Assembly: GCA_039196715.1 (NCBI GenBank)
Contig: JBCCUP010000042.1
Location: forward strand, 1-40,630
Reading direction: 5' to 3'
Origin: Pseudomonadota bacterium
GTDB taxonomy: Bacteria > Pseudomonadota > Gammaproteobacteria > CALCKW01
DNA length: 40,630 bases
Below the pieces are notes generated by a model. It had not been told where the DNA came from, ran no database searches, and worked only from the letters and a program-made list of their open reading frames with translations. Shown here piece by piece: positions 1-40,630 of the stretch; within the stretch, counting starts at the first letter, position 1, and each line of letters opens with the position of its first letter. The translations under genes were made by a program, and so were the position numbers.

Positions 1-55
1 CGACCAGAACCCGTCGACCGAAGGGTGTCAATCGGGCATTCTTGTGGGTGTTCAT
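1..55 (-). CDS. IS481-family transposase, N-terminal fragment (cut by window edge)
   Basis: The minus strand from 55 encodes MNTHKNARLTPFGRRVLV and then runs off the window. The M-N-x-H-K-x-A-R-L-T start is the typical N-terminus of IS481-type DDE transposases, where it begins a helix-turn-helix region. A purine-rich GAGGCCCGG lies directly upstream. Only 18 codons are visible, so the catalytic triad cannot be checked. The family call rests on this N-terminus plus the matching terminal repeat and CTAG target. Confidence 0.75.
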   Translation of the reverse strand, partial: MNTHKNARLTPFGRRVLV

Positions 56-138
56 CCGGGCCTCTTTGGTGTGTTGGACGTAGACACCCAACAGCATCGA
101 GCAAGGGGCTCGGATGAACAACCTACTGAAAGATCACA
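1..138 (-). mobile_element. IS481-family insertion sequence, terminal part only
   Basis: The end of an insertion sequence enters from the left edge. Read on the minus strand, the terminus begins at 138 with TGTGATCTTTCAGTAGG, which resembles the IS481 terminal repeat as I remember it. It is followed after about 80 bases by the transposase start at 55. The bases just outside are GCTAGC, matching the NCTAGN target known for IS481. The other end lies beyond the window, so intactness cannot be judged. It sits 48 bases downstream of the solute-binding protein gene. Confidence 0.8.
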
Positions 139-144
139 GCTAGC
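139..144. repeat. Target-site copy of the IS481-type element
   Basis: GCTAGC directly abuts the element's outer end. IS481-type elements insert at NCTAGN and duplicate it. The second copy would lie beyond the left edge, so duplication itself is not visible. Confidence 0.55.
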
Positions 145-186
145 GCGCGGCCTGCTGACCGACGTTGCTCCCGCGCCGAACTGAGG

Positions 187-960
187 TCAGCCGGCCTGGT
201 ACCCGCTCAGGATGGCCTGGTACGTGCCGTCGGCGACCATTGAATCGAAGGCCCCCTGCAGCTCGGTGACAATCGCGTCCGGCGTCTGGCGGTGCAGCGC
301 GAGATACAGGTCGCTGCGTTTGAGCTCGTGGACGACCTCGTAGTCGTCTGGGTTGGCGTTCAGTTGCTGCAGGCCCCAACGCGTCACCTCGGTTTCATAG
401 GCAATGGCATCGAGGCGACCGGCGATCAGCTTGCGGTAGTTCTGGTCGTTCGACACCACCACCTCCATGCGCTCCTCAGGGAAGCCGACGGCCTTGAGCA
501 GGAGCTGGCCAACGTCGTCCTTGACCACGCCAATGCGCAGTTGGAACAACGTGTCGAGGTTATCAACGGTGAGCTTGCGCCCCTTGTGTGCGGTGAGCCC
601 GACGACCGTCGGGACGAAAGGCCCCACCCACTTGAACAGCTCTTCGCGGTCAGCGGTGCGCGTGGTCGAGAAGAGCGCGTGACCGCCACGCTGCAGAGTC
701 AGGTTGTAGCCGCGCGCCCAAGGCAGCATCTCGATGCTGGAGCGGGCGTGGCCGCTGTCCACACGCGCAAACATCTCCACCACCACATCCACGCTGATGC
801 CGCGCAACTGCCCGGCCTCGGCGTAGTTGTACGGTGGGTACTCTTCGGTCATGAACTTCAACGAGGCCAGGCCGTTCCCGGCACGCGCCTGGCCGACGAA
901 CGGCAGCGCCGCCGAAGCGACCAACCCGGTGACAAAGCTGCGTCTTGATATCCGGTGCAC
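187..960 (-). CDS. Tat-exported solute-binding protein (SBP_bac_3 type)
   Basis: The 257-residue product begins with a twin-arginine signal (S-R-R-S-F-V near residues 5-10), a hydrophobic stretch and an A-R-A cleavage site near residue 27. This predicts export to the periplasm. The mature part has the look of the type-3 periplasmic binding family used by amino-acid uptake systems and by sensory systems: an early EEYPPYNYAE segment, then GVVKDD and YRKLIAGRLDAIAYE. The start is GTG at 960, supported by AAGGAG eight bases upstream. No permease or ATPase gene is next to it. Instead it follows the GGDEF-EAL gene on the same strand after a 62-base gap, so a sensory rather than transport role is plausible. 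The ligand is unknown. Confidence 0.85.
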   Translation of the reverse strand: MHRISRRSFVTGLVASAALPFVGQARAGNGLASLKFMTEEYPPYNYAEAGQLRGISVDVVVEMFARVDSGHARSSIEMLPWARGYNLTLQRGGHALFSTTRTADREELFKWVGPFVPTVVGLTAHKGRKLTVDNLDTLFQLRIGVVKDDVGQLLLKAVGFPEERMEVVVSNDQNYRKLIAGRLDAIAYETEVTRWGLQQLNANPDDYEVVHELKRSDLYLALHRQTPDAIVTELQGAFDSMVADGTYQAILSGYQAG

Positions 961-1022
961 GTTTCACTCTCCTTCACAACACGGTGATGTGTGCAGTGTG
1001 TTTCTGGCGTGATCCCTCGGCG

Positions 1023-3443
1023 TCACGCGCGTTTACGGGGGACAGGCGACGAGAACGCGTCGGCGTAGCGTCGGATGTCACCGTCGGTGAAAAACGCCTC
1101 TAGCGGCTCGGCCGGGCTGAACAGATAGCCCTGGCCGTTGTCGATCTCCATCTCAACCAGCCGCGCCAATTGGCATTCGGTCTCGATGCCTTCGGCCACG
1201 ACCGTGAAGCCGAGCCGTTGCGACAGCCCGACGATGCCCTCGATCAACGCAATGGTCTTCTCCTGCTTCGCCGGGCCGGTGTGGCATTCCATCTCGCTGA
1301 TGAACGAGCGATCGATCTTGATGGTGCTGACCGGGAAGCGGTTGATGTAGCTCAGTGACGAGTAGCCCGTGCCAAAATCGTCGAGCGCAAAGCGGCAACC
1401 GAGCGCGACGAGGTCGTCGAAGATGTCGATCAGACCCGATTTTTCCTGTATCAACACGTTCTCGGTGATTTCGAGCACCAGCCGCTGAGGCGGGACGTTG
1501 CGCTCGGCAAGGCAGTGCGCGATCTTGGCGGTGAGGTCGGGCTGGAACTGGGCGGCTGCGAGGTTGATCGCGACGTAGGCGCCCGGTATCCCGTGCTCGA
1601 CGTCGAGTTTGCGCAGCGCCTCGCACCCGAGTTCGATCACCCGGTCGCCGATCTCCACAACGTGACCGGACTGCTCGGCCACGGTGAAGAACTCGGTCGG
1701 TTGCACGATACCGAGTTCCGGGTGCACGAGGCGCAACAGGCCTTCGAAGCCAACGGTCTCCTGCGTGACAAGGTCGACAATGGGCTGGAAATACAGCTCG
1801 AACCAGTCATTCTTCAACCCCTCCGAGATCAGGCTCTCGACTTCGAGCTGGCGCGCAGCCTCGGCGCCAAACTGCGCGTCGTAGAGGCAGAACCCGTTGC
1901 GTCCATCGCGCTTCTGTCGGTACATCGCGACATCCGAGGTTTTCAGCAGGGTCTCGACATCCCCGGCGTTCTCGGGGTAGAAGGACACGCCGATGCTCGC
2001 GGAGATCTGGACGGTGCGTTCGTCGAGCTCGATCGGCGCGCACACCATCTTGTTGATGTGGGCCGCAAGCGCGACGGTGCGCTCGCGGATGTCATCGCCC
2101 GCGATGGTGATCGCAAATTCGTCGCCACCGAAACGGCCAAAGTAGTCGTCGCGGCGCAAGAGCGGCTTGACACGCTCTGCGACCACCCGCAGCACCTCGT
2201 CGCCAGCCTGGTGACCGAGGTTGTCGTTCACCCATTTGAACCGATCGAGGTCGAAGAACAGCACGGCGATGCTCGCACCGTCTTCGGCGTGTGCAATCGA
2301 GCGCTCGAGGCACACGGCAAAGCCGGCGCGGTTGAGCAAGCCCGTCACCACGTCGGTCTGTGCCTGCTTGCGGATTTGCAGTTCGGCTTCCTTGAGCTTG
2401 CTGATGTCGGTCATCACCGCCAGCCACTGGCGCACACCGGACAGGTCGTCGACGTCACGGGTTTCGGTCAGCAGCACGTCCATGTACCCGCCGTCCTTCT
2501 TGCGGAACGACAGCGTGGTCTTGCGCGACTCGTGTTCGCCCGCGTCCCGCGCTTCGAATCGACTGGCGTACGCGTCCTGACTGGCATCGCTGATGAAGCG
2601 TGAGAAGGTTGAACCGATGACGTCATCCGGGCTGTAGCCGGTCGCGCGCAGCCAGTATTCGGAAACGCGTTGAATGCGGTCGTCATCGTCGACCGAAAAC
2701 AGCATCACCGGGGTGTTGTTGTAGAGGTACACATGCCGCTTGTTGGCTTTGACAATGTGCGCGCGGTCCGCCTCGAGGTGGTCCTGCATGTCGTTGAACG
2801 CACGCGTCACCTTGCCGAGCTCGTCCTCGGTGTCCCAGACCAGCCGTGTCGCCTCGCCGGGTTTGTGGGTGGACTCGATGACCGAGGTGAGTTGCGCCAG
2901 CGGGGTGCTGATCAGGCGGCGATAGGCAATCAAGGCCACGCCGAGTACAGTGATGGTCGACACCACAAACAGCAGCGCAGACTTGCTGACTTCCTGCCAG
3001 ACTGCGTCGCCGATGCGGTCGGCGAAGAACGTGATGCGCAGCGTGCCCACCGCACTGGATTTCCCGTCCACCGCGTAGAAGATCTGCTTCGCGTAGACGG
3101 TGTCGTCACCGACCGGTGCGGCGCCGTGCACACTGACGTTACTCGCTGTTGCAACCGGGTGGTCCTGGTAGTCCAGAATGTCCACGGTCGCGATGTCGCG
3201 GTCCCGGGCGATCGACTCGGCCCACTTCTCGACGTTCTCGTAGTCGAAATCCCAGAGTGGCTTGCTGATCGCCTCGCTGTTGACGTCGACGATCGCACGC
3301 TTCTTCTCGAGCATCTTGCGCTCGACCGAGTTCGTCGATACCACGAAAAAGGACGCCAGCAGCGGGCCGTTGACCCCGATGAGGGTCAACAACATGATGG
3401 ACACGAACTTCGCCTGCGCCGATTTCTTGATCGAGTTGAACAT
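1023..3443 (-). CDS. Membrane c-di-GMP enzyme: HAMP-PAS-GGDEF-EAL
   Basis: An 806-residue inner-membrane signalling protein. Visible order: TM1 near 13-36, a periplasmic sensor region of about 115 residues, TM2 near 155-175, HAMP near 176-229, PAS near 236-350, GGDEF near 362-520, EAL near 535-785. The cyclase signature GGDEF is intact at 439-443, and the RxxD inhibitory site is present at 430-433. The EAL domain keeps its catalytic set: E567-G-L, INLAAAQF, LEITEN, ALDDFGTGYSSL, KIDRSF and VAEGIET. Both synthesis and hydrolysis of c-di-GMP are therefore possible; which dominates cannot be read from sequence. The ATG at 3443 was chosen because the hydrophobic N-terminus begins there; upstream codons give an unlikely arginine-rich leader. 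The adjacent exported binding protein may feed a signal to the periplasmic region. Confidence 0.93.
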   Translation of the reverse strand: MFNSIKKSAQAKFVSIMLLTLIGVNGPLLASFFVVSTNSVERKMLEKKRAIVDVNSEAISKPLWDFDYENVEKWAESIARDRDIATVDILDYQDHPVATASNVSVHGAAPVGDDTVYAKQIFYAVDGKSSAVGTLRITFFADRIGDAVWQEVSKSALLFVVSTITVLGVALIAYRRLISTPLAQLTSVIESTHKPGEATRLVWDTEDELGKVTRAFNDMQDHLEADRAHIVKANKRHVYLYNNTPVMLFSVDDDDRIQRVSEYWLRATGYSPDDVIGSTFSRFISDASQDAYASRFEARDAGEHESRKTTLSFRKKDGGYMDVLLTETRDVDDLSGVRQWLAVMTDISKLKEAELQIRKQAQTDVVTGLLNRAGFAVCLERSIAHAEDGASIAVLFFDLDRFKWVNDNLGHQAGDEVLRVVAERVKPLLRRDDYFGRFGGDEFAITIAGDDIRERTVALAAHINKMVCAPIELDERTVQISASIGVSFYPENAGDVETLLKTSDVAMYRQKRDGRNGFCLYDAQFGAEAARQLEVESLISEGLKNDWFELYFQPIVDLVTQETVGFEGLLRLVHPELGIVQPTEFFTVAEQSGHVVEIGDRVIELGCEALRKLDVEHGIPGAYVAINLAAAQFQPDLTAKIAHCLAERNVPPQRLVLEITENVLIQEKSGLIDIFDDLVALGCRFALDDFGTGYSSLSYINRFPVSTIKIDRSFISEMECHTGPAKQEKTIALIEGIVGLSQRLGFTVVAEGIETECQLARLVEMEIDNGQGYLFSPAEPLEAFFTDGDIRRYADAFSSPVPRKRA

Positions 3444-3874
3444 CAGGCGGTCGTCTAACAGCTTTTCGGAGTCATGTTGTCCACGGTCCTTGCGCAATCG
3501 ACGGCGCCCGCAGGCGCCGGCCGCGTTCACCGCATCGCGCGGGGCGACGTACCACCGGTGTTACCGCCAACCCCACACGCCTGCAGGGACACGGCGTCAC
3601 GGTGGCCACAGCCACGCGCACGCAAGAACGCTCTCGAGGGGTATCGGCACGAAACTGCACGAATTGACCGAAACTCTTATTGTTAGTGTGCAGTTGATGT
3701 AGGTCGGTGGGCCGATCCTGTACGCAGGAACACGGCACGCGAACGACACCACACTGCAAAACCGCCGTGGCCCGAGCAGCGCTGCGCCCCGTTGATAGGT
3801 CGGGTTGACCGCGCCCCACGCAGGAGCCGGCGCCGAGGCGCCGCTGAGCCCAGCCGGACACCGAACCCGGTCGC
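3444..3874. other. Intergenic region without a supported gene
   Basis: This stretch lies upstream of the GGDEF-EAL gene and downstream of the LysR gene, both on the minus strand. I see no credible coding region. An AT-richer patch near 3660-3690 could carry the promoter of the c-di-GMP gene. A GC hairpin (CGGCGC, loop CGAG, GCGCCG) lies at 3828-3843, downstream of the LysR stop. It has no T-run and is weak evidence for a terminator. Confidence 0.5.
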
Positions 3875-4753
3875 TCAGCGGTGCCGCAACCAGTCCCGGA
3901 ACGCCCTGATCCCGTCGCGGTCCTCCTCACCGGCGCGACACACGGCGTACAGCCCGCGCTCAAGCGGCACCGCAGACGCCTCGAGACGCACCAGGCGGCC
4001 CCGTTCGAGGTCCCGTGCGGCGAGGACATGCCGGGCAAGTGCCACGCCGTGCCCGTCCACCGCGGCCTCCAGCAAGACGCCACTGTCGGCCACTTCGATA
4101 GCCTGCGCCGCCACACGGTCTGGCGTGAGGCCCGCCTGCAGCGCCCAGCGCTCCCACCCGCCGTTGAACGCGTCGTGCAACAGCGGCAGAGCCACAATGG
4201 CATCAGCACCGAAGGGCAGCGGCTGCCCGGCCACCAGGGCCGGCGCGGCGACGGTCACCAGCTCTTCGTCGCAGACCAGCTCGTGAAACAACCCGTCCCA
4301 ACCCGGCGAACCGAAGCGGAGTGCCACGTCGACGTCGCTCGACGTGAAGTCAGTCAGACTGTCGTCGGTGTCGAGCAGCAGGGCAATCTCCGGGTGTTGG
4401 TGCTTGAAGTCGCCAAGTGCCGGCACCAGCCACTTGAGCGCGAGTGACGTTGACAGCGACACCGTCAGCGCACGGGGCCGATCGGTTCGCCGCACGTCGC
4501 GCACGCCCGCGCGCAAGGTTGAGAACGCCGTGCGGGTCGACTCCACCAGGCGCTCCCCTGCCGGAGTCAGTTCAACCCCGTTGGGTGTCCGGCGGAACAC
4601 GCTGACGCCGAGGTGTTGCTCCAACAGCGCGACCTGGCGGCTCACGGCACCGTGGGTGACATTCAGCGCCTGCGCCGCGCGAGACAGGCTCGCGCACCGG
4701 GCGGTTTCGTCGAACACCTGCAGTGCCCTGAGGTGTCGCAGTGTGTCTCGCAT
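3875..4753 (-). CDS. LysR-family regulator (GcvA-like)
   Basis: A 292-residue transcription factor. The N-terminal winged helix-turn-helix reads LRALQVFDETARCASLSRAAQALNV with recognition helix THGAVSRQVALLEQHLGV. This is followed by a linker and a co-inducer-binding domain (TVSLSTSLALKWLVPALGDF onward) typical of the GcvA subgroup. The ATG at 4753 places the LRALQVF motif at the expected distance from the N-terminus. The gene is transcribed away from the SDR gene at 4871, the classical arrangement for a LysR protein controlling its divergent neighbour. A 17-base palindrome overlapping its own start codon suggests autoregulation. The effector is unknown. Confidence 0.92.
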   Translation of the reverse strand: MRDTLRHLRALQVFDETARCASLSRAAQALNVTHGAVSRQVALLEQHLGVSVFRRTPNGVELTPAGERLVESTRTAFSTLRAGVRDVRRTDRPRALTVSLSTSLALKWLVPALGDFKHQHPEIALLLDTDDSLTDFTSSDVDVALRFGSPGWDGLFHELVCDEELVTVAAPALVAGQPLPFGADAIVALPLLHDAFNGGWERWALQAGLTPDRVAAQAIEVADSGVLLEAAVDGHGVALARHVLAARDLERGRLVRLEASAVPLERGLYAVCRAGEEDRDGIRAFRDWLRHR

Positions 4754-4819
4754 GTGAGATTTCCTCACAGCTTTGTGTGAATAAGACGATTGTAGCTGCC
4801 GTAAAACCGCCTCTAGACT
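4753..4819. promoter_or_regulatory. LysR operator palindrome and promoter for the SDR gene
   Basis: TGTGAG-ATTTC-CTCACA at 4753-4769 is a perfect 6+5+6 inverted repeat overlapping the LysR start codon. A further half-site, TGTGAA, follows ten bases on. Toward the SDR gene, TTGTAG (4790-4795) and TAGACT (4814-4819) are 18 bases apart and could form a weak sigma-70 promoter. The arrangement fits a LysR protein repressing itself and activating the SDR gene; this is inference. Confidence 0.5.
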
Positions 4820-4870
4820 GACAGGGTCACAGGAAAACGCAACGCACCCAACGGTGCCGGGAGGCCGACG

Positions 4871-5620
4871 ATGGCAGACAGGAAAGTGGCACTGATGACC
4901 GGGACGGGCCAGGGCATCGGCCGGGGTTGCGCGATCGAGATGGCCAAGGCGGGCTACCGCGTCTCGCTGATGTCGCCGTCCAACCGCTCTGTCGAGCTCG
5001 CCGACGCGCTCGGCGGCATCGGCCGGCGCGGTTCGGTGATGGACACCGATGACCTGCAGGCGATGGTCGACGACACCGTGCGCCAGTACGGGCGAATCGA
5101 CGCCATCGTCAGCAACATGGGCCACGGCGGCTCGGTGCCCGACGCGATCAAGACCGTGGGCTTCGACCCGGATTTCGACGGGCCGCTGTTGGAACTCAGC
5201 GACGCGCTGTGGCACGAGAGCCTGGACATGTACGTGCTGAGCGTCGTCCGAATCGCGCGCATCGTGACGCCGATCCTCATCGAACAGGGCGGCGGCGCTT
5301 TCGTCAACATTTCGTCGATGAACACCCTCGAACCGCGGGCGCCCTACCCGATGAGTATGCTGCGCGGTGCGCTGCACAGCTTTTCGAAACTCTACGGCGA
5401 CCGGTACGCACGCCACAACATCCGCATGAACAACCTGCTGCCCGGCTTCTGCGAGAACGTGAACCTGTCCGAGGCCGCGCGGCAGTCGATTCCCGCCCAA
5501 CGGCCCGCGAGCTTCGAGGAAATCGGCCAGGCTTGTGTTTTCCTCGCCTCCGATGGGGCGCGGTACATCACCGGCCAGAGCATCCTGTCCGACGGCGGCA
5601 TGAACCGCGCGGTTCGCTGA
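4871..5620 (+). CDS. Short-chain dehydrogenase/reductase family protein, atypical active site
   Basis: A 249-residue SDR-fold protein. The dinucleotide-binding motif TGTGQGIG is at residues 11-18, followed by SNMGHG (the NNAG position), VNISSMN with the catalytic serine position, and a C-terminal PGF and FLASDGARYITGQSILSDGG. The usual Tyr-x-x-x-Lys is not present: the segment reads APYPMSMLRGAL. Aligning it on the downstream IRMN motif puts Met and Arg where Tyr and Lys normally stand. It may therefore act differently from a classical reductase, or belong to a divergent subgroup. GGGAGG eleven bases upstream supports the ATG. It is divergent from, and probably controlled by, the LysR gene at 3875-4753. 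The substrate is unknown. Confidence 0.88.
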   Translation: MADRKVALMTGTGQGIGRGCAIEMAKAGYRVSLMSPSNRSVELADALGGIGRRGSVMDTDDLQAMVDDTVRQYGRIDAIVSNMGHGGSVPDAIKTVGFDPDFDGPLLELSDALWHESLDMYVLSVVRIARIVTPILIEQGGGAFVNISSMNTLEPRAPYPMSMLRGALHSFSKLYGDRYARHNIRMNNLLPGFCENVNLSEAARQSIPAQRPASFEEIGQACVFLASDGARYITGQSILSDGGMNRAVR

Positions 5621-5642
5621 AGCGCGTCTGACACAGGGCTTG

Positions 5643-5670
5643 CACCAACCCCACCAGCCGTGGCTTGGTG
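5643..5670. terminator. Possible hairpin after the SDR gene
   Basis: CACCAA ... TTGGTG with inner CCAC/GTGG pairing forms a stem-loop 23 bases after the SDR stop. No T-run follows, so a Rho-independent terminator is only weakly supported. Confidence 0.3.
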
Positions 5671-5849
5671 CCGCCCCATGGCCGCGGTGACTGGCCGTGC
5701 GGGCGCTTGACTTCGCGGCTGGACTGCGAGGTGCCGGCGTCGTCGGTGGCCTCCCGAACCCGGCTACGTCGGCCCGGCACCCGGCGCCGTCCAATGCGGA
5801 GACGGGCTCGAACGGGTCACCCTGAGAGTGAAAATCGGGCGCGCGGCGC

Positions 5850-6236
5850 TCAAACGTCCTCGGGTGGACGGGGCTGCAGACGGGTGTACCACTGCACCGC
5901 AGCGGCGAGCAGCACCGCTTCGATGGCGACGTAGACCCACTGCTTGGCCACCGATCCGTCAAGCGCTATACCGATCAGCCGTGCGAGCAGCAAGCCGAGC
6001 AGGAGTGCCGCACTTGCGGCTGCGACCGTCTGCAACGCGGGGCGCCAGGTGCTGCGGAAGAGCAGCAGAACGCCCGCACCGATGATCGTGCCCCACCAGA
6101 TACGCCGTTCGATCGCCTTAAAGGTGTCCGCCGGGATCGGGTCGCTCCGCACCAGTTCCGGGTTCACGACCAGCACCGTGCCGATCGCAATCAAGGACAG
6201 GGCCGCGCGTCCCCGGGGCCCGTTGAGTGGGATCAC
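5850..6236 (-). CDS. Four-TM membrane protein, DUF4345-like
   Basis: A product of about 128 residues if it starts at the GTG at 6236, which has GGGAG about eleven bases upstream; there is no suitable ATG. Four hydrophobic segments can be seen: AALSLIAIGTVLVV, WWGTIIGAGVLLLF, a long one around AAASAALLLGLLLARLIGIAL, and WVYVAIEAVLLAAAVQWY. The ARLIGIALDG turn and overall layout recall the DUF4345 family of small inner-membrane proteins, whose role is unknown. It lies 59 bases downstream of the DUF1989 gene on the same strand and may share its transcript. The exact start is uncertain. Confidence 0.65.
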   Translation of the reverse strand: MIPLNGPRGRAALSLIAIGTVLVVNPELVRSDPIPADTFKAIERRIWWGTIIGAGVLLLFRSTWRPALQTVAAASAALLLGLLLARLIGIALDGSVAKQWVYVAIEAVLLAAAVQWYTRLQPRPPEDV

Positions 6237-6295
6237 GGCGGGACCGGGCTCCCGCTGCCCCGTGTCGACCGCTTGATGTGTGCCAGGCCGCGCAC

Positions 6296-6901
6296 TCAGC
6301 CGAGCCGCTCGACCTTGACCGGGCGGACCTTGCCGTCCGGGCCGTTGGTCATGGCGAGGTCCATCGGGCAGGCCGAGACCACGGCCAACAGATCGCACTC
6401 GGCGCGCATCTCGAGGTACTGTCCGGCCTGCACGGTGGGCGGCACGATCTCGATGCGACTGCCGGCGAGGATGTCCACACGCTGAAATATGTTGAACGGC
6501 GACGGCAACTCTTGCGCGATCACACCCGCGTCCTCGAGCGCGAGGCAGAAGTTCTCGGCGCAGGAGCGGTGGTACCCGTCGTGGCCGAGCAGCGCGTAGC
6601 GACGCGCACAACACGCCGACATCAGCAGGTCGTGTTCGCCCGGTGAGGTGTCCTCGGTGACTGTGAGCATCGCGTGACGCCGGTTCGAGTACACCGCGTC
6701 CCCGACCGCCGGCACGAGCTTTTGCAAGGTTGACCGCGTGTGTTCCGCCGAGAGGAACTCCGAGGCGTCGGCCTGGCTGAACGCCCAGAAATCGCAGACC
6801 TGTGAGCCTTCGAGGTTGGTGATGCGCACGTGTTCGCCCGCCGCAACCCGCAGGCTCGCGCCGTACCCACCCTCAACTGTCAGCGCTTCCTGAACCTGCA
6901 T
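6296..6901 (-). CDS. DUF1989 / urea carboxylase-associated family protein
   Basis: A 201-residue soluble protein of normal length for the family. Recognisable blocks are an N-terminal AGEHVRITNLEGSQVCDFWAF-type segment, the AEHTRSTL and NRRHAMLTV segments, the CCARRYALLG and CAENF cysteines, PSPFNIFQRVDI, and SACPMDLAMTNG near the C-terminus. Family members often accompany urea amidolyase, but none is encoded here. A purine-rich GGGAGGGG about five bases before the ATG is a strong ribosome-binding site. It follows the sulfotransferase-like gene after 26 bases, suggesting cotranscription. The biochemical role is unresolved; metal binding through the conserved cysteines and histidines is a reasonable guess. 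Confidence 0.88.
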   Translation of the reverse strand: MQVQEALTVEGGYGASLRVAAGEHVRITNLEGSQVCDFWAFSQADASEFLSAEHTRSTLQKLVPAVGDAVYSNRRHAMLTVTEDTSPGEHDLLMSACCARRYALLGHDGYHRSCAENFCLALEDAGVIAQELPSPFNIFQRVDILAGSRIEIVPPTVQAGQYLEMRAECDLLAVVSACPMDLAMTNGPDGKVRPVKVERLG

Positions 6902-6927
6902 GGCATCCCCTCCCGGTTGACGCCAGT

Positions 6928-7581
6928 TTACACACTCTCGCTGTCGAACCGCGCTTCGAACGCCGCGGCGGTGTTGGCGTGTGACGGCGCGATATCCGGC
7001 ACCGGCAGGCCCAAGCGTTCGCAGAGCGGCGCCCAGCCTTCGGCCGGTTTCCAGATGATCAGGCGGTTGGCCGGTACCGTGGCCACCACGTCTGCGAAAT
7101 GCGCATCGTAGCGGGCGCGCGCGGCTTCGCCGTCGAGGTCGGCATCAAAACCCGCGCGCTCGCGCATCAGCGCGTGAAAGCCGGGGACAAACTCGGGATG
7201 GGTGCCTGCGCGAATAGCACGCATGGTCTGCCAGACCGTGGCATCGGCGCTCGCCCACCAGGTGTCGGCCGAGCCCCGGTGCGAGAGCACCACGTGCGCA
7301 TCGGGAAACCGCTCGGCCAGTTCACGCCAGAACAGCGACGCAGGCCAATCCACCGCCGCCACCCAGGGGTCGAGCACATCAAGCAGTTGCTCGAAATCGC
7401 TCCGCAACGCAGCAGCCACCTTGGGCATGTCGAGCTCGGCACGCGCGTGCAGCTCGGACATGTGGTAGCACGGGCCCTGCAGCAGGTGCTCGAGCATGTA
7501 CTTGAGTGACCGCGTCCCCGTGCGCGGAAGTCCCGCACCGATCACCCGCAATCCCTGCCGGGCCGTCTGAAATGGGGTCAT
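6928..7581 (-). CDS. Sulfotransferase-family protein
   Basis: The predicted protein has 217 residues from the ATG at 7581; a GTG at 7605 would add eight. The N-terminus carries the PAPS 5-prime phosphosulfate loop, GAGLPRTGTRSL. It is followed by CYHMSELHA, the DWPASLFWREL segment, then HVVLSHRGSADTWW, the position of the conserved 3-prime phosphate-binding Arg/Ser region, and a C-terminal LIIWKPAEGWAPLCERLGLPVP block. These are typical of the cytosolic Sulfotransfer_4-type family found in bacteria and fungi. Known members move sulfuryl groups from PAPS to small acceptors, but acceptors of bacterial members are mostly undefined. It is the first gene of a probable three-gene minus-strand unit with DUF1989 and the small membrane protein. 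Confidence 0.85.
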   Translation of the reverse strand: MTPFQTARQGLRVIGAGLPRTGTRSLKYMLEHLLQGPCYHMSELHARAELDMPKVAAALRSDFEQLLDVLDPWVAAVDWPASLFWRELAERFPDAHVVLSHRGSADTWWASADATVWQTMRAIRAGTHPEFVPGFHALMRERAGFDADLDGEAARARYDAHFADVVATVPANRLIIWKPAEGWAPLCERLGLPVPDIAPSHANTAAAFEARFDSESV

Positions 7582-7911
7582 GACACCGTTCTCGTGATCC
7601 GTCACAAAGAGCGTAGCGCAGTCGAATGGACACGGCCTGAGCTGCTAGAGTGCACCGGGCATCGAGCCGACGTGTGCTTGCCCGCAAGGCATCGCCCGCG
7701 TCGGGATTCCCGCCCGGCATACGCGAAGTGCCATGATTGCAAATAATGCCTCCGATTGCGGACAGCTGGGCCTTCGGCATGACCACATCAATCCAACGCC
7801 AGACGCCTGGCCACGTTTCTCCGCACACGAGCAATCGCGCGCTGCAGAACCACCTGCCCTCAGACATCTCGATCGTCACACCCCCGTTGCTTACGTGAGG
7901 CACCAAGCCGA
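7582..7911. other. Divergent intergenic region
   Basis: About 330 bases separate the sulfotransferase and ThDP-enzyme genes, which point away from each other. AATAAT at 7742-7747, in an AT-richer patch, is the best -10-like match toward the ThDP gene, but no good -35 is seen. A 60-codon frame (7733-7915) ends in an ATGA overlap with the ThDP start. Its composition is not protein-like and I do not call it. Confidence 0.45.
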
Positions 7912-9549
7912 ATGACCGCTCAGACCATCGCCTCACTGGCTGTCGACAGCCTGATCGCCAACGGCATCGACACACTCTACTGCGTGCCTGGCGTACAGAA
8001 CGACGCGTTCTTCGACGCGCTGTACCACCGGCGCGACCGTCTCACGCCGGTGCACGCACGGCACGAACAGGGCTCAGCCTACATGGCGCTCGGTGCCGCA
8101 CTCGCCACCGGTCAACCGCAGGCGGTGTCGGTCGTACCCGGCCCGGGGTTCTTGAATGCGTCCGCGGCCCTCGCGACGGCCCATTCGCTGAACGCGCCGG
8201 TGATGGCGTTGGTCGGGCAGATACCGTCGGGCACCATCGGCAGGGCTACCGGGCAATTGCACGAGATCGATGGCCAGTTCGAGATCCTCGGCAAGTTCAC
8301 CAAGCACGCCGAACACGTCGCCGACGGCGCGCGTGCGCCAGCGCAACTCACCGACGCCTGGCGCGCCCTGCGCAGCGGCCGCCCCCAGCCGGTGGGCCTC
8401 GAGATTCCGGTGGATTGCTGGCTGAAGCCCACCGACTACGACCGAGGCACCCTGGCCGTGCCCGCCCGGGCGACACCGGTGCCGAAGGCCGATCAACTGG
8501 ACGCAGCCGCACGCGCAATCCGCGCTGCACGCTGTCCGATGATCGTTGTCGGCGGCGGTGCACACGCGCACGCCGCGAACGTCCGCGCGCTGGCACACCG
8601 GCTCGGCGCGGGCGTGGTGGCGTACCGCACCGGCCACGGTGTCATGCCAGCCAGCGACGCGCTGTCGCTGACCAACCCGGCGGGCCATGCGCTCTGGCGC
8701 GACTGTGACCTCGTGATCGGCCTCGGCACCCGACTCGCGACGCAAACGGTCGCGTGGGGTCTCGACGCGGCAATGACCGTCGTCCACATCGACATCGACG
8801 CGTCGGCGTTTCGCTCGAGCGACGCCACCACCGTGGCCGTGCACGCCGACCTTGCCGATGCGCTGCCCGCGCTGCTCGACGTGCTCGGCGAACAACCGGA
8901 TCGCTCGGCCTGGTGCGCCCGGATCGCGGCGGTCAAGGCGACGACGGCAAACGCGATCGCCGACACCCTCGCACCGCAGTTGGCGTGGCTTGACGCGATT
9001 CGACAGGCGCTGCCGGCCGACGGCGTGCTGCTCGACGAGCTGACGCAGATCGGCTTCGTGTCACGCTTTGCCTTTCCGGTGACCGCGCCACGGCAGTTTC
9101 TCTCAACCGGGTACCAGGGCACCCTGGGCTGGGGAATCGCCGCCGCCATCGGCGCTGCGCACGCACGTCGCGACGTGCCGGTGGTCTCGATCACCGGCGA
9201 CGGCGGTGCACTCTTCACCATCACCGAACTCGCGACCGCGGTGCACCACCGGATCCCGGTGAACATCGTCGTGATGAACGACAACGCCTACGGCAACGTG
9301 AAGGGCATCCAACGCGACCACTACGGCGGCCGCTACATCGCCAGCGACCTCACCAGCCCCGACTTCGTCGCGCTGGCCGAAAGCTTCGGCGCCACAGGCG
9401 CGCGCGCGGAGACACCCGACGCGTTGTCCGACGCCCTCGCCACCGCCGTGGCGAGTCCGGACGTCAACGTAATTGAAGTGCCGGTGGGTGAGTTTCCGAG
9501 CCCCTGGCCGTACATTCTGATGCCGAAATTGCGCGGGACCGGCGCGTAG
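7912..9549 (+). CDS. Thiamine-diphosphate-dependent enzyme, acetolactate-synthase-like
   Basis: A 545-residue ThDP enzyme with the three-domain layout of acetolactate synthase and benzoylformate decarboxylase relatives. The catalytic glutamate that activates the cofactor is E52 in ARHEQG. The central region has the transhydrogenase-like fold (MIVVGGGAHAHAANVRALAHRLG). The ThDP/Mg motif is at GDG 429-431 through NDNAYGN from 456. The QIPSGTIGRATGQLHEIDGQ segment resembles that of ALS-like proteins of unknown substrate. No small regulatory ALS subunit gene is adjacent, so a role in branched-chain synthesis is unlikely. It probably carboligates or decarboxylates a 2-oxo acid. It converges on the phosphoesterase gene with only 22 bases between stops. 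Confidence 0.9.
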   Translation: MTAQTIASLAVDSLIANGIDTLYCVPGVQNDAFFDALYHRRDRLTPVHARHEQGSAYMALGAALATGQPQAVSVVPGPGFLNASAALATAHSLNAPVMALVGQIPSGTIGRATGQLHEIDGQFEILGKFTKHAEHVADGARAPAQLTDAWRALRSGRPQPVGLEIPVDCWLKPTDYDRGTLAVPARATPVPKADQLDAAARAIRAARCPMIVVGGGAHAHAANVRALAHRLGAGVVAYRTGHGVMPASDALSLTNPAGHALWRDCDLVIGLGTRLATQTVAWGLDAAMTVVHIDIDASAFRSSDATTVAVHADLADALPALLDVLGEQPDRSAWCARIAAVKATTANAIADTLAPQLAWLDAIRQALPADGVLLDELTQIGFVSRFAFPVTAPRQFLSTGYQGTLGWGIAAAIGAAHARRDVPVVSITGDGGALFTITELATAVHHRIPVNIVVMNDNAYGNVKGIQRDHYGGRYIASDLTSPDFVALAESFGATGARAETPDALSDALATAVASPDVNVIEVPVGEFPSPWPYILMPKLRGTGA

Positions 9550-9571
9550 GTTGGCTGCGCTGCAGCGGCGA

Positions 9572-10321
9572 TCACTCGGGTGCGGCGACCCAACCCGTCG
9601 CCACGGCCGAGGCCCACTCCGCCCGGCCGTGCTGACGTGCCAGCGCGACCATCCGCTTGGTGTTGTAGCGCACCTGCCTGAACGCCACCGTCCAGTGACC
9701 GGCCACGCGCTCGACAAGCGCGTAGCGCGCGTCCGGCGAGCCGGTTTGCATCCGGTGGTAGCGGGGCTTGGTGTCATCGTACGCCGGGCACCCGACGCTG
9801 CCCGGGTTCACGACGCGGCGGCCATCGGCCAGTACGACGGTGCGCGGGATGTGGGTGTGGGCGCAGAGCAGCACGTCGGCCTCGAGCCCCGCGGCGTGCG
9901 ACTCGATCTGCGCACGGTCGGCGAGGTGCGGCGTGCCCGTGGCATCGACCGCTTCGAGCCAATAGGTTTCATCACTCGTCGGGGTGCCGTGGCAGGCGAA
10001 CACCGCACCGTCCAGGTCCAGTGTGGGCGGCAGGGCCGCGAGCCAGGCGGTGTGTGCGTCGCTGAGCTGCGCCGCCGCGACGCGGTCCGACGGCCCCATG
10101 TCACCCGCCGGGTCTCCGAGCACCCAGCGGTCGTGGTTGCCGCGCAGACACAGCATGTCGGTGGCCATCAGGCAGTCGGCGGTGCCGCGGGCATCGAGCG
10201 GGCCGCTGACGTGGTCACCGAGGTTGACGATGCGATCGGCACCTGCGCGCCGGATGTCGGCGAGCACCGCGTCGAGTGCGTCGAAGTTGCCGTGCACATC
10301 GGCAATGACAGCCAACCTCAT
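9572..10321 (-). CDS. Metallophosphoesterase, YfcE/MJ0936-like
   Basis: A 249-residue calcineurin-fold phosphoesterase. The dinuclear metal site is complete: D8-x-H10 (IADVHGN), D36 (GDHVSG), GNHD at 61-64, ACHGT, and the C-terminal CAHTHIP followed by VNPGSVG. The ATG at 10321 places DxH at the usual distance from the N-terminus. A longer upstream frame overlaps the GST gene and is not supported. It begins 16 bases after the GST-like gene's stop, indicating one transcript. Relatives hydrolyse phosphodiesters or phosphomonoesters, and the substrate here cannot be predicted. Confidence 0.92.
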   Translation of the reverse strand: MRLAVIADVHGNFDALDAVLADIRRAGADRIVNLGDHVSGPLDARGTADCLMATDMLCLRGNHDRWVLGDPAGDMGPSDRVAAAQLSDAHTAWLAALPPTLDLDGAVFACHGTPTSDETYWLEAVDATGTPHLADRAQIESHAAGLEADVLLCAHTHIPRTVVLADGRRVVNPGSVGCPAYDDTKPRYHRMQTGSPDARYALVERVAGHWTVAFRQVRYNTKRMVALARQHGRAEWASAVATGWVAAPE

Positions 10322-10337
10322 GCCGTCACCAGCACGG

Positions 10338-11039
10338 TCAGAGCTCGTGCCACTTGAAGTCCAGCCGATCGTGGAAATTCTGTTTCCAAATGGGCCGGAT
10401 GATGTCGTGGGTCGCAACGTACTCGGTGATCCAGGTGCACTTGGGCAAATCCGGTTTTCGGTTGTGCCACGCGTACAGCATCGCCAGCAGGATGTCACAC
10501 GGCGAGAGGCGATCGCCCAGCAGAAAACGGTGTCCGGCCGTATCACGCTCGATAAACCTGAACGCCTCGTGGTTGCGCTTTTTCGCCCCAGCCTTCACGG
10601 ACTTCACCACCAGTGCATCCAACGCACCGTTGTGACGTTCCATCGCGGTGTGCTCGATGTCGTTTACACAACTGACGTACTGCTCGGTGTAGCTTTGCCG
10701 GAGGATCCCCTCGTACACGTTCACTGCGAGGAACACGGACCACCTGAGGAACGCCGGATGGTTGTCGATCCAGAGGTGTGGACCCTGTGACAACGACGGC
10801 TCGGTGTGCGCGAGGTGGGCGAGAATCGCCGCGACTTCGGTAATCCGCGTGCCGTCGGCGAGTGACAGCACCGGCACCTGCCCCCAGTCATTGACGCCTT
10901 CAACCAACCGACCCAGCGATTCATTGGGCTTGGACACCAGAGGGGTGTAGGCAAGGGGCACTTTCGCCACGGCACACGCCGCTTGCACCACGAAACCGCC
11001 GGAGCCAAGCCGGTTGTGCAAGGTGTATTTATCGGTCAT
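10338..11039 (-). CDS. Glutathione S-transferase-like protein
   Basis: A 233-residue protein with a thioredoxin-fold N-terminal half (YTLHNRLGSGGFVVQAACAVAKVPL, then the cis-proline and loop region WGQVPVLSLADGTRITEVAAILAHL) and an all-helical C-terminal half containing FLLGDRLSPCDILLAMLYAW. The V-P-V-L and T-E-V motifs are glutathione-binding positions in GSTs. An active-site serine or cysteine may lie in LGSGGF, but the family assignment there is not certain. It is upstream of the phosphoesterase and 79 bases downstream of an FAD oxidoreductase on the same strand, possibly one transcript. Its substrate is unknown. Confidence 0.85.
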   Translation of the reverse strand: MTDKYTLHNRLGSGGFVVQAACAVAKVPLAYTPLVSKPNESLGRLVEGVNDWGQVPVLSLADGTRITEVAAILAHLAHTEPSLSQGPHLWIDNHPAFLRWSVFLAVNVYEGILRQSYTEQYVSCVNDIEHTAMERHNGALDALVVKSVKAGAKKRNHEAFRFIERDTAGHRFLLGDRLSPCDILLAMLYAWHNRKPDLPKCTWITEYVATHDIIRPIWKQNFHDRLDFKWHEL

Positions 11040-11118
11040 GGTCGAATCAGATCATCTCGATGATGGTGTTGTCTCGATGGCTGGCCGCCCCGCGGCTCGA
11101 GTTGCGTGTCGACGTCCA

Positions 11119-12300
11119 TCAGTCCTGTCGCTGCGCGCCAAGGGCGAGTTTCTCTCGCGGCACATCAGACGACCACGGCACACCGCGAACGACGCCCGCG
11201 GCAATGCGACCCCACTCATCAGAGCCTTTCGCACCCTTGCCACAGCCGCCGACGGCGACAGTGATCCTGCCGTTGTGGAGGGTATCCACGACAGGCAGGC
11301 CGGTCGAGGTACGGGTCACAGCGCAGGTGTCGGTGTGCCAGTGTGCACTGTCGCGCAACACCGGAAAGCGCATCTTCAGGTGGGCAGTGAACAGCGCACG
11401 TTCCCGCTCGGAGCCGGCTGACTTGAACCACTGTTGCAGATCTTCGAGCGCGGTGAACGTCGGATTGTCCTCTGAGCCGACACCAAGTTTGAGGTAGTGG
11501 TGTCCGTCCGGGTAGCGAATCGGTGGCAGTATGTAGGCACCAATCGCCGTGTCGATCATGGTCGGCATGCCCTCGAGCGTTGAGGCAGCGCGGCCCTCTA
11601 TTCGCACCAACACGGTTGTCCGGCCGAACACGGTCAAGCCGAGGTTGGTCGCGCTGAGCCCACAACAGCCGGTGAATGCGCCGGTGGCCACAAGCGCGCG
11701 CTCGGTCATCAGCGACGAGCCATCCCAAAGCTCGACCTCAACCCCGTTCGAAACCAGTCGAACCGCACGCGCCGCTTGCCGAACAACCGTGGCACCGGCG
11801 GACTCCGCGAGCCGTGTTTGCGCCTGCACCAGGCGACGCGGACTGATGTGTCCCGCACCACCCAGTTCGACGAGACCGTCCACGTCCTCAGGCACGGCGA
11901 GGTAGGGAAAACGGGCCCGCACTTCCTCGCCATTCAGATGTTCGACAGCAGCGCCTTCGGACTCTCCTGTCGCAGCACACCGCGCATTGTATCGTTTGCC
12001 AAGCGGACCAATGCCGAGACCGAGATACCCCGCTGGCGTGTAGAACGGGATGCCACTTCGCGCTTCAATGTCACGGTACCGGGCGATGGAACACCGCGCC
12101 GTAATCGCCCATTCGCGCTCGGGGTCGACGTTGCGCGTCATGCGGCCCTCGTCGTAGTGGCTCGCAAACACACCGTTGTGGGGCGCACGGGAGGCGGGCT
12201 CGTCCGGACCGACACACGCAATGCCATCAGTCGTCTCGGCCAGGTGACGTGCGGCCGCGCTGCCGATCAAGCCACGACCCACCACCACAATTTTGTACAT
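11119..12300 (-). CDS. FAD-dependent oxidoreductase (DAO / sarcosine-oxidase-like)
   Basis: A 393-residue flavoprotein. The dinucleotide fold opens the protein, IVVVGRGLIGSAAARHLAE, and is followed by the DEGRMTRNVDPE segment and an FAD/substrate region, LVELGGAGHISPRRLVQAQTRLAESAGATVV. The C-terminal part has ITVAVGGCGKGAKGSDEWGRIAAGVVRG, corresponding to the second FAD-contacting region of the DAO family. Overall it resembles monomeric sarcosine oxidase and N-methyl amino-acid oxidases rather than amino-acid dehydrogenases. The amine substrate is not predictable. It heads a minus-strand series with the GST-like and phosphoesterase genes. Confidence 0.87.
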   Translation of the reverse strand: MYKIVVVGRGLIGSAAARHLAETTDGIACVGPDEPASRAPHNGVFASHYDEGRMTRNVDPEREWAITARCSIARYRDIEARSGIPFYTPAGYLGLGIGPLGKRYNARCAATGESEGAAVEHLNGEEVRARFPYLAVPEDVDGLVELGGAGHISPRRLVQAQTRLAESAGATVVRQAARAVRLVSNGVEVELWDGSSLMTERALVATGAFTGCCGLSATNLGLTVFGRTTVLVRIEGRAASTLEGMPTMIDTAIGAYILPPIRYPDGHHYLKLGVGSEDNPTFTALEDLQQWFKSAGSERERALFTAHLKMRFPVLRDSAHWHTDTCAVTRTSTGLPVVDTLHNGRITVAVGGCGKGAKGSDEWGRIAAGVVRGVPWSSDVPREKLALGAQRQD

Positions 12301-12442
12301 CGCACCGTGTCAGACGACCCGTCTGCCCTTATTGTTGCGTCGCGGCAGTGTGAACTGAACGCCCACGGCGGGCAATTACCAGCAGCGCTTTGGGTGCCGC
12401 GTGCTCGCTTGCACACGGCATTGGGCACGGCTCACACAGGGC

Positions 12443-12832
12443 ATGGGGCATCGCCAAACCCCGGACCGACACCGACCCTGTGGGAGCTGCATCATCGCGA
12501 AGCGATATGTGGGGCCCGCCTAGGGGCGAATGATGTGGCGAATCCAACTCCGCATTCGCCGACGCTCGCTCCGCGAGGCGGCGGCTCCCACAGGGGCGTG
12601 GGGCATCGCCAAACCCCGGACCGACACCGCGCGTGTGGGAGCCGCATCGTCGCGCAGCGGCATGCGGCGATGTTCTCGATGCCCGACGCGCCGAATTCGC
12701 CTACGCTCGCTGCGCGAGGCGGCGGCTAACACAGGCATGGGGCATCGCCAAACCCCGCACCGACACCGACCCTGTGGGAGCTGCATCATCGCGAAGCGGT
12801 ATGTGGGGCCCGCCTAGGGGCGAATGTTGTGG
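12443..12832. repeat. Tandem REP-like palindromic repeat array
   Basis: The 580-base gene-free interval contains a composite repeat in three copies. A spacer with core GGGGCATCGCCAAACCCC starts near 12445, 12599 and 12739. Each spacer is followed by GTGGGAGC(T/C)GCATC at 12480, 12635 and 12774. In the first two copies an inverted partner closes the unit: GCGGCTCCCAC at 12581-12591, and a degenerate GCGGCTAACAC at 12722-12732. The third is a left half only, nearly identical to the first over about 90 bases. The GTGGGAGC start and imperfect palindromes resemble REP/BIME elements mobilised by RAYT transposases. No RAYT gene is in the window. Bases 12301-12440 and 12833-12880 hold nothing recognisable. 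Confidence 0.8.
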
Positions 12833-12880
12833 GGCATCCCCACGCGCACGGCGAGCCGGCCAGACACGTGTGATGGCTGG

Positions 12881-13678
12881 CTAGTCGACCACAATCCGGG
12901 TTTGGCCACTGACACCTTTGCCGTCCACAGCATAGGGCTGGTGCAAATTGGTGTTGAGGTCGAGCCGCACCGTGTGCTCGCCGGGCGGCAGCACGCCGAT
13001 GGCCATTTCTCCACCGCAGTAGCGGCCGAGTTTGACGCCGTTCAGGTAGAGATGGCCGTGGCCGGCACCCGGTACGTGCTCGGTGTCGACACGCTCGGTA
13101 TCGAACACGAAGTGGTCCACGGCGGCCGTGATGCGCCACGGACCGGACGCGCTGTCGCGCAGGGGGGTCAGCGAAATCAGCGGCGCCGGTTCGATCGGCA
13201 TGCCGGCCATGCCCGCGTGCAGGCTGTGGTCCACCGGGTCGGCGTCAGCCACCGTAACCTGGGTCTTGAGCACCGAGCCGTCACCGAGGGTGAACTGCAA
13301 CGGGATCAGTCGACCGGCTCTCAGATCGCCCGACACGGCCATCATCATGATGTGAGCGCCGTCGAGCGCGAAGTCGACGGTGCCACCGCCCGGCACCACC
13401 ACGGACGCGAGCTCACCGCCCATGATGTGGGTGATGCCAGCGTCCGGCGAACTGAGCGCGCTGAACGTGACGGCCTCACCGGTATTGGTCAGGCTCAGGG
13501 TGACCATGAGCCCGGGCATGGCCCCGGCCATCGGCACGGCCAGACCGGCCGAAGCCACGATGTGGCGGGCCTGGTTGCTCGCACCAAACCAGAACGCGGA
13601 CCCGACCCCGAGAACCGCACCCAGGATGACCACGCCTGCGAGCAGCCGCGCCGCGCTGTGCCTCATCCGCTGTGCCAT
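12881..13678 (-). CDS. PCuAC copper chaperone with extra C-terminal domain
   Basis: A 265-residue protein anchored by an N-terminal hydrophobic segment (about 11-31). Residues about 38-145 form a PCuAC (DUF461) domain. The Cu(I) ligands of the H-x-M ... H-x-M type are visible as H84-I-M86 and H109-I-M111 within GAHIMMM. The family delivers copper to cytochrome oxidase and other periplasmic sites. Residues about 165-265 are an additional beta-rich domain (GHGHLYLNGVKLGRYCGGEMAIG, then a PGEHTVRLDLNTN strand) not present in the single-domain chaperone; its His/Cys/Met content suggests metal contact, which is inference. The gene diverges from a polytopic membrane protein gene over only 62 bases. 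Confidence 0.88.
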   Translation of the reverse strand: MAQRMRHSAARLLAGVVILGAVLGVGSAFWFGASNQARHIVASAGLAVPMAGAMPGLMVTLSLTNTGEAVTFSALSSPDAGITHIMGGELASVVVPGGGTVDFALDGAHIMMMAVSGDLRAGRLIPLQFTLGDGSVLKTQVTVADADPVDHSLHAGMAGMPIEPAPLISLTPLRDSASGPWRITAAVDHFVFDTERVDTEHVPGAGHGHLYLNGVKLGRYCGGEMAIGVLPPGEHTVRLDLNTNLHQPYAVDGKGVSGQTRIVVD

Positions 13679-13740
13679 TTGCGACTTGAAACGCGCTTAC
13701 ATTAGCATGGAAACAGTGCCTGCCGATTGCGTCCCGCCCT

Positions 13741-15129
13741 ATGCCGCTCCGCGCCCTGGCGATTGCCCTGTGTCTGCTCTGCCCCGCCCTGGCGTGGAGC
13801 CACGCTTCCAGCCAGCAACTGGTCCTGCTCTTGCCCACGGACGTCTACAACACGGTGGGTGTCACCATCGTCGCGCTGACCGTGCTGTTCCTCGCCGTGC
13901 CGGCACTCGCTATCCAACTCACACGGTTCTCGCACGGGCGGCTGCTTGCGTGCGACTGCACCGGCGCACGGCACGCCGTCAGCCTCAGCTCGTTCGTTGT
14001 TCTCGTGATCGCGCTCGTGGCTGGGCTCACCGGTTCACGCGACCCGCTGACCAACCCGCTGCCCTTGCTGATCTGGTCGGTGTGGTGGGTGATTCTGGTG
14101 GTGCTGAACGGGCTGCTCGGCAACCTCTGGCGGTGGCTCAACCCCTGGTCGGGTGTGGTAGCGCTGTTGACCAGCGCATTCGGTATGCGAGCGACACTGA
14201 CCTACCCCGCGCGGCTCGGGCACGCGCCCGCGGTGGTCGGCTTCGTGCTCTTCTCCGCGTTCCTGCTGGCCCACCCTGCGCCCGACGACCCGGCGGTGCT
14301 CGCGTCGGTCGTTGCGCTCTACTGGTTGGTGGCTCTGGTCGCGATGCTGCTCTTCGGCGAGACCGCGTGGCGCACCTACGGCGAGTTCGCGTCGGTGTTG
14401 ATGACACAGTTCGCGCAGTCGGCGGTGTGTGGCCGTCGGGCGCGTGCGCTGCACGTCGGCCTGCCAGGCTGGCAGTTGAGCCACCGCCGGGACACCTCGC
14501 TGAGCCTCGCGGTGTTCGTGTTGCTGTTGCTCGGCACCAGCAGCTTTGACGGGTTCAACGAAACCTTTTTCTGGCTCGGGCTGCTGGGCGTGAACCCGCT
14601 GGAGTTTCCCGGGCGTTCCGCCGTGATCCCGCAGACACTCGCGGGCATTGCACTCGGCAACGCCCTGCTGATCGTGTTGTTCAGCGTCTGCATCGTGACA
14701 GGCTTGGCGTTGGCCCGCGCGCAGCTGCCGTTCCGGTTGGTGTTTGCCCGCCTCGCGCCGACACTGTTGCCGATCGCAGTGGGCTACCATTTCGCCCACT
14801 ACCTCACGACCATTTTGGTCACCGGCCAGTACACGCTCGCCTCGCTAAACGACCCGTTTGCGTCCGGTTGGCGCCTGCTCGGCTACGACACCTTCTACGT
14901 CACGACCGGCTTCTTCAACACGCCCGACTCGGTCGCCCGCATCTACTTCGCCCAAGCCACCGCCGTGGTACTGGGCCACGTCATCTCGCTGCTCTCCGCC
15001 CACCGCGTCATGGCGTCGCTGCTCAACGACAACCGCAAGACCGCACTCAGCCAGTTGCCGCTCGCGGTGTTCATGGTGGCCTACACGCTGTTCGGTTTGT
15101 GGCTGTTGTCGGCGCCGCGCGGCGCGTGA
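13741..15129 (+). CDS. Polytopic membrane protein, fenitrothion-hydrolase-like annotation
   Basis: A 462-residue protein with a cleavable signal peptide (about 1-21, ending W-S-H-A) and roughly ten to twelve membrane segments. Conserved-looking loops include NLWRWLNPWSG, HPAPDDP, FWLGLLGVNPLEFPGRS, VGYHFAHYL and GYDTFYVTTGFFNTP. Homologues I recall are annotated fenitrothion hydrolase in alpha- and gammaproteobacteria, although their natural role is not established. The mature N-terminus begins with His (HASSQQ), and histidine-rich membrane loops fit metal handling. It is divergent from a PCuAC copper chaperone, so a copper or respiratory link is plausible. Esterase activity is not evident from any motif. 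Confidence 0.8.
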   Translation: MPLRALAIALCLLCPALAWSHASSQQLVLLLPTDVYNTVGVTIVALTVLFLAVPALAIQLTRFSHGRLLACDCTGARHAVSLSSFVVLVIALVAGLTGSRDPLTNPLPLLIWSVWWVILVVLNGLLGNLWRWLNPWSGVVALLTSAFGMRATLTYPARLGHAPAVVGFVLFSAFLLAHPAPDDPAVLASVVALYWLVALVAMLLFGETAWRTYGEFASVLMTQFAQSAVCGRRARALHVGLPGWQLSHRRDTSLSLAVFVLLLLGTSSFDGFNETFFWLGLLGVNPLEFPGRSAVIPQTLAGIALGNALLIVLFSVCIVTGLALARAQLPFRLVFARLAPTLLPIAVGYHFAHYLTTILVTGQYTLASLNDPFASGWRLLGYDTFYVTTGFFNTPDSVARIYFAQATAVVLGHVISLLSAHRVMASLLNDNRKTALSQLPLAVFMVAYTLFGLWLLSAPRGA

Positions 15130-15162
15130 GCCCGACGCACCCGAGACCCGCCAGGTGACCGG

Positions 15163-15357
15163 TCAGTAGTAGCTGCGCCGCAGCGGCGCATAGATCGAGA
15201 ACGCGATCCAGGTCGCCCACGAGCCCAGTACAACGCCCGCGATCCAGGCTGCCTTCTCGCCCCCGTGTGTGCGCGGGGAGTCTGCGATCAAAACGGCCGG
15301 CAGCATCCAGATGAACACACCACAGAAGGTGAGGGCCACCCCAATCAATTCGCTCAT
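15163..15357 (-). CDS. Small two-TM membrane protein
   Basis: Sixty-four residues: a first hydrophobic span (ELIGVALTFCGVFIWMLPAVLIA), a short polar loop with charged residues (SPRTHGGEKAAW), and a second span (IAGVVLGSWATWIAFSIYA) ending RRSYY. Such a clean two-span pattern is unlikely to arise by chance in GC-rich non-coding DNA. It converges on the larger membrane protein gene with 33 bases between stops. The ribosome-binding site is weak. Function unknown. Confidence 0.65.
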   Translation of the reverse strand: MSELIGVALTFCGVFIWMLPAVLIADSPRTHGGEKAAWIAGVVLGSWATWIAFSIYAPLRRSYY

Positions 15358-15682
15358 GTTCGCTCAGGTACCGTCTCTGCGTCCCGACCGGGAGTCGTGG
15401 GTTGCGCCGTCGAACGGCCAACACCGCCGTCCCAGACGGGTGTGACCCACAGAATAGCCCAGGAGTTCAGCGACAATCGGCCCGATCCCGCCGGTCGACG
15501 CCGGCACCGATGTGACGCACATCACGCCCGGGCGCGCATTCTTCCGGAAAACAGCAGTACGACACCAATACAGGTCGCGAATGCACCAACGCGGTGCGCC
15601 GGTTTGCCCCATCGTGCGGCCCGCATCTTCTCACAGCGCCACTGCTCGGCGATCCAACCCGACAACCAGAGACCCGACCACC
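15358..15682. other. Leader region of the SerC-SerA fusion gene
   Basis: The reading frame of the fusion gene stays open back to 15512, but the upstream codons encode an arginine-, serine- and proline-rich segment unlike the N-terminus of aminotransferases. I treat it as untranslated. It contains a CRP-like site at 15511. No obvious sigma-70 promoter could be fixed. Confidence 0.4.
15511..15526. promoter_or_regulatory. CRP/Vfr-like binding site
   Basis: TGTGA-CGCACA-TCACG matches the TGTGA-N6-TCACA consensus at nine of ten informative positions. It lies 157 bases before the chosen start of the SerC-SerA fusion gene. Occurrence by chance is possible in this base composition. Confidence 0.4.
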
Positions 15683-18634
15683 ATGCACGACCTCGAATCG
15701 CAACGCGCTGCATCGCGCGAGGCCACCCGGCACGGCGCGCCCGCGCGCACCGTCAACCCGTTTTTCGGCGTCGGGCCCATCACGGACGTGGTCACAGACG
15801 AGATGGTCGGGCGTGAGAACCGCTTTGCCTTTGACCGCTGGTTGGAGGAGACCTACCGCAAGCTCGACGACACCGGCCGGGATCTCGGGCCCTTGACGAC
15901 AGCCGAAATCGGTCGATCGATGCACCGCGGCTACCCGGCCGACGCGATTCTGCTGGACATGATGCACCACATCCACCGGTACTTCGGTTTGCCCGAAGCG
16001 AACCCGATGGCCGTCGGCCTCGGGGGCGGTCACTCGGGCTTCACGGTGGCGATCATGCACCTGATGAACCCGAACCTCGAGCACCAACGGGTGTTCGTCG
16101 ACACGCCGCGACCCGAATCCGAGGCGGCCGCCCGTGGCGGTTTTTTCCGTCAGAGCTGGGGCACACAGATTCTGGAGTTGCAGCAGTTTGCGGCCAACGG
16201 CAACGCCGACAAGATCCACTTTGCCGACGCCGAGGGCAGCATTCCGTCGGCGGACGAACTCGAGGCACTCGGCATTACCCTGTTCGTCGGTGTCGGCCAC
16301 GAGACCACCGGCGCCACGACCTACACCGAGTCCGAAGTCGCCTCCCTGCTCACGTGGTTGGGCGGCGACCCGGCCAATCGCCACGCCATGATCGATGCGA
16401 CATCCATGCTCGGCGCCATGCCCTGGAGTCAGCCGGTGGTCGATGACTTCATGCAGAAGTGCTGCATATTCACGCCCTTTCAGAAAGCCATTGGCGGGGT
16501 GTCCGGCTACTTCCTTGCCTCGTTCACCCCGGCCGCGATGCAGTTGATCGACGACAACCAGAAAAACCCGGCGTGGGCCATCGCACGGCAATTGAAACTG
16601 GTGGTGCCGACTGACGCGAAGAAGCCGCTGACAGGTGACCAGTCTGTCGGCCTGGGACCGTTCTACGACGCCGCCGCCCACAAGATGACAGGCGGCGTAA
16701 TCAACACCTTCTCATCCCTTGCGTTTGCCGAGACCACCTATTGCCTGCTGCGCGTCGAGAAGCTGATTGGCCCGGTCAGCAACATGAACGCGCGCTCGGC
16801 GGCCAACCGCCAACGTATCACCGACTGGCTCGAAGGACAGTCTCTGCTGCAAGCCGGGGTTGCAAACGCGGACAAGCGGGGCGCTGCAGTGACCTTGCTC
16901 GCCGTCAATGACCCCGGCATCACGGACGCCGGCCTGCATGCACGCATCATCGCGCGCTCGAAACAGTTGCTGGGCTACGAAGGCATTACGCACCCCAATG
17001 GCGACCACGAGCCGGGGCTCGACGCAGCGCGCTACGTCAACGCCTTCCCCGGTACCCCGGGCGACTACCGAGCGTGGATCAACGGTATCCGCGACGCCGA
17101 CGACATCGAGCGCCTGCTCGAGAACATCAGCTACGCCTACCACCGCGCCAAAATCGTGGTGCTCGAGGAGGAGCTCGCCACCGAGGGCGTCCACTTCGAC
17201 GCCGACACCGTGTCTGGGCCGGCAGCGCGCGTCGACGACCCGTCGAGAGCGTATCGCATCCTGATCGCTGACCTCGTTGGCCTGTCCTTCGACGCCGATG
17301 GCAAGCCCGACCCCTCCGAGGTCAGGGCACACATCGAGGCAGAGGGCGCGAGCTTCACCGACGGCGCCTGGGATGGCCGTGAACTGCCGCCGGGCCAGCA
17401 CTTCTTCTACCTGCCCAACCTGTCCACCGAAGCCGAATTGACGGCAGCGTGCTGCGACAACCAGTACGACGCCGTGATCGCTGCCGCGACTTTTCTGCCC
17501 GCCAACGCCACCTTCCCCGAAGGCGGTGTGCGGATCGGCGCCGGCACCGGCAACATGGCCTGCGCCTGCTGGGGCGGCGGCGACGGCGCCGGCGGGTCGG
17601 CGCCGCTGATGAACACACCGAGCTTCAACAGCCGGGCGACTGCGCAGAGTGTGATGAAAGCGCTGCTCAAGGTCGTGCCCGATCTCGACGTGGCCGGGAT
17701 GCATGCGCGAGTCGTCGCCGGCGACTTCGACACCGGCAAGCACTTGTGCGAATACCCCACGCAAAAGCTCGAGGGCAAGCGCCTGGGTGTGATCGGTTAC
17801 GGCAACATCGGCCGTGAGGTCGCCCTGCTCGGCAAAGCCTTTGGCATGGACGTGACCGTGCACGCGCGTGCGCGTCACCAGGCCTGGATCGAGTCCGAGG
17901 GTTTTCGCTACGCAGCGACACCGGCAGCGGCGGCCGAGGGCGCCGACGTGCTCTCACCGCACACCGGCCTCGGCGCCAAGGGCGCCGACGGTCGCTTCGC
18001 CAACGCCGGGCTCGTCGATGCCGCGGTGCTGAGCCAACTCAACCCTGGCGCGGTGCTGATCAACTACGACCGTGGAGAAGTGGTCGACGCGGACGCGTTG
18101 CGTGACGCCATGACGGCGGGCCGGGTACGCTACGCCGCGATCGACGCCGACCTGTTCGTCGCCGAGGACGGCAGCTTGTCTGGTCCGATGGTGCCCTACC
18201 GCCCGCTGCTCGATGCGTTCCCGGGCCGACTGGAGCTGTTGCCGCACGCAGCTGCCGACACGGAGCACACATCGCGTGTTGCCGGTGCAATCCAGGCAGT
18301 GAACCAGTTGCTGAATGCGATCCGCTACCGCACGGTGGTCAACGTCAAGGGCGACATCCCGCCGGGCTACAGCGACGGAGGCGCGCACACGGTCGCCGGG
18401 GTCGGCAAGGTCTCACCGTCGGCGATCGCACGTCGGACGGCGGACGGCGAGGCATTGACCCGCTTGCGCGACACCGCCGAAACCCTCGCGGCGATCCTCG
18501 GCGCTCTCGAGAGCACGCGCGATGCCACCCGACGTGCGGAGTTGCTCGAGGCGCACGCGGCGACGCTGGTCATGGCCAACAACCGGTTGCGCCGCGACAG
18601 CGACGTCTTCGGGTTGAACGGCAACTTCGGCTAG
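15683..18634 (+). CDS. SerC-SerA fusion: phosphoserine-aminotransferase-like plus phosphoglycerate-dehydrogenase-like
   Basis: A 983-residue bifunctional protein. Residues about 1-490 are a fold-type I PLP enzyme resembling phosphoserine aminotransferase. Features are LGGGHSGF, the PLP-contacting D238 in MIDATSML, and the Schiff-base lysine K268 in TPFQKAIGG, corresponding to the QKNIG of SerC. Residues about 520-890 are a D-isomer 2-hydroxyacid dehydrogenase. Features are GVRIGAGTGNM, MNTPSFNS, the NAD motif GVIGYGNIG (705-710), and the catalytic set R797 (NYDRGEV), E828 and H855 (LPHAAAD). About 90 helical residues follow; there is no ACT domain. SerA and SerC catalyse consecutive steps from 3-phosphoglycerate to phosphoserine and are normally separate proteins. 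The ATG at 15683 is the best start, though its ribosome-binding site is poor. No serB is nearby. Confidence 0.9.
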   Translation: MHDLESQRAASREATRHGAPARTVNPFFGVGPITDVVTDEMVGRENRFAFDRWLEETYRKLDDTGRDLGPLTTAEIGRSMHRGYPADAILLDMMHHIHRYFGLPEANPMAVGLGGGHSGFTVAIMHLMNPNLEHQRVFVDTPRPESEAAARGGFFRQSWGTQILELQQFAANGNADKIHFADAEGSIPSADELEALGITLFVGVGHETTGATTYTESEVASLLTWLGGDPANRHAMIDATSMLGAMPWSQPVVDDFMQKCCIFTPFQKAIGGVSGYFLASFTPAAMQLIDDNQKNPAWAIARQLKLVVPTDAKKPLTGDQSVGLGPFYDAAAHKMTGGVINTFSSLAFAETTYCLLRVEKLIGPVSNMNARSAANRQRITDWLEGQSLLQAGVANADKRGAAVTLLAVNDPGITDAGLHARIIARSKQLLGYEGITHPNGDHEPGLDAARYVNAFPGTPGDYRAWINGIRDADDIERLLENISYAYHRAKIVVLEEELATEGVHFDADTVSGPAARVDDPSRAYRILIADLVGLSFDADGKPDPSEVRAHIEAEGASFTDGAWDGRELPPGQHFFYLPNLSTEAELTAACCDNQYDAVIAAATFLPANATFPEGGVRIGAGTGNMACACWGGGDGAGGSAPLMNTPSFNSRATAQSVMKALLKVVPDLDVAGMHARVVAGDFDTGKHLCEYPTQKLEGKRLGVIGYGNIGREVALLGKAFGMDVTVHARARHQAWIESEGFRYAATPAAAAEGADVLSPHTGLGAKGADGRFANAGLVDAAVLSQLNPGAVLINYDRGEVVDADALRDAMTAGRVRYAAIDADLFVAEDGSLSGPMVPYRPLLDAFPGRLELLPHAAADTEHTSRVAGAIQAVNQLLNAIRYRTVVNVKGDIPPGYSDGGAHTVAGVGKVSPSAIARRTADGEALTRLRDTAETLAAILGALESTRDATRRAELLEAHAATLVMANNRLRRDSDVFGLNGNFG

Positions 18635-18765
18635 CGGCCCGTCAACCCGCCGGCGAGGGAGCCAGACGCCCCCGCCGGGTGCATTGCGCGAGCAGCCGCT
18701 GGCGCAACCCACGGCAACGCAACGACACGCCCGGCAGCGCAGGCAAACCGGGCCACTGGCAGGCG

Positions 18766-19368
18766 CTAGGCGTCCGCCGCGTGTTTGCCGAGGGTCCAGC
18801 CGACCGAAGAGATGCTGCGCTCGGCGACGTCGATGGCGTGTTCCTCGAGCTCGGTCGCCATGGTGTCGTTCCAGCGGTTGAGGTAGCCGAAGAGTGAAAT
18901 GGCCGCGACGATCTCAACGATCTGATCGTCGTCAAAGTGGGCCTTCAGGCGGTCGAAATCGGCATCCGTTGCTTCGTTCGGCACCAGGGCACTGTGGTAG
19001 GCCAACGTCAGCGCAGCACGCTCCGCGTCGCTGAAGAGTTCACTGGTCTGAAAAGACCAGACGGCACGGATCTTCTCGTCGCTCGCCTGGTACCGGCTCG
19101 ACAGGTTGGCCATGTGCGCCTGGCAATACGTGCAGCCCGACGCCTGCGACGCAATCAGACTGACCAGCATCTTGAGCTCTTCGCTGACCGTGCCCTCGTA
19201 GAGCACTGCCTGATTGAGCGCCATGAAGGCGCGCACGATGTTCGGGCGGCGCACCATGGTCATGATGCTGTGCGGGGTGAACCCGCGCGTGTTGCGGTAG
19301 TGCTCGAAGCGCGCCTTGATGTCGTCGGCCTCGATGTCTTCGATTGCAAGCGGTGGAATGCGTGCCAC
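18766..19368 (-). CDS. Carboxymuconolactone-decarboxylase / AhpD-like protein
   Basis: A 200-residue all-helical protein. The redox motif Cys-Thr-Tyr-Cys followed by QAHMA, in GCTYCQAHMANLSSRY, is the AhpD/CMD catalytic signature. Upstream is PHSIMTMVRRPNIVRAFMALNQAVLY, typical of peroxidase-related CMD proteins. The likely activity is a thiol-dependent alkylhydroperoxidase. The GTG start at 19368 has GGAGG six bases upstream. It follows the LysR gene at 19440-20354 after 71 bases on the same strand. Confidence 0.9.
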   Translation of the reverse strand: MARIPPLAIEDIEADDIKARFEHYRNTRGFTPHSIMTMVRRPNIVRAFMALNQAVLYEGTVSEELKMLVSLIASQASGCTYCQAHMANLSSRYQASDEKIRAVWSFQTSELFSDAERAALTLAYHSALVPNEATDADFDRLKAHFDDDQIVEIVAAISLFGYLNRWNDTMATELEEHAIDVAERSISSVGWTLGKHAADA

Positions 19369-19439
19369 GGTAGCCTCCAGGTAATTTACAGCCCATTATC
19401 TGCCGCCGACAGTGCATCCGCAAAGGGCGACAAGGTCGC

Positions 19440-20354
19440 TCAACCCGGCACCACCGACACCCGTGATTTGAGGAAATCAATGGCGACGCGCACCTTGCTT
19501 GGAAGGTAGGCGCGGCTGGGGTACACGAGCCATGCCGCTGTGTCGAAATCGGTTGCGGTCGCCTGGTGCTCTGGCAGCACATCAACCAGACGGCCAGCTG
19601 CAATGTCGTCACCGATCAGCCAACCGGCGAGCAGTGCGGGCCCCCCGCCACCGAGCACGATCGAGCGTAGGCTCAACGCCGACGTGACGGTGGTTTCTGC
19701 CGAGATGTCGACGGCGGTGTCATGGCCTCCGCCGCCGTGCAGCGCGCGAAAGCGCCAGCACGAGCGAAACCCGGGCAGCGCAAACACCGTGCAGGGGTGA
19801 TGCGCGAGGTCCTCCGGCACGCGAATGGTGGCTGCAGTCTCGACGTAGGTCGGGCTCGCAACCACACGGTAGCGTGTCGCGCACAGCCGCGTCGCAACCA
19901 CATCACCTGACGGCCGGGGACCGAGCCGGACGGCGAGGTCGACGCCGGCATCGACCAGGTCAACCGCGGTGTCGGTGAACAGCAGGTCGAGCTTGAGCTC
20001 CGGGTAGCGTGCCTTGAAATCACCGATCAGGGGCACGATCACCCGCTCACCGAACGCAACGGACGCGGTCAGCCGCAGGGTCCCCGCCGGGCCACGGCTG
20101 ACCGACCGAGCCTGATCCTCCGCGTGCGCCAGTGCCTCGATGATCCCAGCCACGTGCTGCGCATAGAGCGCGCCCGATTCGGTCAACGACATGGTGCGGG
20201 TGGTGCGTTGGAACAACCGCACGCCAAGGGACTGCTCCAGCTGCGCAATCGCACGTGACACCGAGGACGCGCTGATCCCGTGCTCGTCAGCCACGGCCGC
20301 GAAGCTCAACCGGTTGGCGACATCGATGAAGAGCCGCAAGGTGTCCAGGTTCAT
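19440..20354 (-). CDS. LysR-family regulator
   Basis: A 304-residue regulator starting MNLDTLRLFIDVANRLSFAA, with recognition helix SASSVSRAIAQLEQSLGV and the following RLFQRTTRTMSLTESG wing. The effector domain (GTLRLTASVAFGERVIVPLIGDF) is of the CrgA/DsdC-like subgroup. The ATG at 20354 fits the family N-terminus; a TTG further out is unlikely. It diverges from the beta-hydroxyacid dehydrogenase gene at 20489 and probably controls it, and perhaps the AhpD-like gene behind it. Confidence 0.92.
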   Translation of the reverse strand: MNLDTLRLFIDVANRLSFAAVADEHGISASSVSRAIAQLEQSLGVRLFQRTTRTMSLTESGALYAQHVAGIIEALAHAEDQARSVSRGPAGTLRLTASVAFGERVIVPLIGDFKARYPELKLDLLFTDTAVDLVDAGVDLAVRLGPRPSGDVVATRLCATRYRVVASPTYVETAATIRVPEDLAHHPCTVFALPGFRSCWRFRALHGGGGHDTAVDISAETTVTSALSLRSIVLGGGGPALLAGWLIGDDIAAGRLVDVLPEHQATATDFDTAAWLVYPSRAYLPSKVRVAIDFLKSRVSVVPG

Positions 20355-20431
20355 TAGTGCGTATTCTGCACTTATGTAAACCAAGAATCGATATTTATCT
20401 TATTTATCGCGTCATTCAGGCTCTCTATACC
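20355..20431. promoter_or_regulatory. Divergent regulatory region with inverted repeat
   Basis: AGTGC-GTATTCT-GCACT (20356-20372) is a LysR-style interrupted palindrome placed next to the regulator's own start. The rest is unusually AT-rich for this genome. TTATCG (20404-20409) and TATACC (20426-20431), 16 bases apart, may serve the dehydrogenase gene. Promoter elements are tentative. Confidence 0.4.
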
Positions 20432-20488
20432 CCTGACACACCGGGCACGCGCCCGGCTCAGGCCCACCACCGTGACGGGAGACCCCAC

Positions 20489-21352
20489 ATGACCACGATC
20501 GCTTTTCTCGGCCTCGGCGCAATGGGCAGCCGCATGGCCGCCCGGTTGCTTGAAGCAGGCCACCCCGTGACCGTCTGGAACCGCGGTGCGGGCCGTGTGC
20601 AGCCGCTGGTGGACCGCGGTGCGACCCCGGCGGACTCACCGCGTACCGCGGCGCGTGGTGCTGACATCGTGCTATCGATGGTGCGCGACGACACCGCCTC
20701 CGAGCGGGTCTGGCTGGACCCGGTCGACGGCGCGTTGCAGGCCCTCGGCGAACACAGCATCGCCGTCGAGTGTTCCACCGTGTCGCTGCCGCACGTGACG
20801 GCGCTGGCCACCGCCTTCGGGCAGGCAAAACGGACACTGGTCGATGCGCCGCTCGCCGGCTCGCGACCCCAGGCCGACGCCGGCGCCCTGCTGTTCTTCG
20901 CCGGCGGTCCAGGTGCCGCGGTTGACGCCATCACGCCAGTATTGCAACCCCTGTCCGGTGCCGTGCACCACACCGGTGACGTGGGCTCGGGCACCACACT
21001 GAAGCTCCTGGTCAACGCGCTGTTCGGGGTGCAGCTCGCCGCCGTGGCCGAGCTGATCGGCTTTGCAGCGAGGGCGGGCCTGGACACGAACGCCGCCGTA
21101 GCGGTCCTCGGCAGCACCCCGGTCTGCAGCCCGGCAGCAAAGGCCGCTGCAGAGGCCATGCTCGCGGGCCACTGGGCACCGGCGTTTCCGATCGACCTGG
21201 TCGCCAAGGATTTCGGCCTGATCGCGGCATCAGCCGCGTCGGTGCCGTTGGCCGACGCTGCCGGTGGCGTTTACACGGCAGGCGTCGATCGCGGGTACGG
21301 CGCAGACAACATCACCGGTGTCGTCCAGCTTTACACCCCCCGGGCTCGCTGA
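20489..21352 (+). CDS. Beta-hydroxyacid dehydrogenase, 3-hydroxyisobutyrate dehydrogenase family
   Basis: A 287-residue NAD(P)-dependent enzyme. The Rossmann motif FLGLGAMGSRMA opens the protein. It is followed by ECSTVSLP, the substrate-binding DAPLAGSRPQADAGALLFFAGG (the DAPVSGG block) and GSGTTLKLLVNAL with the catalytic lysine. These identify the family that includes 3-hydroxyisobutyrate, tartronate-semialdehyde and glyoxylate/succinic-semialdehyde reductases. Which substrate applies is not readable. The ATG at 20489 is preceded by GGGAG. It is divergent from a LysR gene, and a strong hairpin follows its stop. Confidence 0.9.
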   Translation: MTTIAFLGLGAMGSRMAARLLEAGHPVTVWNRGAGRVQPLVDRGATPADSPRTAARGADIVLSMVRDDTASERVWLDPVDGALQALGEHSIAVECSTVSLPHVTALATAFGQAKRTLVDAPLAGSRPQADAGALLFFAGGPGAAVDAITPVLQPLSGAVHHTGDVGSGTTLKLLVNALFGVQLAAVAELIGFAARAGLDTNAAVAVLGSTPVCSPAAKAAAEAMLAGHWAPAFPIDLVAKDFGLIAASAASVPLADAAGGVYTAGVDRGYGADNITGVVQLYTPRAR

Positions 21353-21361
21353 AACCACGGG

Positions 21362-21384
21362 CCGGCGCGGCACCACCGCGCCGG
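21362..21384. terminator. Bidirectional terminator hairpin between convergent genes
   Basis: CCGGCGCGG, loop CACCA, CCGCGCCGG is a perfect nine-pair stem. It starts ten bases after the plus-strand dehydrogenase stop and ends two bases before the minus-strand NTF2-like stop. There is only a short T-rich tail (CTTATT), so efficiency is uncertain. Confidence 0.65.
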
Positions 21385-21386
21385 GC

Positions 21387-21749
21387 TTATTCCGGCATGC
21401 GCGAGGAGTGGTGCTCGATGATCATCCAGCGCTGGCCGTTCCACCGATAGACGAAGGTGAAACGCCCGGGCACAGTGCTGCCGTCGGCAAAGGTGAAGGT
21501 GTACGCGCCGGAGTTCACGGCGATCTGGCCGAAGCTCCGGATATTGGCCTCGTCGATCGTGCCCACCGGCCCCTTCGCCAGAAAACCGACGAAGTAATCT
21601 TCGATTTCGGCGGGCGAGTGACGCACCTGGTTGGACACGGTCGGCAACAGGATGGCATTGACGTCGTACAAGGCCGCAACCTGTTTCGGGTCACCGGTCT
21701 GTAACGCGCTGTTCCAAGCGTCGAATTGTGCGGCGATGTCCTGATCCAC
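21387..21749 (-). CDS. NTF2-like / SgcJ-EcaC family protein
   Basis: A 120-residue SnoaL/NTF2-like cone-fold protein. DQDIAAQFDAWNSALQTGDPKQVAALYDVNAILLPTVSN matches the SgcJ/EcaC and CaMKII-association-domain group, and it ends with the typical WNGQRWMIIEHHSSRMPE. The length is as expected. The start is a GTG at 21749. Bacterial members are of mostly unknown function. The gene is divergent from the zinc-starvation-like operon, with 213 bases between starts. Confidence 0.85.
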   Translation of the reverse strand: MDQDIAAQFDAWNSALQTGDPKQVAALYDVNAILLPTVSNQVRHSPAEIEDYFVGFLAKGPVGTIDEANIRSFGQIAVNSGAYTFTFADGSTVPGRFTFVYRWNGQRWMIIEHHSSRMPE

Positions 21750-21870
21750 CTCAGTGCTGCTCCACGAAAACGGGGTGAGGAGTGTAAGTCAAACGCGCTT
21801 TGCACGGGACCCCACAGGGCGTGCAACTGCGGGCACCGCCCGCGTTCTGGCACCGGCCTGACAACCTGCT

Positions 21871-21890
21871 GTTATGTTATAATGTACGTA
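21871..21890 (+). promoter_or_regulatory. Zur-box-like site overlapping a -10 element
   Basis: In a locally AT-rich patch, TGTTATAATGTACGT (21875-21889) agrees with the gammaproteobacterial Zur consensus TGTTATAATATAACA at eleven of fifteen positions. The left half is perfect. It contains TATAAT (21878-21883), a perfect -10 hexamer; CTGACA lies 14 bases upstream, a short spacing. Placement in front of DUF1826 and L31B genes, both known Zur-type targets, strengthens the call. Confidence 0.6.
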
Positions 21891-21962
21891 GCATGCAACT
21901 GCCGATTGCCGGCGCCACGCCCCGTTGCCGCGCGCTGACCACACTCCACAGGCACACAAGAC

Positions 21963-22652
21963 ATGAACCCCGCACCCGCTGAGAATGTCGTTTATGGCCT
22001 CTTCGACCCGGCAGACCGGGCCGCAAAGATGCGCCTGGCAAGCGGCAGCAAACCCGGTGTGCTGGCCGATATCTACGATGCTGACATCAGCATCGCCGTC
22101 TGGCAGCGCCCACCCGAAACCCTGCTCACCGATGCGGTGGTCGGGTTTCTGGCGGCCAACCCGACGCTCTCGGCAGCGGTCGTGGTCGCACCGGACACGA
22201 CGCACTCGGCGCTCAAGGACGCGACCCGCGGCACCTTGCCCAGCCAGCTGAGCAACGACATCGCCGAACTCGTCGACATGTACTGCTGTTTGTTCAATTT
22301 GGAACGTGCCGGTCTGCGCCTGGCTACCATTGACAGGGCAATGTGCCCGCGTTTTCACGTTGACCGCATGCCCTGCCGTCTGCTCACCACGTACCACGGC
22401 AGTGCGACCGAGTGGCTGCCGCACAACAAGGTGAACCGCTCCAAACTCGGCGCCCGCAGCGGCGGCAAACCCGATGCCGTGTCGGGCCTGTATCAGAGTC
22501 CAGCCGATATCCAGCAGCTCGACACCGGCGACGTCGCCCTGATCAAGGGCGCGCTCTGGCATGACGATGAGACCACTGGCCTGGTGCACCGCTCGCCCGC
22601 TGTTGCACCAGGTGAGCGCAGGTTGCTGCTGTCATTGGATTTTGCCGATTGA
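21963..22652 (+). CDS. DUF1826 protein, probable zinc-starvation gene
   Basis: A 229-residue protein recognised as DUF1826 by [23 protein letters not shown], followed by an [11 protein letters not shown] block and [21 protein letters not shown] at the C-terminus. The H-x-D and later His positions look like a cupin-type metal site, but this is inference. DUF1826 genes tend to occur beside COG0523 GTPases and other Zur-controlled genes. Here the gene sits behind a Zur-box-like promoter and in front of a zinc-free L31 paralogue, supporting a role in coping with low zinc. No ribosome-binding site is obvious. Its reaction is unknown. Confidence 0.85.
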
Positions 22653-22761
22653 ACCATCAGGCCACGCTGGCGGTGCCGCCCGAGGCTACACACACCCGAA
22701 ACACATGCGCGCTCCACCACCACGCGGACGCGCACAACACACCACCCAGAGACACCATGCC

Positions 22762-23013
22762 ATGAAGCCCGACATTCACCCCGAGTACCGCGACGTGCTG
22801 TTTCACGACACCGGCGCCGACACCTACTTTCTCGTTGGCTCAACCATCGCGACCACCCGAACCGCCGAGTACGAGGGGCACACCTATCCGTACGTCCCCA
22901 TCGACATTTCGAGCGCGTCTCACCCGGTGTACACGGGCAAGCACCGTGTCAGGCAGAACGACGGGCGGATTGCGAAGTTCAACAAGCGCTTCGCGCAAAA
23001 GCCGACGTCCTGA
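22762..23013 (+). CDS. rpmE2: Ribosomal protein L31 type B (zinc-independent)
   Basis: An 83-residue L31. The opening [17 protein letters not shown], the [11 protein letters not shown] block and the ending [11 protein letters not shown] match the type-B (YkgM/RpmE2) paralogue. There is no cysteine in the protein, so it lacks the CxxC zinc ribbon of type-A L31. In known systems Zur derepresses this copy during zinc limitation, and it replaces the zinc-holding L31 on ribosomes, freeing zinc. It follows DUF1826 after 109 bases on the same strand and is presumably under the same Zur-box-like promoter. Confidence 0.95.
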
Positions 23014-23117
23014 CCGAGTACCCAAAGCCTGGCGGGTCGCCAGATCCGTGTGCTGTGTGCCTGTGTGGCACCCGAGCACACGCCTGCGACCGCGCGTTGG
23101 GCAACGCGGCGTCCGCC

Positions 23118-23477
23118 TCAACGCGGCTCGGGCCGCGTCAACAGAAACGTTGAGACCGACAGAAAGATCAGCGTGATACCGCCAAGCACCCACAAGCTCG
23201 AGAGTGTGAAATAGAGAAACACCCAGCTCGCGACCAGCATGACGATGGCGACTGTCTTGTTCTTGCGAGACACGGCCCCTTGCTCCTCCCAGTTGGTCAA
23301 CAGGTTCCCGAAGTGCGGGTGCGAGTACAACCAGCGGTGCAGTCGCTCAGAGCCCCGTGCCGAGCACCACGCCGCAAGCAACAGGAACGGCACGGTGGGA
23401 ATGCCGGGCAAGAAAACGCCGATGATTGCGAGCCCGACAAACACGTAAGCGGCAATCAGAAAAAAGACGCGTTTCAT
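23118..23477 (-). CDS. DUF454 (YbaN-like) inner-membrane protein
   Basis: A 119-residue membrane protein with the DUF454 pattern: an N-terminal span with the signature GVFLPGIPTVPFLLLAAWCSARGSERLHRWL, then HPHFGNLLTNWEEQGAVSRKNKTVAI, and two further hydrophobic spans. The ATG at 23477 overlaps the stop of the upstream VOC gene by the four bases ATGA, so the two are translationally coupled. The family's function is not known. Confidence 0.93.
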   Translation of the reverse strand: MKRVFFLIAAYVFVGLAIIGVFLPGIPTVPFLLLAAWCSARGSERLHRWLYSHPHFGNLLTNWEEQGAVSRKNKTVAIVMLVASWVFLYFTLSSLWVLGGITLIFLSVSTFLLTRPEPR

Positions 23478-23887
23478 GCAGCGTGTGTCGGCGTGTCGCG
23501 ATCGGGTTCGCCCGTGCGCGGCTGCGCGATCCACCACAGGTTGCCGCAGGGGTCCACCACGCCAGCCATGAGGTCGCCATGGGGCCTGATATTCGGTGCC
23601 ATGACGCTGACAGCGCCGGCTCGCAAGGCTGCCGTGTAGACACCCTCGACGGTCTCCACAAACAGGTGCATCTGCGACACATTGGCGGAGAACGCCGCCG
23701 TTGCCTGATTCAGCATCAGAATGGAATCCCCGATGCGAACGCGTGCGTGTTGCACCGTGCCATCCGCGTAGCGGTCTTCCTTGACGACCTCGCCATCGAA
23801 CACCGTCACGGTGAACGCAATCAGCGCATCCGCGTCCGTCACGGTGAAGTAGGGCGTTATCGTGCCAAGGGCTGGGGGTGCTGTCAT
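23474..23887 (-). CDS. VOC-family (glyoxalase / PhnB-like) protein
   Basis: A 137-residue vicinal-oxygen-chelate fold protein. PYFTVTDADALIAFTVTVFDGEVV is followed by an ADGTVQHARVRIGDSILMLNQA strand of the PhnB-like group, and the C-terminal part reads GVVDPCGNLWWIAQPRTGEPDRD. Activity could be antibiotic binding, isomerisation or none. AGGAGG seven bases upstream of the ATG at 23887 is a strong ribosome-binding site and decides the start. It is coupled by ATGA overlap to the DUF454 gene. Confidence 0.9.
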   Translation of the reverse strand: MTAPPALGTITPYFTVTDADALIAFTVTVFDGEVVKEDRYADGTVQHARVRIGDSILMLNQATAAFSANVSQMHLFVETVEGVYTAALRAGAVSVMAPNIRPHGDLMAGVVDPCGNLWWIAQPRTGEPDRDTPTHAA

Positions 23888-24495
23888 GTCAGACCTCCTG
23901 CTGTGTTGAAAGACAACGCCGACGTGCCAGGGCGCGTGCGTGCTCGCCCCGCTGAGGGTACTCGCGCACCACAATGAGCGCATGCAGGCACACCTGAACT
24001 GGCCCCACCGAGGGTGTCAGGTAACGCCATAACGTGCTCGCGGGTCAGCCTCGGGCCGCCCCGCGTGCGGACGTGGCCCTGCGCGTCATTGCCACACCGT
24101 CTCGCGTGGTGCACGCCGACGTGGCCGGCGTTGGCCAGCCCACCCCCGACCGGTGACTCAAGCCGGATCACCGGTCGCCTGAACAGACCGCGCGGTTGTG
24201 CCACCTGGGCGGTTGCGAGCACGTCCGGCTCGCGCGTCAACCGGCACCGCACACGGTTGCCGCCGTATCCCCGCGCGTCGTGCGTGTGGTCGATACGGTA
24301 CGACACACCGTCACACACCGCATCGAGGGTCTGGCTCAACGCGGCAGGCACCACGTGCTTCAGCCTCGACTGGGTTGCCACTGCCCTGTCCGGCCACCGC
24401 AAGCCACCCACGTGCCGGCGTGTTTCCGAGTGGAACGCGGTGTCAAGGTGGGTCGCGCCCACTTGTCTCGCGACCAACACACTGGCCCCTTGCAC
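23884..24495 (-). CDS. Unrecognised open frame, doubtful gene
   Basis: The stretch 23888-24500 has no recognisable gene. The longest candidate is a GTG-started minus-strand frame of 203 codons whose third positions are mostly G or C, as in neighbouring genes. It ends in an ATGA overlap with the VOC start. Against it, the product is rich in His and Arg, lacks any motif I know, and has no convincing ribosome-binding site. An overlapping plus-strand frame looks no better. It may be a decayed gene or plain intergenic DNA. Confidence 0.25.
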   Translation of the reverse strand: MQGASVLVARQVGATHLDTAFHSETRRHVGGLRWPDRAVATQSRLKHVVPAALSQTLDAVCDGVSYRIDHTHDARGYGGNRVRCRLTREPDVLATAQVAQPRGLFRRPVIRLESPVGGGLANAGHVGVHHARRCGNDAQGHVRTRGGPRLTREHVMALPDTLGGASSGVPACAHCGARVPSAGRARTRPGTSALSFNTAGGLT

Positions 24496-24500
24496 CGCGA

Positions 24501-25187
24501 CTACGCCGCCATCAGCTTTGCCGCCGTTGCCTGCGTGGCATCCCAGAGTGGGACATCCAGCAGTGTGGCGAGCTGCGCCGCATCGTCACGCAGGGCCACG
24601 ATCTTGCCGTGGTCGACCACGTTCAACCGGCTGCCGTCGTGTTTGACGAGGTTGAGCTCGTAGCTGTAGTACGTGTGGTTCTTGCCGCTGCACCGCTCTC
24701 GAATCAGTTGCACGGCGTGGATCTCGTCCAGCCGACAGTGCGCTTGCAGGGTTTCGATGCCGTGGCCACCGTGCCGGGCCCGCCCCTGCCAGTAGTAGCC
24801 GAGCGTTCGATCAAAGTGCCGAGGCTGGAGCCAGCTGCGCAGGATCAGCACGCCTGCACCGGCAAACACCAGGCCGAACAGCAACCCGAACGCAACCGCC
24901 AGAGGCCCTTCGGACGACGCTTGCGATCCGATCGCCACCGCCGCACCGACGCCAACCACAATGAAGACCGCCGGAAAGGCGAGCGCCCAGCGCCGCGGTA
25001 CAAAGGCGACGTGCCACGTGCTGTGGGACCTCAGCACGTGGGTGTGCAGGTTCGTGCCACCGCCCTTGAGCGGTGTCCACGCGGTGTGCAAGGCCACGTC
25101 GTCGCCAAGGCTCGTCGGGTCGAATGCCGTGTTGGCGCTCGCACCGACTTCGGCGATCACCCTGACGATTCGGTCAACCAAACGCAT
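24501..25187 (-). CDS. Hypothetical two-TM membrane protein
   Basis: A 228-residue protein starting MRLVDRIVRVIAEVG. Two adjacent hydrophobic spans occur mid-protein, near residues 67-85 (LAFPAVFIVVGVGAAVAIG) and 96-116 (LAVAFGLLFGLVFAGAGVLIL). The downstream part is soluble: LQPRHFDRTLGYYWQGRA, then an ERCSGKNHTYYSYELNLVKHDGSRLNVVDHG stretch. I do not recognise a named domain; the segment resembles small PH-like membrane-associated proteins only loosely. AGGAGA ahead of the ATG at 25187 supports the start. It lies downstream of the L-2-hydroxyglutarate-oxidase-like gene on the same strand, 92 bases away. Confidence 0.75.
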   Translation of the reverse strand: MRLVDRIVRVIAEVGASANTAFDPTSLGDDVALHTAWTPLKGGGTNLHTHVLRSHSTWHVAFVPRRWALAFPAVFIVVGVGAAVAIGSQASSEGPLAVAFGLLFGLVFAGAGVLILRSWLQPRHFDRTLGYYWQGRARHGGHGIETLQAHCRLDEIHAVQLIRERCSGKNHTYYSYELNLVKHDGSRLNVVDHGKIVALRDDAAQLATLLDVPLWDATQATAAKLMAA

Positions 25188-25279
25188 GCGCTGTCTCCTG
25201 CTCCCGCGAAGGGCGTCTTTTCGCCGTTGCACGAAGGACGCCGGCCAATCCCCCGTTGCACGGGTGGCAACCGCCCGCG

Positions 25280-26380
25280 TCACCCACCGAGCGCCACCAC
25301 AGCCCGGGCTCCGATCGCGAGCGAGGCCGTCAACCCCGGCGACTCGATGCCGTAGAGCCCGATGTAGCCCGGGACACCGTGATGCGTTTCGTCGGATAGT
25401 TGGAAGTCGGCGGCAGGCTCGCCCGGACCGGCAATCTTCGGGCGAACACCGGCGTAGTCGGGCCGCAGGCTGTTGGCCGGCAGACCTGGCCAGTAACGGC
25501 GTATGGCGGTGTCGAAAAGGCTCGCCGAGGCAGGGTCAACGCTGTACTCCGGCGCTCTGACCCACTGCACGTCCGGCCCGAAGCGCGCCTGGCCGTCGAG
25601 GTCCAGGGTCAGGTGGATGCCGAGGCCGCCGGGTTGCGGCACGGGGTAGATGAGGCGCGAGAACGGCGCCCGTATGCCGCAGCGAAAATACTGGCCCTTG
25701 GCATAGTAGGCCGTCGGCACGGTGTCGGACGGCAGGCCCTCAATGGCCCTGGCCAGCGGTATGGCGCCGAGCCCGGCCGCGTTGATCAACTCCCGACAAC
25801 AGAGCGGTTCCACCTCACCGTCGATACGCAGGCGGAAACCGTCAAACACACATTCGGCGCTGGTCACACGGCTCCGGCGTGCGAACGCGCCGCCGGCGTC
25901 CTCAATGTCGCCGAGGTAGGCGAGCATCAAGCCGTGGCTGTCTACAACACCGGTAGAGGGCGAGTGCAGCACACCGGCGCACTGCAAGTGCGGCTCGAGC
26001 GCCCGGACGGCCTCGCGCGACACCGGTTCGAGATCGGTAACCCCGTTTTCAGCCGCATTCTCGCGGATGCGCTCGAGCTGTGCCCACTCGGCCTCGTCGG
26101 ACGCCACCAGCCACTTGCCGCAGCGACGGTGGCCGACCCCGTGGGCGTCACAGTAGCGGTAGAGCAGCGCCTTGCCCTCGACGCACAGCGTCGCCTTGAG
26201 GCTGCCCGGCGGGTAGTAGAGCCCGCCGTGGATCACCTCCGAACTGCGCGCGCTGACACCGGTGCCGATGTCTTCGGCCGCATCGAGCAAGACCACCTCG
26301 CGGCCGGCTTGCGCCAGCGCACGCGCGCAGGCGAGCCCGACGACACCGGCCCCAACCACGACAGTCTCGACCCGGTGCAT
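25280..26380 (-). CDS. FAD-dependent oxidase, L-2-hydroxyglutarate oxidase (LhgO)-like
   Basis: A 366-residue DAO-fold flavoenzyme. FAD-binding VVVGAGVVGLACARALAQAG is followed by the SARSSEVIHGGLYYPPGSLKATLCVEG block that marks the LhgO/L2HGDH family. Further support comes from GVVDSHGLMLAYL, the YYAKGQYF segment and the C-terminal DYAGVRPKIAGPGEP and GLYGIESPGLTASLAIG. Known relatives oxidise L-2-hydroxyglutarate to 2-oxoglutarate and pass electrons to the membrane. No csiD or gabDT genes are adjacent, so the substrate could differ. It diverges from the ArsR gene over 67 AT-rich bases. Confidence 0.88.
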   Translation of the reverse strand: MHRVETVVVGAGVVGLACARALAQAGREVVLLDAAEDIGTGVSARSSEVIHGGLYYPPGSLKATLCVEGKALLYRYCDAHGVGHRRCGKWLVASDEAEWAQLERIRENAAENGVTDLEPVSREAVRALEPHLQCAGVLHSPSTGVVDSHGLMLAYLGDIEDAGGAFARRSRVTSAECVFDGFRLRIDGEVEPLCCRELINAAGLGAIPLARAIEGLPSDTVPTAYYAKGQYFRCGIRAPFSRLIYPVPQPGGLGIHLTLDLDGQARFGPDVQWVRAPEYSVDPASASLFDTAIRRYWPGLPANSLRPDYAGVRPKIAGPGEPAADFQLSDETHHGVPGYIGLYGIESPGLTASLAIGARAVVALGG

Positions 26381-26435
26381 CAGTGGCCCGCCCGGTGGCG
26401 CGGTGTGTGCTCTTGATTTATTTTCATATTTCTAT

Positions 26436-26449
26436 ATATTTCGAACTAT
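26436..26449. promoter_or_regulatory. ArsR-type operator overlapping the arsR start codon
   Basis: ATATTTCGAACTAT is a palindrome with six of seven pairs matched, centred on TTCGAA. It sits in the most AT-rich patch of the area and reaches into the ATG of the ArsR gene. Binding of the apo-regulator here would block its own expression; this is inference from position. Confidence 0.5.
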
Positions 26450-26807
26450 GGAAATTTCAAACGATTCAACTGTTGCCCTCGCCGATGCCGCCCGCGCCTT
26501 CGCCGCGCTCGGGTCCGAGCCGCGCCTGCAGGTCCTGACCACGCTGGTCCGCGCTGGCGAACCGGGCCTCGCGGTCGGCGAGCTCGCCGCGCGCTGCGGC
26601 ATCGGCGGCTCCACGCTCACCCACCACCTGCGCGCGCTTGCCCAAGCGGGCCTGGTCACGCAGGAGAAGCGTGGCCGAAGCATCGTCTGTTCGGCAACGT
26701 TTGACCAGGTGCAGACCTTGTCGGACTTTCTGCTCTCCGAGTGCTGTGAAGACTGCCAGGGCTGCCGACACACTGAACACCACCGCGCCCGCGCGCGAGG
26801 ACACTGA
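26448..26807 (+). CDS. ArsR/SmtB-family metal- or metalloid-sensing repressor
   Basis: A 119-residue winged-helix repressor. AARAFAALGSEPRLQVLTTLVRAGEPGLAVGELAARCGIGGSTLTHHLRALAQAGLVTQEKRGRSIVCSAT-type segments give the full ArsR fold with DNA-recognition helix STLTHHLRAL. The C-terminus carries a cysteine cluster, ECCEDCQGCRH, likely the inducer-binding site for As(III) or a soft metal. The classical alpha-3 CxC is absent. The gene precedes the permease by two bases, so both are cotranscribed and probably induced by the permease's substrate. Confidence 0.93.
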   Translation: MEISNDSTVALADAARAFAALGSEPRLQVLTTLVRAGEPGLAVGELAARCGIGGSTLTHHLRALAQAGLVTQEKRGRSIVCSATFDQVQTLSDFLLSECCEDCQGCRHTEHHRARARGH

Positions 26808-26809
26808 GC

Positions 26810-30043
<3,234 letters not shown>

Positions 30044-30194
30044 GCGAGGTCGGAATCGCGTCGCACGCCCGCTCGCAGCACTGCGGCGAGACCTGCGCCG
30101 CGGCGGGCACCCTGCGGTATAGTGCAGGCCTCACACTGGACGCGACCAGTGGCCCGCCGGGCCGCAGCGCACAACGCACCCCGAGGAACCCGCC

Positions 30195-31025
30195 ATGCCC
30201 ACCGGCACCGCCCTGAAAACAGCGTACGAGAACGAAGGCTTCGCATTTCCGTTTCGCGGCATGACCGCCGAGCAGGCACGCGGCTACCGCGACCGGCTCG
30301 AGGCCCACGAAGCCGAGCACGGTGGCCCGCTGCAGCACAAATGGCGACACCAGACCCACCTGCTGTTCACGTGGGCAGACGAGATCATCCGAGCGCCCGC
30401 GATCCTCGACCGCGTTCAGGACGTGATCGGCCCGAACATCCTCTGTTGGGTAACCAACTTCTTCATCAAGGAACCCAAGACCCCCGATTTCGTGTCATGG
30501 CATCAGGACGCGACCTACTGGGGTCTGGAGCCGCACGATCACATCATCACCGCGTGGGTGGCGCTCTCGGACGTGCCGATCGAATCCGGTGCCATGAAAT
30601 TCCTGGCCGGCTCGCACAAGGAGGGCCAGATCCAACACGAAGACACGTATGACGAGAGCAACCTGCTCACGCGCGGCCAGGAGATCGCGGTCAACGTCAA
30701 CGAGGACGACGCCGCCGACGTGGTCCTGAGTGCCGGCGAATTCTCGCTGCACCACGTGCTGCTCGCTCACGGCTCGCACCCCAACACCAGCGACGACCGC
30801 CGCATCGGCCTCGCGATTCGGTACATCCCGACGACGGTCCGCCAAACCAAGCTGCGCGACGCCGCGGTGCTGGTGCGGGGGGTGGATGAGTACGGGCATT
30901 TCGATCTGCTCGACGGGCCGAAGTCCGACCTCGACGCCGCGGCACTCGCCAACCACGACGACAGCTCGGACAGGCTGCGACGCGCGGTCTACTCCGACAG
31001 CGAAAAAGACGACTTCCGTGCCTGA
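30195..31025 (+). CDS. Phytanoyl-CoA-dioxygenase-family (PhyH) Fe(II)/2OG oxygenase
   Basis: A 276-residue PhyH-fold oxygenase. VSWHQDATYWGL provides the H-x-D of the iron site, and HHVLLAHGSHPNTSDDRRIGLAIRY provides the distal His and the 2-oxoglutarate Arg. The IESGAMKFLAGSHK turn is also typical. PhnY, which hydroxylates 2-aminoethylphosphonate ahead of PhnZ, belongs to this broad family. The family also includes ectoine and halogenating enzymes, so the link is contextual. GAGGAA before the ATG is a good ribosome-binding site. A 151-base gap with TATAGT near 30118 separates it from tmpB, so it may have its own promoter. Confidence 0.85.
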   Translation: MPTGTALKTAYENEGFAFPFRGMTAEQARGYRDRLEAHEAEHGGPLQHKWRHQTHLLFTWADEIIRAPAILDRVQDVIGPNILCWVTNFFIKEPKTPDFVSWHQDATYWGLEPHDHIITAWVALSDVPIESGAMKFLAGSHKEGQIQHEDTYDESNLLTRGQEIAVNVNEDDAADVVLSAGEFSLHHVLLAHGSHPNTSDDRRIGLAIRYIPTTVRQTKLRDAAVLVRGVDEYGHFDLLDGPKSDLDAAALANHDDSSDRLRRAVYSDSEKDDFRA

Positions 31026-31411
31026 CAACAAGGGGTCTGCCGGCTGACGTTCGCGCCGCCACGACGACAGCGCTGGGCTACCGGTGGGGCAACACCAGTC
31101 CGCTGCACGCACCGCCTGTCGCACCGCGGCTTCGGCACAGCGCGGATACACAGCCGTGTCTGACCGGTAATCAATTTCGATTCCACCTGCGCAGCCTGTT
31201 GCGCTATGGTGTGTCGCCCTTGAGCCAGGCGCCGGTGCGCTGACACCGCCCACGAAGGCGGATTGCGACGGGATTCACAGTCTGCGCTTTACTTCCGGTT
31301 TCGGCTCCAGAATACTTGTGCGGACACAAACACCTGCCCCACGTTGTTCGCTTCCCGGGGCCGCCCTGCAAGGCGTCCAGCCTTGCCCCACCACCCAACC
31401 ACCAAGCTCCT
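31026..31411. other. Intergenic region upstream of the FadL gene
   Basis: No gene is supported here. The region separates the PhyH gene from the FadL-lipase pair and presumably holds the promoter of the latter. TATGGT at 31205 and an AT-richer stretch at 31285-31320 are the only candidates. I see no clear -35, operator or terminator. Confidence 0.4.
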
Positions 31412-32659
31412 ATGAACAAAGTACTTGTCGTCACGACGCTCTTCTGCGCCAGCACTTTGGTGCACGCAGGCGGATACCGGGTGTCGCTGCAAGGGCAGCG
31501 CGCTCAAGGCATGGGCCACACCGGCGTTGCGCTGACGGACAGCGCAGAGTCGATTTTCTTCAACCCGGGCAGCACGGTACTGCTCGACGATGACAAGGAG
31601 TTCATCGGCGGCCTGAACCTGCTCAGCGCCACAGCGAAGTACCAGAACGTCAACACCGGCGCCTCTGCCGAAACTGACAGCGGTATCGCCACCCCGTTGA
31701 ACCTCTACTACAACAGCAAAGTCAGCGACTCGCTGTCCTGGGGACTCGGCATCTACACCCCCTACGGCAGCTCGGTAAAGTGGCCGACCGACTGGGCGGG
31801 TTCTCACCTCGTGAACGAAATCGAGCTGGCCTCGGTGTTCATCCAACCGACGCTCGGTTACCGCGTGAGCGACACCGTGAGCCTCGGTTTCGGCCCGACG
31901 CTCGTCGTCGGTGGCGTCGAGTTCAACCGCAACCTCTCAACGAGCCTCGTCGACGAGAACGGCAACCGCGCCAACGTCACGCTCGAAGCGTCCGAAGTGA
32001 CGTCCTACGGCTACAACATTGGTCTGCTGGCCACCGCGACAGACCGCCTGAACGTCGGCATCAACTACCGCTCGAAAGTGGATCTCGAGGCGCGCGGCGA
32101 ATCGGCCACGTTCCAGAACGTGCCCGCGTCCCTGCAAGGCACCTTCTCCAACACCACCTTCGACGCCGACCTCGTGTTGCCCGCCGAGCTGACCGTGGGC
32201 CTTGCCTACGAGTTGACCGACAAGATGACCTTCGCCTTCGACGTCAACCGCACCTACTGGAGCGACTACGAAGAGCTGCGCATCGACTTCGCCAACGCTG
32301 TCCCCACCTCGGTCAACCCGCGCAACTACCAGGACGCCAACACCGTGCGCCTCGGTCTGTCGTACGAGCGCGACCCCAAGTGGACCCTCCGCGGCGGCTA
32401 CTACATCGACAAGACCCCGGTGCGTGATGGCTACTTCGCGCCCGAGACACCGCGTCCCGACTCGACCGGCTTCACCTTCGGTGCGAGCTACCAGCGCAGC
32501 CCGAAGCTCGCGCTCGACTTCTCGTTCCTCTACCTGCGGTTTCTCGAAACCGACAACTCGTACGACTTCTACGTGGAAAACAACACCACCACGCCGTTCG
32601 AGGGCACCTACCTGTCGAACGCCTACAACTTCGGTTTCGGCCTGAAATACACCTACTAG
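31412..32659 (+). CDS. FadL/OmpP1/TodX-family outer-membrane channel
   Basis: A 415-residue protein with a signal peptide (MNKVLVVTTLFCASTLVHA, cleavage before GGYRVS). The mature N-terminus reads GGYRVSLQGQRAQGMGHTGVALTDSAESIFFNPGS-like, with the N-P-G/P-A hatch feature characteristic of FadL. Alternating beta-strand segments continue to the C-terminal aromatic residue (YTY), a barrel-assembly signal. FadL channels carry long-chain fatty acids or other hydrophobic compounds across the outer membrane. The neighbouring acylated GDSL hydrolase begins seven bases after its stop, suggesting coupled ester hydrolysis and uptake. Confidence 0.93.
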   Translation: MNKVLVVTTLFCASTLVHAGGYRVSLQGQRAQGMGHTGVALTDSAESIFFNPGSTVLLDDDKEFIGGLNLLSATAKYQNVNTGASAETDSGIATPLNLYYNSKVSDSLSWGLGIYTPYGSSVKWPTDWAGSHLVNEIELASVFIQPTLGYRVSDTVSLGFGPTLVVGGVEFNRNLSTSLVDENGNRANVTLEASEVTSYGYNIGLLATATDRLNVGINYRSKVDLEARGESATFQNVPASLQGTFSNTTFDADLVLPAELTVGLAYELTDKMTFAFDVNRTYWSDYEELRIDFANAVPTSVNPRNYQDANTVRLGLSYERDPKWTLRGGYYIDKTPVRDGYFAPETPRPDSTGFTFGASYQRSPKLALDFSFLYLRFLETDNSYDFYVENNTTTPFEGTYLSNAYNFGFGLKYTY

Positions 32660-32666
32660 AACCGCA

Positions 32667-34160
32667 ATGATGAAAGCGAAAACACAACACCTGAGAAACG
32701 TGGCGTGCATTGCAGCCCTGACCGGCGTCCTTGCGGCCTGTGACCCTGAGTTCAACAACCCCGTTACCGACAATTCGTCGCTGAGCGCCGGCACCGCCGA
32801 CTTCAGCCGCTTCGTCGCCCTCGGCGACTCGCTGACCGCGGGCTTTGCCGACGGCACGGTGTACACGCACGGCCAGGAGAACTCCTTCCCGGCGATCCTC
32901 GCCCAGCAGTTCGCTGCAGTCGGCGGCGGTGCGTTCACGCAACCGCTGATGGCCGACAACAACGGCGGGCTGTTGTTGTCCGGCAACCCGCTGCCGGGCT
33001 TCGACCAACGCCTGGTGTTGTCGGGCTCGCCGCTCGCGCCGACGTTGTCCTCCGGCACGCCGACCACCGACGTCGCCAACATCCTGACCGGCCCGTTCAA
33101 CAACATGGGTGTGCCGGGCGCGAAGTCCTTCCACCTGGGCGCCGACGGCTACGGCAACCTGGCGGGCCTGCTGACCGTGCCTGCGACGGCCAACCCCTTC
33201 TTCGTTCGGTTCGCCGGCGCACCGAACAACAGCATGGTGACCGACACCCTGACCCAGGTGCCGACCTTCTTCACACTGTGGATCGGCAACAACGACACCG
33301 TGTCCTACGCCACCGCCGGTGGCACCGGGGTCGACCAGCTGGGTAACACCAACCCCGCCACCTACGGCGCCAGCGACCTCACCGACCCGACCGCGTTCGC
33401 CGGCGTCTATTCGGGCATCGTCACCGCGCTGACGGCAAACGGCGCGAAGGGCGTGCTGATCAACCTGCCGGACGTCACGTCGATTCCGTACTTCACCACG
33501 GTGCCGTTCAACGCGATCCCGATGGACGCCGACACCGCCGCTGCCAGCAACGCCGCGTTCGCGGCCTACAACGGCGGCATCGCCGGCGCAGGCTTGCCGG
33601 CCGCCGAAGTCGCGCAGCGGACCATCACCTTCGCCGCCGGCCAGAACGCGCTGGTGATCGAGGACGAGTCGCTGACGGACTTGAGCGGGTTCGGCCTGCC
33701 GTCCATCCGTCAGGCCACCGCCGCCGACTTCGTGCTGCTGCCGAGCTCGTCCAAGATCGGCACCGAGGCCACACCGGGCAACCCGGCGACGGTCTGGGGT
33801 GTGGGCACCGCACTCGTTGACGGCGACGTGCTGACCGAAGCGGAGGCCGCGCTGGTGACCGCCGCGAACGACGCGTTCAACACCACGATTGCCAACGTCG
33901 CCAACGCCAACCCGGACCTCGCGTTGTTCGACGCCAAGGCCGAACTGGCCCGGCTCGCCAGCGAGGGCATCAACTACGGGAGCGGCATCATCACCACGAC
34001 CTTCGCGACCGGCGGCGGTTTCTCGCTCGACGGCGTACACCCGACCGCGCGCGGCTACGCCGTGGTGGCCAACCTGATCATGGACACGATCGAGTCGTCC
34101 TTCGGAGCGACACTGCGCCGCGTCGACCCGGGCAGCTACACGACAACATTCATCGAATAA
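32667..34160 (+). CDS. SGNH/GDSL hydrolase lipoprotein
   Basis: A 497-residue lipoprotein with lipobox L-A-A-C ending at C25, preceded by a short hydrophobic signal. Block I has ALGDSLTAG with nucleophile S55, block II the glycine in NNMGVPGAK, block III LWIGNND, and block V LDGVHPTARGY with the Asp and His of the triad. All four SGNH signature blocks are thus present. The length exceeds simple GDSL esterases; the middle region (about 250-400) is an Ala/Thr-rich insertion. A lipid-anchored esterase or lipase next to a FadL channel suggests release of fatty acids at the outer membrane. A strong terminator follows. Confidence 0.92.
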   Translation: MMKAKTQHLRNVACIAALTGVLAACDPEFNNPVTDNSSLSAGTADFSRFVALGDSLTAGFADGTVYTHGQENSFPAILAQQFAAVGGGAFTQPLMADNNGGLLLSGNPLPGFDQRLVLSGSPLAPTLSSGTPTTDVANILTGPFNNMGVPGAKSFHLGADGYGNLAGLLTVPATANPFFVRFAGAPNNSMVTDTLTQVPTFFTLWIGNNDTVSYATAGGTGVDQLGNTNPATYGASDLTDPTAFAGVYSGIVTALTANGAKGVLINLPDVTSIPYFTTVPFNAIPMDADTAAASNAAFAAYNGGIAGAGLPAAEVAQRTITFAAGQNALVIEDESLTDLSGFGLPSIRQATAADFVLLPSSSKIGTEATPGNPATVWGVGTALVDGDVLTEAEAALVTAANDAFNTTIANVANANPDLALFDAKAELARLASEGINYGSGIITTTFATGGGFSLDGVHPTARGYAVVANLIMDTIESSFGATLRRVDPGSYTTTFIE

Positions 34161-34179
34161 GCCGTCACAGGCTTCTCCT

Positions 34180-34215
34180 GCGCGCTGTACCGCCGGGTGC
34201 AGCGCGCTTTTTTTT
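34180..34215 (+). terminator. Rho-independent terminator of the FadL-lipase operon
   Basis: GCGCGCTG, a 12-base loop, CAGCGCGC and then eight T residues: a perfect eight-pair GC-rich stem with a long T-run, 20 bases after the lipoprotein stop. Confidence 0.95.
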
Positions 34216-34266
34216 GGTCTGCTCTCCGACAGCGGGGCCCGTGGCGAACCGACTCTGTCGAGCACA

Positions 34267-34295
34267 CTGAAGCCGCCGGGCAGCCGTGGTATAAC
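34267..34295 (+). promoter_or_regulatory. Candidate promoter for the FAN1-helicase operon
   Basis: TATAAC at 34290-34295 is a good -10, with CTGAAG 17 bases upstream as a poor -35. It lies 29 bases before the FAN1 start and after the previous terminator, a fitting place. Confidence 0.4.
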
Positions 34296-34323
34296 TGCTG
34301 TTTATCCACACAGTGATCCGCCG

Positions 34324-35973
34324 ATGCCACCCGATCTGCCACCGGACTACTACCTGCGCAATTTTCAGGCGCTGGTGGACGGTGTCAGCGTGCGCTACGG
34401 CGACCTGCTCAGTGCTGACGAGCACCGCTGGCTGGCGCGCTACCGTGGCTGCACGGTCGACGCCCGCTGCCTGTACGTGCGGCTGCTCACGCGCACGCGG
34501 TCGGTGTTTCGCCAACAGAAACTCTACTACGCCGAAATCGGCGACCTCGACGCGGCCGTGCAGACCCTGGTTGACGCCGAACTGATGACGGTCGATCCGC
34601 CGTTCGAGGCGGAGACCCACCTGCCGCTCTACGTCAAGGCGGAGCTCGCCGCGGCCTGCCGCAACCACGTGGCCCGAACACACGCCAGAGACGCGTTGGT
34701 GCAAGCACTCTCGAGCGAACCCGACGCACTCGGTTTCGACGCCACCGCCCTGGCCGCGCACGGGCCGGTGTTGCAGATAGAAGACGAGTCGCACTTCACC
34801 GTCTTCCGCCTACTCTATTTCGGCAACCTCTACCAGGACCTCACCGAGTTCGTGCTGCGCGACCTCGGACTGATGCGCTACGAACCCTACCCGATCGACA
34901 CCGACACCCGCGCCTTCCGCTCGCGTGCGCAGATCGACGCGCACATCCAGTACTACGCCGTGCGCGGACTCGTCGAGGACGCCAACGCCCTCGACACTGA
35001 AACCCTGCTGGCTGTGCACGGCGTGCTGCCGACACCCGACGCCGGAGACCGCGCGCTGTACCGCCGGGTCGGGCGGTTCACGAACGACATCGCACGCGCG
35101 CTCGAACGCCGCGGCGACACCGACGCGGCACTCGCGCTGTACGCCACGACCGAGTGGCCCCCGTCGCGCGAGCGCCGTGCTCGCGTACTGGCAGCGACCG
35201 ATCGGGCCGACGATGCGCTGGCGCTCTGCGAGGCCATCGGCGCCAACCCGATCGATGCCGACGAGGCCGAGTTTGCCACCGGCTTTGCCCAGCGCCTGCT
35301 GCGCAAGCTCGGGCGGCGTGGCCCGGTGCCGGCCCCCGCGAAACCGGTGGAGATCACGCTCGACCTCGCGCCGGAGCACCCACGTGTGGAGGTCTGTGTC
35401 GCCACGCACTTCGGCGCCGACGGCAGCTGCCACTACACGGAAAACACCCTGTTCGCCGGGGTGTTCGGCCTCGCCTTCTGGGACATCATCTTCAGTGCCG
35501 TAGCGGGCGCCTTTCACAACCCCTTCCAGCACGCACCCGCCGATTTTCGCGAGCCGGACTTCCGCCGTGTGCGTGCGGACGCCATCGGTGCGCGGCTTCA
35601 GGCGCTGGCGGCACCCGGTGCGCTCGCCGAGCAGGTAAACGCGACCTACGCAGCCAAGCACGGCCTCGCCAACCCGGCCGTGTACTGGGCCGCGCTCGAC
35701 GCGGCGCTGCTTGAGGTGGCGCTCGACCGCATCCCGCTTGCGCACTGGCTCGGCGTGTTCGACCACATGCTCAACGACCTTGGCAACAGCCGCGCAGGCT
35801 TCCCCGACCTTGTGCATTTCCCTGCGGCGGGTGGCTACCAGCTGATCGAAGTGAAGGCGCCGGGCGACCGCTTGCAGAAGAACCAGCTGCGTTGGATGGC
35901 CCAGTTCACCGCCCTTGGCATACCGCACCTGGTGGCACACGTTCGGTGGTCCGAGCAGTCGGCGTCGGCGTGA
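34324..35973 (+). CDS. FAN1-type structure-specific nuclease with VRR-NUC domain
   Basis: A 549-residue protein, the normal size for bacterial FAN1. The N-terminal part has the SAP-like and wrapping helices (YLRNFQALVDGV, then FRQQKLYYAEIGDL). A middle region has the family block ENTLFAGVFGLAFWDIIF with GAFHNPFQHAP. The C-terminal VRR-NUC domain carries the PD-(D/E)xK site: D495 in GFPDL, E509-V-K511 in LIEVKAPGDRLQKNQ, ending QLRWM. FAN1 cuts 5-prime flaps and branched DNA and unhooks interstrand crosslinks. Its stop overlaps the helicase start (GTGA), so both are coupled and probably act together. Confidence 0.95.
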   Translation: MPPDLPPDYYLRNFQALVDGVSVRYGDLLSADEHRWLARYRGCTVDARCLYVRLLTRTRSVFRQQKLYYAEIGDLDAAVQTLVDAELMTVDPPFEAETHLPLYVKAELAAACRNHVARTHARDALVQALSSEPDALGFDATALAAHGPVLQIEDESHFTVFRLLYFGNLYQDLTEFVLRDLGLMRYEPYPIDTDTRAFRSRAQIDAHIQYYAVRGLVEDANALDTETLLAVHGVLPTPDAGDRALYRRVGRFTNDIARALERRGDTDAALALYATTEWPPSRERRARVLAATDRADDALALCEAIGANPIDADEAEFATGFAQRLLRKLGRRGPVPAPAKPVEITLDLAPEHPRVEVCVATHFGADGSCHYTENTLFAGVFGLAFWDIIFSAVAGAFHNPFQHAPADFREPDFRRVRADAIGARLQALAAPGALAEQVNATYAAKHGLANPAVYWAALDAALLEVALDRIPLAHWLGVFDHMLNDLGNSRAGFPDLVHFPAAGGYQLIEVKAPGDRLQKNQLRWMAQFTALGIPHLVAHVRWSEQSASA

Positions 35974-38327
35974 GCGACCCGATCGCGGTGTCGGTGGGCG
36001 ATCTCGTCGCCCTGACCTGCCTCAGCGGCGACCTGGTCAACGACGCCACCTGGGGACCAAGCGCGGTGCAAGGCATTCGTGCGCACCAGCGATACCAACG
36101 CAACGCGCTCGACGCGAACGCGGCGGTGCAGAGCGAAGTGCGGTTGCACCACGGCTTCGATGTGGACGGCGTCGCGGTCAAGGTCACCGGCCGCGTCGAC
36201 CTGGTGTACCCCGGCCCGCCGCAGGCCACGCTCACCGAGATCAAGAGCACCTTCACACCCCCGGACCGCATCAACGACAGCCTGCGCAACCGCCATTGGG
36301 CGCAGCTCACGGTCTACGCAGCGCTCTTTCTCGCGCAGCCGGAGCACGCCGATGAATCCGACGTCGCCGCTCAGCTGGTCTGGTGCAATCTGCTCGATGA
36401 GCGCGACACCGTCGAGGAGCGCACCCTGACACGCGCCGACGCCGACGCGTTTCTCGCACATGCGCTGCAGCGCCTCGTCGCCTGGTACGGCCTGATCAAC
36501 GCCCACCGCGAGGCCTTGCGACGCACCGGCGACGCGCTGACGTTCCCGTGGGGTGCGTTCAGGCCCGGCCAGCGTGCCTTCGCCGCCCACGTGTACCGCG
36601 CCGCGCGCGACGGCGGACAGCTCATCGCCGAGGCCCCAACCGGCACCGGCAAAACCGCCAGCACCGTCTTCCCGGCGGTCAAGGCGCTGAGCGCGGGCCA
36701 CATCCGTCGTGCGCTCTACCTCACGGCGAAAACCACCGGGCGCGAGTCGGTCGATGCCGCACTCGACACGCTACGCGGAGCGGGCTTGCAGATCAGTCAC
36801 ATCAGCCTGCGCGCCAAACAACAGGTTTGTCCCTGCTCGCAGCCCGATTTCGAACTCGACGCGGACGGCCGTTGCCCGTGCACCGTCGGTTTCTTCGATC
36901 GGCTGCCCGCGGCGCGGGACGAGCTGATGCGCCGTGCCGCACTCGATGGTGACACCCTCGACGCTGTCGCCAAGGCACACACGCTGTGCCCGTTCGAGCT
37001 CGCCCTGCAGATGCTGCCCTGGGTTGATCTGGTGGTGTGCGACTTCAACTACGTGTTCGACCCGCTGGTGCGCTTGAGCGACCTGGCTGCACCGTCTGGC
37101 CGCAGCGTGCTCCTGATCGACGAAGCGCACAACCTGCGCGAGCGTGCGCGTGACATGCACTCGGCCGAGCTCGACACCGCGCTGTGTGCCCGAGCCGAAG
37201 CTGACGCAACGGGCAACCGTGAATTGCTGCGCGGCATCCGGCCGCTCGCACGTGCGCTGCGCAGACTCGCACGAGACCACGACCCGGGCGACACCGAACT
37301 CGACGGCCCACCGACGGCGATCAACCGCGCAATCGACCGCGTGCTGTCTCTGGCTGGCGACACGCTTGGCGCCACGCTGTGGCGCGGCGTGCAGGGCGAA
37401 CTGACCCGAGCAATGTTGCGCTACCAGGTCATCGCAGGCCTCTACGGCGAAGACCACACGACCTTGCTGTCCGTCACAGCCGACGGCAAACGCCGTCGGG
37501 TTCAGTTGAGACTCGCCGCGCTCGACGCGTCGCGCGAGCTGGCCGCAAGCCTCAAGCGCCAGCGGGCGAGCGTGGTGTTTTCGGCGACGTTGCACCCGAT
37601 CGACCTGACAGCGCAGCAACTCGGCCTCAGGCCCGACGCACAGCAACTGCGCCTGCCGTCGCCGTTCGACCCGGCACACTTGCGCTGCCTGGTCCACACC
37701 GGCATTGACCCGCGCTACCAGCGGCGCGACGCGTCGATCGCCCCGCTGGTGGACACGGTGAACGCCCTCTACCGCCGGCGGCCCGGCAACTACCTGGTGT
37801 TCTTTCCCTCGTACGCGTACCTCGATCGGGTGTACGAGGCGTTCACTGCCGCCCACCCGGACATCCCCACCCGAGCCCAGACGCCGGGTTCGGACGCGAC
37901 GGCCCGCGCCGACTTCCTGGCCGACTTTTCCGATACCTCCGCGACGCTCGGTTTCGCCATCCTCGGCGGCGTGTTCGGTGAGGGCGTCGATCTGATCGGC
38001 GGGCGACTGATCGGCGCGGTGCTGGTGAGCACCGGCTTGCCGCCACCGACCACCGAGCGCAAGTGCGTCGAAGCCCACCTCGAGGCGCAAGGTCAGCCAG
38101 GCCGGGACGTCGCGTTCACCCTGCCCGCGATGACCCGGGTCGCTCAAACAGCCGGCCGCGTGATCCGCAGCGAGTCCGATCGGGGCGTGCTGCTGCTGAT
38201 TGATCCCCGGTTCCAGCAGGCCGCCTGGCAGCGGTTGATGCCGGCCCACTGGCAACCGCAGCGGGTTCGCTCCCTCGGCGAACTGGACAGCGCACTCGAC
38301 GCCTTCTGGTCACCACCGGGCGTGTAG
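35970..38327 (+). CDS. DinG/XPD-like helicase with N-terminal RecB/Cas4-like nuclease signature
   Basis: A 785-residue protein from the GTG at 35970 inside the FAN1 stop. Residues about 50-120 carry a PD-(D/E)xK pattern: D77 in GRVDLVY, E90-I-K92 in LTEIKST, and Q112-x3-Y116 in AQLTVYAALF, the RecB/Cas4 QxxxY motif. Then come Walker A EAPTGTGKT (221-229), an iron-sulphur-type cysteine cluster (C287, C289, C302, C304, C340) and the DEAH box in LLIDEAHNL (384-387). The C-terminal half has the second motor (LGFAILGGVFGEGVDLIG; QTAGRVIRSESDRGVLLLID). This is the COG1199 superfamily 2 layout with 5-to-3 polarity in known members. Role: unwinding branched or crosslinked DNA for FAN1. Confidence 0.92.
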   Translation: MSDPIAVSVGDLVALTCLSGDLVNDATWGPSAVQGIRAHQRYQRNALDANAAVQSEVRLHHGFDVDGVAVKVTGRVDLVYPGPPQATLTEIKSTFTPPDRINDSLRNRHWAQLTVYAALFLAQPEHADESDVAAQLVWCNLLDERDTVEERTLTRADADAFLAHALQRLVAWYGLINAHREALRRTGDALTFPWGAFRPGQRAFAAHVYRAARDGGQLIAEAPTGTGKTASTVFPAVKALSAGHIRRALYLTAKTTGRESVDAALDTLRGAGLQISHISLRAKQQVCPCSQPDFELDADGRCPCTVGFFDRLPAARDELMRRAALDGDTLDAVAKAHTLCPFELALQMLPWVDLVVCDFNYVFDPLVRLSDLAAPSGRSVLLIDEAHNLRERARDMHSAELDTALCARAEADATGNRELLRGIRPLARALRRLARDHDPGDTELDGPPTAINRAIDRVLSLAGDTLGATLWRGVQGELTRAMLRYQVIAGLYGEDHTTLLSVTADGKRRRVQLRLAALDASRELAASLKRQRASVVFSATLHPIDLTAQQLGLRPDAQQLRLPSPFDPAHLRCLVHTGIDPRYQRRDASIAPLVDTVNALYRRRPGNYLVFFPSYAYLDRVYEAFTAAHPDIPTRAQTPGSDATARADFLADFSDTSATLGFAILGGVFGEGVDLIGGRLIGAVLVSTGLPPPTTERKCVEAHLEAQGQPGRDVAFTLPAMTRVAQTAGRVIRSESDRGVLLLIDPRFQQAAWQRLMPAHWQPQRVRSLGELDSALDAFWSPPGV

Positions 38328-38332
38328 TGTGG

Positions 38333-38360
38333 GGCCGCCCGGGCAGGGCCGCCCGGGCAG
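38333..38360. repeat. Two tandem copies of a 14-base palindromic unit
   Basis: GGCCGCCCGGGCAG occurs twice in direct succession between the convergent helicase and dimeric-barrel genes. Each unit contains GCCCGGGC, so the transcript could fold back and act as a terminator, but no T-run follows. Confidence 0.6.
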
Positions 38361-38385
38361 GGACGCCGAGGCGCGGCGGCACCGG

Positions 38386-38787
38386 CTAGGCGCGGCCCGG
38401 TTCGGCACAGAACACCCGCGCGTCCTCCACCACCGCCCGCCAGTGCGCGCGGGCCTCGGCGTGGACCGTGTCGTTGATGAACGCACGGTACACCGCAAGC
38501 GAGGGGAAGCGCCGCACCTGGCACAGATCCCAGCGTTCCAGATCGGGGCCGATCACCGAGAGGTGGGGTCGACCCTGCCAGACCAGCTCAACCCCGAGCC
38601 GGTGCGCGAGCGCGAACACCGCTTCGGTGTAGCGGGCAAACGCGGTCAATGGGGCGAGCGTTTCGCCGCCCGGGTAGACCGCCGTCGCGCGGAAGCGCAG
38701 CAACTCGAGCTGATCGAAGCTGACCTCCTCCGGGAGTGTCCGGAGCGCGTCGAACTGCGCGCGGCTGGGGTGGGTGTACTCTCGCAT
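38386..38787 (-). CDS. DUF1330-like dimeric alpha/beta-barrel protein
   Basis: A 133-residue protein starting MREYTHPSRAQFDALRTLPEEV. The strand-helix pattern with VYPGGETLAPLTAFARYTEAVFALAHRLGVELVWQGRPHLSVIGPDLERWDLCQVRRFPSLAVYRAFIND is that of a single ferredoxin-like dimeric alpha/beta-barrel unit, closest in feel to DUF1330. Function unknown; such proteins often bind or isomerise small molecules. The inner ATG at 38787 was preferred because the upstream extension is Gly/Pro/Arg-rich. It diverges from the beta-lactamase-like gene. Confidence 0.8.
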   Translation of the reverse strand: MREYTHPSRAQFDALRTLPEEVSFDQLELLRFRATAVYPGGETLAPLTAFARYTEAVFALAHRLGVELVWQGRPHLSVIGPDLERWDLCQVRRFPSLAVYRAFINDTVHAEARAHWRAVVEDARVFCAEPGRA

Positions 38788-38848
38788 GCTCTCGCGCACC
38801 CGCCCGCACGGGCCAGTGCCCGCGGGTGCCACTCCGTCTCGTGTCAAT

Positions 38849-38886
38849 CAGTTTGTAAGTGTAGAAACACAATCTCAGTTTGTTAG
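38849..38886. promoter_or_regulatory. AT-rich control region with direct repeats
   Basis: CAGTTTGT(A/T)AG occurs at 38849-38859 and 38876-38886, 27 bases apart, with GTGT-AGAA-ACAC (38859-38870) between them. It lies in the divergent interval before the beta-lactamase-like gene. It looks like an operator or promoter zone, but the regulator is unknown. Confidence 0.35.
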
Positions 38887-38977
38887 CCTGCGAAATACCT
38901 GGGGCTGTGTTGCGCACATTGACGCACACCGCCGCGCGCTGGAACACTCCGGTTCCCGACACTGCCCGCTGACCGCC

Positions 38978-40189
38978 ATGCCCCGTCTCGCCCACGGTTT
39001 CGACCTCGACCGGCTCGACCGCATCACACCCCACATGCAGGCCTACGTGACGCGTGACCGGATCGCCGGCTGGTCCTGCGACGTGCAGCGCGACGGTGCG
39101 TCCGTGTGGCAGGCCTGTGGCGGCTTGCGTGACCGCGAAGCCGGGCTCGCGGTCGAGCCGGACACCGTCTTCCGCATCTACTCGATGACCAAGCCCGTGA
39201 CCAGCGTCGCGGCGATGATGCTCGTCGAAGCCGGGCAGCTTGCGCTGACCGACCCGGTGGCCGGGTTCATCCCGGCCTTTGCTGATCAACAGGTCTACCG
39301 CTCCGGGTCGCGCCACGCACCCGCGCTCGAGCCGGTCAGCCAGCCGATGCAGATCATCCACCTGCTGACCCACACATCCGGTCTGACCTACGATTTTCTG
39401 CACGCCCACCCCGTGGACGCGATGTACCGCGATGCCGGCTTCACCTGGGGCCACCACCCGGACGCCGACCTCGCCGAGGCCTGCGAGATCTGGGCGCGCA
39501 CGCCGCTGCTGTTTCAGCCGGGCGCCGAGTGGAACTACTCGGTGGCGACCGACGTCCTCGGCCGGGTCGTGGAGCTGGTCTCGGGCGAGACCCTCGACCG
39601 GTTTTTCGAGACGCGGATCTTCAAACCGCTCGGCATGCAAGACACCGGTTTCCACCCGACCGACACGCAGTTGCCGCGGCTCGCCGCGCTCTACCAGCCC
39701 AACGCCGACCGCACCGCCGAGCGCGCCACCTGGGCCGATGCACGGGCCCACGAAACGCCGCGTCTGTTGAGTGGCGGAGGTGGACTCTACGGCACCCTCG
39801 GCGACTACCAGCGCTTCTGCCAGATGCTGTTGAACGGCGGCGAGCTCGACGGTGCACGGCTGCTCGGCAGCCGCACCGTCGCGCGCATGCTGCAGAACCA
39901 CCTCCCTGGCCAGCGCGAGCTCACGGCCGTCGGCCGGCCGCTGTTCAGCGAAACCGCCTTTACCGGCATGGGGTTTGGCCTCGGCTTCTCCATCGTGGTC
40001 AACCCCGCCGACACCCCCAACCTCTGCAGCGCCGGCGAGGCCGCCTGGGGCGGCGCCGCCTCCACCGCCTTCTGGGTTGACCCGCGCGGGCGTCTCTCCG
40101 TCGTGTACATGACCCAGCTCATGCCGTCGAGCACCTGGCCACTGCGATCCGAGCTGCGCAACCTCGTGTACGGTGCGCTGGTGGACTAG
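38978..40189 (+). CDS. Serine hydrolase, class C beta-lactamase / EstB-like esterase
   Basis: A 403-residue protein without a clear signal peptide, hence probably cytoplasmic. The nucleophile motif S69-M-T-K72 is in FRIYSMTKPVTSVAAMMLVEAG, and the second motif Y187-S-V is in EWNYSVATDVLGRVVELVSG. LLTHTSGLTYDF and SGGGGLYGTLGDYQRFCQMLLNGG are typical of this family, and GGAASTAFWVDP replaces the KTG box. The YxV second motif and W-G-G third motif resemble EstB-type esterases rather than true AmpC, and the lack of an export signal argues against a resistance role. Substrate: probably small esters or lactones. Confidence 0.9.
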   Translation: MPRLAHGFDLDRLDRITPHMQAYVTRDRIAGWSCDVQRDGASVWQACGGLRDREAGLAVEPDTVFRIYSMTKPVTSVAAMMLVEAGQLALTDPVAGFIPAFADQQVYRSGSRHAPALEPVSQPMQIIHLLTHTSGLTYDFLHAHPVDAMYRDAGFTWGHHPDADLAEACEIWARTPLLFQPGAEWNYSVATDVLGRVVELVSGETLDRFFETRIFKPLGMQDTGFHPTDTQLPRLAALYQPNADRTAERATWADARAHETPRLLSGGGGLYGTLGDYQRFCQMLLNGGELDGARLLGSRTVARMLQNHLPGQRELTAVGRPLFSETAFTGMGFGLGFSIVVNPADTPNLCSAGEAAWGGAASTAFWVDPRGRLSVVYMTQLMPSSTWPLRSELRNLVYGALVD

Positions 40190-40203
40190 CTGGGTGCGAT
40201 ACA

Positions 40204-40351
40204 CTAGATACTGTCGTCACGAATTGAAGAATCGAGCGAAAACAGCGATTTGCGAGAACCGCAGCGCAGTGTACGTGGTGGTACATGAGCAGCGGAAGCG
40301 CAGCAAACGCTGTTTGCAGCCGATTATCCGGCTCGTGACGACAGTATCTAG
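40204..40351. mobile_element. 148-bp MITE-like palindromic element
   Basis: CTAGATACTGTCGTCACGA (40204-40222) and its exact reverse complement (40333-40351) form 19-base terminal arms. The interior is also largely self-complementary (AAACAGCG/CGCTGTTT, AATCG/CGATT), with the apex TGTAC-GTGGTG-GTACA, so the whole element folds as one long imperfect hairpin. CTAG lies at both ends and may be a duplicated target. There is no coding capacity. Size and structure fit a non-autonomous transposable element. It sits 14 bases after the beta-lactamase-like stop and may also terminate its transcript. Confidence 0.75.
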
Positions 40352-40427
40352 CAGGCTGACCGGGGCGGCATGCTCGCGTTGAACGGCGGCAGCCCCGGCT
40401 TTATCCCACCCGCGCAGGAGCGCGCCG

Positions 40428-40630
40428 ATGCTGATTGAATTCAAGACCGAACACGACGGCAGCCTGGTGCTGTTCGGCAAGGTGGCCACGCAACTGCTCG
40501 AGATGATGGGCACCAGCGGCCGCGACCAGGGCGCGCTGCGTGCGGAGGACCTGCCAGCTGCCCTCGATCGCCTGAAGGCGGCCTTGTCGCAGCGGCCGGA
40601 CTCCGACGAGACCGACCCGGATGCCGATGA
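40428..40630 (+). CDS. DUF1840 protein, 5-prime part (cut by window edge)
   Basis: The first 67 codons begin MLIEFKTEHDGSLVLFGKVA, followed by LLEMMGTSGRDQGALRAEDLPAALDRLKAAL. This is the complete N-terminal signature of DUF1840, a short family of proteobacterial proteins of unknown function, usually about 100-110 residues. CAGGAG seven bases upstream sets the ATG at 40428. The C-terminal part lies outside the window; the visible acidic stretch (SDETDPDADE) is common in the family's linker. Confidence 0.9.
   Translation, partial: MLIEFKTEHDGSLVLFGKVATQLLEMMGTSGRDQGALRAEDLPAALDRLKAALSQRPDSDETDPDAD

Follow-up and report, generated by a model that had tools for sequence, protein, structure and literature searches.

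A fused class V aminotransferase and D-2-hydroxyacid dehydrogenase as a candidate serine-to-glycerate enzyme

The window (the whole 40,630-nucleotide stretch of DNA that was analysed) encodes a 983-residue fusion of an aminotransferase and a dehydrogenase, which is read here, with confidence slightly above even, as a bifunctional catabolic enzyme converting serine to hydroxypyruvate and further to D-glycerate. The N-terminal, PLP-dependent half would take the amino group off L-serine to yield hydroxypyruvate, the amino acceptor most likely being a dicarboxylic 2-oxo acid such as 2-oxoglutarate, while the C-terminal half would reduce hydroxypyruvate to D-glycerate, probably with NADPH. A separate glycerate 2-kinase would then form 2-phosphoglycerate, so that serine originating from glycine, betaine or one-carbon compounds would enter central metabolism. 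The placement of two consecutive steps on one chain is plausible, and support is firmer for the dehydrogenase step than for the substrate of the aminotransferase. Serine as the amino donor is suggested by the need of the reductase and the altered phosphate site of the aminotransferase, D-glycerate as the product by the fusion and by adjacency to glycerate kinase, and NADPH by the residues of the cofactor site; hydroxypyruvate would presumably be handed between the domains.

Both parts of the protein are recognisable enzymes (Table 1), the frame is real and its two halves are under purifying selection. From the ATG at 15683 to the stop at 18634, the 983 codons for residues are free of internal stops; the longest possible frame begins at a GTG at 15512, and alignment places the start of the relatives at the ATG. 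Comparison with the closest relative, Roseovarius albus (79% identical), gave pN 0.12 and pS 0.66 for the N-half and pN 0.16 and pS 0.67 for the C-half. With nonsynonymous changes rare in the N-half and the C-half alike, the protein is kept up as a whole, and purifying selection on both argues against a frame that is open by chance or a join made during assembly. The single open frame with aminotransferase and dehydrogenase, described in an earlier note made from the sequence alone, is therefore borne out.

Table 1. Features of the fusion gene in the window (coordinates are positions of the window)
Feature	Position	Strand	Remarks
Whole fusion gene	15683..18634	+	ATG start, 983 aa; full-length fusion family, purifying selection
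N-half, residues 1-498	15683..17176	+	Class V aminotransferase fold (predicted), remote SerC homologue, outside Pfam families
H81-R82	15923..15928	+	Equivalent of the SerC His-Arg pair from the other subunit; invariant; roles: PMC6043687
D238	16394..16396	+	PLP N1 ligand equivalent; invariant
Q267-K268	16481..16486	+	PLP phosphate ligand and Schiff-base lysine; invariant
Gate loop V452-N453-A-F-P-G-T-P-G-D-Y-R463	17036..17071	+	R463 kept, SerC phosphate-binding His/Arg absent
Linker, about residues 499-521	17177..17245	+	Short, variable (alignment); model confidence low at 508-515
Dehydrogenase, residues 522-889	17246..18349	+	Pfam PF02826 2.9e-26; fold match Z ~25 over 522-894
A728-R729	17864..17869	+	Replaces NAD-binding Asp (45/46 sequences); predicts NADP(H) preference; rule: PMC6303947
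R797	18071..18073	+	Catalytic Arg; invariant
H855	18245..18247	+	Catalytic His; invariant
C-terminal helical tail, residues 890-983	18350..18631	+	Without domain match

The N-half matched no Pfam family and its profile found no significant relative among PDB sequences, so its fold had to be predicted. As fold searches with the whole model returned dehydrogenase matches only, the N-half was folded alone (AF2, mean pLDDT 86.5), and the best PDB match of this model was the PSAT 2fyf (Z 24.7, 3.3 A, 355 residues), consistent with a class V/PSAT fold. Alanine/serine:glyoxylate aminotransferases nearly tie with it (Z 23-24), and the fold is thus unable to pick the substrate. SerC models were matched by all 20 family members tested (best 2.1e-19), and the N-half profile aligned end to end with the SerC of the same genome (98.3% probability, 366 columns, 25% identity), although E. 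coli SerC by itself produced no useful hhalign match. The family cut-offs lie far above the scores obtained, which were 39.8 bits against NF002841 (cut-off 477) and 28.4 bits against TIGR01365 (cut-off 448) for the window protein, and at most about 65 bits against the SerC model for the fusions of 12 other genomes. On these profiles, “SerC-like” is valid as a superfamily label only.

K268, which the earlier note had named as the PLP lysine, aligns with that of SerC and is invariant across 28 sequences, as are the PLP ligands W159, T208, D238, Q267, N341 and T342 and the substrate-carboxylate arginine R463. The possibility that the N-half is no longer a transaminase (catalysing another PLP reaction or serving as a regulatory pseudo-enzyme) draws on its high divergence, family-specific insertions and missing Pfam match, but is highly improbable given the invariance of these ligands and of the carboxylate arginine, together with strong purifying selection. 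Arabidopsis PSAT binds the phosphoserine phosphate through a His-Arg pair and through His396 and Arg397 of the gate loop (PMC6043687). The former, contributed by the partner subunit in SerC, corresponds to the invariant H81-R82, while the columns of the latter are occupied by V452 and N453 in the fusion family (alignment including the SerC of the same genome and of E. coli). The site would still hold an acidic co-substrate such as 2-oxoglutarate and suit phosphoserine less; nevertheless, R450 near the gate loop is invariant and could stand in for the lost phosphate ligand, a point against the serine-to-glycerate reading.

The N-half therefore resembles SerC (serC_2 type, NF002841/TIGR01365) in fold (2fyf is the M. 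tuberculosis enzyme), PLP ligands, carboxylate arginine and His-Arg pair, but differs in its score, extra insertions, missing gate-loop phosphate ligand and fused dehydrogenase, and it coexists with a true SerC. With the alanine/serine:glyoxylate and serine:pyruvate aminotransferases (AGT/SGAT), it shares the class V fold and the proposed conversion of serine to hydroxypyruvate, whereas its sequence matches SerC models and not those enzymes.

The fold matches over residues 522-894 ended in a tie between phosphoglycerate dehydrogenases and glyoxylate/hydroxypyruvate reductases, at Z ~25. The C-half passes no curated subfamily cut-off and is a D-2-hydroxyacid dehydrogenase without a named subfamily: it scored 71.8 bits (cut-off 454) and 67.3 bits (cut-off 404) against SerA models and 64 bits (cut-off 434) against the PdxB model, and its best sequence match among solved structures (phmmer) was 5tx7 (1.6e-15). 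“SerA-like”, judged by such scores, is again a superfamily label only. Of the intact Arg/Glu/His set of the earlier note, Arg797 and His855 are invariant (28/28), but the glutamate is not upheld, as relatives carry A, E, D, K, T, S or a gap in the column of E828, which lies near the expected place; the acidic residues D821 and D823 nearby are invariant, and D823 may substitute for the catalytic glutamate. Phosphoglycerate-dehydrogenase matches end at about residue 887, confirming the absence of an ACT domain.

A conserved aspartate marks NAD use in SerA, PdxB, LDH, FDH and CtBP (PMC6303947). At the position of the SerA aspartate (EcSerA D181), the fusion has A728 followed by R729, alanine being found in 45 of 46 sequences; in the same alignment, the true SerA of this genome carries its aspartate two columns earlier, in an insertion. 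Ala-Arg in this place suggests NADPH and the reductive direction, and the C-half would accordingly prefer NADP(H) and work as a reductase. It shares with the HprA of the serine cycle (2HADH subfamily GHRC; 5tx7) the D-2-hydroxyacid dehydrogenase fold, the catalytic arginine and histidine, the missing NAD aspartate and, in some fusion relatives, a serine-cycle gene context. Unlike HprA, it falls under all curated cut-offs, lacks a conserved glutamate and carries an extra C-terminal tail and a fused aminotransferase; two pocket tryptophans are reported for GHRC (PMC6303947). With SerA, the likeness extends to the fold and the catalytic arginine and histidine, while the NAD aspartate, conserved glutamate and ACT domain are missing.

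These features bear on the proposal of the earlier note that the protein is a fused SerC-SerA of the phosphorylated serine pathway, channelling 3-phosphohydroxypyruvate. Each half is remotely homologous to the respective models and H81/R82 are kept, yet the genome possesses a true SerC (C39, serC_2 type; 613.6 bits, cut-off 477) directly adjoining a SerA with an extra, by eye ACT-like, C-terminal domain. A SerC above the cut-off is also present in 11 of the 12 other fusion-bearing genomes, the twelfth being a 2.6-Mb SAR324 assembly. The survey for stand-alone genes that the note had called for thus speaks against a biosynthetic fusion, as do the low family scores, the lost NAD aspartate, glutamate, ACT domain and gate-loop phosphate ligands, and the pairing of C-half relatives with a kinase of non-phosphorylated glycerate. 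Such a role is quite improbable, and it was rejected as the main reading on account of the separate serA-serC pair here and the separate SerC in nearly all carriers. The note had further regarded the domain order as reversed relative to the pathway. Should the serine-breakdown reading drawn from the neighbourhoods hold, aminotransferase followed by reductase is the pathway order, and the absent ACT domain needs no special explanation.

Besides serine synthesis, vitamin B6 synthesis is the one pathway known to use such enzymes in succession. A PdxB-SerC type pair leading from 4-phosphoerythronate to phosphohydroxythreonine would agree with the weak PdxB match of the C-half and with the annotated service of E. 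coli SerC in the B6 pathway, but a pdxA or pdxJ neighbour was not seen among the annotated loci, the conserved NAD aspartate of PdxB is absent and the domain order would again be reversed, making this pair highly improbable.

Among the gene neighbourhoods, partnership with glycerate 2-kinase is the strongest pointer to a serine-to-glycerate function, followed by the serine cycle and, third, by sarcosine/dimethylglycine and folate genes. In Pseudochrobactrum (L017 9998-12457), a stand-alone C-half relative and glycerate 2-kinase form one 819-aa frame, in which the kinase takes the place of the last part of the C-terminal tail; the record annotates the kinase part alone, from 11153. The kinase follows the C-half relative after 3 bases in Aminobacter and Paracoccus versutus, and it follows the full fusion at the same distance in Rhizobiales R129_N. 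The Aminobacter and P. versutus plasmids (L015 762-12682, L016 771-12682) carry near-identical TRAP/aldolase/dehydrogenase operons ending in the C-half and glycerate kinase, with almost equal spacing; recent plasmid-borne transfer is likely.

The serine-cycle context is seen in Sinorhizobium/Ensifer (L037), where the fusion comes last in a series made up, in this order, of a BhcA/serine-glyoxylate-type class V aminotransferase, malate-CoA ligase beta (729 bits, cut-off 604), malate-CoA ligase alpha, a betaine transporter and regulators. In a proteobacterial MAG unrelated to these (L094), the start of a fusion-type gene truncated by the contig end adjoins malate-CoA ligase beta (690 bits) and a malyl-CoA-lyase-like gene, which are divergent from it. 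The order in S. americanum is aminotransferase, lyase-like gene, BCCT transporter and fusion (L116), and an alanine/serine:glyoxylate-type aminotransferase stands immediately upstream of the fusion in SAR324 (L063). In Ensifer BR816 (L091 9001-11024), sarcosine oxidase and purU stand in a row with a family member and a glycerate kinase, both decayed; this strain has an intact family copy elsewhere in its genome (L088). The family gene of R. tropici is preceded by an FAD/GcvT-domain enzyme of the dimethylglycine/sarcosine type and followed, on the other strand, by folD and purU (read from sequence), serine dehydratase and glyA.

This pattern is suggestive and not universal. Neighbours at other loci, including the window, are unrelated, and rhizobial neighbourhoods are variable; in the window, the fusion has no co-oriented pathway neighbour, the next downstream genes lie on the opposite strand, and no sigma-70-like promoter was found. 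Further points against serine-to-glycerate conversion are that MOFRL glycerate kinases may be common in such bacteria anyway and that an aminotransferase of the serine-glyoxylate type is often present already in serine-cycle loci, which leaves room for a different substrate of the N-half. Both halves might instead act on a related non-phosphorylated pair, such as another hydroxylated or branched 2-oxo acid that is made and then reduced. The aminotransferase already present in serine-cycle loci would fit this alternative, as would the broad substrate range and overlapping subfamilies of 2-hydroxyacid dehydrogenases (PMC6303947) and the occurrence of stand-alone C-half genes amid phosphonate and polyamine-type transport neighbours and in the TRAP/aldolase operon. 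The repeated partner of the C-half is, however, glycerate 2-kinase, even within one polypeptide, and this alternative is considered rather unlikely.

If serine is indeed converted to D-glycerate, the Sinorhizobium fusion would be a candidate hydroxypyruvate reductase in the serine-cycle cluster, while the present genome would probably use the enzyme for serine assimilation from glycine and methylated glycines, because a close malate-CoA ligase was not found in it (the sole match, at 47%, is as expected of succinyl-CoA ligase). The genome holds a MOFRL glycerate kinase, as do 11 of the 12 other fusion carriers, and a BhcA-like aminotransferase of class V with a dimethylglycine-dehydrogenase-type enzyme close by. 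A search of its assembly for 16S came back empty.

The family is widespread. A protein search gave 31 plasmid records with at least 80% of the fusion's length, and one genome-contig scan gave 77 loci, mostly alphaproteobacterial (chiefly Rhizobium, Sinorhizobium, Mesorhizobium, Shinella, Labrys, Paracoccus and Roseovarius), along with MAGs labelled Gammaproteobacteria, Deltaproteobacteria and SAR324; phage records yielded ordinary dehydrogenase matches only. Eight of 398 evenly sampled genomes of the phylum had a match at 1e-60, four of them with the full fusion. All loci gathered comprised 78 frames with both halves, 18 with the C-half only and six of an N-half-only class, two of which (L070, L079) are cut by contig ends. 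One proteobacterial MAG (L052 8989-13847) has an N-half-only second copy (610 aa) in tandem after a full fusion. The c56 gene cluster (amidase-like by eye) follows an N-half-only gene in one genome (L084 3581-6506) and a full fusion in a different one (L028 8992-13418), suggesting loss of the C-half. The C-half tree groups the window copy with Roseovarius and a Rhodobacteraceae MAG at 100/100, and the fusion is absent from three other genomes of the genus to which the window belongs (one just 79% complete); acquisition by horizontal transfer is the natural inference. The tree needs two label changes and two stand-alone forms are very long branches, and a single fusion event could still account for the family.

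The family is presently annotated as “NAD(P)-dependent oxidoreductase” only. The open-licence papers that were searched contained no description of the fusion or of its pathway, though one may exist elsewhere. A broader proposal, held with rather less than even confidence, is that a repurposed SerC-superfamily serine:2-oxo-acid aminotransferase and an NADPH-dependent hydroxypyruvate reductase constitute an undescribed one-protein module, which hands the reactive hydroxypyruvate over inside the complex and has been carried by accessory replicons into the metabolism of betaine and one-carbon compounds. If true, a function would be given to a widespread family whose N-half falls outside Pfam, a serine-to-glycerate route would be added in rhizobia and marine bacteria using betaine and sarcosine, and a biosynthetic enzyme fold would have been turned round for breakdown. 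The fusion also offers a simple system for testing the channelling of an unstable intermediate.

Elsewhere in the window, positions 12440-12839 hold a unit of about 106 nt in three imperfect direct copies, which have strong inverted repeats (GTGGGAGC-type arms) and resemble intergenic REP-like palindromes.
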